Of a stretch of DNA of 46,295 nucleotides, positions 1 to 46,295 are shown piece by piece. Position numbers and translations under genes: made by a program. The number at the start of each line of letters is the position of its first letter. Positions within the stretch are counted from its first letter, which is position 1. The notes under the pieces were generated by a model that ran no database searches, had not been told where the DNA came from, and worked only from the letters and a program-made list of their open reading frames with translations. This DNA comes from a virus, in the IMG/VR virus record IMGVR_UViG_3300046796_000264, positions 1-46,295 of that record; one strand, given 5' to 3'.

Positions 1-137
1 ACCAAACCCCGGCTCTGAATCGTCGTATTCTATAAACTTCAATGACATTGATGGGGGGGAAGAAAACTCCCCCCAGGGTGAGAAAAAACACACACCGACG
101 GTTCCCCCCTTGCATGTCCCCCTCTCGTCCCCCTCTG
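1..137. repeat. Terminal direct repeat, left copy
   Basis: Bases 1-137 match 46159-46295 at every position except 127 (G) against 46285 (T). The reading frame that leaves the right end continues through this copy without a break, and the mismatch is silent (both Ser codons). This shows that the ends overlap, so the molecule is circular or circularly permuted with a unit of about 46,158 bp. The overlap stops inside a C-run repeat array, a likely place for an assembler to stop. A true short terminal redundancy cannot be excluded. Confidence 0.93.
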
Positions 138-574
138 GACTCCCCCTTCTCTCCCCCCTTAATCCCCCCTCCCTCTCGCCACAAAAGCGCGCGCGCGCGA
201 CAAGGCTCGCCGATGATTGGCGACCGAGTGCTGCGAGCATCGTTTATGCCGAAAGCAAGGGTTTTTCGGGCGATGATCTCGACAGACAGATCGAGGATTT
301 TCGCGATTATTGGCAGCCGAAATCGGGGCAGAACGCCACTAAACTCGATTGGTCGAAAACATGGGCGACCTGGATTAGGAAGGCGGCCGATTGGCGCGGT
401 CGACAGCAAATCAATGGCCATATCGCCAAGGCTCCGAACGGCTTAATGAGCTATGACGAGCCTTGGCCGCAACGGGTTCGCAGCTGGAAGCGCGATGGTG
501 TGTGGATGTTCGATCAGTGGGGGCCGAGACCAGGCGAGCGCGGCTGTCGCGCGCCGCCCGAGTTGGTGGCTTGA
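2..574 (+). CDS. DnaT-like replication initiator, C-terminal part (continues from right end)
   Basis: This is the second part of a 257-residue protein that begins at 45959. Codon 68 starts at base 2. A Pro/Ser/Leu-rich linker (about residues 95-125) leads to a basic patch (KRARATR) and a domain of about residues 137-200 with DDWRPS, a Tyr/Phe-rich helix (DFRDYWQ) and WSKTWATWIRKA. That is the pattern of the DnaT single-strand-binding domain found in phage and prophage replication proteins. The family helps load the replicative helicase at the origin. The tail beyond residue 210 is unrecognised and overlaps a convergent minus-strand gene by 61 bp. The DNA of the linker carries six C-run repeats that may be the origin. 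Family assignment is fairly sure; the exact step is inferred. Confidence 0.82.
   Translation, partial: PNPGSESSYSINFNDIDGGEENSPQGEKKHTPTVPPLHVPLSSPSGLPLLSPLNPPSLSPQKRARATRLADDWRPSAASIVYAESKGFSGDDLDRQIEDFRDYWQPKSGQNATKLDWSKTWATWIRKAADWRGRQQINGHIAKAPNGLMSYDEPWPQRVRSWKRDGVWMFDQWGPRPGERGCRAPPELVA
103..170. repeat. Six C-run iterons inside the initiator gene (candidate origin)
   Basis: TCCCCCT or TCCCCCCT occurs at 103-110, 117-123, 128-134, 141-147, 152-159 and 163-170. The starts are 14, 11, 13, 11 and 11 bases apart, close to one DNA turn. They fall in the part of the gene that encodes the flexible linker. A G-run at 53-59 and a C-run at 69-74 form an inverted pair just upstream, and a CG-alternating tract (about 188-199) lies downstream. 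Origins inside the initiator gene, with iterons in the linker region, are known from lambda O. The role here is inferred. Confidence 0.5.
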
Positions 575-729
575 ACCGCCGGCACGGTAAGCCCGCGATG
601 GATCTGCGCCCAGGTAAAACCCGGAAAGAGCGGCATGAGCGGGCGGATCGCCTCGCGCTCGGCCATGCGCTTGTCGACCGCGGCGTTGGCGGCTTGGAGG
701 ATCGCGGCGAACTGCGCTTGCGGGATCAT
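514..729 (-). CDS. Small protein of unknown function (71 aa)
   Basis: A 71-residue protein beginning MIPQAQFAAILQAANAAVDK, helical and charged in its first half and Pro/Gly/Arg-rich at its end. Its ATG overlaps the stop of the upstream gene (ATGA, 726-729), which argues for coupled translation. Its last 61 bases overlap the 3' end of the DnaT-like gene head to head. No family is recognised. It is the last gene of the leftward cluster that starts near 1683. Confidence 0.6.
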   Translation of the reverse strand: MIPQAQFAAILQAANAAVDKRMAEREAIRPLMPLFPGFTWAQIHRGLTVPAVQATNSGGARQPRSPGLGPH

Positions 730-1007
730 GGCTCGCCTCGGGCTTTGGCGAGTGCGGCACGAGCAAACTTCATATCGTGGTTGTTGAAGCCGCCCAAATT
801 GTTGATTTTGGCATATTCAGCAATATTGTCGTGTAAGAGTTGTAGGGCGTCGTAAAGCTCCGGTGCGGCGGCGATCAGAAGGGCGTTAGCCTCCCCGGCT
901 GGCGCGTGGCAAAATTGCGTTGTCGCCACGGCATCATACTCAGCATCGATCTGCCAGCATGATCCGTTGTATCGGGCTTTCCAAGGGCCGGGCGTCGGTT
1001 TGGTCAT
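726..1007 (-). CDS. Conserved phage protein (TPGPW type), 93 aa
   Basis: The protein starts MTKPTPGPWKA and contains the string ALLIAAAPELYDALQLL. This pair of motifs marks a very common small phage and prophage family of unknown function. I chose the start at 1007 because AGGAGG stands just ahead of it; an in-frame ATG at 1031 has no such site. The gene overlaps the next one by ATGA. No catalytic motif is visible. The family call is secure; no function can be given. Confidence 0.8.
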   Translation of the reverse strand: MTKPTPGPWKARYNGSCWQIDAEYDAVATTQFCHAPAGEANALLIAAAPELYDALQLLHDNIAEYAKINNLGGFNNHDMKFARAALAKARGEP

Positions 1008-1118
1008 CGGTTTCCTCCTACGATGGCTCAAAATGCCCCGCAGATGGGGCGTGAGTGCAAAGAAGGGCCGGGGAGCATGTCGAGAGCCCCCCGGACCCTT
1101 CCGCGCGTGTGGCGGCGT

Positions 1119-1229
1119 TTATGGGGCTTTGTCGCGTTGGCTGCGAATATCGACGAGCAGGCCGATTACAATTCTGAAACAGATTACAAAGCCGAAGATC
1201 CCGGCGTAGATCATGAATTGCAGCAGCAT
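1119..1229 (-). CDS. Small single-pass membrane protein (36 aa)
   Basis: A 36-residue protein made of one hydrophobic helix (about residues 5-25, with YAGIFGFVICF) and a basic tail. It starts five bases after the stop of the gene at 1234-1458. The ribosome site is weak, so coupled translation is likely. A longer in-frame start at 1310 would lie inside the upstream gene and is less likely. No function is recognised. Confidence 0.5.
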   Translation of the reverse strand: MLLQFMIYAGIFGFVICFRIVIGLLVDIRSQRDKAP

Positions 1230-1233
1230 GGCC

Positions 1234-1458
1234 CTAAGCCGCGCTGTCGAGCCGGAGCGGCTGACCCGAGGCGCTGAACTCAGCATGGATGCGAAATCCT
1301 TGCTTGCCACCGTAAGTTACAACGCGCAGCTCGCGCTGCAACTCGATGGCAATGTCCTGCGTAACCGCGCGGGCGGCTTCCAGGCTGCGCGCAGAGTTTC
1401 CCAAGGTCAGCCAATAGCCTTGCGTGTTCAGTCGCCGGCATTCGATCTGGTATGTCAT
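1234..1458 (-). CDS. Small protein of unknown function (74 aa)
   Basis: A 74-residue protein starting MTYQIECRRL, with a Trp/Tyr-rich beta-like first half and an Arg/Lys-rich middle. GAGGAGG stands 6-8 bases ahead of the ATG, a strong ribosome site. It ends with the residues LDSAA, as does the upstream gene: a 17-bp direct repeat (1236-1252 and 1473-1489) covers both gene ends, so the gene tails have been exchanged or duplicated. No family is recognised. Confidence 0.65.
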   Translation of the reverse strand: MTYQIECRRLNTQGYWLTLGNSARSLEAARAVTQDIAIELQRELRVVTYGGKQGFRIHAEFSASGQPLRLDSAA

Positions 1459-1470
1459 CGTCCATCCTCC

Positions 1471-1683
1471 TCAAGCCGCGCTGTCGAGCGCATTGCGGGC
1501 ATCGCACGCCTCAACCCAGCGCTGGTATTCCTTTGTGACTCGCCATTGCCACTCGCTGCTGTGCGACCAAGAAAGCGAGGGCCGGCGATACGAGATATAT
1601 TTAATCTTGCCGTGCGGACGCATTGGAGCTAGTCCCGGCACAAATGCTTGTTCCTCTTCGCTCCAATGTACAATCTGAGCCAT
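1471..1683 (-). CDS. Small protein of unknown function (70 aa), first gene of leftward cluster
   Basis: A 70-residue Trp-rich protein starting MAQIVHWSEEEQAFVPG. The start at 1683 has AGGGGATGAG ahead of it; a longer start at 1722 would overlap the predicted -10 box. It is the first gene after the leftward promoter at 1719-1747 and is followed in turn by the genes at 1458, 1229, 1007 and 729. The end of the coding region shares a 17-bp repeat with the end of the next gene. No function is recognised. Confidence 0.65.
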   Translation of the reverse strand: MAQIVHWSEEEQAFVPGLAPMRPHGKIKYISYRRPSLSWSHSSEWQWRVTKEYQRWVEACDARNALDSAA

Positions 1684-1796
1684 CGTCTCATCCCCTGCGG
1701 CACCATTGCCGTGAACAGACAATGACGCATGGCACGATACGTGTCAACAGGAAAAGATACGTTGCGTGTCGATTTCTCGTGTGCTAACGTTTTGGC
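1684..1796. promoter_or_regulatory. Divergent switch: leftward and rightward promoters with operator-like repeats
   Basis: Leftward: a perfect -35 TTGACA (1747-1742 on the minus strand), 17 bases, then CATTGT (1724-1719). Rightward: TTGCGT (1762-1767), 17 bases, then TAACGT (1785-1790), which would start transcription at or next to the ATG at 1797. GATACGT occurs at 1736-1742 and 1756-1762, 20 bp (two turns) apart, and CGTGTC at 1740-1745 and 1765-1770. The first copy lies in a CACG-ATA-CGTG dyad between the leftward -35 and -10. The layout is that of a repressor-controlled switch; the binding protein is inferred. Confidence 0.6.
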
Positions 1797-1988
1797 ATGA
1801 CCAAAGCCGAGTTGCGAGCTTGGATCGACGCCAGGAACATCACTCAAGAGGAGGCCGCAAACCTCCTCGGTCTAACCCGCGCATCGCTCGTGCGTACCAT
1901 CAGCGACGCTCCGAGCGCCTTCCTCAAGGTCGGCCGCCAAACGGCAATTATCTGCCGTCTGCTGGATCGTCCTTCTCAGCAGCCATAG
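1797..1988 (+). CDS. Small helix-turn-helix regulator (Cro-like), 63 aa
   Basis: A 63-residue protein with a helix-turn-helix pattern at residues 14-35: ITQEEAANLLGLTRASLVRT, where QEEAANLLGL is the first helix and TRASLVRT the recognition helix. This fits Cro/C1-type phage regulators. No ribosome site stands before the ATG, and a predicted rightward promoter would start the transcript at the ATG, so a leaderless message, as for lambda cI from PRM, is possible. It faces away from the leftward cluster, which it may control. It overlaps the convergent gene at 1948-2541 by 41 bp. Confidence 0.7.
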   Translation: MTKAELRAWIDARNITQEEAANLLGLTRASLVRTISDAPSAFLKVGRQTAIICRLLDRPSQQP

Positions 1989-2541
1989 CAGCCAACAGCC
2001 GGCCGATCAGGTCGTAATTCCGCTCGCCCTCGGCCCGCTCCCGAGCCTGCTTCAACAGCGCGTGCGCCATATCTCCCACGAGCCGCTGCTGCTTCAATCC
2101 CCAGGCACTCTCCTCGCGGATCGTCCCCTCGATATCCAACGGCTGAACGATAATCAGCCGCAACTGACGCAATCCCTCCAACGCCCCACGCGCCATCAGC
2201 TCGGCGCCGTTCAGCGTCTCCGGGTCCGCAACCATGATGTCGCCCGGCAACCGCGCCTCGAGTTCCCGAACCTCCTCCTCGATCAACGCCACAGCCTTCT
2301 CCGCCATGCTCCTCACCCTCTCCGGCTTCCTCGGAGCCCCACCGTACCACGGCAGCCCCAGCGCCGCACGCTGTGCCCGTAGCTGCGCCTTACGCGCAAG
2401 GCTCACCAAAGACCAGCCCGATGGCCGGTGCGGCGCCGTGTTTACGCCACCGTGAAATTTGCACCGTCGTCGGCCAGGAACCGGCCATGCGCGACAGCGA
2501 CCGCCGTGGTGAGCCTTCGCGCCGCATCTTAGGACACTCAT
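1948..2541 (-). CDS. HGG zinc-finger phage protein; possible small terminase
   Basis: A 197-residue protein. The first 32 residues hold C6, C16, C27 and H30 followed by HGG, the CGAK..GGRCR...G.RRCKFHGG motif common in proteobacterial phage proteins encoded near packaging genes. The rest is helical, Arg/Glu-rich and coiled-coil-like (EEEVRELEARL). By position and build it could be the small terminase partner of TerL at 4113, but it points the other way and no family is certain. There is no clear ribosome site; a TTGACA -35 (2578-2573) would place the transcript start right at the ATG. Confidence 0.65.
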   Translation of the reverse strand: MSVLRCGAKAHHGGRCRAWPVPGRRRCKFHGGVNTAPHRPSGWSLVSLARKAQLRAQRAALGLPWYGGAPRKPERVRSMAEKAVALIEEEVRELEARLPGDIMVADPETLNGAELMARGALEGLRQLRLIIVQPLDIEGTIREESAWGLKQQRLVGDMAHALLKQARERAEGERNYDLIGRLLAAMAAEKDDPADGR

Positions 2542-2572
2542 GGCCGGACTGCATTGCGCGCCGCGTGCGGTA

Positions 2573-2587
2573 TGTCAAGCTTTGACA
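2573..2587. promoter_or_regulatory. Palindrome with back-to-back -35 boxes
   Basis: TGTCAA-GCT-TTGACA is a perfect 6-3-6 inverted repeat. On each strand it supplies a consensus -35 TTGACA. The -10 candidates at 17 bases are weak: TACAGC at 2605-2610 on the plus strand and AATGCA at 2555-2550 on the minus strand. It lies 32 bp upstream of the HGG gene start. It could be an operator as well as, or instead of, a promoter. Confidence 0.4.
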
Positions 2588-2791
2588 TTGCAGAACGAAG
2601 CGTGTACAGCGCCTCTCAACCGCTCCTCGCAGGATGGGCCAAAGGATGGGTAGCGCAGCGGCCAGCGCCACACAATCGTTCTAGATCAACCACATACAGC
2701 GCCGTTTGGCGGACGCTGTGTCCGCCGCACTGGTCAACCGGCGTTCGGGGAAAATCCGGGACGCGGCGGCGCGGCGGGTGAATTTGCACTC

Positions 2792-2845
2792 CCCCGAGAA
2801 AAGTGCGCACCGAAATTCGAAATCCGGTTCCCCGAGAAAAGTGCG
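2792..2845. repeat. Two 16-bp direct repeats CCCCGAGAAAAGTGCG
   Basis: CCCCGAGAAAAGTGCG occurs at 2792-2807 and 2830-2845, 38 bp start to start. A related sequence, TCGGGGAAAAGTGCCC, lies at 40548-40563 in the other large non-coding stretch of the genome. Sharing between the two non-coding stretches suggests a binding site for one protein (origin, packaging or regulation). Confidence 0.6.
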
Positions 2846-3012
2846 GCAGGTTTTTCGGAATCTGGGTCGCTGGCTGGGAAGGGTAGCTGCGGGGCGATCA
2901 GGCGCTTTCCCGCTTAGAGGGGCATCGCAAGCAACGATGCCTAACGTGAGGTTTAGCACACGTTTTTCGGTGAGTGTGGCGAAAGTGGCGCGGTTTAAGG
3001 GTATTTAGGGGG

Positions 3013-3052
3013 TTGACAGGTTTTGGCGGTCCCTTTGTTTTGGTCGGACCAA
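3013..3052 (+). promoter_or_regulatory. Possible plus-strand promoter with operator-like dyad
   Basis: TTGACA at 3013-3018, 17 bases, then TGTTTT (3036-3041). A perfect dyad TTGGTC-G-GACCAA covers 3040-3052, just at the expected start, and a further TTGGTC half-site lies at 3057-3062. No plus-strand gene follows before the terminator at 3328, so the transcript would be short and antisense to the gene at 3061-3240. The -10 match is weak. Confidence 0.35.
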
Positions 3053-3060
3053 TTCGTTGG

Positions 3061-3240
3061 TCAGAAGTGGATTTCGTCGTCGCTTTCACGCGGACACGGT
3101 TGGGGGCCTTGGGCAACGACGAGAGTTTTGTAACGCTCGAAGGTGCGAGCGATAGCAACCTCTCGGAGAATTTCGCGGGCGGCTTTCCATGCGATAGGGC
3201 AGCCGTGTTGATTTCGCTCCTTTGGTGGAGTATCTGACAT
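3061..3240 (-). CDS. Small protein of unknown function (59 aa)
   Basis: A 59-residue protein starting MSDTPPKERNQHGCPIAW, mostly helical, with an Arg/Lys-rich middle and an acidic tail (ESDDEIHF). GGGAGG precedes the ATG at 3240 at good spacing, so I prefer this start to an in-frame one at 3294. It stands alone between two non-coding stretches. No family is recognised. Confidence 0.6.
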   Translation of the reverse strand: MSDTPPKERNQHGCPIAWKAAREILREVAIARTFERYKTLVVAQGPQPCPRESDDEIHF

Positions 3241-3327
3241 TGCAAGGCCTCCCTCGGCCGGTTGCTTCGCGGGCCTCGACCCCCCGCGGCGCACACGCTA
3301 GGCGATGCTTCGCGGTGTCGTCAAGGG

Positions 3328-3365
3328 GCGGCCCCGCTCCATCCCCGGCGGGGCCGCTTCGTTTT
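3328..3365 (+). terminator. Strong rho-independent terminator, plus strand
   Basis: GCGGCCCCGC (3328-3337) pairs perfectly over 10 bp with GCGGGGCCGC (3348-3357), with a 10-base loop, followed by TTCGTTTT. It stands 28 bases ahead of the first late gene. It would stop rightward transcripts coming from the regulator at 1797 or from the possible promoter at 3013, and so insulate the late operon. Confidence 0.8.
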
Positions 3366-3392
3366 CCGTCAGAAGCGTGCTATGAGGTCGGG

Positions 3393-3647
3393 ATGAACCC
3401 CGTTTCTCCCAAGGTTACCGCGGGCCTCGGCGGCGCTGGCGCCACAACGCCCCTCTCGATAGTCATCATCTGGGCGTTGGGCCTCACCGGGCTCACCGTG
3501 CCGCCCGAGGTCGCCGGCGCCATCGCTGCGCTGATCGCGACGCTGGGTTCGGGCCTCGCAGGCTACACCGTGCATGATCCATCGAGGGCGACCGTGCCCG
3601 ACCCGGAGCCGCCGCCCCCGGCCTTCACACCGGCGAGGAAGCCATGA
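3393..3647 (+). CDS. Two-helix membrane protein, holin-like
   Basis: An 84-residue protein with two hydrophobic segments (about residues 20-36 and 40-60) joined by a short turn, then a Pro-rich tail (DPEPPPPAFTPARKP). Size and topology fit class II holins, which form the inner-membrane hole that lets the endolysin out; no sequence family is certain. The start at 3393 has GAGG ahead of it. A longer frame to 3222 would run through the terminator and is rejected. The stop overlaps the start of the lipoprotein gene, as in lysis cassettes, but the endolysin is far away at 26863. Confidence 0.55.
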   Translation: MNPVSPKVTAGLGGAGATTPLSIVIIWALGLTGLTVPPEVAGAIAALIATLGSGLAGYTVHDPSRATVPDPEPPPPAFTPARKP

Positions 3648-3925
3648 GGCCCCTATATATAATGTGTGCGCTCGCACTCGCGGGCTGCGCGGTCCAGCCG
3701 CAGCCGGGCGATCCGGCGGTGACGGCGCGCATCGCCGGGGCCTGTGTCGATTCGGGCCTCTTCAAGATTGCGGACGGGATCGTTGCGGCAGCCGTTCCGG
3801 CGGCAAGCCTGCCGATCGCGGTCGTCAACGCCGGCGTCGACCGGGTGTGCGCCAATCCGGCGGCGTTCTCCGCCGACCTCTCGACCGTCGAGTGGGTGGC
3901 GAAGAACCTTGGGAGAAAGTTGTGA
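3644..3925 (+). CDS. Small lipoprotein (93 aa)
   Basis: The N-terminus MRPLYIMCALALAGCAVQPQ is a signal peptide with a lipobox LAGC (residues 12-15), so the mature protein should be lipid-anchored at C15. The rest is Ala/Val-rich with two further Cys residues (C34, C69). Its place straight after a holin-like gene would suit an outer-membrane spanin subunit, but it is larger and less Pro-rich than typical Rz1. ATGA overlap upstream, GTGA overlap downstream. Confidence 0.65.
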   Translation: MRPLYIMCALALAGCAVQPQPGDPAVTARIAGACVDSGLFKIADGIVAAAVPAASLPIAVVNAGVDRVCANPAAFSADLSTVEWVAKNLGRKL

Positions 3926-4116
3926 GCGAGAGCGTGGTTGAGAGGGTGGCGCGAGCGATTTGCGAACATATGAGCGGACGTGAGGCCGACGACAGGTCAG
4001 GCGGCCCCCATCCTAGCGGAACATGGCTCGACGAGGGCGAACCGTGGTGGACTGGCTATGTTGACGTCGCTCGCGCGATAATCGAGGCGATCGACGCGGC
4101 GCTGGCTGAGGAATGA
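3922..4116 (+). CDS. Small conserved phage protein (VERVARAIC type), 64 aa
   Basis: A GTG start at 3922 overlaps the previous stop (GTGA), and the stop overlaps the TerL ATG. The 64 residues read VSESVVERVARAICE at the front and end with DVARAIIEAIDAALAEE. This pattern is frequent in small phage proteins of unknown function. A related stretch (SVERVARAV) lies inside the repeated protein at 36648-37517. No function can be given. Confidence 0.65.
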   Translation: MSESVVERVARAICEHMSGREADDRSGGPHPSGTWLDEGEPWWTGYVDVARAIIEAIDAALAEE

Positions 4117-6263
4117 GCGCCAGCCGCCTCGCAATCCCGCCCGAGTTCCGCGCGGCTCGCAAGGCGGGCGACAAGGCCGCGCTCGCCGATTTTGCCCTCG
4201 AATCCGTCCGTCGCCTTCACGATGACCGCTGGTTTGCCCACGCTCACCTCTTCGCCCATCGTCACCCGGACGCCTCGGCTCGAGCGCACCGCGAGATGGT
4301 CGCCGCGATCAACCGCCCGATCCCGCGCCTCTCGATCGAGGGCTTCCGCGGCATAGGGAAAACTACGTATACCGAGGAAACCGCGCTCCTGAAGGCCGTT
4401 TTCCGCGAGTTCCACAACCTCGTCATCATCGGCCCCTCGTTCGCCCGCGCCTGCGATCGCGTCACCGCGATCCGGAACGAGATCGACACCAACCCCTACT
4501 TCGCCGAAGACGGCCTCTTCGGTAAGCTGAAGGGAGAGACCTGGGCGGACGGCAAGATCGTGCTCGGTTCAGACATCATGATCCAGGCATTGGGCCGCGA
4601 GCAGTCGATCACCGGGCTCAAGTTTCTCCAATGGCGCCCCGATGCTTTCATCATCGACGACATCGAAGACCCCGAGGAGGAGCGCACCGACGCCGAGCGC
4701 GAGAAGACCTGGCGTTGGCTGAAGCAGACGTTCCAGCCCTGCCTCGACGATGCGCTCCTGACCTGGGGCCGCTTCCTCGGCACCCGCCGGGGCAAGAACA
4801 GCCTCCCCGAACGGCTGGAAAATGACCGGATGCCGGTCGTCAAGTTCCCGATCGAGAGCCAGGACGAGAACGGCGAGCGCACCGCAACATGGCCGGCGAA
4901 GTTCCCGCTTGAGAAGATCGACACGCTGCGGGAGGATTACCGGGGCGACCTCAACCTCTACGAGCAGGAGTTCATGTGCCGCGCCTCCTCGGATGCGGCC
5001 CGCGTGTTCAAGCGCGAGATGTTCCGCTACGAGGAGCGCATCCGCACCTGGGAGGCAGTCTATGGAATGGTCGATCCCGCCCGCACCAGCCACGGCAACG
5101 CCGCAGCCACCGGCTACGCCATCTGGTCCTGGGTCAAGAACCGGCTCGTGGTGTGGGCCTCGGACGCTCTCTTCCTGGCCCCCGACGAGATCGTGGCGCT
5201 CTGCTTCGATCTTTGCGAACGGTTCGACCTGGTGCAGCTTGGCGTCGAGCGAGACGGTCTTGAGCAATTCCTCTTACAACCGCTACGCCACGAGCAGCTA
5301 AAGCGCAGTATCATGCTACCGCTGAAGCCCATCGCGGCGATCAGCGGGACGCAGGGCCGCGGCCAAACCCGATTCATCGGGGGACTGCAGCCCTATTTCC
5401 AGGCCCGGGAGGTGATCTTTGCCCAACCTTTCCCTGCCCTTGAGGCTCAACTGCTCAGCTTCCCGCACGGCATTCGCGACGCGGCAAATGCGCTTGCATA
5501 TGCGCCGACGCTGCGCCCAGCCCAGCCGATCTACGATGGCTTCGATCCCGTCAGCCACGTCGTCGAAGGCGTCGATATCGCCGCCGGCCAGCCCATCGCC
5601 CTCGCCGCCAACGCCACCGGAGGACTGACGACCGCTATCCTGGTACAGGCGTTTGAGGGCACGCTGCGCATTCTCGCCGATTGGGTCTACGAGGGATCTC
5701 CCGCCGAGCGTGTCGCCGACATCGCGCAGGCCGCCGCGCAGGTGGTCGACTCGTCTCGATTCGTGGCTGTTCCTGTGCCCCGTCCATGGGATGATATGCT
5801 CAAACTACCACTGCCGGATCGAATGCTCGCTCGACCCAACCGCCCCACCTGGATCGTCCCGCAGCACCACTCCGACCGGCACATGAATGTCGGGCTGATG
5901 CAGGCGGTGCGCGCGATCCCGAACGAGGTCCGGGTCGGCGGCACGGAAGTCGACGGCACACTCTATATAAGGGACGCGCTCGCGCGCACCGTGCGCGGGA
6001 TGCCGGTGGTCGAGGTCAGCCCCGCCGCCAGGTGGACGCTGCGGGCGCTCGCCGGCGGCTATACCCGCGGCATGATCCGGGGCCGCCTGCAAGACAGCGC
6101 CGAGGAAGGCCCCTATCGCGTGCTGATGGAGGGCATCGAAGCCTTCTGCGGCTCGATCCGCTTCGCCGCGGTGGACAACGATGAGGAGACCGCGCAAAAC
6201 TACCGCGTCGACGAGCGAAGCGGGCGGCGCTACGCGAGCGCGATGCCGATGAGGGCGCGGTGA
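4113..6263 (+). CDS. terL: Terminase large subunit with long C-terminal extension
   Basis: A 716-residue packaging motor. Walker A is EGFRGIGKTT (76-85), Walker B DAFIIDDIED (177-186), and the coupling motif FLGTR lies at 221-225, in the style of T7 gp19-like terminases. The nuclease (RNase H fold) begins near VDPARTSHGNAAATGYAIW with D321. Most relatives of this kind end near 470-600 residues. Here a further 230 residues open with GVDIAAGQPIALAAN (D488) and have the same run of strand, turn and Trp-containing strand as the first nuclease domain, so a second RNase H-like domain is possible. It cuts and pumps DNA through the portal at 6950. Confidence 0.9.
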   Translation: MSASRLAIPPEFRAARKAGDKAALADFALESVRRLHDDRWFAHAHLFAHRHPDASARAHREMVAAINRPIPRLSIEGFRGIGKTTYTEETALLKAVFREFHNLVIIGPSFARACDRVTAIRNEIDTNPYFAEDGLFGKLKGETWADGKIVLGSDIMIQALGREQSITGLKFLQWRPDAFIIDDIEDPEEERTDAEREKTWRWLKQTFQPCLDDALLTWGRFLGTRRGKNSLPERLENDRMPVVKFPIESQDENGERTATWPAKFPLEKIDTLREDYRGDLNLYEQEFMCRASSDAARVFKREMFRYEERIRTWEAVYGMVDPARTSHGNAAATGYAIWSWVKNRLVVWASDALFLAPDEIVALCFDLCERFDLVQLGVERDGLEQFLLQPLRHEQLKRSIMLPLKPIAAISGTQGRGQTRFIGGLQPYFQAREVIFAQPFPALEAQLLSFPHGIRDAANALAYAPTLRPAQPIYDGFDPVSHVVEGVDIAAGQPIALAANATGGLTTAILVQAFEGTLRILADWVYEGSPAERVADIAQAAAQVVDSSRFVAVPVPRPWDDMLKLPLPDRMLARPNRPTWIVPQHHSDRHMNVGLMQAVRAIPNEVRVGGTEVDGTLYIRDALARTVRGMPVVEVSPAARWTLRALAGGYTRGMIRGRLQDSAEEGPYRVLMEGIEAFCGSIRFAAVDNDEETAQNYRVDERSGRRYASAMPMRAR

Positions 6264-6398
6264 ATGGGGAAAATCGTCGTCGTGGTCGCCGATCTAGGTA
6301 AAAGCCACCACTCGCGCCGTCGCCGCCATAAGCGTATATCTGTCTGGCTCAGGGTCGGCAATGTCGCCGTCGAACTGATACCGAACGGAGTTATCCAC

Positions 6399-6716
6399 AT
6401 GGACTTCACCCTTGACGTTGGCAAAGCCGAAAACCTTTCGATCGAGGTGCTCGACCAGAACGGCCAGCCGATCGCGAACCCGGTCTTCGATGTGCCGCCC
6501 GCATGGTCACAGGCCGATGCGACAATCGGCGATCTGGCCGCATCGCAGGACGGGCTCACCGCCGTCGAAACCGGGCTTAAGGCCGGGGTCGATACGGTCC
6601 AGGTCGACGCCAAGATCGGCGGCACCACGTTCACCGCGACGGCCAGGGCCACGGTCAACGCGGTCGTGCCGGAGCAAACCCCGACCAGCATCAACATCGT
6701 CGCCACACCGGCGTAA
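6399..6716 (+). CDS. Ig-like beta-sandwich protein, virion-associated (105 aa)
   Basis: The protein reads MDFTLDVGKAENLSIEVLDQ, then PAWSQADATIGDLAASQDGLTAV and VDAKIGGTTFTATA. This is the layout of bacterial Ig-like (Big_2-type) domains found as short proteins near phage head genes. I prefer the start at 6399 (GGAG ahead); an in-frame ATG at 6264, directly after the TerL stop, would add 45 basic residues that do not look like the fold. It is likely a head decoration or assembly factor by position. Confidence 0.65.
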   Translation: MDFTLDVGKAENLSIEVLDQNGQPIANPVFDVPPAWSQADATIGDLAASQDGLTAVETGLKAGVDTVQVDAKIGGTTFTATARATVNAVVPEQTPTSINIVATPA

Positions 6717-6726
6717 GGAGGACAGT

Positions 6727-6948
6727 ATGGCTGAGACGATGACCCCGGCGAAGGTCGCCGCGGCCAAGGCACAGGCAGCACTTGACGAAGCTCCGCCGGT
6801 CGCCGATCCCGTTCACTCGATGCTCGGCTCGATGCTGGTCGCGATGCAGGTGCTGGCGGACCTGGTGCCCGGCTCGCACCTCTTCGTCAAGCAGCACCTC
6901 GATCCGCTGAAGGCCGCGCTCGCCGCGATGACGGCGCCGCCCAAGTAG
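6727..6948 (+). CDS. Small helical protein before portal (73 aa)
   Basis: A 73-residue protein starting MAETMTPAKVAAAKAQAALD, with a Met/Leu-rich amphipathic stretch (HSMLGSMLVAMQVLADLVPG). AAGGAGG precedes the ATG at 6727. It ends one base before the portal start, so the two are probably translated together. Many short-tailed phages carry a small unknown gene here. No family is recognised. Confidence 0.7.
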   Translation: MAETMTPAKVAAAKAQAALDEAPPVADPVHSMLGSMLVAMQVLADLVPGSHLFVKQHLDPLKAALAAMTAPPK

Positions 6949-6949
6949 C

Positions 6950-9166
6950 ATGTCCGACGCCGGGCTTGTGCTTGAGCCGGAACCCGCTACGGCGCCGGAC
7001 GGCTCGGGCGATGGTGGGGAGGAACGCGCCGCGCCAACGCGCGACCGCGACCTCCTTGCCGGGCGCAACCAGAAGCTCCGCGACAAGCTCGACGAGGTGT
7101 TCAACCACGTCCTGCGCGCGTTCGAGGACCAGAACGAACGCTCGGCCGACATCGACGATTATTGGGACTGCTACAACTGCCAGTCGAACGGCAACCAGTA
7201 TTACAACGGCATCGCGAACATCTTTTTCCCGATCATCCACGATGCCGTCAACGCCATCGTCACCCGGTTTTCCAATCAGATGTGCCCGCAATCCGGGCGC
7301 TACCTGGAGATCGTCGCGGCGGACGGTACGCAGCCGCAGCCGCTGATCGGCCTCCTCGAACACTATTTGCGCGACGCCCGGTTCGAGACGCAGGTCTTGA
7401 AGCCCCTCATTCGCCTCGCGATCGTCGAGGGCCAATACAACCTCTACGTCGATTGGGCCGAGCTCGAACGCGAGATTGTTTCACGTGAAACACACGGTCC
7501 CCGGGTCGAGGTCGCGGGGCAGCAGATGGAGGCCCCGGGCGAAGATATCGATGACATGGGCGAGCCCGAGCTAATCCGCGAAGGCCGGCCTGTCTTCGAC
7601 GTGCTGCACGATAGCGATGTCGTGGTATGGCCGGCCAATGTCGACTCATTGGACGAAGCGTTCGCGATCGGCGGCGGCGTCGCCATCGTCCGCCACTGGA
7701 CCAAGGCCAAAATCGACCAGATGATCGAGCAAGGGTGCATCCGGCGTCCCGAGGGCAAGGCGCTCAAAGAGTCGATGGACAAGGTGTCCAAGGATCAGGC
7801 CAACGTCGAGAAGCACCTCGCCGAGGCGGTCGGCATTCACCCCAAGGGCGTCGGCGCGACGGTTTGGGAAGTGTGGCTGACGCTGCCCCTCGACAAGAAC
7901 GGCGGCTACAGCGAAGATGGCGACCATCGGCTGTGCCGGGTCTTTCTCGGTCCGAACCGGGCGCAGCTCGGGGCCAAACGCAACCCCTACTGGAACGACC
8001 GCTGTCCGCTCCTCTCGGTGCCGATCGAGAAAACCCCGGGCGTCTTCAAGGGGAAGTCGCTCATCAGCTATGTGGACAGCCTGCAATACGAGGCCAACGA
8101 TGCGATCAATGAAGGCGCGGACGCCGCCACCCTTTCCGCGGCCCCAATTGTTCTACGCGACCCGGAGAAATCCAACGGTCCCCTCGTATTTGGTGTCGGC
8201 GCCATCTGGGATGGAGGGAAGGACGCGATTAGCCTACTTACGTTCCCTGATCTTACCCCGCGGGCACAGACCCGCGTACAAATGGCGCTTGCCGCGATAT
8301 TTCAATCACTAGGCGTCAATCCGTCGATGCTGCCGCAGCAGACCCGCGCCGGGAAGCCCAATCAGGCGATGGTGGCGCAGGAGCAGCAGGTCGATCTCCT
8401 GACGACGGCGGAAGGGGTCAAGGTGCCGGTCGAGGGCATCCTCACGCCGATGCTCGGGCTCATTGTCGATTACGATTACCAGTTCCGCGACACCGATTTG
8501 ACGATCCGCCAATTCGGCGAGATGGGGGTGCGCGCCCGGCTCGAGCAAGTGCCGCCGCTGCAGAACCGCAATGGCTATACGTTCCTCTGGCGCGGGGCCG
8601 AGCAGGTCAAGATGGCGGGGATGATGGCGCAGGCCGGCACCGCATGGATGGCGGCGCTGATGCAGCCGGCGATGCAGGCCGCCCTCGCCAAGGCCGGGTA
8701 CGAGTTCGACCCCGCTCCGCTCGTCATCATGCAGAACCAGAACCTCTTCGGGGCCTACCTCGGCAACCAGGTGCTCATCAATCAGCGCGAGATGCTGACG
8801 ATGGACCCGGAAATGGAGAACCAGATTCTCAACAGCGGGCAGCATCTGCACGTCCACCCGCTCGACCAGGACATCCCGCACCTGAAAAGCCACATGGCCG
8901 ACAAGCAGATGAGCGACGATCCGTTCGGCACGGTCGGCGAGCACATCGCGGCTCATATCCAGTCAATGCAGATGAAGAACATGGCGGCGATGCAGGCCGC
9001 CCAAGCGAGGATCGGAGGCGGTGCGCCGGCAGGCGGTCAAGGTTCGCGCGGCCCGCAGCCAGGGGCGCTGCCGGCGGGGCCGCACGCGCCGCCTCGGCCG
9101 CCGGGCCTGCCGCATCCCGACCAGAACGCGCAGACCGGTGTCGTGGCGATGCCGAGGAGGCAATGA
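6950..9166 (+). CDS. Portal protein
   Basis: A 738-residue protein. An acidic, disordered front leads to a conserved core: DYWDCYNCQSNG, NIFFPIIHDAVNAIVTRF, QVLKPLIRLAIVEGQYNLYVDW, PVFDVLHDSDVVVWPAN, and a long helical region, with a Met/Gln-rich tail (about 640-738) typical of portals of large short-tailed phages. The dodecameric portal is the DNA gate of the head. It follows TerL and precedes scaffold and capsid, the canonical order. Codons are less GC-rich around 8140-8320 (CTA, TTA), which might mark an exchanged segment. Confidence 0.85.
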   Translation: MSDAGLVLEPEPATAPDGSGDGGEERAAPTRDRDLLAGRNQKLRDKLDEVFNHVLRAFEDQNERSADIDDYWDCYNCQSNGNQYYNGIANIFFPIIHDAVNAIVTRFSNQMCPQSGRYLEIVAADGTQPQPLIGLLEHYLRDARFETQVLKPLIRLAIVEGQYNLYVDWAELEREIVSRETHGPRVEVAGQQMEAPGEDIDDMGEPELIREGRPVFDVLHDSDVVVWPANVDSLDEAFAIGGGVAIVRHWTKAKIDQMIEQGCIRRPEGKALKESMDKVSKDQANVEKHLAEAVGIHPKGVGATVWEVWLTLPLDKNGGYSEDGDHRLCRVFLGPNRAQLGAKRNPYWNDRCPLLSVPIEKTPGVFKGKSLISYVDSLQYEANDAINEGADAATLSAAPIVLRDPEKSNGPLVFGVGAIWDGGKDAISLLTFPDLTPRAQTRVQMALAAIFQSLGVNPSMLPQQTRAGKPNQAMVAQEQQVDLLTTAEGVKVPVEGILTPMLGLIVDYDYQFRDTDLTIRQFGEMGVRARLEQVPPLQNRNGYTFLWRGAEQVKMAGMMAQAGTAWMAALMQPAMQAALAKAGYEFDPAPLVIMQNQNLFGAYLGNQVLINQREMLTMDPEMENQILNSGQHLHVHPLDQDIPHLKSHMADKQMSDDPFGTVGEHIAAHIQSMQMKNMAAMQAAQARIGGGAPAGGQGSRGPQPGALPAGPHAPPRPPGLPHPDQNAQTGVVAMPRRQ

Positions 9167-9432
9167 TGGCGCTGAGGCCCCTGCAAAAACGGGACATTGC
9201 GATGTATGCGGCCCGCGGTCTATCGGGCAACGAGATCAGGATCGTCACCCAGATTCCGATCACAGAGATCCGCGCCTATTGTGAGCGGGAGGGGATTGTC
9301 TTGGTGCATGCCCATGAGGGCCGGCCTCGTTCAATAAAGTCGGATACCGCAGACCTGAGAGAGCGTTGGGCCGGGCTTATTGGTCCGATGAAGGCGCGTC
9401 TTCAGGAGGCTATTTTGTATGACGTTGCTTGA
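9163..9432 (+). CDS. Small helix-turn-helix-like protein in the head operon
   Basis: An 89-residue protein. Residues 9-40 (KRDIAMYAARGLSGNEIRIV) look like a helix-turn-helix of the resolvase or sigma type, followed by a Lys/Arg-rich middle. It starts with ATGATG overlapping the portal stop, so 9163 or 9166 may be used. A DNA-binding protein at this place could act in packaging or in late control. This is inferred from pattern only. Confidence 0.6.
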   Translation: MMALRPLQKRDIAMYAARGLSGNEIRIVTQIPITEIRAYCEREGIVLVHAHEGRPRSIKSDTADLRERWAGLIGPMKARLQEAILYDVA

Positions 9433-9458
9433 CGCACACTATGGGTTGTGCGTATAGG
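9429..9458 (+). promoter_or_regulatory. Promoter candidate ahead of scaffold and capsid
   Basis: TTGACG (9429-9434) and TATAGG (9453-9458) are 18 bases apart. A dyad GCACA...TGTGC (9434-9438, 9447-9451) lies between the two boxes. It stands 63 bp ahead of the scaffold gene, in one of the few gaps of the late operon, where an extra promoter for the most abundant virion protein would be useful. Confidence 0.5.
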
Positions 9459-9520
9459 CACAGTACGAGCGGGCGATCGCAGTCCGCAACGAGCGGGGGA
9501 ACGCACCCCGAGGAGAGAGA

Positions 9521-10366
9521 ATGGCACGCACACGCGGCGAGGTAGCCGATCCTGTTGACGTACCCGAGGAGGAAGTCCTTGGCCCGGAAGATGCCCCGAT
9601 CGTCGAAGATGAAACCCCTCAAGTCGATGCCGATGGCAATGCCATCGAACCTGAAGTCGATGAAAACGGGGACCCGATCGAGCCGACGGAAGGCCAAGAT
9701 GAAGTAGTTGACGAGCTTCCGCCACCGCGGCGCTCGGGTGGTGGCTCTGAGGTCATCAGAGCCCAGCGACGGGCAAGGCAGGAGGCGGAGGAAAGAGCGG
9801 CCCGCCTGGAGCGGGAGTTGGCCGAGGCGCGCGGTTTCCAACAGGGAATGCAGGCGCGACAGGTCGACCCCCAGGCGGCGGCGAAGGCAGAGCAGGAGTT
9901 CTATGCGTCGTTGGAGTTGATGCCTCCGGCGCAGGCGTATCAGACGCTGATGCGGCAGGGACAAAGTGTCATCGAAGCGAGGTTGCAGCAGGCCGAGTTC
10001 AGGGCGAACGACAGGATAGACAAGCAGGCTTATGACGCAGCGGCACGTACAGATCCGGTGGCTCGACAATATCAGGCTCAGGTCGAGCAGATATTGGCCG
10101 ATGAGCGTCGCCAGGGCCGCAATCCTGAACGCGATACCATTCTCGACGTTCTTGTTGGGCGTGAGACGCGAGCAAAGGCTCGTGCAGCCGCTCCAGGTCA
10201 GGTGCGCAACGGTCAGCGCCGCATCGCTCAGCAACGAACGCAGCCGACCGGAGCGCGCAGTAATGTGTCGCCGGGAGGGCGTAGGCCCGCGCCCGGCAGC
10301 CGGGAGGCCGATGAGGCGGCGCTGGCCGATGCGGCAGCCCGAGGACTCAATCTCTGGGATTTGTAG
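9521..10366 (+). CDS. Scaffolding protein
   Basis: A 281-residue, very hydrophilic protein. The first 70 residues are acidic (VPEEEVLGPEDAPIVEDE), the middle is a long coiled coil (RQEAEERAARLERELAEARG), and the end is basic (GQVRNGQRRIAQQRTQPTG). This charge layout, together with its place between portal and major capsid protein, is that of scaffolding proteins, which guide procapsid assembly and then leave. AGGAGAGAG precedes the ATG. No sequence family is needed for the call, but it remains an inference by build and place. Confidence 0.75.
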   Translation: MARTRGEVADPVDVPEEEVLGPEDAPIVEDETPQVDADGNAIEPEVDENGDPIEPTEGQDEVVDELPPPRRSGGGSEVIRAQRRARQEAEERAARLERELAEARGFQQGMQARQVDPQAAAKAEQEFYASLELMPPAQAYQTLMRQGQSVIEARLQQAEFRANDRIDKQAYDAAARTDPVARQYQAQVEQILADERRQGRNPERDTILDVLVGRETRAKARAAAPGQVRNGQRRIAQQRTQPTGARSNVSPGGRRPAPGSREADEAALADAAARGLNLWDL

Positions 10367-10406
10367 CGGGAGGCCACCGCGCCCCCGCATAAGGGAGGCG
10401 TGAGGC

Positions 10407-11759
10407 ATGGCCCAAGGTTCGACCCCAAATCAAAGCAATCAGTATGCCGGCATTACGACCCGGTTCATCGCCCGAGAGGCGATGGAGCAGACCCAGCGGT
10501 ATCTCGTCCTCTATCAGTTCTCCGACAAGAAGACGATCCCGCACGGCCGCGGCGTTCAGTGGGAGGCGTTCCGCTGGAACTACATGAACCTGCCGCGGTT
10601 CCCGACCGCGGAAGGCGTGCCGCCCAATCCGAACAGCCTCGATTTCACGCAAGTCACCGGCACCGCCGTTCAATGGGCGGGGCGCTGGGTCGGCACCGAT
10701 GTCGCGACGATCACGACCCAGCAGGATCTGATGCGTGCGGCCGGGAAGCAGCTCGGGATGCAGCTCGCGCAGTTGAAGGAACGCAACGGCTTCGTCAACA
10801 TGAATGCCGGAACGCAGATCAACTACGCAAATGCGGTGGGATCGCGCGCCAGCCTCGCGGCAACCGACATCCTCAACCCGACCGATGTCAACCGGACCTA
10901 TGCCAATCTCTCGAACCTCGGCGCGCAGAAATGGAACGGGCAGACCGGCGAGACCGTCGAGCGCTCGATCGACTACACCGCGCGCAATTCCGAGAAGACG
11001 ATCAAGGGCGTCGAGCACTATGTCGCCGTCGCTTCGATCTTCCCGTTGGAGGATCTGCGCAACAACCCGACCGTCGTCAACGCTTGGAGCCGGTCGGATG
11101 TCGACCGCCTCTACATCAACCAGATGGGCTACTGGGGCGGGATCACGTTCTGCGAAACCAACATGGCCCCGAATTGGCTCGGCACCGATGCCCCGACCGG
11201 GGTGAACGCTGTCGGGAATCTGACCACCGGCACCTATACGATTGTCGTGACGGGTTGGGACGATTCCAAATTCTACGAGAGCCGGATTTCGCAACTTTCC
11301 GCCGACATCTCGGTCACGACCGGCGGCATCCAGGTCACGGTGCCCTCGACCACAGGCTTCACTTACGCGGTCTATGTCGGCGTTGGTTCGGGCGCGCTGC
11401 CATCGCAACTGGGCCTCACCACCTCCGGCCCGACCGGGGGTTCGTTCGCGGGCCAGGCGATCGAGATCCCGCCCGGGACCGTCGTGACGATCACCGGCCT
11501 CGGCGCCCAGATGATCCCGCCGGCCGCGCCGACCAGCGGCGTCACCGTCTACCCCGTCTATATCTTCGGGCGAGAAGCCTTCGCCTGCCTGAAGCTGGAA
11601 GGCGTCCAGTGGTTGCGCCCGAGCGGTGCCGATAAGGCGGACCAACTCGATCAATTGCGAGTAATTGGGTACAAATTTATGGAAGGTTGGACTATACTGG
11701 ACCAACGGAAGATGGCCAGGATAGAATGCTCTGCATCAAATACTGGGGCTTTCTCGTAG
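10407..11759 (+). CDS. Major capsid protein, N4-gp56-like
   Basis: A 450-residue protein. Features of the N4-gp56 HK97-fold family are visible: a front with TRFIAREAMEQTQRYLVLYQ, GVQWEAFRWNYMNLPRF, TEGVPPNP-like loop, EKTIKGVEHYVAVAS and a C-terminal part with TVYPVYIFGREAFACLKL. About residues 265-375 form a Thr/Gly-rich beta insertion (TTGTYTIVVTG, VTVPSTTGFTYAVYVG) that looks Ig-like and would sit on the outside of the capsid. The last 40 codons (from about 11636) are clearly richer in A and T than the rest and adjoin an HNH gene. The 3' end overlaps that gene by 24 bp. Confidence 0.85.
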   Translation: MAQGSTPNQSNQYAGITTRFIAREAMEQTQRYLVLYQFSDKKTIPHGRGVQWEAFRWNYMNLPRFPTAEGVPPNPNSLDFTQVTGTAVQWAGRWVGTDVATITTQQDLMRAAGKQLGMQLAQLKERNGFVNMNAGTQINYANAVGSRASLAATDILNPTDVNRTYANLSNLGAQKWNGQTGETVERSIDYTARNSEKTIKGVEHYVAVASIFPLEDLRNNPTVVNAWSRSDVDRLYINQMGYWGGITFCETNMAPNWLGTDAPTGVNAVGNLTTGTYTIVVTGWDDSKFYESRISQLSADISVTTGGIQVTVPSTTGFTYAVYVGVGSGALPSQLGLTTSGPTGGSFAGQAIEIPPGTVVTITGLGAQMIPPAAPTSGVTVYPVYIFGREAFACLKLEGVQWLRPSGADKADQLDQLRVIGYKFMEGWTILDQRKMARIECSASNTGAFS

Positions 11760-12368
11760 GTATTCTATAGCCGATCGAAGGATCGCTTCGTTATGACGCA
11801 GTTGACCGATGCCAGTATTGCAGCGGCTGCACAGAAGGCCCCGTATTACTCCGGTGGCTGCGTCATGATCGACGTGAAACCTTTTGGTCCTAGCGCCGGG
11901 ATGATCGTCCCCGCAGATGGCACATTTGCCCTCTTGGAGGGAGAACATCTTGGCATAGGTCCCGTGTGGGATGCCGAGGCGCGCCTTCAGGGCGTTGTCG
12001 GCTTTCCGCTCTGGATGACGTTGGCTCCACTCTCTTGCGCGCCTTGCGTGGCTCGCCCTATCACGCCTGTGATATTCGATGGTGGCGGCGTTCGCGCAAG
12101 GAATGCACCAAGGTTGCCGGCCATCCTTTGCGGCGGCGCGGCGATGGAATTGATCCATCGGTTTAACGGCTCCGCATTTCTTGCACGCCTTTTCGGTCGG
12201 CGCGACGTATGGCAATGGTTCCGGGTGCTTTTCTCGCCAGCGACGATGTTCGTCGGCTTGATGGCAAACCTTGCACCATGCCGAGAGGCCGTCGCGATGG
12301 CCGCGGTTCTTGTAAAACTGTGTGATCGGCTTATCCTCGCCGCATCGCGGGCAGTGTTTCGTTTCCAT
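11736..12368 (-). CDS. HNH endonuclease, endonuclease VII-like, with two zinc ribbons
   Basis: A 210-residue protein opposite to its neighbours. Two ribbon-like repeats stand first: CPRC at 6-9 with CKVC at 32-35, and CKKC at 62-65 with CIPC at 88-91. The nuclease core has CAIC (149-152), the signature HVDHD (165-169) and GLLCSRCN (177-184), as in recombination endonuclease VII / HNH homing enzymes. GGGGGAAC precedes the ATG at 12368; a longer start at 12437 overlaps the next gene. It is likely a free-standing homing gene placed beside the capsid gene. It overlaps the capsid stop by 24 bp. Confidence 0.85.
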   Translation of the reverse strand: METKHCPRCGEDKPITQFYKNRGHRDGLSAWCKVCHQADEHRRWREKHPEPLPYVAPTEKACKKCGAVKPMDQFHRRAAAKDGRQPWCIPCANAATIEYHRRDRASHARRAREWSQRHPERKADNALKARLGIPHGTYAKMFSLQEGKCAICGDDHPGARTKRFHVDHDAATGVIRGLLCSRCNTGIGQLRHNEAILRSAIEYLRESPSI

Positions 12369-12385
12369 TCCCGTTCCCCCTTCCT

Positions 12386-12400
12386 GCCGATTATATCGGC
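12386..12400 (-). promoter_or_regulatory. Own promoter of the HNH gene, inside a palindrome
   Basis: GCCGAT-TAT-ATCGGC is a perfect 6-3-6 inverted repeat. On the minus strand it contains a consensus -10 TATAAT (12395-12390), about 22 bases before the HNH start. The -35 at 17 bases (TTTCGC) is weak. An own promoter is expected for a homing gene that faces against the operon. Confidence 0.4.
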
Positions 12401-12428
12401 GGGGATGGTTTAGCGAAAGAGGTTTGTC

Positions 12429-12749
12429 ATGTCGCAAGTCAGAATCGAAGTCGAGGTTCGCATCATGCAGGTCGGGGCCGGCACCGGCACCGTCCTCATG
12501 GGGCAGCCGCAGGCCAACAATCCCGGCGTCGGCCCGCTGCCGCAGGGCAACGGCTCGCTCGGCAACGGGCAGATGCTGTTCATGAACGATGCGACGATGG
12601 TGCCGGGCACGGCGGGCGCGATCACCGAGGCGAACCTCTTGACGGCGCTACAGACCATCGCTAGCGATTTCGCGGCGGCGACCGGCACGCCGCTCATCAC
12701 GGCGGACATCCTTGCCCAGATCAACGCCTGGCAGACCGGGAGCCCGTAA
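12429..12749 (+). CDS. Head protein of unknown function (106 aa)
   Basis: A 106-residue Gly/Asn/Ala-rich protein starting MSQVRIEVEVRIMQVGAGTG, with a helical end (TALQTIASDFAAATG). AAAGAGG precedes the ATG. It is directly joined to the next gene (stop then ATG with no gap). Its place after the capsid gene suggests a decoration or head-completion protein, but no family is recognised. Confidence 0.7.
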   Translation: MSQVRIEVEVRIMQVGAGTGTVLMGQPQANNPGVGPLPQGNGSLGNGQMLFMNDATMVPGTAGAITEANLLTALQTIASDFAAATGTPLITADILAQINAWQTGSP

Positions 12750-13064
12750 ATGGCCCTGCAAACACTCGGCACCAACGCCAACACCAGCCTTTCCGCGCTG
12801 GTGTGGAATGGTATGGCGACGCCTACGGCTGATGTTGCGGCGATCAACGCGCTTATCAAAAATGATGTGAATCCCCGGCATCCGGTTGCGCAGATCGGCG
12901 GCAGCGGCGCCTTCGTCAAGGAAGGGCTCCTCTATGTGCCGAACCGGGGGAGTGATCCGCTTGTGCTCCGGCCGGGCGATGCGGTTGCGGTGGATTCGGT
13001 CTCCGGGCAGGTCATTCTCGTGACCGCTTATGGTCTTTCGGCCGGACCCTGGCATTTGGTGTAA
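12750..13064 (+). CDS. Head protein of unknown function (104 aa)
   Basis: A 104-residue protein. A helical front (TADVAAINALIKNDV) leads to a beta-rich end (FVKEGLLYVPNRG, LRPGDAVAVDSVSGQVIL) of the kind seen in small beta-barrel head proteins. Its ATG follows the previous stop without a gap. A decoration or stabilising role is inferred from place and fold pattern only. Confidence 0.7.
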   Translation: MALQTLGTNANTSLSALVWNGMATPTADVAAINALIKNDVNPRHPVAQIGGSGAFVKEGLLYVPNRGSDPLVLRPGDAVAVDSVSGQVILVTAYGLSAGPWHLV

Positions 13065-13073
13065 GGAGTTTTC

Positions 13074-13784
13074 ATGCCGAGAGAATGGACCGAGGAGGAG
13101 CGCCGAGCTTCTTCGCTTGCGGCCACGGAGCGCCATCGTCTGAAGCGGCTTGAGGCCGCCGAGGCGAGAGTTGCGGCCGCGGCCGCGCCCGAGCCGGAGC
13201 CGACCCTTATGCCGGCCGTGCCGCGCGAGGGTGAGGCGCTTCAGCCGATCATCGAGTCCGACGACGGGATTGGGATTTCCGAGCCGCCGGCGGCTGGCCT
13301 CCCCGATCCGTTCGAGGCGTTCCTCGCGGCCCAGGATGCCGAGACGCGCGAGGTGCTGACCGACGCCGAGTTGCGCATCATCTACGAGGTCGAGACCAAG
13401 CGCGCCGCGGAAGCGAAGCACGCTGCGGCGAAGAAGGCCGCCGCCCAGCGGGCGCAGCGCCATGCTCAGGCCGTGGCCGGGCTCATCCCTGCCGAGCAGC
13501 TTGCCGCGGCAGCTCAGCGAGAGCGGCTTAACCGCAAGGTCTCGTGGGTCGTCAACATGCCCGAGGCCGGCAATTCGGGGATGCTGATCGACGAGGGCAT
13601 GCGCATCGACGGGCGCCTCCTCTATCACGGCCAGAAGGTTACGGGCACGCTGGCCGAGTACGAGAGCTACCGCTCGATCGAGTGGCTGGCCCATCAGAAC
13701 GAGCTCGACTTTCAGGGGCGCGGTCGGCTATCGCGGCTGCGCCAGACGGCGACCGGCTTCATCAACAACAGGACATCGGCATGA
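13074..13784 (+). CDS. Coiled-coil protein with beta-type C-terminus (236 aa)
   Basis: The first 150 residues are Ala/Glu/Lys/Arg-rich and helical, with a Pro/Glu-rich gap (EPEPTLMPAVPREG). The last 90 residues (VSWVVNMPEAGNSG, GRLLYHGQKVTGTLAEYES) look globular. AAGGAG precedes the ATG. Conserved proteins of this kind lie between capsid and adaptor genes in related short-tailed phages; the function is unknown. The stop overlaps the next ATG (ATGA). Confidence 0.7.
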   Translation: MPREWTEEERRASSLAATERHRLKRLEAAEARVAAAAAPEPEPTLMPAVPREGEALQPIIESDDGIGISEPPAAGLPDPFEAFLAAQDAETREVLTDAELRIIYEVETKRAAEAKHAAAKKAAAQRAQRHAQAVAGLIPAEQLAAAAQRERLNRKVSWVVNMPEAGNSGMLIDEGMRIDGRLLYHGQKVTGTLAEYESYRSIEWLAHQNELDFQGRGRLSRLRQTATGFINNRTSA

Positions 13785-14290
13785 GCGGCGAGGACAAGAC
13801 GGTGGTGCGGCCGGTCGAGATACCGGGGATGCAGATCAGCTTTTCGAGCCCGATCGGCCCAAGCGGCAAGGGCATAAATTTCGTGCTGTCCGCCGGGGAC
13901 GATATCGAGTTTGCCGACTTGAACAAAAAGCTCGATGTGGTTGCCGCCGCCGCGCGCCGGCAGGATGCCTTCGAGCAGTTGCGCCTTGACCAGAACGCCC
14001 TCCTCTCCAATCGCAAGCTGCTCGCCCAGCAAAAGGCGAAGCTGGTCGCAACGCACCACACGATCGAGTCCAAGGTGGCGAATTTTCCCTCGCGCCGGCG
14101 CGATGCAGATGCGACACGGGCGGCGCCGCAGGAACTCAGTGCGGTTTCGCAGATCGAGGGGCGCATCTTCGAGATCGAGGCGCAGATCGCCGGTTGCGAG
14201 GAGCGCATCCCGTTTTGGAAGAGGCTGCTGCGCGGCGAGGAGCCGCTCGACCTCGATGACGATGAGCCATCGAAGATGGCGGCGGAATGA
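13781..14290 (+). CDS. Virion-module protein with coiled coil (169 aa)
   Basis: The front (QISFSSPIGPSGKGINFVLS) is beta-like; residues 50-150 are helical with heptads (LRLDQNALLSNRKLLAQQKA, EIEAQIAGCEERI), and the end is acidic (DLDDDEPSKM). Its ATG overlaps the previous stop. No family is recognised. The place just before the adaptor suggests an assembly role. Confidence 0.65.
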   Translation: MSGEDKTVVRPVEIPGMQISFSSPIGPSGKGINFVLSAGDDIEFADLNKKLDVVAAAARRQDAFEQLRLDQNALLSNRKLLAQQKAKLVATHHTIESKVANFPSRRRDADATRAAPQELSAVSQIEGRIFEIEAQIAGCEERIPFWKRLLRGEEPLDLDDDEPSKMAAE

Positions 14291-14293
14291 TCC

Positions 14294-15244
14294 GTGCTCA
14301 CCGCGGCGGCCATCATCGATCGGGCCAACCAGATTGCCAAGGGCCGCGGCATGGCCCCGCAGGGTCTCGATGGGCTCAACGCGATCCTGTCCGATCTCTG
14401 CGAGGTGCATGACCTTGCGCTTGCCCGCGGTCAGTTCAATTTCAACTTCAACCCGACGCTGACCTCGCTGTTCGGCAGCGGTCCCTACTCCCTGCCGCTC
14501 GACTATCTCAGAACCTCGGGCTCGTCCGGGGCTCGCGGCGTCACGCGCTCGGCTTGGTATCTCTACCCGGCCCCGACTCTGCCGGCGGCGCAGCCGATCT
14601 TTATGACGCCGATCGACCTCGCCGAATTTGACCTCTACGCCAAGCTGCCGAGCCAATCGACGCCGAACCTCTGGTGTACCGATATGGCGGTCCAGAAGAT
14701 CGTCATCTCGACATCGGCAAACCTGACGGTGGGAAGCACGGCGGGAACGGTTGTCTTGGCGACGGGCATCCTCAGCGGCATGTCGATCGCGGGCGAGGGC
14801 ATCGTGCCGGGGACGACGATTACGATCTCGGGTCTCAACATCACGCTTTCCCAGGCAGCGACGATCACCAACCCGGATTCCAGCGTTTTCTTTGGATACC
14901 CGCCGCTCGCCTACGTCTATCCGGCACCGCTCGGCCCCTACCCGGTGACAGTGCGCTATCAGCGCAAGATGCCGCCGATCATCGACGACGGGGTGATCCC
15001 GTGGTTTCCGAACGAGGGATTCCTGATCGAGAAGCTGGCCTCGTTTCAGATGCCGATCACCGGCGACAGCCGCAAAGACACGATGGAGGCGAGCGCCGAC
15101 AAGAAGCTCGGCAGGTACCTCGAGCTTTCGGACGACAAGACCAACCGCAGCCAGGCGGTGCAACTCGATGGCCGGAATTACGGCCGCGGCGGCGGCGGCG
15201 GGCGTGGGCTCAGGGACACGAAGACGATGGGGTGGGGGTGCTGA
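14294..15244 (+). CDS. Head-tail adaptor, gp4/gp11-like
   Basis: A 316-residue protein from a GTG start. The helical front (IIDRANQIAKGRGMAPQGLD, LNAILSDLCEVHDL) and later YSLPLDYLR and YPVTVRYQRKMPPI match the usual order in adaptor proteins that bind under the portal in short-tailed phages (P22 gp4, T7 gp11 type). A Thr/Gly beta module is inserted at about 134-199 (GILSGMSIAGEGIVPGTTIT), of the same kind as in the next gene. The C-terminus is Gly-rich. Family by pattern and place, not by a strict signature. Confidence 0.65.
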   Translation: MLTAAAIIDRANQIAKGRGMAPQGLDGLNAILSDLCEVHDLALARGQFNFNFNPTLTSLFGSGPYSLPLDYLRTSGSSGARGVTRSAWYLYPAPTLPAAQPIFMTPIDLAEFDLYAKLPSQSTPNLWCTDMAVQKIVISTSANLTVGSTAGTVVLATGILSGMSIAGEGIVPGTTITISGLNITLSQAATITNPDSSVFFGYPPLAYVYPAPLGPYPVTVRYQRKMPPIIDDGVIPWFPNEGFLIEKLASFQMPITGDSRKDTMEASADKKLGRYLELSDDKTNRSQAVQLDGRNYGRGGGGGRGLRDTKTMGWGC

Positions 15245-15247
15245 TCT

Positions 15248-17965
15248 GTGCCCTCCTCGATCCCGAATAGCGCACCGATCAAGTGGGTCTTCAAGGGGCT
15301 GACCGACGCAGCGGACGGGACCAACTCGTTCCCGGGCGCGATGTCGGATCTGATAAACCTGATCCCCGATCCCTCGACCGCCGGGGTCTACGTGCCGCGG
15401 CCGGCCGCCAAGATCAAGACCGACTTCACCGGATCGAACGCGCCGACCGGCGCAGGCGTCCTCTCTGCGATGCTGACGGTTGGCGATCTCGAATACGGCA
15501 TGGTCGCCTCGACCCTCAACCCCGGCAAGGATGAGCCGTTCTGCTACGACTTGGCGAACGATGTGTTTCTGCCGGTCTCGGGCATCACTAACGCCAACAC
15601 GCCGACATCGCCTGCGGCCTCGGGCGATTGGGTGCCGCCGATCATGGCGCAGGTCGCGGGCCGCATCATCGTCTGCCACCCGGGCTTTCCCGGCGGGGCG
15701 ATCAAGTTCGGCTGGTTCGATGTCTCCGGTTTCACCGAGACGACGTTCGGCAACACGCACAGCAACACGCTGATCGACGGCAATCCCTCAATCATCGGCG
15801 TGCAGCCTGGGATGACAATCACGGGCTCGGGCATCCCGGCCAACACTAGCGTCGTCGCGACAGCGCCTGTCGTACTCGTCATCCCAGGCATCCTGACCGG
15901 GAACACCTTCTTTCCGGCGACATCGGCTGCCGGGGTGGCGGTCGGTCAGGACGCCGCCGGCGCCGGCCTTTTGGGCGGGACTATTGTAACAAGCGTTAAT
16001 GTTTCGCCGTTCTCGACGACCGGAGACACGCACTCGAACAACGTCCTCGACGACATCGACCCGGCGAACGGCATTCCTCATATCGGCGACATTATCACGG
16101 GGCCGCCCGACATTCCGACCAGCACGACCGTCGTCAGTTTTGTCCATATCGACCTGACCGGCGTTTGCGCGCTTGACGGGACGACGACGATCATCGTCAG
16201 CCAGGTTACGAATGGCGCGTTGGCTGCGGCTCAATTCGTTTCTGGCTTTGGCATCACGCCCGGAACGAAGGTTGTGACGGTGACGCCTTTCTCGCTCGTG
16301 ACGACGGGAGACGTTGCCACCGGATCCGGAGTCATCATCAACCTTGCCTCGACGACCGGTCTTGTCGCAGGGATGGCCGTCAATTTCGTGGGCATTCCTA
16401 ATCCCGGTTTCATTGTCTCGGTAGACAGCGGAACGCAGGTCACGATCAGCCAGAGCTCGTTGATAACCGCGACCGGCATTCAGATCAACTTTACCGCCTC
16501 GATCGTGCTGCTCGACACGACGGCAACGATAACCCTCTTGGCGGATTTGCTGTTTTTCCAAAGCCTCTCGGTTGTGATGAGCGCCGATGCCACGGGCACG
16601 ACCAACGGCCTCGCGATCAGCTTTAATACGGTGCAGTCGATTTCGCTCTCGCAGGCATCGACGATATCGTCCGTGGTTGAGAACATTACCTTCTCGGGCG
16701 GCACGATCACATTATCTCAGGCGGCGACGGCGACAGCCGATGACGTTAGCCTGACGATTGCCGGGGGCACCCAGGCCGCGCCGCTATGGGGGGCCGGGGA
16801 TTGCGACCGCAACCCGCTCCCCTCGACCCCGCTTGCCGTTGCTGAGATGAACGGGCGCGCATGGTTCGCCGATGGCCCCGATGGCATCCCGATTTCGGAC
16901 AGCGGGTTTCCGTGCCGGCGCTCGAACCAGCCGAATGTGCAGGCGCTGACGACCAACGATGGGGTGTCGGTCACGATGATCGCACCAATCGAACTGACCT
17001 CACCCCTCGTTGGCGGGATTGTGGAGGGCCTCATCGCCTTTCAGGGCGAGGCGCAGATGCGCCAGATCACCGGAGATCCCTCGACCAACAACCTTGCGAT
17101 GAACCTCCTGCCGGTCGCCACGGGCACGCTGGCTCCGCTCTCGGTGATTCCCTGCAGCCTTGGCACCGCATTCATCTCGCCTCAGGGCCTGCGCTTCGTG
17201 CGACCGGACGGCTCGGTGACAGACCCTATCGGGGTGGACGGGCAGGGCGTGACGCACCCTTTCCAATACGCCAAGTTCCCCTCTCGCATCTGCGCCGAGG
17301 CCAACGTCGCGGTTCTGCGGATTACCGTGCAGCACGGTTCCGACCCGGGCGAGCCGTTTCAGGAATTCTGGTTCGATCTCTCGAGGAAAACGTGGTCGGG
17401 TCCGCACAGCTTCCCGGCCAGGCTCATCCAGCATTGGCGCTCGACTTTCGTTATGGCCCCGCTCGCCGTCAATGCGAGCATGTGGCGCAGCAACAGCGTC
17501 GGGCCCCATTACAACGGGGGCTCGCCCTCGGATTTTGTCGAGAATGGGCAGCAACTGTCGTGGATCGCGGAGACCGTGCTGCTACCCGACAACGAGGCGT
17601 TGTCGATGAATGCGGTCGTCGAGTCCAACCTGATGTGTGCGGCGGCGATAAGCAATCCGATCCAGGTGACGGCCTTCAGCGAGCGGCGCGCGATCATCAA
17701 CATGCCGCTGCCGCTCACGCCGGCCGCCAGCAACACGAATTTGACGCAGCGGCTGATCGCGTGGACCCGGCCCCTCATCTTCAAGCAGATGTCGGTGAGA
17801 ATGACCGGGCTCTCGGGCTCCGACGTGCGCCTCGGCAATCTCTACATGCGCTATCAGATTTTGGGCTATAACCTCGATGAGGGAGATGATTTCTTCCTCC
17901 TGTCGTCGCGGGTGCCGTTTCCGATCCTCCTGGCGGACGATGGCACGCCGCTGCTCCCGGGGTGA
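15248..17965 (+). CDS. Tail nozzle / tail tubular protein with inserted beta modules
   Basis: A 905-residue protein from a GTG start. The front (IKWVFKGLTDAADGTNSFPG) and the part after residue 516 (NGRAWFADGPDGIP, IAFQGEAQMRQITGD, FISPQGLRFVRPDGSV, FWFDLSRKTWSGPHSFPARL) read like the beta-propeller of nozzle proteins (P22 gp10 / T7 gp12 type). Residues of about 165-515 are a run of Thr/Gly/Ser-rich modules with the recurring phrase of a glycine turn plus GTxVxxV and ISLSQAAT. One such module also sits in the adaptor. They probably project from the tail as binding surfaces. Confidence 0.75.
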   Translation: MPSSIPNSAPIKWVFKGLTDAADGTNSFPGAMSDLINLIPDPSTAGVYVPRPAAKIKTDFTGSNAPTGAGVLSAMLTVGDLEYGMVASTLNPGKDEPFCYDLANDVFLPVSGITNANTPTSPAASGDWVPPIMAQVAGRIIVCHPGFPGGAIKFGWFDVSGFTETTFGNTHSNTLIDGNPSIIGVQPGMTITGSGIPANTSVVATAPVVLVIPGILTGNTFFPATSAAGVAVGQDAAGAGLLGGTIVTSVNVSPFSTTGDTHSNNVLDDIDPANGIPHIGDIITGPPDIPTSTTVVSFVHIDLTGVCALDGTTTIIVSQVTNGALAAAQFVSGFGITPGTKVVTVTPFSLVTTGDVATGSGVIINLASTTGLVAGMAVNFVGIPNPGFIVSVDSGTQVTISQSSLITATGIQINFTASIVLLDTTATITLLADLLFFQSLSVVMSADATGTTNGLAISFNTVQSISLSQASTISSVVENITFSGGTITLSQAATATADDVSLTIAGGTQAAPLWGAGDCDRNPLPSTPLAVAEMNGRAWFADGPDGIPISDSGFPCRRSNQPNVQALTTNDGVSVTMIAPIELTSPLVGGIVEGLIAFQGEAQMRQITGDPSTNNLAMNLLPVATGTLAPLSVIPCSLGTAFISPQGLRFVRPDGSVTDPIGVDGQGVTHPFQYAKFPSRICAEANVAVLRITVQHGSDPGEPFQEFWFDLSRKTWSGPHSFPARLIQHWRSTFVMAPLAVNASMWRSNSVGPHYNGGSPSDFVENGQQLSWIAETVLLPDNEALSMNAVVESNLMCAAAISNPIQVTAFSERRAIINMPLPLTPAASNTNLTQRLIAWTRPLIFKQMSVRMTGLSGSDVRLGNLYMRYQILGYNLDEGDDFFLLSSRVPFPILLADDGTPLLPG

Positions 17966-17968
17966 GGC

Positions 17969-18601
17969 ATGGCTGACGGCGAACTCTATACGGTCTTTGT
18001 CGATGGCAGCCCGGTGCTGCCGCTGCCGTTTCAGCCGACCGACGAGCTCGCCATCGTCCGTGGCGGCATCACGTACAAGGTGCCACCGACCGATTTCAGC
18101 GGGGTGGGCAGCGTTACCAGCGTCAGCTGGGCCGGCGACGGCGTGGTGTTCAGCAACGTCCCCGGCGCGCCGGTCACCACGACCGGGACGCTGTTTCCGG
18201 TCCTCAACACGCAGCTTGCCAACACCGTCCTGGCGGGCCCGGTATCCGGCGGCGCGGCGGCACCGACCTTCCGGCTGCTCACCCCTGCCGACAGCTTCGG
18301 CTTTGTGACGTACTCGGTTCCGACAACGGGCGCGACGATCACCGCGGCCTCGGGGCAGGGCGCGTTCAGGATCAATCCGGCGGGCGCGCTTGCCGTTCTC
18401 CATGTGGTGTTGCCTCCGATTGTTTCCGACTCGCAGATTTTCGAGGCTTCGACGACGCAGGACATCACGGCATTCGATGCGGCCGGGGCCGGGACCGACA
18501 GCATGATCGGCACCTCGGGGGGGCCATACGTGCTTGCTGCAAACGGTGGCGTCAGTTGGCAGGCGCGGCTTTCCAACACCAGCTGGTATCCGAGGTACTG
18601 A
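17969..18601 (+). CDS. Tail fibre-like protein (210 aa)
   Basis: A 210-residue beta-rich protein. The front (LYTVFVDGSPVLPLPFQPTD, ELAIVRGGITYKVP) resembles the attachment part of phage fibres or head fibres; the rest is Thr/Ala/Gly-rich with a closing WQARLSNTSWYPRY. It follows the nozzle and shares TGATG with the next gene. A fibre or its adaptor is likely; the receptor is unknown. Confidence 0.6.
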   Translation: MADGELYTVFVDGSPVLPLPFQPTDELAIVRGGITYKVPPTDFSGVGSVTSVSWAGDGVVFSNVPGAPVTTTGTLFPVLNTQLANTVLAGPVSGGAAAPTFRLLTPADSFGFVTYSVPTTGATITAASGQGAFRINPAGALAVLHVVLPPIVSDSQIFEASTTQDITAFDAAGAGTDSMIGTSGGPYVLAANGGVSWQARLSNTSWYPRY

Positions 18602-19230
18602 TGAAACGCCTGTTCAATATCCTCGCGGCTCTGCTGCTGGTCGCAACGCCGGTCCTGGCGAATACGACACTCAAGGGGCCGATCACCTTCTCGACCATAT
18701 TCAGCGTCACCGGCTCGACGGTCACGATCCCGCAAGCCTCGTCCAGCGTGTTCGGCGTTGCCAAGGTGGACGGCACGACCATCACCGCGTCGAGCGGAAT
18801 TATTACGGCGGTCGCCGGAGCTGGCGGGATCACCCAGCTAACGGGAGATTGCACGGCGGGGCCGGGCTCAGGCAGCCAGGCTACAACCTGTCCCGCAAAG
18901 GTAACGCCGCTGACGACTGGCACCTCGTTCGCGTTTGCTGCGCCTCGCGGCTATTATGTCTGCACCGGCACCTGTACCGGCACGGTGCCGATTCCGGCGG
19001 CGGGCTATGAGTTCTGCGTCCGCAACGGCAACGGCGTCTCGACCACGATCACGATCAGCAATCCCGGCACGAGCACGCAATTCGAGAAAACGACCTACGC
19101 GACCTATGGAACCGCGACGAGCGGAACGGCCGCATCGAGTGGCGCGGTGGGCGACAAGCTCTGCATCGTTGGGCTCGACTCGACGCACTATCTCGTTGGT
19201 TCATATCTCGGCACCTGGACTATGAATTGA
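18601..19230 (+). CDS. Secreted fibre-like protein with signal peptide (209 aa)
   Basis: The N-terminus MKRLFNILAALLLVATPVLA is a clear Sec signal peptide with a cleavage site after VLA. The mature part is Thr/Gly/Ser-rich with paired Cys (C96, C111, C124, C128, C142) and a fibre-like end (GDKLCIVGLDSTHYLVGSYL). The start overlaps the previous stop (TGATG). Export of a protein in the tail-fibre module is unusual: it could be periplasmic or shed rather than part of the virion. Confidence 0.65.
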   Translation: MKRLFNILAALLLVATPVLANTTLKGPITFSTIFSVTGSTVTIPQASSSVFGVAKVDGTTITASSGIITAVAGAGGITQLTGDCTAGPGSGSQATTCPAKVTPLTTGTSFAFAAPRGYYVCTGTCTGTVPIPAAGYEFCVRNGNGVSTTITISNPGTSTQFEKTTYATYGTATSGTAASSGAVGDKLCIVGLDSTHYLVGSYLGTWTMN

Positions 19231-20180
19231 TGCGCATCTTCGCCGCCATCTGCGCCTCCCTCATTCTATGGGGTGCGGCTGCCCTCGCGCAGATGCAATC
19301 GAATATTGTTTGGGACGAGCCAGCGTCGCATCACTTCCAGGGGTCGGGCGATGTTGCCACCTATACAATGTGGTGGGGCGTGCGCGCCTATTCCGCCGCC
19401 GTCGCGGCTACCGGGACACAGAAGGCGCTCGACCTTCGCCGCGTCAGCGACAACGCTACCTGCACCGCTCTCATCGGCACGAACGGCGATCTCGATCTCA
19501 CGGTCGGTACGCCTTGCAACAGCTCCACTCAGACCGTCACGGCGTGGATCGGCGCATCGACGGCGCGAGTGTCGAAGATATACGATCAGACTAACGGCAA
19601 TGCTTGCAGTGGCGCGTCGTGCGATCTCGTCCAAGCGACAGCGGGCAATCAACCTCTTTTACACCTAACCGGCTGCGGTGGATCGGGGCTTCGACCGTGT
19701 CTAGAAGGAGTATTAGGGCAATCGAACGGTGAATTGGACGGCGCTAACAACTTTACCACGGGCACTTCACACTCAATTAGTCTAGTCGCTAATCGCTCTG
19801 CTGGAACACAACAAGTGCAAGAAATATCTGCCGTTATCGGCCAAAGCACTAAAGCGTTGTTCCCACACGCAGCAGGACAGTGGGACTGCGGAGGAACTGT
19901 CGCTACCGCTGCCGATGCTACATGGCATGCTGGTAACTGCAAAGCGATATCTGGTGCAAACAACACGACCGTCAATATAGATGGAGTTGAGACAACGAGT
20001 ACATCTTCACAGTCCAGCCTAACCGGCAAACCTACGATCATCCAAATGTCAGGTGAACTTTCAACAGCAGTTCTGTACGCCGAAGGCGGTTTTGCCGACA
20101 GTGTTCTCTGGGCCGCCGGCACTCGCACGGCGCTCTGTCACAACCAGCGCCTCTATTACGGGACAGGAGGCTCGTGCTGA
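19230..20180 (+). CDS. Secreted lectin/arabinofuranosidase-like protein with signal peptide
   Basis: A 316-residue protein with a signal peptide (MRIFAAICASLILWGAAALA). Residues 40-160 (WWGVRAYSAAVAATG, SKIYDQTNGN, LVQATAGNQPLLHL) match the beta-sandwich front of AbfB-type alpha-L-arabinofuranosidases and related fibre domains. The second half (from about 19660) is a lectin-like beta-sandwich and is much richer in A and T than the first, which suggests a swapped domain. It probably binds or trims a cell-surface glycan. The ATG overlaps the previous stop. Confidence 0.6.
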   Translation: MRIFAAICASLILWGAAALAQMQSNIVWDEPASHHFQGSGDVATYTMWWGVRAYSAAVAATGTQKALDLRRVSDNATCTALIGTNGDLDLTVGTPCNSSTQTVTAWIGASTARVSKIYDQTNGNACSGASCDLVQATAGNQPLLHLTGCGGSGLRPCLEGVLGQSNGELDGANNFTTGTSHSISLVANRSAGTQQVQEISAVIGQSTKALFPHAAGQWDCGGTVATAADATWHAGNCKAISGANNTTVNIDGVETTSTSSQSSLTGKPTIIQMSGELSTAVLYAEGGFADSVLWAAGTRTALCHNQRLYYGTGGSC

Positions 20181-20181
20181 T

Positions 20182-20349
20182 ATGATTACATGGAGCGAAT
20201 ATCGCCGGATCGCCTACATGACGCTGCGGTTTACCGCTGCGGTGCTGCTCGGGAACACTATCGGATACGGATACCGCTCGATCCCCGATCCGCCCCAAAC
20301 CCGGCTGCATCCCCCTTGCGTGGCGACGATGCGGGTCTGCGTGCTATGA
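20182..20349 (+). CDS. Small membrane protein (55 aa)
   Basis: A 55-residue protein starting MITWSEYRRIAYMTLRF with one hydrophobic segment (about 12-29) and a Pro/Arg-rich end. AGGAGG lies about 12 bases before the ATG. The stop overlaps the next ATG (ATGA). Small membrane proteins beside a periplasmic coiled-coil protein can be lysis genes, but no motif proves it. Confidence 0.55.
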   Translation: MITWSEYRRIAYMTLRFTAAVLLGNTIGYGYRSIPDPPQTRLHPPCVATMRVCVL

Positions 20350-20552
20350 TACGCATTGTTTCTGCTGCGGCGCTCTTGATCCTTTGCCAAGCGTCGGTGG
20401 AGGCCGCGCCTGCCGATGAACAGATGCTTGTCACCGTGGGGCGCCTTACAGTCGAGGTTGACCGACTTAAGGCGGAACTTGCCGAGGCCCAGGCGAAGAT
20501 CGCCGAGACCATCGGCCTCGCGGCATGTGGCAATGCCGCGCCCGCCAAATAG
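20346..20552 (+). CDS. Periplasmic coiled-coil protein (68 aa)
   Basis: A signal peptide or membrane anchor (residues 1-20, ending SVEAA) leads to a coiled coil (VGRLTVEVDRLKAELAEAQA). Size and layout recall small Rz-type spanins, but there is no lipobox and the Cys near the end (C60) is isolated. The 3' end overlaps the next gene by 20 bp. Confidence 0.55.
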   Translation: MIRIVSAAALLILCQASVEAAPADEQMLVTVGRLTVEVDRLKAELAEAQAKIAETIGLAACGNAAPAK

Positions 20553-21387
20553 CATCCTCTGGGCGCTGCTTCTCGCCTCGACGATCCCGACCGCCGTTCC
20601 CGTCATCCTTGTCGCCGGGTTCGATTTCACGGTCCAGCCGGTATGGATCATGGCTGGCATGGGCTTCCTCGGCATGGCGCACACCGGATCGACCGGGTTC
20701 TTCTATACCGAGGAGCACGACCGGCGCCGGATGATCTGGGTGCCGCTCGGCTTCATCGCGCTCGCCGCGGCGGTGTTCGCGCTCGATCCGGCGGGGTTCT
20801 GGCCCTATCTCGCGGTGCATTACATCTGGCTCATGTGGCACCTGGGGCGGCAGAATTTCGGGCTCTATGCGCTGGTCGCGGGTGGGGCGAGCGAGGCCGA
20901 GCGGTTCTTCTTCGATCTCTTGGCCGTGGCAGCGATGCCGGCGATGCTGACGCTCTACATCCCCGACGCGCTCTCGCTGGACACCGCGGCCTTCCTGCGC
21001 GTTCTTTCCCTGTTGTTGATGGCCTATGCCGTGTTAATCTTCGGCTTCCTTTGTTTCGCAAACTCGGGCGATTGGCGCAGGCTGGTCGCCCTTTTTCTTG
21101 GCTTGGCGTTCTGGCTGCCGACCGTGATCGGTACGAACCCGGCGGTGGCGCTGACGTGGTTCGCGCATCCGTTTCAATACCTCATCATGGTCGCCTGGGT
21201 TTCTGGCCGGCGCGGTTGGGGCGAGCTCGCGATCGCGGCCGGGTATGCGCTCGGGCTGTGGGCGCTCTTGACCGGGCTCTACAGCGCCGGCGCGCTTCTC
21301 GCGTTCTCGGCCTTGGCCTACGGGGTCAGCCAGGCGCACTTCTTGATTGACGGAGAGGTTTGGAGACGGGGCCGCGCTGTGGTATAG
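20533..21387 (+). CDS. Polytopic membrane protein with conserved-looking His motifs
   Basis: A 284-residue protein with about eight hydrophobic helices. Polar motifs stand at helix ends: GMAHTGSTGFFYTEEHDRR, HYIWLMWHLGRQNFGL, WFAHPFQYL and QAHFLIDGEVWRRGR. Paired His residues in membranes can bind metal or haem, and the H-F-x-x-D-x-x-x-W phrase recalls uncharacterised bacterial membrane families. It does not look like a phage structural protein and is probably a cargo gene acting on the host envelope or on entry of other phages. The start at 20533 is chosen because earlier codons lie in the previous gene. Confidence 0.6.
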   Translation: MPRPPNSILWALLLASTIPTAVPVILVAGFDFTVQPVWIMAGMGFLGMAHTGSTGFFYTEEHDRRRMIWVPLGFIALAAAVFALDPAGFWPYLAVHYIWLMWHLGRQNFGLYALVAGGASEAERFFFDLLAVAAMPAMLTLYIPDALSLDTAAFLRVLSLLLMAYAVLIFGFLCFANSGDWRRLVALFLGLAFWLPTVIGTNPAVALTWFAHPFQYLIMVAWVSGRRGWGELAIAAGYALGLWALLTGLYSAGALLAFSALAYGVSQAHFLIDGEVWRRGRAVV

Positions 21388-21412
21388 CGGCATAACCTTG
21401 GAGGGCGGCACG

Positions 21413-21730
21413 ATGAAAAACTGGCGGCACCTGGCGATTGGCGCGGCGTTGATGGCGGTAGGGGGTTTGGCTTATGCGGCGCCGATCACCGGCCCGACCG
21501 CTGGGAGTTTCCCCGACTTCGCCGCGGCGCTCAACGCGCGCTTCCTCAACTGGTTCGGCTTCGTCAGCCAGGGCGAGCTGCAACTGGTCGGTGGGCAGTC
21601 CTTCGTCGTGAACAGTAACGTGGCGACCACGCTCGGCTCAATCGGCCCCGCCGGCTCGCACACGACCGTCCAGCGCTGGCTCGTCGTTATCAACCCCGCA
21701 GGCACGGTCGGCTATATTCCGGTGTTCTGA
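21413..21730 (+). CDS. Secreted small beta protein (105 aa)
   Basis: A signal peptide (MKNWRHLAIGAALMAVGGLA, cut after AYA) leads to about 80 residues with a beta-rich end (QLQ-type GELQLVGGQSFVVNSNVAT, WLVVINPAGTVGYIPVF). GGAGG stands ahead of the ATG. It is the fourth gene of this stretch with an export signal. The last 93 bases overlap the end of the O-antigen ligase gene head to head. Confidence 0.65.
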   Translation: MKNWRHLAIGAALMAVGGLAYAAPITGPTAGSFPDFAAALNARFLNWFGFVSQGELQLVGGQSFVVNSNVATTLGSIGPAGSHTTVQRWLVVINPAGTVGYIPVF

Positions 21731-22642
21731 GGCGAGGTACGCCAGCACCGTGACGAGCAGCACGTTCGTCGCGGGGATCGAGAACAGGAACAGGCCCTGC
21801 ACGAACCATGCGGCCAGGAGGGGGCGAAATGCCGGTGTCTGGATGGACCACCCGCGCGGTACGATGCCCGACATGTGACGCCAAGCCGGGTGATCCTTGC
21901 CGTTCGATGCTTGATGACCACTATCTGCAACATGAGCATCTGGCTCGGGTCGAGCCTGAATGGCGGCGGCAATTAGAAGCCATGCGCCCGTTAGAACGCC
22001 CAACAGGCCGCTCTCGATGAACACTTCCAGCGGGATCGAGTAGAAGACATCGAGGCCGCCGATGACGAGGCCGCCCTGTCCCCAGCCGGTGACGGGGCGC
22101 AGCATCGCCGCTTGCCAGCCTAGCCGCCAGATCTCCCACCGCGCTTCGTCAACGCCGGATCGGATTGTAACAGCCGTTAATGTTGCGATGGCTGCGGCGA
22201 GAAGCGCCCACCGGGGATGCCGTCGCCATAGCATGACCAGCAGTCCCGCGCCGAGGGCGAGGAGCGCGCCGCGGCTCTGGCTGAGCGCAAGGGAGAGGAG
22301 GTTGGCCGCGACGGCTATAGGCCGGACTTCACCGACTTTATCGCCATTACGCGCTATAGCCAGGAAGAGCATTAGCACGGAATACGCCCCGAGGAAATTG
22401 GGAGATGCGAACGGGCCGCGTGCCCGAGGCAGCCACCACATCTGCACGACGGCGAGCACGGCGATGGCGACCGAGAGGGCGAGCGCCGCCGTCAGGATCC
22501 CGCGCCAGGCGCGCGGCTGCAGCAGCCTGGCGCTGAGGAACCACCCCGTCAGCAGCGCGAGACCGCCCCATTGATGCCCTGGCCCGGCCAAGTCGGCGAG
22601 GCCCACGGCGGCGGCGAAGGCGAGGAAGGCTGGCACGAGCAT
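21638..22642 (-). CDS. O-antigen ligase/polymerase family protein (Wzy_C), likely serotype converter
   Basis: A 334-residue membrane protein with about ten helices. Family marks are FASPNFLGAY (78-87), SQSRGALLAL (121-130), and EIWRLGWQAAMLRPVTGWG (170-187) followed by a periplasmic loop and FIESGLLGVLTGAW. Such enzymes join or polymerise O-antigen on lipopolysaccharide. In phages they can change the surface so that sister phages no longer bind. Residues 230-272 are a hydrophilic stretch, and the antisense strand of 208-272 is a zinc-finger gene. The last 31 residues are antisense to the gene at 21413. Ribosome site weak. Confidence 0.8.
   Translation of the reverse strand: MLVPAFLAFAAAVGLADLAGPGHQWGGLALLTGWFLSARLLQPRAWRGILTAALALSVAIAVLAVVQMWWLPRARGPFASPNFLGAYSVLMLFLAIARNGDKVGEVRPIAVAANLLSLALSQSRGALLALGAGLLVMLWRRHPRWALLAAAIATLTAVTIRSGVDEARWEIWRLGWQAAMLRPVTGWGQGGLVIGGLDVFYSIPLEVFIESGLLGVLTGAWLLIAAAIQARPEPDAHVADSGHQASNGKDHPAWRHMSGIVPRGWSIQTPAFRPLLAAWFVQGLFLFSIPATNVLLVTVLAYLASEHRNIADRACGVDNDEPALDGRVRAGGAD
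21829..22020 (+). CDS. Zinc-finger protein nested antisense in the O-antigen ligase gene
   Basis: A 63-residue protein with the motif RCPTCDAKPGDPC (C13, C16, C24) and then His residues (H31, H35, H37) before LARV. This CPxCxAxxGxxC...HxxR pattern is a widespread small zinc-binding module in phage and actinobacterial proteins. AGGAGGGGG (21816-21824) stands four bases ahead of the ATG, one of the best ribosome sites in the window. The gene lies wholly inside the minus-strand ligase gene. Motif plus ribosome site argue that it is real. Confidence 0.7.
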   Translation: MPVSGWTTRAVRCPTCDAKPGDPCRSMLDDHYLQHEHLARVEPEWRRQLEAMRPLERPTGRSR

Positions 22643-22721
22643 TGACTTATTCTACCCGTGCGCCCATACCGAAACCATGCAAACAAGCTCGTCATTTGCC
22701 GGGATCACGGGGAGGCGCAAG

Positions 22722-22901
22722 ATGCCGAAGCGCACCAGGAGCGGACGCAAGACAGCGGTCGCTGATGTCGAGTCCAAGCTGAAGCGCGAATATCCCGGCA
22801 ATCCCGGTGCGGTCTACGGCACGCTCAACAAGATCGGCCTCAAGCGAGGCAGCAAAACCACGGCCAAGGGCATGAAGCCGGCCAAGCGGAAACGCGGGTG
22901 A
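22722..22901 (+). CDS. Small basic conserved phage protein (59 aa)
   Basis: A 59-residue Lys/Arg-rich protein with the string YPGNPGAVYGTLNKIGLKRG, a recurring phrase in small proteins of short-tailed phages (KLKREYP.NPGAVYGTLNK). GGGGAGG stands ahead of the ATG at 22722; an in-frame start at 22677 has none. The role is unknown; the charge suggests nucleic-acid contact. The stop overlaps the next start (GTGA). Confidence 0.75.
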   Translation: MPKRTRSGRKTAVADVESKLKREYPGNPGAVYGTLNKIGLKRGSKTTAKGMKPAKRKRG

Positions 22902-23227
22902 GCGATCTCCCCCCCGATGTCGTGACCGTCAATCTCCGCTTCGGGGTGATGACGACACTCGGCCTCTACCAAGATACGCTCAGCTTTTCCGAGGACGAAT
23001 GGGCGAAGCGTGACCCTGATGCGATAGCCAAGGCAAAGCAGCAACTTGCCGATACGTGGGTGGCGTTCCGTACACCGCAGATCGCCGAGGAGCAGGCTCT
23101 TGCTACGCAGGCAGGTGTCGACGCCAAGATCGCAGAATACCAGCAGCAGATAGCGGACCTGCAGGCGGCCGTGGTTGACCTCCAAGCGACGGCGGTGACA
23201 GCGGCGGCTCCGCTCTCGGTTGCCTAG
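22898..23227 (+). CDS. Helical protein of unknown function (109 aa)
   Basis: GTG start overlapping the previous stop. A short beta front (VVTVNLRFGVMTTLGLYQDT) leads to helices and a C-terminal coiled coil (KIAEYQQQIADLQAAVVDLQ). Proteins with this layout act as fibre chaperones or connectors in some phages, and the next two genes are tail proteins. No family is recognised. Confidence 0.65.
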   Translation: MSDLPPDVVTVNLRFGVMTTLGLYQDTLSFSEDEWAKRDPDAIAKAKQQLADTWVAFRTPQIAEEQALATQAGVDAKIAEYQQQIADLQAAVVDLQATAVTAAAPLSVA

Positions 23228-23228
23228 G

Positions 23229-24470
23229 ATGCAGATCCTTACGCCAACCGGCTATCGGGATATCACCGATTGTGTGGTTGGCGACGAGATAAGCGCCTTC
23301 GATACCGCAACCGGCGCCCCGATCATCAATACGATTGAGTTGATCCAACAAATCAACGAGGCAGAGTACGATCGCTGGTGGAACGGGCAGATCCAGAAGG
23401 CAGACTTCCCTTGGCGTTTCTTGCTCATCAACGGTATCTGGACCCTCAATTCCGAGCAATCAATTTGGCGTGCGACCCCAGATGGAGCAAATATCTGTCA
23501 CGTCCGCGATCTGATCCTCGGAGATACGATCTACGATGACGCTGATCGCGATGTCCTCATCGAGAAGATTGATGAGGTTTCTGTGCCGTTTTGGTGGCGA
23601 CTGGAGATCAGCGGCGACCACTCGTATATTGCCGATGGATTATTACTCCATAATGCCTCTCGGTTTTGGGTCTTAGGAACGGGCGGTTGGGATACTATTA
23701 CAACAACGCATTGGGCGACAACCTCGGGTGCCGGATCCGGCGGAGCGTCAGTTCCAGGCGTATCCGATTCGGCCACATTTGATGGTGGCTCCGGCGGTGG
23801 CACTGTTACGCTAAATCAAACTTTAGGCATTACTGTTCAGTCGATCACCTGTGGAGCGTTCACCGGGACATTGGATAATAGCACAAACAATAATAACGTT
23901 ACGCTTAGTTCCAGTTTTAACGGTTCCGGAACAGGTACGAGAACCATAAATCTAGGAAATGGCACATGGAATATAACAAGCACGACGGGTGCTACAACCT
24001 GGAATATGAACATCACTACCGGTTTGACCTGGAACGCGAATAGTTCGACCATTCAAATATCGGGTGCAACAACGACGGCCTTGCGCATCTTCACCGGAGG
24101 CAGCTTGGCCTACCATGATATACAATTGACTGGTCTTATATCTATTACGGGCACAAATAGCTTTACGGCATTTTCACTTGTCGGGGCCGCTCAAGTTACT
24201 CTCACTAACACGCAAACAGTGACTTCTTTAGTATCTAATGGCACGGTCTCAGCGCCTAATTCTATTAACAATGCCGGCGCAAATGCCGTCGCTACAATCA
24301 GCATTATAAGTGGAACTTATGATTTGACCTGGACCGGAATTTCGGGAATAACATTTTCCGGTGGCGCTACGTTTACCGCTCATAACTCATTCGATCTTGG
24401 GCACAACAGCGGCATTACAATCACCCCGCCGACCATGACCCGCTCGCGCGGCTGGTCGGGGATGGCATAG
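23229..24470 (+). CDS. Tail protein with N-terminal Hint (intein-like) domain
   Basis: A 413-residue protein. Residues 1-142 form a Hint domain: block A-like MQILTPTGYRDITDCVVGDE, then SEQSIW and CHVRDLILGDTIYDD, and the C-terminal block GDHSYIADGLLLHN ending H141-N142, directly before A143. The nucleophile normally at position 1 (Cys/Ser) is replaced by the start Met, so only C-terminal Asn cleavage seems possible; that would free the tail part. Residues 143-413 are Thr/Ser/Gly/Asn-rich (beta-solenoid-like) and AT-richer. The ATG lies one base after the previous stop. Confidence 0.75.
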   Translation: MQILTPTGYRDITDCVVGDEISAFDTATGAPIINTIELIQQINEAEYDRWWNGQIQKADFPWRFLLINGIWTLNSEQSIWRATPDGANICHVRDLILGDTIYDDADRDVLIEKIDEVSVPFWWRLEISGDHSYIADGLLLHNASRFWVLGTGGWDTITTTHWATTSGAGSGGASVPGVSDSATFDGGSGGGTVTLNQTLGITVQSITCGAFTGTLDNSTNNNNVTLSSSFNGSGTGTRTINLGNGTWNITSTTGATTWNMNITTGLTWNANSSTIQISGATTTALRIFTGGSLAYHDIQLTGLISITGTNSFTAFSLVGAAQVTLTNTQTVTSLVSNGTVSAPNSINNAGANAVATISIISGTYDLTWTGISGITFSGGATFTAHNSFDLGHNSGITITPPTMTRSRGWSGMA

Positions 24471-25523
24471 ATGACCCTCCGCATCCCGCAATCAACCAGC
24501 TTCGAGCTTGCTTTCAAGGCATTCCTAACGACGACGGGTACCGAGGCCACCGGGCAGACAATCGCGATTACGATCTCGAAGAAAAGCGCGACCTCATTCT
24601 CGGTTATGAACATCGGCGCGACGAATGCGACCGAGATCGCGAACGGCTGGTATTTCGTGACGCTCGATACGACGGACACCGGGACTCTGGGGCGATTGGC
24701 GGTTCGCGGTACATCGGCGAACATCAACGATGTCGGTGTGTTGCTCGAAGTGGTCAGCGCGACGACGGGCGGGGCGACCAATCTCGATGCGGCGATCTCA
24801 ACCCGCATGGCGACCTATACGCAGCCGACCGGCTTCCTTTCGGCAACTTTCCCAAGCGGCACGATCGCAAACACGACCAACATCACGGCCGGTACGATTA
24901 CGAACGTCGGGACGCTGACGACATACACCGGCAACACGCCACAGACCGGCGATGCCTTTGCCCGGATCGGTGCGGGCGGAGCCGGATTGACCGCGCTCGG
25001 CGACACGCGGATCGCCAATCTTGATGCGACCGTTTCGAGCCGATCGACCTTCGCCGGTGGCGCGGTGGCGAGCGTGACGGCGCGCGTAACGGCGAACACC
25101 GACCAGCTTGCCGGGCAGGCCGTGACGGCCGCCGCGGGTGTGACCTTCCCCAGTTCGGTCGCGAGCCCGACGAATATTACGGCAGGGACGATAACGAATG
25201 TCGGCACGGTAGCGACCGTGACCGGCCTGACGGCATCAAACCTCGATACCACCGTATCATCTCGCTTGGCCGCCGCCTCTTACACGACCCCGCCGACTGC
25301 CGCGCAGAACGCAACCGAGCTGCTGGACCAGGCGGCCGGGGTCGAGGCCAACCTGACGGTTCGGCAACAGCTTCGGCTCGCCGCCGCGGCGCTCTATGGG
25401 AAGGCTGCCGGCCTCTCTACGACAACCGTGACTTTCCGCGATACAAACGATACGGTTGATCGCATTACGGCGACCGTGGATGCGTCGGGCGACCGGACGG
25501 CGGTGACGCTGAACTCGACCTAA
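24471..25523 (+). CDS. Tail/baseplate fibre-like protein (350 aa)
   Basis: A Thr/Ala/Gly-rich protein. The front (LRIPQSTSFELAFKAFLTTT, NGWYFVTLDTTDTGTLGRLA) resembles the N-terminal domain of phage upper baseplate or fibre proteins; the middle repeats TNITAGTITNVGT at residues 136-148 and 234-246, about 98 residues apart, together with a LDATVSSR / LDTTVSSR phrase. The end (TVTFRDTNDTVDRITATVDA) is a beta domain. The ATG follows the previous stop directly. A fibre role is inferred. Confidence 0.65.
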   Translation: MTLRIPQSTSFELAFKAFLTTTGTEATGQTIAITISKKSATSFSVMNIGATNATEIANGWYFVTLDTTDTGTLGRLAVRGTSANINDVGVLLEVVSATTGGATNLDAAISTRMATYTQPTGFLSATFPSGTIANTTNITAGTITNVGTLTTYTGNTPQTGDAFARIGAGGAGLTALGDTRIANLDATVSSRSTFAGGAVASVTARVTANTDQLAGQAVTAAAGVTFPSSVASPTNITAGTITNVGTVATVTGLTASNLDTTVSSRLAAASYTTPPTAAQNATELLDQAAGVEANLTVRQQLRLAAAALYGKAAGLSTTTVTFRDTNDTVDRITATVDASGDRTAVTLNST

Positions 25524-25534
25524 AGAGGGCGCTG

Positions 25535-25837
25535 ATGGCATCGCTTTACATCTCCGAGTACCGGGCACAGCCCATCGACTATAACGGTTCGGCTGTCCCG
25601 GTTGGGCAGGAACCCTCAATCGCGACCCAGAAGATTTCGATCAGCGGGACGAGCGCGCAATCGGCGGCCTTTCAATCGACGACAAAATTCATCCGGGCGC
25701 ACACCGATGCGATCTGCTCGGTGGCTTTCGGGCTCAATCCTACGGCGACAACCAGCGACGCGAGAATGGTCGCGGGGCAGACCGAGTTCTGGGGCGTCGC
25801 CGCCGGCCAGAAAGTCGCCGTCATCACGAACACGTAA
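25535..25837 (+). CDS. Small beta-rich virion-type protein (100 aa)
   Basis: A 100-residue protein starting MASLYISEYRAQPIDYNGSA and ending WGVAAGQKVAVITNT. Such proteins recur beside fibre genes of short-tailed phages and look like a small beta-sandwich. AAAGAGG precedes the ATG. The exact role is unknown. Confidence 0.7.
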   Translation: MASLYISEYRAQPIDYNGSAVPVGQEPSIATQKISISGTSAQSAAFQSTTKFIRAHTDAICSVAFGLNPTATTSDARMVAGQTEFWGVAAGQKVAVITNT

Positions 25838-25848
25838 GGAGCGGGCCA

Positions 25849-26352
25849 ATGATGAGCGCAACTGCGCCCCAGGCGGGGGAGATGGACAAGGCCCTATCGC
25901 TGCTGGCGACGATTTCCGATCCGACCAAAGCCAAGACGGTGCTGGAGGAGATCGCCCAGGCTCAGGCTGCGCTCGATGCAAAGGCTGCGGACCTGGATGC
26001 ACGCGAGGCGGCCGTCAAGAGCGCCGAGGAAGCGGTAACGGCAAGGGAGGCGGCGGCGGCGGGTCGAGCCGGAGCGGCAGCCGCAGCGCAGGCCAAGGCC
26101 GACGCGGCGATGGCAGCGGCAAATGCAGCCGTTGCCGATGCTGGCGTGGCGCGGCAGGCGCTTGCTCAGCGCGAGGCCGCGGTGGCTGCCGCAGAAGCCG
26201 CTGTCGAGAAGATGAAGGCAGCACAAGACGCGCTGAAGACGGGCCTCGATGCGCGGATGGCCTCACTCGATGAGCGCGAGGCGGCGGTTTCGAGAGCGGA
26301 GCGCGCGCTGGCCGACCGGCAGGCGAGGATTGCGGCGGCAATAGCTGCGTGA
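25849..26352 (+). CDS. Ala-rich coiled-coil protein (167 aa)
   Basis: Nearly the whole protein is an Ala/Glu/Arg coiled coil, with three imperfect copies of a phrase like LDAREAAVKSAEEAV, QREAAVAAAEAAVEK and LDEREAAVSRAERAL. Start at 25849 or 25852 (ATGATG) with AAGGAGCGG ahead. Coiled coils of this kind serve as spacers or chaperones in tail assembly. No family is recognised. Confidence 0.65.
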   Translation: MMSATAPQAGEMDKALSLLATISDPTKAKTVLEEIAQAQAALDAKAADLDAREAAVKSAEEAVTAREAAAAGRAGAAAAAQAKADAAMAAANAAVADAGVARQALAQREAAVAAAEAAVEKMKAAQDALKTGLDARMASLDEREAAVSRAERALADRQARIAAAIAA

Positions 26353-26353
26353 T

Positions 26354-26500
26354 GTGTTCGGCCATCGCTATTTTGGCGCGCGATACTTCGGCCCGCGATA
26401 TTGGGGGCCGGCCGGAGTGGTTCCGCCGCCGCCGGGAGGCGTTCCTCCCGGCGAGGTCTATTTCATCTGCAATGTCGGCCGGATGATGAACCGGGGATGA
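26354..26500 (+). CDS. Short YFG-repeat phage protein (48 aa)
   Basis: GTG start one base after the previous stop. The protein begins VFGHRYFGARYFGPRYWGP and ends VYFICNVGRMMNRG. The RYFG repeats are a familiar trait of tiny proteins encoded beside tail genes of proteobacterial phages. The reading frame is below 60 codons and is easily missed. Function unknown; aromatic repeats suggest a structural or sticky peptide. Confidence 0.6.
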   Translation: MFGHRYFGARYFGPRYWGPAGVVPPPPGGVPPGEVYFICNVGRMMNRG

Positions 26501-26506
26501 TATGGG

Positions 26507-26608
26507 ATGTGCTTTCGTCATCGCCGCCGGTGGCCGATAGGTGGGCGCTCGATGCGCTTACGCCGCCGTTTCAACCGCGCGTGGCAGCGGCTATGGGCGT
26601 ATCCATGA
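26507..26608 (+). CDS. Possible Arg-rich peptide (33 aa)
   Basis: A 33-codon frame (MCFRHRRRWPIGG, then RLRRRFNRAWQRLWAYP) whose stop directly precedes the ATG of the spanin-like gene at 26609. Thirteen Arg residues and five Trp/Tyr/Phe clusters make it an amphipathic basic peptide. No clear ribosome site is seen. The case rests on position and composition, so it is uncertain. Confidence 0.3.
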   Translation: MCFRHRRRWPIGGRSMRLRRRFNRAWQRLWAYP

Positions 26609-26866
26609 ATGGACTGGCAGGCAGTCATAGCGATCGGGGCGTTGCTGGTGGCGGGTGTCGGCGTTCTGTCGCGCGCCTTCGACAAGTCTTTGTCGATCCG
26701 CGAGCACGAGGAGTTCCGCAACTCGATCCGCGACCAGATTTCGCAAGTCCGTCTTGACACACGTCGCGACGATGACCGGCTCGAAGACCGCATCAAAATA
26801 CTCGAAACTACCCGCCCCACAACCGGTGAGCTTGAGGCAAGGCTGAAAGGATCGGACATCAAATGA
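26609..26866 (+). CDS. Membrane-anchored coiled-coil protein, spanin-like
   Basis: An 85-residue protein: a membrane helix (AVIAIGALLVAGVGVLSRAF) followed by a charged coiled coil (DTRRDDDRLEDRIKILETTR). This is the layout of inner-membrane spanins (Rz) or XhlA-type lysis proteins. The stop overlaps the endolysin ATG, which supports a lysis role. No lipoprotein partner overlaps it; the lipoprotein at 3644 could serve. Confidence 0.65.
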   Translation: MDWQAVIAIGALLVAGVGVLSRAFDKSLSIREHEEFRNSIRDQISQVRLDTRRDDDRLEDRIKILETTRPTTGELEARLKGSDIK

Positions 26867-27561
26867 CCCCGGCGAGGATCCTGCCGGCCGGCCCCCCGGC
26901 CTTTAACACCTTCGACATGCCCGACGCATCGCACACATGGGAGGAGCGCGGCGGCTGGCTAGTGAAGCGGCTCTCGGCCGACTTCAACCTTCAGCCGTTC
27001 CAAGCGGCGGGCATTGTTGGCAACCTCGGTTTCGAGAGCGCGGGCTTCACTAAGCTCCGCGAGATCGGACAACCGGAGGGACAGGGCGGCTACGGCTGGG
27101 CGCAATGGACCGGGCCGCGCCGGGTGCTCTTCCTTCTATTTGCGGCGCAACTCGGCCTAGATTGGCAGTCTGATGCGGCAAATTACGGCTATCTCATGGA
27201 GGAGCTGCGGGGCAATCAGCACAACACGATCCGACAGGTGAGCCAGACCTCGAACGATGCGGACGCAGTGTTCTCGGTGGGGCAGACATACGAGCGCCCG
27301 GGCGGGACGACCTCCACATTTCTCCCCGGCTTTGACGGGCGGCTCAAGTACGCGCGGCGCGCCCTGGCCGGCGCAGGAGCGGCGGGTCAGGCGGGGACTC
27401 CGGCACCCGTGCCCATAGATAATGCGGGGCCGGTGTCCGCGGCGATCAAGGCGTTGCAGACCGCGCTCGTGCCCTACGGCTACAACATCGCCGTCGACGG
27501 CATCTGGGGCACCGGGACCGAGGCGGCGCTGCAGGCGTACCTTGACCAGACCGGCGCCTGA
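26863..27561 (+). CDS. Endolysin: phage tail-lysozyme-like domain plus peptidoglycan-binding domain
   Basis: A 232-residue protein. Residues 40-150 have the motif AAGIVGNLGFESAGF with E58 as likely catalytic acid and GGYGWAQWTGPRR (75-87), as in phage lysozymes of the tail-lysozyme (PF18013-like) group. The C-terminus (195-230, LQTALVPYGYNIAVDGIWG) is a peptidoglycan-binding repeat of the PG_binding_1 kind. It would cut the cell wall at lysis or, if in the virion, at entry. It has no signal peptide, so a holin is needed. ATGA overlap with the spanin-like gene. Confidence 0.8.
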   Translation: MTPARILPAGPPAFNTFDMPDASHTWEERGGWLVKRLSADFNLQPFQAAGIVGNLGFESAGFTKLREIGQPEGQGGYGWAQWTGPRRVLFLLFAAQLGLDWQSDAANYGYLMEELRGNQHNTIRQVSQTSNDADAVFSVGQTYERPGGTTSTFLPGFDGRLKYARRALAGAGAAGQAGTPAPVPIDNAGPVSAAIKALQTALVPYGYNIAVDGIWGTGTEAALQAYLDQTGA

Positions 27562-28039
27562 CAAGCTGACGTTTGGGTGGGAACGGCTCTCGATCCTCCT
27601 CAAAGAGCCGAACATCCGCGACCTGCTGACCTCGTACTGGCAGGAATTGTCGCCGTTTCCAAATCTGAGGCTTGACGTTGATTGGCCTCACTTTTTTCAG
27701 CAGGAGCAGATAGGCGTCTATCGGGTGTGGGCTGCGCGGGTGAACGGCACGCTGGCCGGGTTCATATCGTTTTACGTCAAGACGCATCCCCACTTCAAAA
27801 CGACGCTGATTGCGGTTGACGGCGGTTACTACCTTGCCCCGGGGTTTCGTGATACAACCTCGATGGTCGGCATCCGCATGTGGCGCTCAGCTAAGGCGGC
27901 GTTGAAAAAGGAGGGCGTTCAAATGGGCTTCCTGCACGACAATGCGCTGCGCCCGCTCTCGCCGCTCCTTCTTTCCGTTGGGGCTCGCCCGTTTTCTTCG
28001 ATGTGGTTTTTGGATCTGCGCGATGCGGATCACGATTGA
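27542..28039 (+). CDS. GNAT-type acetyltransferase-like protein
   Basis: About 165 residues with the pattern of GNAT folds: a front with FGWERLSILLKEPNIRDLLT, QIGVYRVWAARVNGTLAGFI, then VDGGYYLAPGFRDTTSMVGI. Acetyltransferase-like proteins stand near internal virion genes of many short-tailed phages. No ATG is present before residue 100; TTG at 27542 (20 bp overlap) or CTG at 27566 is the likely start. The acetyl-CoA loop is poorly conserved, so activity is uncertain. Confidence 0.6.
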   Translation: MTRPAPDKLTFGWERLSILLKEPNIRDLLTSYWQELSPFPNLRLDVDWPHFFQQEQIGVYRVWAARVNGTLAGFISFYVKTHPHFKTTLIAVDGGYYLAPGFRDTTSMVGIRMWRSAKAALKKEGVQMGFLHDNALRPLSPLLLSVGARPFSSMWFLDLRDADHD

Positions 28040-28400
28040 GACCATCCCGCACGAGAACCAACGCTATCCCACGGCGGGGGACTGGCTCTGGCCCAACGAG
28101 CACAACCTCCTGATCCGGGTCTCGGAGATGGGCGATTGGCGGAAGGAAGCGGCGGTCGCGGTCCACGAGCTCGTCGAGGCGATCCTGTGCAAGGCCGATG
28201 GCGTGGCCGAGGACGCGGTTGACGCATTTGACCGGGCCTATGAGGCTGATCGGACGTCGCTTGACGATAGCGAACCGGGTGACGATCCGACCGCGCCATA
28301 TCATCGGCAGCATTGCTTTGCGACGGCGGTTGAGCGGATGCTGATCGCGGCCCTCGGGGTGCCGTGGTCCGAGTACGATGCTGCGGTGGAGGCGCTATAA
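28023..28400 (+). CDS. HExxE-type small protein, possible metallopeptidase
   Basis: A 125-residue protein with VHELVEAILCKADG (H48-E49-x-x-E52), followed by AVDAFDRAYEA. Short phage proteins with this motif are common beside internal virion genes. The HExxE pattern could bind zinc, yet the third ligand is not obvious. It overlaps the GNAT gene by 17 bp and the next gene by TAATG. Confidence 0.6.
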   Translation: MRITIETIPHENQRYPTAGDWLWPNEHNLLIRVSEMGDWRKEAAVAVHELVEAILCKADGVAEDAVDAFDRAYEADRTSLDDSEPGDDPTAPYHRQHCFATAVERMLIAALGVPWSEYDAAVEAL

Positions 28401-29821
28401 TGCCGGGCGGATTGTTTGGAGGAGCGCAAAGCGGCAGCGGCAGCGGCGCGGGCGCGACGGTCTTCAATCCGGTAGCGCAGCCTGCCGCCAACGCCGCGCT
28501 TGGCAACATTTTTCAGCCACTCGCCGACCTCTCGGCCAACGCGGGCGCGGGCACGCCGGCGGGCATCAACTACCCGATGGCGCAGAGCGCGGTCTACAAC
28601 GATATCGTCAACAGCCCCTTTGCCAACCAGGCGATCTGGGGTTCGGATCAAGCGGCGCAAAACGCCTTCAACATCGCCGCTCCGCAGGCTTTTGGCGGCG
28701 CACAGGCGCTAGGGGGCGCGGCCCTCGGTGGACTCCCCTTCGCCAGCCAGGCGCTCGGCCAGGGTTTCGATCCCGCCTACACCGCGGCGATCTCGAGCAT
28801 CCAGAACAACCCCTATTACGGCCAGGCCCTCGGCGGTGCGCAGGCGGCGGCGGGTATGGGGGCGCAGGGCGCGAATGCGATCCAGGGCCTCGGCGGGCAG
28901 ATCGGCGGCACGGTCGACCCGCTTCTCTCGTCGGGTTTCGATCCTCGGGCGGCGTTGTTCAACCGTACCGAGGGGCGGTTGATGGATCAGACCAACGCGA
29001 TCAACGCGATGTCCGGGGTCGCAGGCACGCCCTACGGCGCGAGCGTGTCATCGAACGCCTTGGGCAATTTCGATATCGACTGGCAGAATCAGCAACTCGC
29101 TCGGCAGGCTCAGGCGACGGGCGCAGCGGGATCGGCGGCGAACACAGCTGGGGGGCTCTATGGCGCCGCGCCCGGTCTCATGGCGTCCAGCGCGGGTCTG
29201 CCGAGCGGGGTCTACACCAGCAACATCGGCCAGATCCTTCAGGCGCTCGACCAGCGCAACAAGGCGGGGTTGCTGGGCGCATCCGGGTTCGGCTCGCTGC
29301 TCGGTTCCGGTGGGCAGGGACTTGGAGAGGCGAACAAGCTCAACCTCTCGGGTGTCGGTGCGCAGCAGCAATACGGGGCCGCGCCATACAACACGCAGGC
29401 CGGCATCGGGGCGAACGCGCTGTCGGGGCTGACCAACCTGACGCAGCTCGGCAACAATCAATTTGCGTTGCCGAACCAGGAAATCGGCAACCTGATGCAA
29501 TACATGGGTCTCGGGCAGAATGCCTCGCAGCTTTCAGGTCAACTCGGGCAGATGGGCTTCAACCAGACCGCGCAGGGCATTGGCGGCGGACTTTCCGGCA
29601 TCAACTCGCTGTTCGGGAATAACGGGATCTTCGGCGGCGGCGGGGCGCTTGGCGGATTGGGCGGGGCCGCGACCGGCGGAGCATTCGGGGCGGGCGATTT
29701 CGGCGGTGGCGGGGCAGCGCTGGGGATCGCGGACCAGTTGGGATTGGGGGCGGCTCCGCTGGCCGCAGACGCCGGCGGTGGCGGTCTGGCCGCTGCGCTA
29801 CCCTTGGCGCTGAGCGCCTGA
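28400..29821 (+). CDS. Gly/Ala-rich internal (ejection) protein (473 aa)
   Basis: A low-complexity protein of Gly, Ala, Gln, Asn and Leu with helical stretches (FANQAIWGSDQAAQNAF, FDIDWQNQQLARQAQATG) and a Gly-rich end. Composition and place, before two more large internal proteins, match ejection proteins of P22-like and T7-like phages (gp7, gp20, gp14 types), which are pushed into the host to form the DNA channel. The start at 28400 overlaps the previous stop. Confidence 0.65.
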   Translation: MPGGLFGGAQSGSGSGAGATVFNPVAQPAANAALGNIFQPLADLSANAGAGTPAGINYPMAQSAVYNDIVNSPFANQAIWGSDQAAQNAFNIAAPQAFGGAQALGGAALGGLPFASQALGQGFDPAYTAAISSIQNNPYYGQALGGAQAAAGMGAQGANAIQGLGGQIGGTVDPLLSSGFDPRAALFNRTEGRLMDQTNAINAMSGVAGTPYGASVSSNALGNFDIDWQNQQLARQAQATGAAGSAANTAGGLYGAAPGLMASSAGLPSGVYTSNIGQILQALDQRNKAGLLGASGFGSLLGSGGQGLGEANKLNLSGVGAQQQYGAAPYNTQAGIGANALSGLTNLTQLGNNQFALPNQEIGNLMQYMGLGQNASQLSGQLGQMGFNQTAQGIGGGLSGINSLFGNNGIFGGGGALGGLGGAATGGAFGAGDFGGGGAALGIADQLGLGAAPLAADAGGGGLAAALPLALSA

Positions 29822-29822
29822 C

Positions 29823-31925
29823 ATGCCCGGCTTTCCCCTCGCCGCGATCGGTGCCGGCCTCGGGCTGTTCGCGAAGCAGTATCAGGAGCAGCAGGCGGCG
29901 GCCGAGCGCAACAAGATGCTCCAGATGCAGCTGGCGATGTTCCAGCAGCAGATGCAGGATCGGCAGGGGCAGAATGAGCTATCGAACCTGGATCTGAGCG
30001 GTGTCGGTGCCCCGACCGTTCAGCCGACCCCAGGCGGCGCGTCGGCGGTGCCCCCGCTGGGCGGCGGGATGCCGTTTGCGCCGAAGATGCCGAAAGCCCA
30101 GCCGGATTATGGGGCGCCGGGCGAGTACGGTGTTGGGCAAGCTCAACCGGCGGGTGGTGGCAGCGCCGGAGGAGGAAACTGGGAAGTCAGGAACAATAAT
30201 TTCGCGGGGATGCGCCGACCCGGTGTCCCCGCTGCCGGTGGCCCGATGACCAATCCTAGCGGATGGCAGTCGTTCGATACGCCCGAGGCGGGTATCCAGG
30301 GGATCGCCAACCAGCTTGACCGCTATGCGAGTGGGGCGACGACCGGATCGCCACTCACAACTATCCGGCAGATTGTCTCGACATGGGCGCCGCCGAGCGA
30401 GAATCCGACCGCGCGGCTGATCGCCCGCGCATCTCAGGTGGTAGGGGTTTCGCCCGATCAGCCGCTCGATCTCAGCAATCCTGTCGTGAAGGGCAAGCTG
30501 GTTGAGGCGATGATTCGGGGGGAACAGGGTGGCAATCTGCCGATAGATCAATCCGTAATCACCCGCGCTCTCTCAGGCGGCGGAGGACCGGCGGCTGGTG
30601 CGCCCGTAAGCGGTCAGCAGATGGCACAGGCCGGGCCGCAGACCGCGACCGATGCGGGGCCGCAGGACGATCTTCAGGCGCAGATCGCCAAGATCCCGCT
30701 GCCATCGCCGCCGGACCTTCACCTCGATGAGGTCAGGCGTCGGATCAACGCGACGAACGCTCGTTGGGAAGACAAGGAGCGGATGCTGCAGAACTACATC
30801 GCGCAGCGTGGACCGCAAGCAAAGGCGGCATACGATCAGGCGATGGAGCAATATAAGGTTCACGTCGGTGTCGCTGAAAAAGAGTGGGCCGAGCGCAACA
30901 AGCAGCGGGATCGGGCAAGCGAGGGCGGTTCTCTTATAGAGCGCCCCGAGGGGACTTACCGAGAAAAGGGTGGCATTGCTACTCCGGTCACGGTCGCCGG
31001 TACGGGGCAACCTCTCGGCCCCGCCACACGGCTTGGGACCGGCGCTGCTGGCGGAAAGACCAGCCACAACGTCGAGGTGACGGATGCGGACGGTAAGGTG
31101 ATTTTCAGCGGCTCGGCACACCAAGGGCCGCAGGGGTGGATTTCTGACAAGGATCAACAGTCGGTCCAGATCCCCGAATCAGGCAACATCAAGATTCTTG
31201 GCACCGGAGGACAAGGGCGACAGGCGGCGCAGCAGATACAGTCGATGGTCGGCGCGTCGAGCGAACTTGTCGGCGAGGCACGCAACCTCATGGAGTTGCC
31301 ATCGACTGCAACAGCCGGCGTCTTCCAGGGGCTACAGGGGATTCCTGCGGCCCAGCTTGGCGACACGCTGAAGCGCACGCTGGCGAACAAGCTGACCCCG
31401 GAGGAATCGACCGATCTCGCGACGAGCTTCCAAGGTGTTGCGCGTTCTCTGGCGACTATTGAGGCGCAGGGCCGCGCCACCGGCCTCGTGGGTCTGACCG
31501 GCATGAGCCAGGGGCTCATCCCGCAGACCGGTGACACCATCGGGAATATCTGGCGCAAGTATGCGACGCTGCGGCAGATCATGGAGCGTAACATTGATGC
31601 GATCCAGGCCAGTCCCAATGCGAGCCCGGAGCAAAAGGGCTTGCTGAAAAAATTGCGTACTGAGATGGAAAGCGTAATCCCGTTCACCGTTTCCGACGTA
31701 AACAAAATGCAGCACGGCGATGCGCAATCGTTCTCTCAAGCGGCGCAAAAGGCCGGCCTCGGACGGGGCGGTGCGGGCGGCCCTCCGCCGGAGGCAGTTG
31801 AGGCGTTGCGCAACGACAAAAGGCCGACTGCTCAACAGGATTTCGATGCGATTTTCGGTGCCGGGGCAGCGGTAAAGGCGTTGGGTGGGGGCACTGTCCC
31901 AACCGCCACGCCGGGCGCGCTGTAA
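29823..31925 (+). CDS. Internal (ejection) protein with wall-hydrolase-like domain (700 aa)
   Basis: A hydrophobic front (FPLAAIGAGLGLFAKQYQEQ) leads to a Gln-rich helix, then a domain at about 124-240: NNNFAGMR, WQSFDTPEAGIQGIANQLDR, IRQIVSTWAPPSENPTA. This is the NNPGN-I/F...G..A....L..Y...TI..IV..WAP.EN.T pattern of virion-associated peptidoglycan hydrolases. Long helical segments follow (EEVRRRINATNARWEDKERM-like). It probably helps the DNA cross the wall at infection. The catalytic residues cannot be fixed by eye. Confidence 0.7.
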   Translation: MPGFPLAAIGAGLGLFAKQYQEQQAAAERNKMLQMQLAMFQQQMQDRQGQNELSNLDLSGVGAPTVQPTPGGASAVPPLGGGMPFAPKMPKAQPDYGAPGEYGVGQAQPAGGGSAGGGNWEVRNNNFAGMRRPGVPAAGGPMTNPSGWQSFDTPEAGIQGIANQLDRYASGATTGSPLTTIRQIVSTWAPPSENPTARLIARASQVVGVSPDQPLDLSNPVVKGKLVEAMIRGEQGGNLPIDQSVITRALSGGGGPAAGAPVSGQQMAQAGPQTATDAGPQDDLQAQIAKIPLPSPPDLHLDEVRRRINATNARWEDKERMLQNYIAQRGPQAKAAYDQAMEQYKVHVGVAEKEWAERNKQRDRASEGGSLIERPEGTYREKGGIATPVTVAGTGQPLGPATRLGTGAAGGKTSHNVEVTDADGKVIFSGSAHQGPQGWISDKDQQSVQIPESGNIKILGTGGQGRQAAQQIQSMVGASSELVGEARNLMELPSTATAGVFQGLQGIPAAQLGDTLKRTLANKLTPEESTDLATSFQGVARSLATIEAQGRATGLVGLTGMSQGLIPQTGDTIGNIWRKYATLRQIMERNIDAIQASPNASPEQKGLLKKLRTEMESVIPFTVSDVNKMQHGDAQSFSQAAQKAGLGRGGAGGPPPEAVEALRNDKRPTAQQDFDAIFGAGAAVKALGGGTVPTATPGAL

Positions 31926-33581
31926 ATGTCCGATCTTCCGGCCGAAAACCCATACGCGAAGTTCAAGCCCGCGCAAGCGTCGGACAACCCCTATGCGAAA
32001 TTCGCTCCCGCCGGTTCATCGGGGGCGGCGGCACCCGCGCCAGCCGCGCAGCCTTCGCTCATCGAATCCATGTGGAACACCGTGAAGGGTGTGGGCGGCG
32101 CTCCCGCCCGGTTCGGGCAGGGCGTGGCCGAGGGCGCGGTCGGTATGGGCATCCCCGAGGGTCCCGCGTCGCAGCTTGAGGGCGGCCCCGCGCGCTTCGC
32201 CGGGCGAGCGATTGGCACCGGGGGCAAGAGCCTCATCGAAAGCATGTGGGACACCGTGAAGGCCCCGGGCCAGATGTTGAGGGGCGAGATGCAACCTGGG
32301 CCGCAGGCCGAGCAGGCGGCGCGCGGGATGGCGCTGGGGATCGCGGGCGCTGGCGGGGGCTTCCGTCCCGGCATGGGTACGTCGATGATGAGACCTGCCG
32401 TTACGCCTGCGCCGGGCATTCCTCCGGTCGGTGGGGGAACAAGGCTTGCCACGGTACAGATGCCTACAGGAGCGGCGCGCACGGTGCAATCGCGGCCGCT
32501 GACACAGGAGCAGATGCCGCCGGTCGAGCCTACCGCGGCGTCTGCGGAAACCTCCGCGCTGGGCGATGCGATTGCTGCGAACAATCCAGGCGCTGTCGAC
32601 TCGTACATCACGAAGCGATACCGGAGCGTCGTCAAGCCTCCGCCGGGAACGGCCAAGGGAGAAACAGGGCTCGCGCAGCAAGACCAGCGCATCTTGACGA
32701 CGGTTGACCAGATCATCGCCAACAAGGATGCGCTCAGGCTGACCGATGCGATACCCGGGCAGCTTCCTCGTAGCCTACGGCAGTTTTCCGAGGCGGTCGA
32801 CCAGACCAAGAAATCGCTGTTCCAGAAGTATGACGCAATGGCCCAGCAATCGGGCGATGTGGGCGTGCAGGTCGATCTCGCTCCGGTTATATCCGAACTG
32901 CGCAGCATCGGCACACGGCCCGAGGTGGTCGACCTTCACCCCGAGCTGATCCCGCAGGCCGAGCAGCTTGCACGTAATTTCGAGGCGCGAGGCTTCTACT
33001 CGCCATCGGCGGCGCAGGATGCCATCGAGAACCTGAACCGAACCCTCTCTGCCTTCTACAAGAACCCGACCGAGCAGACTGTTGGGCGGGCCAATCTCCT
33101 CGCCCCGGTGGCGCGCATCCTGCGCTCGCAACTGGACGAAGCGATCGGAGAGGCGCAAGGCCCCGGCTACCAGGCGCTGCGCTTACAGTACGGGGCGCTT
33201 GCGTCGGTCGAAAAGGATGTGGCGAGGGCGGTGCAGCGCGAGGCCAACAAGATTCCGGGGGGGCTCGCCGGCACGTTTGCCGACATGGCCGCGTCCGAGG
33301 AGGCTATTCGCGGCGTCCTGACACTGAATCCCGCGGCGCTGGCGCGTGCAGGCGGGATCAGGGCCGCCAAGTCGGCCATCAAATACATCTACGATCCCAA
33401 TCGTGCGATCGAGCGCATGTTCGCGCGCCGTGCCGCGCCGCAGGTGCCACCTGCGCCACTCGCCGCGCCTGTAGCGCAAGCTGGGGGCATTGGTGCGGGG
33501 GCGGGCATGGCCGGCGGCGGCTTCCCGCAGCCGAAGCGCGATCCCGACCAGCCGCTCCAGCGCAGCATAGGCCAGTTCTAG
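31926..33581 (+). CDS. Internal (ejection) protein with repeated NPYAKF motif (551 aa)
   Basis: The front holds NPYAKFKPA and NPYAKFAPA, then two copies of SLIESMWNTVKG / SLIESMWDTVKA, so a short unit was duplicated. NPYAKF is a known opening of large ejection proteins in short-tailed phages. Helices fill 220-480 (TVDQIIANKDALRL, NEVR-like runs), and the end is Pro/Gly-rich. It starts right after the previous stop. The function is inferred from build and place. Confidence 0.65.
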   Translation: MSDLPAENPYAKFKPAQASDNPYAKFAPAGSSGAAAPAPAAQPSLIESMWNTVKGVGGAPARFGQGVAEGAVGMGIPEGPASQLEGGPARFAGRAIGTGGKSLIESMWDTVKAPGQMLRGEMQPGPQAEQAARGMALGIAGAGGGFRPGMGTSMMRPAVTPAPGIPPVGGGTRLATVQMPTGAARTVQSRPLTQEQMPPVEPTAASAETSALGDAIAANNPGAVDSYITKRYRSVVKPPPGTAKGETGLAQQDQRILTTVDQIIANKDALRLTDAIPGQLPRSLRQFSEAVDQTKKSLFQKYDAMAQQSGDVGVQVDLAPVISELRSIGTRPEVVDLHPELIPQAEQLARNFEARGFYSPSAAQDAIENLNRTLSAFYKNPTEQTVGRANLLAPVARILRSQLDEAIGEAQGPGYQALRLQYGALASVEKDVARAVQREANKIPGGLAGTFADMAASEEAIRGVLTLNPAALARAGGIRAAKSAIKYIYDPNRAIERMFARRAAPQVPPAPLAAPVAQAGGIGAGAGMAGGGFPQPKRDPDQPLQRSIGQF

Positions 33582-34870
33582 TGCGTTTGCTTTGTATCGA
33601 GGACACGGCGGACGGCCTCCTCGACCTCGCCATGATCGCCCAGCGCAACGGGCACGATGTCAAATACTACATGCGTGCCTACGATGAGGAGAAAGCGCCG
33701 GTTGGGCGCCGTCTCGTTGGCCGTGTTGCGGATTGGCGGCAGCACATGCGCTGGTGCGATCTCGTCGTCGTCGGCGGAAACGGCAAATGGATGCGCGAGA
33801 TCGACGCCTTACGCGCGCAGGGCGTGCCGATCATCGGCGGCTGCGCCGAGGCGGCGGCGTGGGAACTTGACCGTATGGCGGGCATGGCGGCGTTCAAACG
33901 CGCCGGCATCCCGGTCCCGCCGTTCCGCCAGTGCGGCACGCTCAAGGAGGCGATGGAGTACGTCGAGAAGCGCGACGAAGGGTGCGCCGTCAAGCCCTGC
34001 GGCGACATCGCCGACAAGGCAACCAGCGTCGTTGGCAAGGATGCGCGCACGATCCTGTGGCGCCTCGACCGCTGGCGCCGGGAGGGCAAGAGCTTCCCCG
34101 GCGGCCTCATGGTGCAGGACAAGATCGACGGCGTGGAGTTTGCGGTTGGAGCATGGATCGGGCCTGACGGGTTCGCGCCGGGGTGGGAGATCAATGCCGA
34201 GGAAAAGGCTCTGTTCGCCGGCAACCTTGGGCCGGCCACGGGAGAGCAGGGCACGACCATGATGCTCGTGAAGTCGGAGAAGATGGCCGACCTGGTGCTT
34301 AAGCCCTTCGAGGACCGTCTTGTCTCGATGGGCTACTGCGGCAACGTGGACGTGAACTGTATCGTCGACGAGGACGGGACACCCTGGCCGCTCGAGTTCA
34401 CGATGCGCCTCGGGTGGCCCGCGTTCAATATCGAGCCGGCGCTACACTCGGGCGACATTGTGGAGTTCCTGGCCGGGCTCGCCGAGGGCAGGCCGCCCAA
34501 CACGCGGCGGATGAACGAGGTCGCGGTCGGGGTGGTGATCTCGCTGCCACCGTACCCGCATAGCCATGCGAAGACCGAGGAGGTCGTCGGGGTGCCGATC
34601 TGGGGCATGGTGCCGAGCATCGAGGACCGGGTGCATCTCGTGGCGGCGCAGATGGAGAAGGGACAGCTTGCGACCGCCGGCGATTACGTCTGTGTGACGA
34701 CGGGCGTTGGGGACACGGTGCAGGCAGCCCGCAACGCCGTCTACCGCACGGCGCAGCGGCTACAGTTCCCGATCAAGCCGCAAATGCGCATTGATATCGG
34801 CCAGCGGCTCAGCCGCGATCTGGATCGGCTACAGACGCATGGGTTTGCGAAGGGGATGTCCTACGCTTGA
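33581..34870 (+). CDS. PurD-like ATP-grasp protein (429 aa)
   Basis: A GTG start overlaps the previous stop (TAGTG). The order of motifs follows glycinamide ribonucleotide synthetase (PurD): an N-terminal nucleotide-like fold (LLCIEDTADGLLDLAMIAQR), KRAGIPVPPF, CAVKPCGDIADK with K138, VQDKIDGVEFAVGAWIG, and GNVDVNCIVDEDG leading to LEFTMRLGWP. In true PurD the last motif is EFN-x-RFGDPE; here Asn is Thr (T273) and DPE is WPA, so the substrate may differ. It could ligate an amine to a carboxylate in nucleotide or peptide form. It is the last gene of the late operon. Confidence 0.75.
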   Translation: MRLLCIEDTADGLLDLAMIAQRNGHDVKYYMRAYDEEKAPVGRRLVGRVADWRQHMRWCDLVVVGGNGKWMREIDALRAQGVPIIGGCAEAAAWELDRMAGMAAFKRAGIPVPPFRQCGTLKEAMEYVEKRDEGCAVKPCGDIADKATSVVGKDARTILWRLDRWRREGKSFPGGLMVQDKIDGVEFAVGAWIGPDGFAPGWEINAEEKALFAGNLGPATGEQGTTMMLVKSEKMADLVLKPFEDRLVSMGYCGNVDVNCIVDEDGTPWPLEFTMRLGWPAFNIEPALHSGDIVEFLAGLAEGRPPNTRRMNEVAVGVVISLPPYPHSHAKTEEVVGVPIWGMVPSIEDRVHLVAAQMEKGQLATAGDYVCVTTGVGDTVQAARNAVYRTAQRLQFPIKPQMRIDIGQRLSRDLDRLQTHGFAKGMSYA

Positions 34871-35130
34871 TCCTTCAAGCGCTCCTTGATACGCGACACG
34901 GTAGGCGCAGCAATCGGAAACTCCCGCGCAATCCAATCTGCGGGGTAATAAGCGTGCTCTCCATCGAGAATGGCCTGGGTGCCATCATACCCCGCGCAAA
35001 GGAACATTTCCATTTCACCTACACCAGCTATCGCGGGTGAGAGATAGATCGTACCATCTGAGTCGCGTGCCGCCCGGCGCATCCATGCTGGAACGTGATG
35101 GCCCCCTGATGAGACCTCAAACCATTCCAT
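34861..35130 (-). CDS. Protein of unknown function (89 aa)
   Basis: An 89-residue protein with HHVPAWMRRAARDSDGTIYL and a closing helix (PTVSRIKERLKDQA). GGGGAAC precedes the ATG at modest spacing. It is the last gene of the leftward early operon and overlaps the stop of the PurD-like gene by 10 bp. No family is recognised. Confidence 0.65.
   Translation of the reverse strand: MEWFEVSSGGHHVPAWMRRAARDSDGTIYLSPAIAGVGEMEMFLCAGYDGTQAILDGEHAYYPADWIAREFPIAAPTVSRIKERLKDQA
34864..34881. terminator. Hairpin between convergent operons
   Basis: CGCTTGA-TCCT-TCAAGCG is a perfect 7-bp stem with a 4-base loop, placed exactly over the two facing stop codons. No long U-run follows on either strand, so termination may be partial or rho-assisted. 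Confidence 0.4.
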
Positions 35131-35143
35131 GTCCCGTGTTCCC

Positions 35144-35410
35144 CTAGTTGCAGATCGTTTGGTTGCCGTAGGTCGTGCAGATAACGCTCGACCCGCCGGC
35201 GCTGGTGCAGAATGTCTGATTGCCGTAGGTAGTACACATGGTCTGCGCGCGGGCCGGGGCGAGAGCGGCGAGCAGCAACAGGGCCGCGAGAACGATCTTG
35301 GTCAAGGGGATTCTCCGTTTGGTTATGGTGGCCGCGCGTTCCAGCGTCTGGACACGGCGCTCCAGGATCTCGATGCGGGTCAGCATGTCGTGCGGGTTCG
35401 GATCAGGCAT
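35144..35410 (-). CDS. Cys-rich exported or membrane protein with CTTYGNQT repeats
   Basis: From 35410 the protein is 88 residues: a coiled coil (MLTRIEILERRVQTLERAA), a membrane helix ending APARAQ, and CTTYGNQTFC plus CTTYGNQTIC, a duplicated Cys-flanked unit. A second start is plausible: TTG at 35305 with ACGGAG ahead gives a 53-residue secreted protein with a clean signal peptide. Both may be used. Small Cys-repeat proteins of this sort are exported in proteobacteria; the role is unknown. Confidence 0.6.
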   Translation of the reverse strand: MPDPNPHDMLTRIEILERRVQTLERAATITKRRIPLTKIVLAALLLLAALAPARAQTMCTTYGNQTFCTSAGGSSVICTTYGNQTICN

Positions 35411-35930
35411 CGGCTTGTTTCCTCTTAAAGTCGATGGTCAGCCAGACACAAGGGCTATCCCCCATGTTGATCGCGCAATGCGGCAGCCGCGGTGAGACGA
35501 TGGTGAGCCAGCCGACGCCAGGGCTCGCCGTCTCGACGCCGCACACGAACAGCACGCCGGGCCCCGTGCGCAGCGGCACGATGGCGCGGGACCAGCGCGC
35601 GAAGTAGGGATCGGTCTCGGTTGTCCAGTTGAGCGTTGCGCCAGCGTCAAGCATTTCCAGGCTGATCTCGCCGAAGTCGACCCCGGGCGGCATGTATGCC
35701 TCGGCCCGGCGCTCGATCTCGCCACGCAGATTGTCGAGCTCGACCCACCCGCTCGTCGGCTTGTAGCGAACGAACTCCTCCGGGCCTTCCTCGGTGCCGG
35801 TCTTGACACCGCGTACGCGCAGGATGCGTAGGCCTGGGACGCCGGTCGACTTGAACAACCCCCACCGCTTGAGCAGGGAGCCCGCAAGCTCGAAGGTGTC
35901 GAGGTGGGCTACTGCGGCGAACGCTGGCAT
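35403..35930 (-). CDS. Aspartyl/asparaginyl beta-hydroxylase-like protein
   Basis: A 175-residue protein with the double-stranded beta-helix pattern of AspH-type enzymes: ISLEMLDAGATLNWTTETDP, RAIVPLRTGPGVLFVCG, and PHCAINMGDSPCVWLTIDFK at the end, where His and Asp/Arg normally bind iron and 2-oxoglutarate. The second His is present, but the first metal His seems to be missing (IVPLRT). Similar cupin-like proteins are frequent in phages without a proven substrate. It overlaps both neighbours by a few bases. Confidence 0.65.
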   Translation of the reverse strand: MPAFAAVAHLDTFELAGSLLKRWGLFKSTGVPGLRILRVRGVKTGTEEGPEEFVRYKPTSGWVELDNLRGEIERRAEAYMPPGVDFGEISLEMLDAGATLNWTTETDPYFARWSRAIVPLRTGPGVLFVCGVETASPGVGWLTIVSPRLPHCAINMGDSPCVWLTIDFKRKQADA

Positions 35931-36103
35931 TTCTTTTCGCTTTGCGGGGCCTCGCGCGATGCGGTACGCAGCAGTTTGGCGGCGTGGTGGGTGCTTATCT
36001 GGCGGAGGGATAACCGAATGTCGTCATCGTATGTAGCCTGTGCCCGCTCTAGCTCGGGCACCAGAGACACGATCTTTGGCTTCTTCCCCTCAAGGTCGAT
36101 CAT
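35909..36103 (-). CDS. Small protein of unknown function (64 aa)
   Basis: A 64-residue basic helical protein (MIDLEGKKPKIVSLVPELER, then Arg/Lys-rich). AGGAGAGG stands ahead of the ATG at 36103, a strong site that lies in the end of the upstream membrane-protein gene. It overlaps the AspH-like gene by 22 bp. No function is recognised. Confidence 0.65.
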   Translation of the reverse strand: MIDLEGKKPKIVSLVPELERAQATYDDDIRLSLRQISTHHAAKLLRTASREAPQSEKKCQRSPQ

Positions 36104-36248
36104 GCTTTCCTCTCCTCACGAGATATAACAACCACCAAGCGGTTAACGACACAGGCAGGATCAAGCCGGTAATCGGCCCGGGCCAAATCGTTCCAACAAT
36201 CAAACCTGTGACGGTGGACGCGATCACAATGACGCTCAACAAAGCCAT
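36090..36248 (-). CDS. Small two-helix membrane protein (52 aa)
   Basis: A 52-residue protein of two hydrophobic helices (MALLSVIVIASTVTGLIVG, then ITGLILPVSLTAWWLLYL) and a basic tail (VRRGKHDRP). It is too short to be picked up easily. Its end overlaps the next start by 14 bp. The ribosome site is weak. Phage early regions often hold such proteins, which act on host membrane enzymes or as anti-superinfection factors; nothing proves either here. Confidence 0.5.
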   Translation of the reverse strand: MALLSVIVIASTVTGLIVGTIWPGPITGLILPVSLTAWWLLYLVRRGKHDRP

Positions 36249-36267
36249 ACTGACCGGGCGGGGCAGA

Positions 36268-36435
36268 TCACGGGAGCTTCAGCAGACACGCAAGCAAAAA
36301 TAAATTCACGACGGCGAGGCCCGCGTTAACGAGAGCGAGCCCGGGGCGCCCCGTGGCGGCGCAATATAAGACAAGCAGCGTCGCGCAGGTGCCGACCAGG
36401 GACGTTCCCACCATTACGAATGCTTTGGGAGCCAT
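36268..36435 (-). CDS. Small two-helix membrane protein (55 aa)
   Basis: A 55-residue protein (MAPKAFVMVGTSLVGTCATL, then ALVNAGLAVVNLFLLACLL) with two membrane helices. AGGAAAGC stands ahead of the ATG, which follows the stop of the KTSC gene directly. It and the next gene form a pair of small membrane proteins in tandem. No family is recognised. Confidence 0.6.
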   Translation of the reverse strand: MAPKAFVMVGTSLVGTCATLLVLYCAATGRPGLALVNAGLAVVNLFLLACLLKLP

Positions 36436-36651
36436 CTACGCTTTCCTTATTCTATAAAGATTTTTTACGTTTCTATTATAGTACGAGCCAGGCGACGGAG
36501 AGGCGACCATCTCCTCCAGCACGCTCTTGTCCACGCTGTCTACGGCGTAGGTGCCGCCGGAGCGGAAGGTGATCGTGCCGGTGCGGGTCTCGTCATCATA
36601 GGCCACAGTGGCGATGTTCGAGGAGTTTGGGGTCTCCCAGGTTTCGATCAT
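36436..36651 (-). CDS. KTSC domain protein (71 aa)
   Basis: The protein reads SSNIATVAYDDETRTGTITF, then GGTYAVDSVDKSVLEEM and GSYYNRNVKNLYRIRK. This is the KTSC domain, a small beta fold found alone or beside nucleic-acid enzymes; its role is unknown (RNA contact has been proposed). The end of the gene is AT-rich. The ATG overlaps the previous stop (ATGA). Confidence 0.8.
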   Translation of the reverse strand: MIETWETPNSSNIATVAYDDETRTGTITFRSGGTYAVDSVDKSVLEEMVASPSPGSYYNRNVKNLYRIRKA

Positions 36652-37517
36652 CCCTCGCCTCCCTCGGACTGCGGCGGGGCGGCGGCGAGGGCGCGTATGG
36701 TGTCGGCTAGTTCATGCGGCGTATCGTCGATACGATAGTCTGCTTCACAAATCTGCGCCGCTTCCTCGATCGCCGCCGCGCGGGCCTTGCGCGCGACAGC
36801 CTCTCGTAATGGTGTACTGTCTACCAGCATCTGCTGCCGGGCATCGCGGGCGCGCTGGTCGCCGTAGGCGGTGAGGGCGGTACACAACTTACGATCTGCA
36901 CTTTCATATGCGGGGAGAGTGCCTGGAGATAATCGAAGAGGCGTTAAAGCATCTCGCACAATTTTCATCACGTCAGCCTCGGGCGTCTTGGCGGCAGCCC
37001 GAGCGATCTCGGCCGCAACGATTGCCGCGCGAGCATCGTCAAGTTCTCCCTCTGTGAGGGGAGTGGTCTCGTCGAAAGACGATATGCGCCCCGTCCGTAG
37101 GAAACGGTTACGACGCACCGCCCTTGCTACGCGCTCGACGCTGTTCATCGTGTACTTCGCCTGCTCGTCAGACGCCGGGGTGCGCAGCCGATCCGCTTTC
37201 GCAACACACTGGTCGCCGTATTCGGTGAGAGCGCGGGCAACGGCATGAACATCGGGAAACCGTTGCGGATCGTTGATGATCCAAGCCGGATCGGCTGTGT
37301 AACCCAGTACAACCCGCGCTATTTCCATCACGTCGACCTCGGGTAAGGCGCACTCCGGAGGGCTACTGGTAGCGGCCCTGTCATCTTCCTCGACCCGCTC
37401 AAGAGCCATCGCGATTTGCTGTTCTAATTGTTGGCGTTCTCGCTCGGCGTCAGGAGTCGCGTACTTTGCCTGCTCGTCAGACGCCGGGGTGCAGTCGTTC
37501 AGTCGGGTGCCGGTCAT
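36648..37517 (-). CDS. Protein with internal duplication (289 aa)
   Basis: TPASDEQAKY occurs twice (near residues 11 and 113), encoded by a 32-bp repeat with one mismatch. After each copy comes a helical region with VDVMEIARVVL ... ALTEYGDQ and ADVMKIVRDAL ... ALTAYGDQ, so the whole unit of about 100 residues is doubled. A VERVARAV segment resembles the small protein at 3922. No function is recognised. It looks like a helical adaptor built by fusion of small phage proteins. Confidence 0.65.
   Translation of the reverse strand: MTGTRLNDCTPASDEQAKYATPDAERERQQLEQQIAMALERVEEDDRAATSSPPECALPEVDVMEIARVVLGYTADPAWIINDPQRFPDVHAVARALTEYGDQCVAKADRLRTPASDEQAKYTMNSVERVARAVRRNRFLRTGRISSFDETTPLTEGELDDARAAIVAAEIARAAAKTPEADVMKIVRDALTPLRLSPGTLPAYESADRKLCTALTAYGDQRARDARQQMLVDSTPLREAVARKARAAAIEEAAQICEADYRIDDTPHELADTIRALAAAPPQSEGGEG
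37152..37183. repeat. 32-bp direct repeat, copy 1 (copy 2 at 37461-37492)
   Basis: 31 of 32 bases match between 37152-37183 and 37461-37492. Both copies encode TPASDEQAKY on the minus strand. The repeat marks the edges of the duplicated unit in the gene at 36648-37517 and could allow loss of one unit by recombination. Confidence 0.85.
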
Positions 37518-38125
37518 CTCGGTTCTGCCATCTGGTTCGTTTCAATGAGATACTGAGTTTCCATCGCGATAAATGCCCGGTAGCACGCCTCGTCCTCGGC
37601 GATCAGCTTGCGGCTCTCGCCCGCGCAGCATCCGTTTCGGATATAGACGGTCGCCGCTTCCTCGTCCGACAAAATGTCATCGAGAATTGTATTGTTGTCG
37701 ATCACCCATTGCTGAAACCGCGCATCCTTAGGCAGCAGCGCCGCCCGCGTGCGCGCCCGTTCCATGTCGCTCGCGGAGGCGTAGCGCGCGCGGCCTCGCT
37801 TGGAGGCGAGGAAATGGTTGGCCCCCGTCGCGGGAATCGAACCCACTGTTCGGCCAAGCCCCGCATCACCCGCCGAAGGAGCGGCCGGCGTGGCTCCTAC
37901 TCCGGGGTTGTTGACGCGGGATAGGTGGCTCTGGTCCACCACGGGGATAGGCTTCTCATCGTCTCCGATAGCCGCCAGTGCGAGCATGTACCGCTGCCCG
38001 AGCGGGGCGACGGCGAGTGCGTCGGGCATATCCGATGGATGCACCACGAACGAGATCACGAAGCCATCGCGGCTCTGCCGATAGGCGAGCTTCTTTGCCT
38101 CGAGGTGGAAGGATGGGACGGTCAT
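37514..38125 (-). CDS. Conserved phage protein, beta front and helical end (203 aa)
   Basis: The front (MTVPSFHLEAKKLAYRQSRD, GFVISFVVHPSDMPDAL, GQRYMLALAAIGDDEKP) is a well-known small fold in phage early regions; it is often the whole protein. Here a second part follows after a linker (VGATPAAPSAGDAGLGRTVG) and contains ILSDEEAATVYIRNGCCAGE, like a short helical phage protein that is usually separate. So this is probably a fusion. The linker DNA carries a tRNA T-arm-like sequence. AGAGGTGG precedes the ATG at 38125. Confidence 0.7.
   Translation of the reverse strand: MTVPSFHLEAKKLAYRQSRDGFVISFVVHPSDMPDALAVAPLGQRYMLALAAIGDDEKPIPVVDQSHLSRVNNPGVGATPAAPSAGDAGLGRTVGSIPATGANHFLASKRGRARYASASDMERARTRAALLPKDARFQQWVIDNNTILDDILSDEEAATVYIRNGCCAGESRKLIAEDEACYRAFIAMETQYLIETNQMAEPR
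37819..37846 (-). other. tRNA 3'-end-like sequence (T-arm plus CCA)
   Basis: On the minus strand, GTGGG-TTCGATT-CCCGC forms a canonical T-arm (37846-37830) followed by GACGGGG, a discriminator G and CCA. A matching 5' acceptor and anticodon arm cannot be built: the region upstream gives only a D-arm-like GGAG/CTCC and a 6-bp TTCGGC/GCCGAA stem. It is therefore a tRNA fragment or a chance match. Phage attachment sites often match tRNA 3' ends, yet no integrase is seen. Confidence 0.4.
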
Positions 38126-38127
38126 GG

Positions 38128-38373
38128 CTACCACCTCTGGAGGTCGGCGGGCAGCGGATCATAATGCTTTTCAGTACTCCACGAACCGTTACGCCAGCGC
38201 CAGTAGCGGCGGCCATGATTGCCCACCAATAGGACGCGCTCAACCTCTGCCTGCGAATGTCCACGTGCGCGCAAGCCCACAACCGCTCGTTTTGCTTTGA
38301 CGATTGACCTCGGACCACTGGGCCAGAAAACAATAGCGCCCTCGACAGGTTGATAGAGATACGCGCTCATCAT
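38128..38373 (-). CDS. Small protein of unknown function (81 aa)
   Basis: An 81-residue protein (MMSAYLYQPVEGAIVFWPSG) with a central helix-turn-helix-like stretch (GLRARGHSQAEVERVLLVG) and a Trp-rich end (RRYWRWRNGSW). ATGATG start, overlapping the Rad52-like stop by 4 bp. It might bind DNA; no family is certain. Confidence 0.6.
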   Translation of the reverse strand: MMSAYLYQPVEGAIVFWPSGPRSIVKAKRAVVGLRARGHSQAEVERVLLVGNHGRRYWRWRNGSWSTEKHYDPLPADLQRW

Positions 38374-39092
38374 CCCGTCGCTCCATAAAGCTCGCCCTTG
38401 AGTCTGGCGGACAGCGCCATGATGGCGTCGAGCGATGGCTCGTGGACTTCTTTTATGAGCGCCAGATCCTTCGTGGCGCGCTCGATCACCTCGTCGATGA
38501 TCGCAGGCGTGCGCGCGACACCCAGCGCCTCGGTTATGCGCTTGCGGGCCTCGCGTGCGGCCAGCACCTTGCGCTCGCGCTCGGTCGGGTGCGCCGCGGC
38601 CTCAGGGGTTCTTGGGCGCGAGGCGACTGGCTCGACCTCGGCCTGTGTCTTGTCGTAGAGGGCGAGGCCGAAGGGATTGCCGAAGGTCATCAGACTGCGC
38701 TTTAGGGCATCTGTCTCACATTCTTTCGCCGCGCTCTCGTGCGCCTCGCCGATGTCAGCGTCGATGCCGGAACCATAGCCGGTGCCCTCACGGACGATGA
38801 CGCACTCGCCGGCCCTTACCGTGACCCGCACCTTTCCAACGTAGGAGACGCGGAAGCCGGGCTTCTCGTATTGACCGCCAGCGCCGATGATGCAGGGCTT
38901 TTCCGAGACGCAGCGGCATTCGATGGTCTCGCGGTCCCAGCCATCAAAACCGAATATCCGGTTGGCTTCGGCGATGGCTACCCACCCTTCCAGATATGAG
39001 AGGGTCCGACCTGCCTGAGTACGTGTCTTAACGTGGTCTCTGGATAGGGGGGCGCGGAGCAACGAGAGTTGTTGCTCGTCAAATCCTGGCAT
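38370..39092 (-). CDS. Rad52-type single-strand annealing protein
   Basis: A 240-residue protein. The Rad52/Rad22 core is plain: APLSRDHVKTR, RTLSYLEGWVAIAEANRIFG (29-48), then FDGWDRETIEC, YVGKVRVTVRAGE (84-96), GTGYGSG (103-109) and HESAAKECETDALKRSLMTF (118-137). Such proteins anneal single strands in phage recombination and replication. The C-terminal 90 residues are helical and may bind partners. AGGAAGAAG precedes the ATG at 39092. An HNH gene lies just upstream, overlaps the start by 14 bp, and may have replaced the original first codons. Confidence 0.88.
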   Translation of the reverse strand: MPGFDEQQLSLLRAPLSRDHVKTRTQAGRTLSYLEGWVAIAEANRIFGFDGWDRETIECRCVSEKPCIIGAGGQYEKPGFRVSYVGKVRVTVRAGECVIVREGTGYGSGIDADIGEAHESAAKECETDALKRSLMTFGNPFGLALYDKTQAEVEPVASRPRTPEAAAHPTERERKVLAAREARKRITEALGVARTPAIIDEVIERATKDLALIKEVHEPSLDAIMALSARLKGELYGATG

Positions 39093-39534
39093 GAGACTTC
39101 TTCCTTTCTCGATATTTGGCTTGTCTAACATGCAGACATTCCCGGCATTGCCGATGGCCCTGTGTGTCGATATACATAAATGTCGCCAAAAGATGACCAT
39201 GTGAACAATGTGCGCGAGGCGGACGCAAGGCGCTTATTGCGCCCCTAAGCGTATTCTCGCGATTGGTTACTGGTTCTAAATGAGAGGGGTTGACACAAAA
39301 ACTATTCCGGCACAGATGGTCAATTTGTAATCCTTCTGGTATTGGCCCTTGCGCGAGTTCATATGCGAGGCGGTGAGCATAAATGCGCATTCCCTTCTGA
39401 AAAAACATAACTCCATATCCTCGCCCGTTAGTCGCTCCTATCCATATCCAACATCCGCTATTAGGTTCTGGAATATATTTTTCCTCGAACCTTTGTAAGA
39501 GAGGTTTAAATATATGACCCCTATGAAGGCTCAC
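39079..39534 (-). CDS. HNH endonuclease (HNH_3 type), homing-like
   Basis: A 151-residue protein from a GTG at 39534, with GAGGAG ahead. It has the short HNH_3 pattern: SGCWIWIGATNGRGYGVMFF, IYAHRLAYELAQG, then LQIDHLCRNSFCVNPSHLEP, where DHLCRN and CVNPSHLE carry the catalytic and zinc-binding His and Cys. The gene is much richer in A and T than its neighbours, a sign of recent arrival. Its start overlaps the stop of an 18-codon stub, and its end overlaps the Rad52 start. Confidence 0.85.
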   Translation of the reverse strand: MSLHRGHIFKPLLQRFEEKYIPEPNSGCWIWIGATNGRGYGVMFFQKGMRIYAHRLAYELAQGPIPEGLQIDHLCRNSFCVNPSHLEPVTNRENTLRGAISALRPPRAHCSHGHLLATFMYIDTQGHRQCRECLHVRQAKYRERKKSHARI

Positions 39535-39587
39535 GGATAGCGCTCCTCGTCGAACGGGGCGGCGAGCTTGGCGGCAATGTCGGTCAT
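39531..39587 (-). pseudogene. 18-codon stub, possibly the original Rad52 N-terminus
   Basis: ATG at 39587 (ATGA with the upstream stop) gives MTDIAAKLAAPFDEERYP and then a stop that overlaps the HNH start (GTGA). The phrase KLAAPFDEER resembles the opening of phage Rad52-type proteins and could match LLRAPLSRDH of the intact gene. It keeps GC-rich codons, unlike the HNH gene next to it. It is best read as the front of the gene that the HNH element entered; the similarity is short, so this is uncertain. Confidence 0.45.
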
Positions 39588-39799
39588 CGGGATTCCTTGC
39601 CGACCAGCGTGTATCGGCTATTACGGGTTTCGATTTCGCCCGTAGCTTCGTCATGGAACACAACATAGCTGGTGTGTCCGTCTCCCCGGATGTGCTCATG
39701 GTCGAGAAACTGTCCATTGATGCCGTAGCCGAGCCCGCCTTGACATGGGTAGCGCCACCAACGCTCAATGCGCCCTTTGTGAGGTTTGTCGGTCATCAT
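39584..39799 (-). CDS. Small protein of unknown function (71 aa)
   Basis: A 71-residue protein with WWRYPCQGGLGYGINGQFLD and VVFHDEATGEIETRNSRYTL, beta-rich and aromatic. ATGATG start overlapping the previous stop. It reads like a small beta-barrel protein; no family is recognised. The stop overlaps the stub at 39587. Confidence 0.65.
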   Translation of the reverse strand: MMTDKPHKGRIERWWRYPCQGGLGYGINGQFLDHEHIRGDGHTSYVVFHDEATGEIETRNSRYTLVGKESR

Positions 39800-39999
39800 C
39801 GTGTGTGTTCCTGATAGGCTTCGCAGCCGGGGCACAGCTTGCTCGGCGGATCGGCATAGTTGGTGCCGCACTCGATGCACTTCTTGGGCAGCGGATAACG
39901 CTTCCGCCACTCAGCAAGTCGGGCGCGAGTTTCATCCAGCCGCTCCTCGCGCATGGCTTCCTGCCGCTCGAACTCAGCGAACCATTGTGGCGTGCTCAT
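39796..39999 (-). CDS. Small zinc-ribbon protein (67 aa)
   Basis: The protein starts MSTPQWFAEFERQEAMREER, a charged helix, and ends with KKCIECGTNYADPPSKLCPG: C-x-x-C and C-x-x-C pairs (CIEC, CPGC) that would form a zinc ribbon. The start overlaps the previous stop (ATGA). Small ribbon proteins in phage early regions often bind nucleic acid or host proteins. Confidence 0.65.
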   Translation of the reverse strand: MSTPQWFAEFERQEAMREERLDETRARLAEWRKRYPLPKKCIECGTNYADPPSKLCPGCEAYQEHTR

Positions 40000-40325
40000 C
40001 GTCCGCGCTCCTTCCAAAAGCCTTCCCAAGCTGAACACGCAACGCGCGCCCGGCCGATGTGCAGGCGGCGCTCCATCTCGGGCTGCCGTTCCCACCACTC
40101 TTGCGGCGTGGCGTGATAAAATGCCTCTCCTACGCTAAGCACCGGCCTCGCGTGCCAGCACAGCGCCACCGCTGCGGCGAGGATGGCGGCGTCGTCCTCC
40201 GCGAGCTGCGCGACCTTGAGGCATTCGGCACACTGTCCGTTCGGCGCAAGACTGTCGCATGGGCCGTACCAAGAATGCGGGGAAGCGTCCTCCGCGAGCT
40301 GCGCGTCGGTCTGTGGGTCAGGCAT
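39996..40325 (-). CDS. Small Cys/His-containing protein (109 aa)
   Basis: The protein starts MPDPQTDAQLAEDASPHSWY and has CAECLKVAQLAEDDAAILAA and WWERQPEMERRLHIGRA. QLAED occurs twice, encoded by a 20-bp repeat near 40193 and 40287. GGAG stands 9 bases ahead of the ATG at 40325; ATG at 40343 with AGGGAA is an alternative. A related CLECLAIAEE phrase lies in the gene at 44035. It is the first gene after the non-coding stretch at 40450. Confidence 0.6.
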   Translation of the reverse strand: MPDPQTDAQLAEDASPHSWYGPCDSLAPNGQCAECLKVAQLAEDDAAILAAAVALCWHARPVLSVGEAFYHATPQEWWERQPEMERRLHIGRARVACSAWEGFWKERGR

Positions 40326-40585
40326 TATCCATGCTCCAGACATAGGTTCCCTTTCCGAGACCTCGCCTCGCGACGCGGCCACCAGCTTCGAGGGTATAGC
40401 GCCACTGCCTGATATCGGGGGCCGGCCGCTCGTCCCTGCTTTGCGCACCTTGCGGCGGGGCTGGTGCAGGACACCATAGGCGAGGCTCGATGTGGCGTTG
40501 CCCGTTCCCTAGCTGGCTTCGGGGTGACGGCGGTCGGAAAGCCCCTCTCGGGGAAAAGTGCCCGCCCTCGTATGCATTTGCTCCA

Positions 40586-40760
40586 CCGCGCTTTGGGGAA
40601 GGGAGCGCGGGCGACCTTGGGAGACGATCGGTGTGCCGAGGTTGCGGTAAGCGGCAGGATGCCGTATATACCTCGGCAGGAAAGCAGGTCGTCGCCACGA
40701 CTGCCATCCAGGCGGCGGATCGAGGTTTCCTAGACCTCTCCGCTGCCGCCTCTCTTTTAT
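40586..40760 (+). ncRNA. Structured RNA candidate ending in a terminator
   Basis: Three hairpins follow one another on the plus strand. First, CCGCGCT (40586-40592) pairs with AGCGCGG (40604-40610). Second, TGCCGAGGT (40634-40642) pairs with ACCTCGGCA (40670-40678), and inside its loop CGGCA (40652-40656) pairs with TGCCG (40660-40664). Third is a terminator hairpin (40711-40750) with a T-rich tail. The RNA would be antisense to the early operon. No promoter could be fixed, so the start is unknown. Confidence 0.4.
40711..40760 (+). terminator. Rho-independent terminator, plus strand
   Basis: GGCGGC (40711-40716) pairs with GCCGCC (40745-40750), GGA (40717-40719) with TCC (40739-40741), and GAGGT (40722-40726) with ACCTC (40734-40738), with a 7-base loop. 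TCTCTTTTAT follows directly. The tail exists on the plus strand only. It ends either a small RNA or stray antisense transcripts inside the leftward operon. Confidence 0.65.
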
Positions 40761-40769
40761 AGCCGATCA

Positions 40770-41267
40770 TCACGAGCGATGCACCGTCAAAAATGCGGCG
40801 GCGTTGCTATAGCAGGCGCCGGGTACGTCGCCCTTTTGCAAGGCCTCGCCGATCAGCGTCTTCGATGGCTCGCGTGTAAATTTGCAAAGCTCGTCGGGGA
40901 TGAGGGCGGGGTCGGTTATTTGCACGCGCGCTTTGCCATGCCCAACGGAGAGGGACATATCAATTGCGCGTATCTTGGGAAGATTGCCCTCGATCATCGC
41001 CTGCAATGCCGCCGCTCGCATCGTCCGCGCCCCATCCTCAAGACGGTGTGCGCGATAGAGCAGCCGGGCGATCAGCTCGTCCTTGATTGCCTTCGCCTGC
41101 GCCTCGCGTTCGAGGGCGGCGCGCAGCACGGCCACGATGGCGTCCGGAAGATCGGACATCCCCGCGATGCTATCGGCGAGCGTGTCCTGATCTTCCTCGG
41201 GAAACATCGCGCTTACCCGCTCCACGATGGCGCGGTGGGCGGGGACGAGGGCGCGGAGGTCGGTCAT
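40770..41267 (-). CDS. Siphovirus Gp157-like protein (165 aa)
   Basis: A helical front (DTLADSIAGMSDLPDAIVAV, then AQAKAIKDELIARLLYRAHR) leads to a beta-rich end (AIDMSLSVGHGKARVQITDP, LIPDELCKFTREPSKTLIGE, ALQKGDVPGA). That order is the Gp157 family, found in early regions of many phages and linked to recombination genes; one member in streptococcal phages affects phage resistance. GAGAGGG precedes the ATG at 41267. The exact job is unknown. Confidence 0.8.
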   Translation of the reverse strand: MTDLRALVPAHRAIVERVSAMFPEEDQDTLADSIAGMSDLPDAIVAVLRAALEREAQAKAIKDELIARLLYRAHRLEDGARTMRAAALQAMIEGNLPKIRAIDMSLSVGHGKARVQITDPALIPDELCKFTREPSKTLIGEALQKGDVPGACYSNAAAFLTVHRS

Positions 41268-41359
41268 CGCAGCACCCTCTCGATCCACGGCCAGAACAGC
41301 GCGATCATCACGCAGGCCATCGTGAAGCCGGCGAACAGCGAGCCGAGGCGGTCGATCAT
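41264..41359 (-). CDS. Small single-pass membrane protein (31 aa)
   Basis: A 31-residue frame linked on both sides by ATGA overlaps, with 41356-41359 and 41264-41267. It is one hydrophobic helix (SLFAGFTMACVMIALFWPW) with a basic end (IERVLR). The two perfect overlaps make a real gene likely in spite of its size. Function unknown. Confidence 0.65.
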   Translation of the reverse strand: MIDRLGSLFAGFTMACVMIALFWPWIERVLR

Positions 41360-41703
41360 TGTTGTGCCCTACCTTTTGTTTCCCACGGTCGATTGCCGTT
41401 TAAATTATTGGCCTTCTCGGGGTTGTGTGGGGGAAGGCCAAGTCGTTGGCGCATATTGGCGGCGGCCTTCGCCTCGATCCCCATCGCTCTCGCGATTTCA
41501 GCTACCCCCATGTTCTCGTCTACATACATGCGGCGCATATCTTCTTTCATCTTGGGCGTCCATGTCGCTCGTCTCACTCGTCCACCAAGCCTATGAATGT
41601 CACCCGCCAATCGTTGCCAATCGTCAAGCGACATTTCTACATCGACGCCCGCCGAGAAGCGCACCATCAAGGCATCAGGACATTGGTAGATTTTGTAGGT
41701 CAT
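41356..41703 (-). CDS. DNA-binding protein with GcrA-like helix-turn-helix (115 aa)
   Basis: The middle part WTPKMKEDMRRMYVDENMGV, then AEIARAMGIEAKAAANMRQR and LGLP resembles the helix-turn-helix of GcrA-type regulators (W-T-x-E...L...G.S..QIA..LG.R.AV..K..RLGL), which in Alphaproteobacteria control cell-cycle genes. The front (KIYQCPDALMVRFSAGVDVE) is beta-like. It overlaps the previous stop by ATGA. A host-type regulator in a phage early operon could redirect host transcription; this is inference. Confidence 0.6.
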   Translation of the reverse strand: MTYKIYQCPDALMVRFSAGVDVEMSLDDWQRLAGDIHRLGGRVRRATWTPKMKEDMRRMYVDENMGVAEIARAMGIEAKAAANMRQRLGLPPHNPEKANNLNGNRPWETKGRAQQ

Positions 41704-41927
41704 TTCAGCCCCGTTATCCGGTCGAGCGCGGTCTGCGCCGCCGCTTGCAGATCATGCGGAAGCCGAGGCGTTCGCTCCGCAATCAACTCAAGCGCCACGA
41801 TTGCGATACGCAGCTTGCGCGAGCACAGGTTGGCCTCGTCGTTCGCCGCCCGCACGCCGTCCGCAAAGGCGCGGGCCGGAGCGGTCATCATGTCGAGCAC
41901 GTCGCGCGCTTTGCTGAAATCAGGCAT
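41700..41927 (-). CDS. First gene of the leftward early operon (75 aa)
   Basis: A 75-residue helical protein starting MPDFSKARDVLDMMTAPARA and rich in Ala, Leu and Arg. GGAGGGAC stands ahead of the ATG at 41927, 25 bases after the predicted -10 box. A longer frame to 41981 would run over the promoter and is rejected. No family is recognised. Confidence 0.65.
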   Translation of the reverse strand: MPDFSKARDVLDMMTAPARAFADGVRAANDEANLCSRKLRIAIVALELIAERTPRLPHDLQAAAQTALDRITGLK

Positions 41928-41948
41928 GTCGTCCCTCCATCGGTGCGA

Positions 41949-42040
41949 GCGATAATTCGCACATAGCGAACGGATCGTCAAGAGGCATTATTCGCCCCTT
42001 GCGAATATAATCGGATCGGGTTATATGGGGGCACTGCGAA
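41949..42040. promoter_or_regulatory. Early switch: leftward promoter and TTCGC/GCGAA operator array
   Basis: Leftward promoter: TTGACG (41981-41976), 18 bases, AATTAT (41957-41952). Operator-like half-sites TTCGC or GCGAA stand at 41949-41960 (dyad GCGA-TAAT-TCGC over the -10), 41966-41970, 41989-42007 (dyad TATTCGC-5-GCGAATA) and 42036-42040. A TATAAT at 42006-42011 on the plus strand may serve rightward transcription. The regulator at 42224 is the likely binder. Confidence 0.6.
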
Positions 42041-42041
42041 T

Positions 42042-42227
42042 GTGGATTGGCAGGTGGTCAACCTGATGATGGAGGTGCTCATGCGCGGGGGGAACGGTGG
42101 CACGCCGCTCGGCTATAGAGGGCAAACGCTCGCCGGTCACGAAAGCCTCGCTGATAAAATCCTCGCCTACAGAATGGGTAGAGATACCGCCCCCCGCCTT
42201 ATAGCAATCCACAGGCGGGGGGCATGA
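42042..42227 (+). CDS. Doubtful small frame in the switch region (61 aa)
   Basis: A GTG frame whose stop overlaps the ATG of the regulator at 42224 (ATGA). It reads VDWQVVNLMMEVLMRGG and then HESLADKILAYRMGRDT. ATG at 42066 is another start. There is no clear ribosome site and the composition is not typical. The overlap is the only argument for it; the stretch may simply be a leader for the regulator. Confidence 0.25.
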   Translation: MDWQVVNLMMEVLMRGGNGGTPLGYRGQTLAGHESLADKILAYRMGRDTAPRLIAIHRRGA

Positions 42228-42424
42228 CACTCGCCGAATGGATCGAGGCCGAGGGGATCACCCGCGCAGCAGCGGGGCGCCGGCTCGCAATTTCCCCATC
42301 CTACATGACCGAGCTATGCCAGCGGAAACGCACGCCGAGCATCGACCTCGCGCTCAAGATCAACGAGGCATCGGGTTGCCGCGTCAGCTTCCGCGAGATG
42401 CTGGCGGAGCGTGCCGATGGTTAG
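42224..42424 (+). CDS. XRE-type (Cro/C1) repressor, 66 aa
   Basis: The protein reads MTLAEWIEAEGITRAAAGRR, LAISPSYMTELCQRKRTPSI, DLALKINEASGCRVSFREML. ITRAAAGRRLAISPSYMTEL is the helix-turn-helix, and the phrase TPSIDLALKINEASG...V is the usual end of small Cro/C1 proteins. It faces away from the leftward early operon, across an array of operator half-sites. GGCGGGGG precedes the ATG. It probably represses one or both directions. Confidence 0.8.
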   Translation: MTLAEWIEAEGITRAAAGRRLAISPSYMTELCQRKRTPSIDLALKINEASGCRVSFREMLAERADG

Positions 42425-42845
42425 AACGGCAAAGACGCTGCTCGATGAAAAGTTCGACCGTCGCTACCTGCATCCGAAACCTAAATGGCGAGCGCCCGAG
42501 CAGGCGCTGCAGCGTCAGATCGCGCAGTTCCTCGATGCGGCGCTCACCGGCAACGCCTGGTACAGCACGATCCCGCTTGGCGGCGGCGGCAAGGTGCGCG
42601 GGGCGATCCTGCGCGGCATGGGGGTCAAGGTCGGTGTGCCGGATATGGTCGTGGTTGATGCCGGCCGAGCGATGTGGCTGGAGCTGAAGGCGCCGAAGGG
42701 TAGGATCTCGGATGAGCAGACCGCGTGTCACAAGGCGCTACGCCGGGCCGGGTGCGCGGTCTACGTGATCCGCTCGCTCGATGAGGCGATTATCGCGCTG
42801 CGGGAGTGCGGCGTGCCGTTGCGGATAGCGGAGGCGGTGGGATGA
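42417..42845 (+). CDS. VRR-NUC nuclease
   Basis: A 142-residue protein of the VRR-NUC (PD-D/ExK) family: ILRGMGVKVGVPDMVVVDAG with G73-V-P-D76, WLELKAPKG with E89-x-K91, then S98-x-x-Q101. Such proteins, as stand-alone phage nucleases, cut branched or flapped DNA. It overlaps the regulator by 8 bp; GGAG stands ahead of the ATG at 42417. Together with the Rad52-like protein it would serve recombination-linked replication. Confidence 0.85.
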   Translation: MVRTAKTLLDEKFDRRYLHPKPKWRAPEQALQRQIAQFLDAALTGNAWYSTIPLGGGGKVRGAILRGMGVKVGVPDMVVVDAGRAMWLELKAPKGRISDEQTACHKALRRAGCAVYVIRSLDEAIIALRECGVPLRIAEAVG

Positions 42846-43027
42846 CGGAAGCGGAGATACGTAAAGACGAACGGGCGCGTATCGCGGCAAAGTTGCTCGA
42901 GCCGCCGCCCTCTGAGATTGTCAACGCTGCGCCAGAGTGGCGAGATATAGATCTCTACCCGTCTGATGTTTGGTGTCCGATGGCGCGGGCGTTTGCCGAT
43001 TTCTTCCTAAGCGAGCGGAAACCATGA
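42842..43027 (+). CDS. Small protein of unknown function (61 aa)
   Basis: A 61-residue protein: a charged helix (MTEAEIRKDERARIAAKLLE) and an aromatic end (DLYPSDVWCPMARAFADFFL). Both ends overlap the neighbours (ATGA). Short proteins with the ERARIAAKL front recur in phage replication modules. Function unknown. Confidence 0.65.
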   Translation: MTEAEIRKDERARIAAKLLEPPPSEIVNAAPEWRDIDLYPSDVWCPMARAFADFFLSERKP

Positions 43028-43212
43028 AGCCAAACATGAAGGACTGGAACCATTTAAATTTGGCCGAGGTCGCCGAGGTCGAGGCGCTGTCGCTGGTGAT
43101 CGTGGGCGAGATGCCGGTATGGGGCCGGCAGGGACGCTCCGCACGTCTCGCCGAGCTGCTCGCGCGCCGGGTGCGACCGCTGTACGACGATAAGCCAACG
43201 GACGCAGCATGA
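43024..43212 (+). CDS. Small protein of unknown function (62 aa)
   Basis: A 62-residue protein (MKPNMKDWNHLNLAEVAEVE, then RSARLAELLARRVRPLYDD), with a helical middle and acidic/basic blocks. It overlaps both neighbours by ATGA. No family is recognised. Confidence 0.65.
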   Translation: MKPNMKDWNHLNLAEVAEVEALSLVIVGEMPVWGRQGRSARLAELLARRVRPLYDDKPTDAA

Positions 43213-44042
43213 TGCCGGGCGATGTTAAAGCGGCGCGCGAGGTCAAGCTGCGTGTGCTCTCGCTCGGCGCGGGGGTGCAGAGCACGACGCTCGCGCTGAT
43301 GGCAAAGCACGGCGAGGCTCCGATGCCCGACGTGGCCATCTTCGCCGATACTCAATGGGAGCCGGAGGCGGTCTACAAACATCTTCGCTGGCTGATGTCG
43401 GTGCTGCCCTATGAGGTTATCACCGTGAGCGCGGGCGACATTCGCCAAGCAATCAGGGATCGCCGCAACACGACCGGCGGTCGGTTTGCGGCGATCCCGT
43501 GGCACACGGTCAACCCGGACGGTTCGCATGGCATGGGCCGGCGGCAATGCTCATCGGAATACAAGCTCGGGCCGATCATGCACGCGATCCGCGCGCATCT
43601 TGGCAAGCCGGGGCGCGTGCGTATCCCGTCCAAAACGGTCGAGGTGCTGCTTGGCATCTCGCGCGATGAGGCACAGCGGATGCGCGAATCTCGGCAGCGG
43701 TACATGGTCAATCGCTATCCGCTGATCGAGATGGGGATGACGCGGCAGGCTTGCTTGCGATGGCTCGATGCCCACGGCTATCCGCGCCCGGCCAAGTCCG
43801 CCTGCATCGGGTGCCCCTACCATGACAATGACCATTGGCGCGGGATGCGAGACAATCAGCCCGAGGAGTGGGCCGATGCCGTCGCGGCCGACCATGCGCT
43901 GCGGATCGGCGATGCGCGTGGGATGCGGGCCATCGAGTTCATGCACCCGCAGCGCGTCCCGCTCGATGAGGTGGACCTGTCGGTGGACAACCGGCAACTC
44001 GACCTGTTCGGCAACGAATGCGAGGGGGTCTGCGGTGTCTAG
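43209..44042 (+). CDS. PAPS-reductase/DndC-like PP-loop protein (277 aa)
   Basis: The PP-loop is SLGAGVQSTTLAL (18-30), followed by VAIFADTQWEPEAVYKHLRW. Then come GMGRRQCSSEYKLGPI (C114) and SACIGCPYHDNDHWR (C199, C202), and CEGVC at the end. This is the phage branch of the phosphoadenosine phosphosulfate reductase superfamily, which activates a substrate by adenylation. The Cys set could hold an iron-sulfur cluster as in DndC and TtcA. No other Dnd genes are present, so DNA sulfur modification is not supported. ATGATG start overlaps the previous stop. Confidence 0.8.
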   Translation: MMPGDVKAAREVKLRVLSLGAGVQSTTLALMAKHGEAPMPDVAIFADTQWEPEAVYKHLRWLMSVLPYEVITVSAGDIRQAIRDRRNTTGGRFAAIPWHTVNPDGSHGMGRRQCSSEYKLGPIMHAIRAHLGKPGRVRIPSKTVEVLLGISRDEAQRMRESRQRYMVNRYPLIEMGMTRQACLRWLDAHGYPRPAKSACIGCPYHDNDHWRGMRDNQPEEWADAVAADHALRIGDARGMRAIEFMHPQRVPLDEVDLSVDNRQLDLFGNECEGVCGV

Positions 44043-44529
44043 GGATGAGGCGCGCGAGGTCGCCGAGAGGGACGATCCGCTGCTTGCTATAGCCGCAAAA
44101 CGGGTGGCCGAGAGGCGGCAACACGGGTGCCACTATGCCGAGGGCACCTGTCTCGAATGCCTTGCTATCGCCGAAGAAGTGCTGCGCGCAATCTTCCCGG
44201 AGAAGCCGCCGCTTGGTGCTATTGAATGGATGGCCCGGGCGCACTCTCCACGTTTGTGGACAGCGATCGACACCAAGGCGTCACCTAAAGCACCTAATCC
44301 ACCTAAAGCTCTCGCCTGCGGCGGCTCGATCGGGTCGGCTTTAGGTGCTTTAGCCGGTTTAGGTAGGGTGGAGCCGCGAACTTCGTTTTGCAGAGTGTCG
44401 CTGAACTTGCGATACGCGATCACGATCAAGGCTCCCGCACGATGCGCCATGCGTCGCGCCGGCGCACCCCTGCCACCACCGCGCCCTGCGGTATGGGTTC
44501 GAGCCAGCCGTGATCTTCGAGAATGCTGA
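44035..44529 (+). CDS. Small Cys-containing protein with a tail of antisense origin (164 aa)
   Basis: GTG at 44035 overlaps the previous stop. The first 65 residues (VSRDEAREVAERDDPLLAIA, HYAEGTCLECLAIAEEVLRA, IFPEKPP) look like a true phage protein, related to that at 39996. After about 44230 the frame goes through inverted repeats and the antisense of a primase remnant and loses protein-like composition. So the original gene was probably shorter and its end is replaced. The 21 bp at 44047-44067 recur at 44620-44640. Confidence 0.5.
   Translation: MSRDEAREVAERDDPLLAIAAKRVAERRQHGCHYAEGTCLECLAIAEEVLRAIFPEKPPLGAIEWMARAHSPRLWTAIDTKASPKAPNPPKALACGGSIGSALGALAGLGRVEPRTSFCRVSLNLRYAITIKAPARCAMRRAGAPLPPPRPAVWVRASRDLREC
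44285..44353. repeat. Inverted repeat of CTAAAGCACCTAA units
   Basis: CTAAAGCACCTAA (44285-44297) and TTAGGTGCTTTAG (44341-44353) are perfect inverted 13-mers; a second pair, ACCTAAAGC (44301-44309) and GCTTTAGGT (44338-44346), overlaps them, with another TTTAGGT at about 44358. Such CCTAAAG-type strings are frequent near the end of DUF3987-type primase genes in proteobacterial phages and plasmids, and a remnant of such a gene lies next to them. Confidence 0.65.
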
Positions 44530-44605
44530 CGAGCTTCGCCGCGGTCGCCTTGTCGCCGATCGCGTTAAGGGTTCGCTGGTTCGTGCGATGCCTATATGGC
44601 GGGTA
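44426..44605 (-). pseudogene. C-terminal remnant of a DUF3987-type primase/helicase
   Basis: A minus-strand frame with no start codon, closed by TAA at 44608-44606 upstream. It reads RTNQRTLNAIGDKATAAKLV, then SILEDHGWLEPIPQGAVVAG and VRRRDAWRIVREP before TGA. This matches the usual C-terminus of DUF3987/D5-type replication proteins (wing helix with a GWL turn and a final W-x-V). Everything before it is gone. It lies antisense to the doubtful end of the gene at 44035 and points to a former replication module in the other orientation. Confidence 0.55.
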
Positions 44606-44655
44606 TTATGGACACGATAGAGGCGCGCGAGGTCGCCGAGGAGATGATCCGATGA
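44596..44655 (+). pseudogene. Short stub before the HNH-AP2 gene
   Basis: ATG at 44596 or 44608 gives MDTIEAREVAEEMIR and then a stop that overlaps the HNH ATG (ATGA). The stub aligns with the front of the gene after the HNH gene, MKKYDEAISVAEEQIR: nine of fourteen residues agree (EA, VAEE, IR and others). So it looks like the original beginning of that gene, cut off by the HNH insertion. A 21-bp repeat with 44047-44067 gives another possible source. Confidence 0.5.
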
Positions 44656-45122
44656 TAATTACGCTTAGAGGCGGTCTTGAAACCATAATTGATGACGAAA
44701 GTTGGCCCATAGCTGAAGGGTATAAATGGCTTCCATCTAACGGGAGGCGAGGGTATTGGTATGCCTGTGCTTATCGTTTCAATAGGCGATTCGTGCTTCA
44801 TCGTCTTATTGCCAACGCTCTTCCTGGGCAAGTCGTAGACCATATAAATAGAAATACATTGGATAATAGAATTGCCAATCTTCGTATAGCAACTGTTTCC
44901 CAGAACGCCGCCAACTCACATCATCGAAACAGGCTGTCGGGTTATCGTGGGGTATACTATGCACCTCACGGATTACCATGGGCCGTATTTATCCAGAGAG
45001 AATATGTTGGTAAATTTTCTAACAAAGAAGATGCTGCCTGAGCTTTTGATGCTGAGGCTATTAAAAGATACGGAGAGTTTGCAACGCTGAATTTTGAGGA
45101 TTCTCGGCATGAAAAAATATGA
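44652..45122 (+). pseudogene. HNH-AP2 homing endonuclease broken by an in-frame TGA
   Basis: The open part is 44652-45041 (129 residues): IITLRGGLETIIDDESWPIA, then the HNH signature VVDHINRNTLDNRIANLRIA and the AP2 start SGYRGVYYAPHGLPWAVFIQ. TGA at 45039-45041 follows KEDAA. Beyond it the same frame continues AFDAEAIKRYGEFATLNFED, which is the normal end of the AP2 domain (AARAYDEAAIKYFGEFA.LNF). One base change from CGA (Arg) would explain the stop. GAGGAG precedes the ATG. The gene is AT-rich, unlike its neighbours. Catalysis may survive, DNA recognition probably not. Confidence 0.8.
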
Positions 45123-45285
45123 CGAAGCAATTAGCGTAGCTGAGGAACAAATTAGGCATTGGAAGTATTGGGACGTAAGTGCCCGCACCGCCTCGGTTGC
45201 GCTCGGCTACACGACGCATCGGCGGGGGTGGGAGCGGGTGCGCAAGGCGCTGGTGCGCTGGTGGCGGGAATACGGCGAGGCTTGA
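45109..45285 (+). CDS. Small helical protein with replaced front (58 aa)
   Basis: A 58-residue protein (MKKYDEAISVAEEQIRHWKY, WDVSARTASVALGYTTHRRG, then WERVRKALVRWWREYGEA). The first 22 codons are AT-rich like the HNH gene, the rest GC-rich like the phage. The front is a second version of the stub at 44596-44655. The later part is basic and Trp-rich and could bind DNA. GAGGA precedes the ATG at 45109, which lies inside the end of the broken HNH frame. Confidence 0.6.
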   Translation: MKKYDEAISVAEEQIRHWKYWDVSARTASVALGYTTHRRGWERVRKALVRWWREYGEA

Positions 45286-45437
45286 GCTCGCCGACCGCAT
45301 CCCATATAATCGCCGACGAGCGCGGGCCCGCCTGATCGACGGATCAGGACACAAAGCCCGCTACGCCGACCAGCAGCCCGGTTCAGCATTGGCCGGCCCG
45401 CGCTCGTTTCTCTCCCGGCTGCCAAGGCTGCTGCGCA

Positions 45438-45962
45438 ATGGACGATTGCCTACGCAAGATAGCGAAGATCGCGAATGATTTCGCGGTGCTCTCTCGCGAA
45501 ACATTCATGTCGGACCTCGATACCATCTGCAATATGGAAGGGAGTCCGATAGAGATTTTGTTCGGCGCTGCATTGATCTTTGCCTTAAAGGAACAGATAC
45601 CAGAATTTTCATTTGAGTTTATGGAAGATGCGAGCGATCTCATAGATGGAAAAGAATATTATTCTAATTTTGTATTAAGCCAAAAGAAGATAGGGGCATA
45701 TACGGTTGATTTTTATCTGTTTGCCAAGACGGCATGTGGTGGACCGCTACGGATCGCCATAGAATGTGACGGGCACGATTTCCACGAAAGAACCAAACAA
45801 CAGGCGGCGCATGACAGACGGAAGGATCGTTGGTTACAATCTCAGGGTCTTATCGTCATGCGGTACACCGGCTCCGAGATATGGGGCGATGCTGTCGGGT
45901 GCGCTCGGCAGGTTGCTAAGCTGGCAAGCGATCGCATCTTTTTCCTGGCCGCAGCGCAATGA
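45438..45962 (+). CDS. DUF559/Vsr-like nuclease-fold protein (174 aa)
   Basis: The second half has KIGAYTVDFYLFAKTACGGP, LRIAIECDGHDFHERTKQQA, HDRRKDRWLQSQGLIVMRYT and GSEIWGDAVGCARQV. D95-type Asp, E-C-D and the R-D-R-W-L...G...RYT order are those of the Vsr-like (PD-D/ExK) fold of DUF559, akin to mismatch-type endonucleases. The first 80 residues are helical and AT-rich. Its stop overlaps the start of the DnaT-like gene (ATGA). It may act in replication, repair or against rival DNA. Confidence 0.75.
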   Translation: MDDCLRKIAKIANDFAVLSRETFMSDLDTICNMEGSPIEILFGAALIFALKEQIPEFSFEFMEDASDLIDGKEYYSNFVLSQKKIGAYTVDFYLFAKTACGGPLRIAIECDGHDFHERTKQQAAHDRRKDRWLQSQGLIVMRYTGSEIWGDAVGCARQVAKLASDRIFFLAAAQ

Positions 45963-46295
45963 CCCGCATCTGTCTCCCCGAGCGGGCGTTCAACGATCGC
46001 CGTATCCGTGGGACACATCTACGATTGCTTGCCGCCATCGCGGCGCTTGGCGAGGGGGTGCTATCACTTCGGCAGATGAGCGGGCAGAGCGGCATAAGCG
46101 ATCGTGACTTACGGCGACAACTCCGCGAGCTTGAGGATTTCGGCTACCTTGTCACCATACCAAACCCCGGCTCTGAATCGTCGTATTCTATAAACTTCAA
46201 TGACATTGATGGGGGGGAAGAAAACTCCCCCCAGGGTGAGAAAAAACACACACCGACGGTTCCCCCCTTGCATGTCCCCCTCTCTTCCCCCTCTG
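45959..46295 (+). CDS. DnaT-like replication initiator, N-terminal part (continues at base 2)
   Basis: The front half of the 257-residue protein; it runs off the right end and continues at base 2 of the window. Residues 1-72 form a winged helix: FNDRRIRGTHLRLLAAIAAL, then LRQMSGQSGISDRDLRRQLR and ELEDFGYLV. That is the usual N-terminal domain of phage replication proteins of this kind, which binds the origin. Bases 46159-46295 repeat 1-137. The ATG overlaps the previous stop (ATGA). The putative iterons lie in this same gene. Confidence 0.82.
   Translation, partial: MTRICLPERAFNDRRIRGTHLRLLAAIAALGEGVLSLRQMSGQSGISDRDLRRQLRELEDFGYLVTIPNPGSESSYSINFNDIDGGEENSPQGEKKHTPTVPPLHVPLSSPS
46159..46295. 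repeat. Terminal direct repeat, right copy
   Basis: Same sequence as 1-137 apart from T at 46285 (G at 127). See the left copy. Joining base 46158 to base 1 keeps the initiator frame open. Confidence 0.93.

Follow-up and report, generated by a model that had tools for sequence, protein, structure and literature searches.

Arrangement of genes at the locus

The window analysed here, a virus record of 46,295 bases taken at its full length, carries genes for a terminase, a major head protein and a tail-type transglycosylase and belongs to a soil phage. Amid the plus-strand structural genes lies a single locus at which a minus-strand membrane protein gene, referred to below as the ligase, is overlapped from the opposite strand by a short open reading frame (ORF) for a zinc-finger protein. 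The features of this locus are as follows.

21413–21730, plus strand: gene for a secreted-type protein of 105 residues; convergent with the ligase gene, whose 3′ end it overlaps by 93 bases
21638–22642, minus strand: Wzy_C-like membrane protein (ligase) of 334 residues, defined by its ORF and profile matches
21816–21824, plus strand: AGGAGGGGG, Shine-Dalgarno-like, four bases 5′ of the zinc ATG; antisense of the ligase R-P-L-L codons (R-P-F-L or similar in relatives)
21820–22006, no strand assigned: block without DNA match to alleles L002 and L004, a probable recombination patch; flanks about 94–95% identical
21827–21964, minus strand: inserted ligase loop (residues 227–272) as delimited by alignment, antisense of the zinc core
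21829–22020, plus strand: zinc-finger ORF of 63 residues, PF24623 family
21865–21939, plus strand: zinc-ligand region, with C13 (21865–21867), C16 (21874–21876), C24 (21898–21900) and H37 (21937–21939)
21965–22017, plus strand: C-terminal tail of the zinc ORF, antisense of a conserved ligase helix; its TGA end is common, in frame, to L002, L004, L007 and G016

As the initial annotation had proposed, the zinc ORF is nested antisense in the minus-strand ORF, within which every one of its bases falls; it is a complete ORF with a ribosome-binding site inside another coding gene. Its translation is MPVSGWTTRAVRCPTCDAKPGDPCRSMLDDHYLQHEHLARVEPEWRRQLEAMRPLERPTGRSR*. The zinc motif seen earlier was borne out in a profile search, in which residues 8–43 matched the Pfam family PF24623 (Phage_zn_bind_8) with 31.3 bits against a cut-off of 24 (E = 1.7e-7). 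With 24,736 models searched against a few hundred ORFs, an E value of this size means that the match is not due to chance; when the whole record was searched in six read-through frames, the same site scored 20.9 bits (E = 1e-5), under the family cut-off. We take PF24623 to be a putative DNA-binding zinc finger of phages, belonging with their small zinc-finger proteins, and a literature search for the family returned no mention of it. The ligands of the CxxC...C...H pattern (Cys13, Cys16, Cys24 and His37) are invariant in both alignments used (A3 and A4). Two independent relatives of the zinc protein, L008 and L020, score above the PF24623 cut-off and have CPTCDAKPG..C and HxxR in common. The zinc ORF is thus like other members of the family in its CPxC...C...HxxR core, above-cut-off score and small size, and differs from them in that its last ~18 residues are read from antisense ligase DNA and in that no close homolog was found, the best being 44% over 34 residues. 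A third candidate relative, L019, was dropped because no matching plus-strand ORF was listed for it, and matches to plasmids were set aside as weak. The codon usage of the zinc ORF is poor for this phage (GC3 of 0.55 vs 0.80 for the phage genes). AlphaFold models of both proteins were too weak for testing the fold, with a pLDDT of 58 for the zinc protein and 39 for the ligase.

The name of O-antigen ligase first given to the minus-strand gene could be kept only in part: the product is a Wzy_C-like membrane protein, and its assignment to that family is sub-threshold. Residues 110–217 match PF04932 (Wzy_C) with 18.9 bits against a cut-off of 31.7, and the same region matches weakly in the three ligase relatives that were scanned (16.2–24.1 bits, the best being L007 at 24.1), all below the cut-off. 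The gene also differs from the O-antigen ligase family in being phage-borne, on the minus strand among plus-strand structural genes. A further match to IctB at residues 201–231 is short and far sub-threshold, and a sequence search of the PDB with the ligase gave no match.

Elsewhere in the window, an ATP-grasp gene resembling PurD/GARS (33581–34870, plus strand) matches PF02843 with 37.7 bits (cut-off 34.8) and TIGR00877 with 87 bits, below the cut-off of 288. The N-terminal part of the product of 23220–24470 (plus strand), which ends in LLLHNA, looks Hint/intein-like by eye and has no match in Pfam.

Ligase alleles and the origin of the loop

A search of viral contigs with the ligase returned six contigs carrying three distinct alleles (L002, L004 and L007). 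The records of 40 loci found with the major head protein added four more alleles (G015, which is partial, G016, G017 and G021), and neither the phage record collection nor the genome contigs yielded a ligase relative. None of these seven alleles contains the zinc gene, and the arrangement is carried by one contig only. Between the helices ‘...WLLIAA’ and ‘FLAAWFVQ’, six of the seven have a segment of 7–13 residues and the seventh, L002, has 29 residues of unrelated sequence; the window has 48. In 14 control genomes PF24623 never scored above its cut-off, 35 further related phage records had no match to it at E ≤ 0.1, and it was not found among 41 related records, some of which are fragments. 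By parsimony, the short loop is well supported as the ancestral state, with the zinc gene as a derived insertion. The short loop of six alleles and the absence of the zinc gene and of PF24623 from the relatives together indicate that the zinc gene was inserted and that the ligase loop results from reading it in antisense; on these comparisons, insertion in antisense at a variable ligase loop is well supported as the origin of the arrangement. The same alleles agree with two earlier suggestions, namely that the zinc motif lies opposite a loop that the ligase can do without and that this loop arose as antisense of the zinc gene. The opposite proposal, a resident gene onto which the ligase arrived later, is not supported, the ligase being the older resident.

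Zinc codon positions 1, 2 and 3 stand opposite ligase positions 1, 3 and 2. All four zinc ligands lie opposite ligase residues 235–260, within the inserted loop, so that the conserved zinc core faces new loop sequence only; conserved ligase residues are found opposite only the last ~18 zinc codons. The view of the locus as sense–antisense coding of two recognisable proteins therefore holds insofar as the zinc tail, which is not conserved, lies opposite a conserved helix, and does not hold for the zinc domain, which faces a lineage-specific loop.

We propose that a small stand-alone phage gene of the PF24623 family entered, in antisense, at a short variable loop between two transmembrane helices, which by analogy with such proteins is probably on the cytoplasmic side. 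The added length was a multiple of three and its backward frame free of stops, so that the membrane protein would survive with a longer loop in which the zinc gene is read backwards; the zinc ORF terminates at a TGA that pre-existed opposite the ligase helix. A seven-base word, CCATGCG, flanks the insert on both sides (21806–21812 and 21980–21986) in the antisense of two conserved ligase Trp regions, and these repeats are possible microhomology for the insertion.

The DNA match to L002 and L004 ends at about 21820 and resumes at 22007, leaving a block of about the extent of the zinc ORF, the right end of which still codes for the conserved ligase helix GLLGVLTGAWLLIAA. At ligase residues 212–226, dS is 1.6–1.8 and dN 0.25–0.31 relative to L002 and L004. 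Most stretches of the flanking ligase have a dS of 0.06–0.14 against the same alleles, the exception being residues 114–211 in the comparison with L004, where dS is also raised (0.54). No sampled allele is close to the ligase-derived end of the patch (best L007, with 29 of 42 bases). The strong divergence of this end (dS about 1.7 vs about 0.06–0.14) makes recombination from an unsampled phage probable, and the patch probably derives from a diverged ligase allele of such a phage. The allele would then have reached this phage as a patch of ~190 bp, by recombination with an unsampled relative. The window also encodes a Rad52/Rad22-family protein (38370–39200, minus strand; PF04098, 119 bits), and this might be relevant to the mosaic structure of the ligase alleles.

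Two further readings opposite variable ligase segments were considered as nested genes. The L002 loop holds a different insert (L002 positions 5637–5766), the antisense of which is a membrane-like ORF of 29 residues (MTAFYYLGIGLGFIGIMLGLCGLAGGFKK) preceded by GAGGAAGG; it has neither relatives nor a family match and was rejected as a second nested gene. In its phase, codon position 2 stands opposite position 2, so that a hydrophilic loop yields a hydrophobic antisense almost automatically. The second variable site of the ligase, at residues 95–113 (about 22300–22360 in the window), has a longer unrelated segment in L004, and the antisense reading opposite it gave no family match.

At the 3′ end of the ligase, in the 93-base overlap with the 105-residue gene, L002 and L004 each show four differences from the window, and every one of these is synonymous for the plus-strand gene and alters the ligase; in L007 the ligase ends in a different tail. 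Because the differences are silent in the one gene and ligase-changing in the other, the ligase end is a passive antisense of the plus-strand gene, and the zinc loop would be a second passive antisense segment of the same protein.

Possible translation of the two frames

In agreement with the initial annotation, a Shine-Dalgarno (SD) sequence ends four bases before the zinc ATG. Its core is a perfect AGGAGG, seven bases before the start codon; at a spacing of 4–9, AGGAGG precedes 9 of the 1361 ATGs in the window. Each of the other seven alleles has GAGGAA at this point of the plus strand, owing to the Phe-Leu that the ligase retains ahead of Ala/Thr-Ala-Trp, and the presence of GAGGAA in alleles that lack the zinc gene means that most of the SD predates that gene. 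The window alone reads CTC CTG where TTC CTC would be expected, a change that creates AGGAGG and replaces the Phe of the seven other alleles by Leu. This F-to-L change, though a single case, is the best sign that the zinc ORF may be translated, and we regard it as a hint. The purine-rich antisense copy of conserved ligase codons would then act as the SD directly ahead of the zinc ORF. A search for sigma-70 promoters gave no match near the zinc gene or the ligase. Most likely, the plus-strand transcript that carries the structural genes would also yield the zinc protein, which might bind DNA or protein, while the membrane protein would be made from the minus strand, probably at another stage.

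The reading that we prefer combines antisense insertion into the variable loop, AGGAGG as a working SD, arrival of the patch by recombination and translation of both frames; taken as a whole, we hold it to be about as probable as not. That both proteins are made is plausible, with the chances about evenly balanced.

The main rival holds that the zinc-gene fragment is a fossil serving as filler of the ligase loop, that only the ligase is made, and that the recency of the event explains why the zinc ORF is still intact. This is possible, if rather doubtful. It would account for a zinc tail that is ligase antisense and not the protein's own C-terminus, for a GC3 untypical of the phage and for a GAGGAA stretch older than the insert, and L002 demonstrates that the same loop tolerates another insert. 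Both frames also stay open by chance often enough: when the zinc residues were recoded with the codon usage of the phage, the ligase frame was open in 55% of cases, and when ligase residues 212–226 were recoded, the zinc frame was open in 22%. Openness alone is therefore no proof of selection in either frame, and the open ligase frame was rejected as a sign of it. Speaking against it, the ORF has its own ATG right after a perfect SD and all of its zinc ligands intact, and that SD was completed through replacement of an otherwise invariant ligase phenylalanine.

The recoding result has a second use, since a ligase frame that remains open in 55% of recodings could also be open by chance in a gene that no longer works. 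The zinc gene would then be functional and the ligase, with 48 residues between its helices, would not, an explanation that we consider improbable. The inserted segment is indeed far longer than in any other allele, and the adjoining ligase position 275 has changed from F to L. Nevertheless, the ligase frame is free of stops and the helices are kept on both sides. Between the window and L002, ligase residues 1–211 have 17 synonymous and 8 nonsynonymous changes (two stretches counted), and the diverged patch keeps the ligase amino acids even though its silent sites are saturated. Judged from these substitutions, the ligase frame is under constraint. An assembly error, or a motif that arose by chance in antisense DNA, is very improbable. 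The block occurs on a single contig and its six-frame read-through score is under the cut-off, but the match of the ORF to the profile lies well outside what chance would give. Both edges of the block are continuous with the ligase reading frame, and ligase sequence, diverged but recognisable, is still present at the right-hand one, as would hardly be expected of a chimeric join.

Relation to known antisense genes

Overlapping genes are usually explained by overprinting, the emergence of a new ORF inside an older gene. For the present locus, a different history has somewhat less than an even chance of being right, in which a gene of a known family entered the antisense strand of the loop and both proteins came to be made, giving a dual-coding pair in one step.

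Nested antisense genes as such are already known. Those of bacteria, reviewed in PMC7457138, include nog1, asa, laoB, ano and aatS and are described there as typically young relative to the host gene. As in our window, each is a small ORF lying wholly antisense in a longer gene, and aatS, like the zinc ORF, has homologs elsewhere and a conserved domain (PMC7457138). What sets the window apart from these cases is an embedded gene from an existing family that came in by insertion and was left within a host gene that is read through it. Among phages, olg1 and olg2 of Pseudomonas phage Fc02 lie antisense to gene 10, overlap on opposite strands as the window genes do, are expressed at different stages and function in superinfection exclusion; the excerpt of PMC9936078 reports neither a zinc finger nor an insertion origin for them. 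Less usual in the present case are an ORF from an established family, an origin by insertion and the pre-insertion alleles at hand.

The locus would be a polarised example of another route to overlapping genes, in which an immigrant gene of a known family lands, and the host gene stays open and absorbs an antisense loop. With seven insert-free alleles available, both halves of this route are directly testable. More broadly, the ligase gene illustrates how tolerant segments of a protein may be backward copies of a neighbour.
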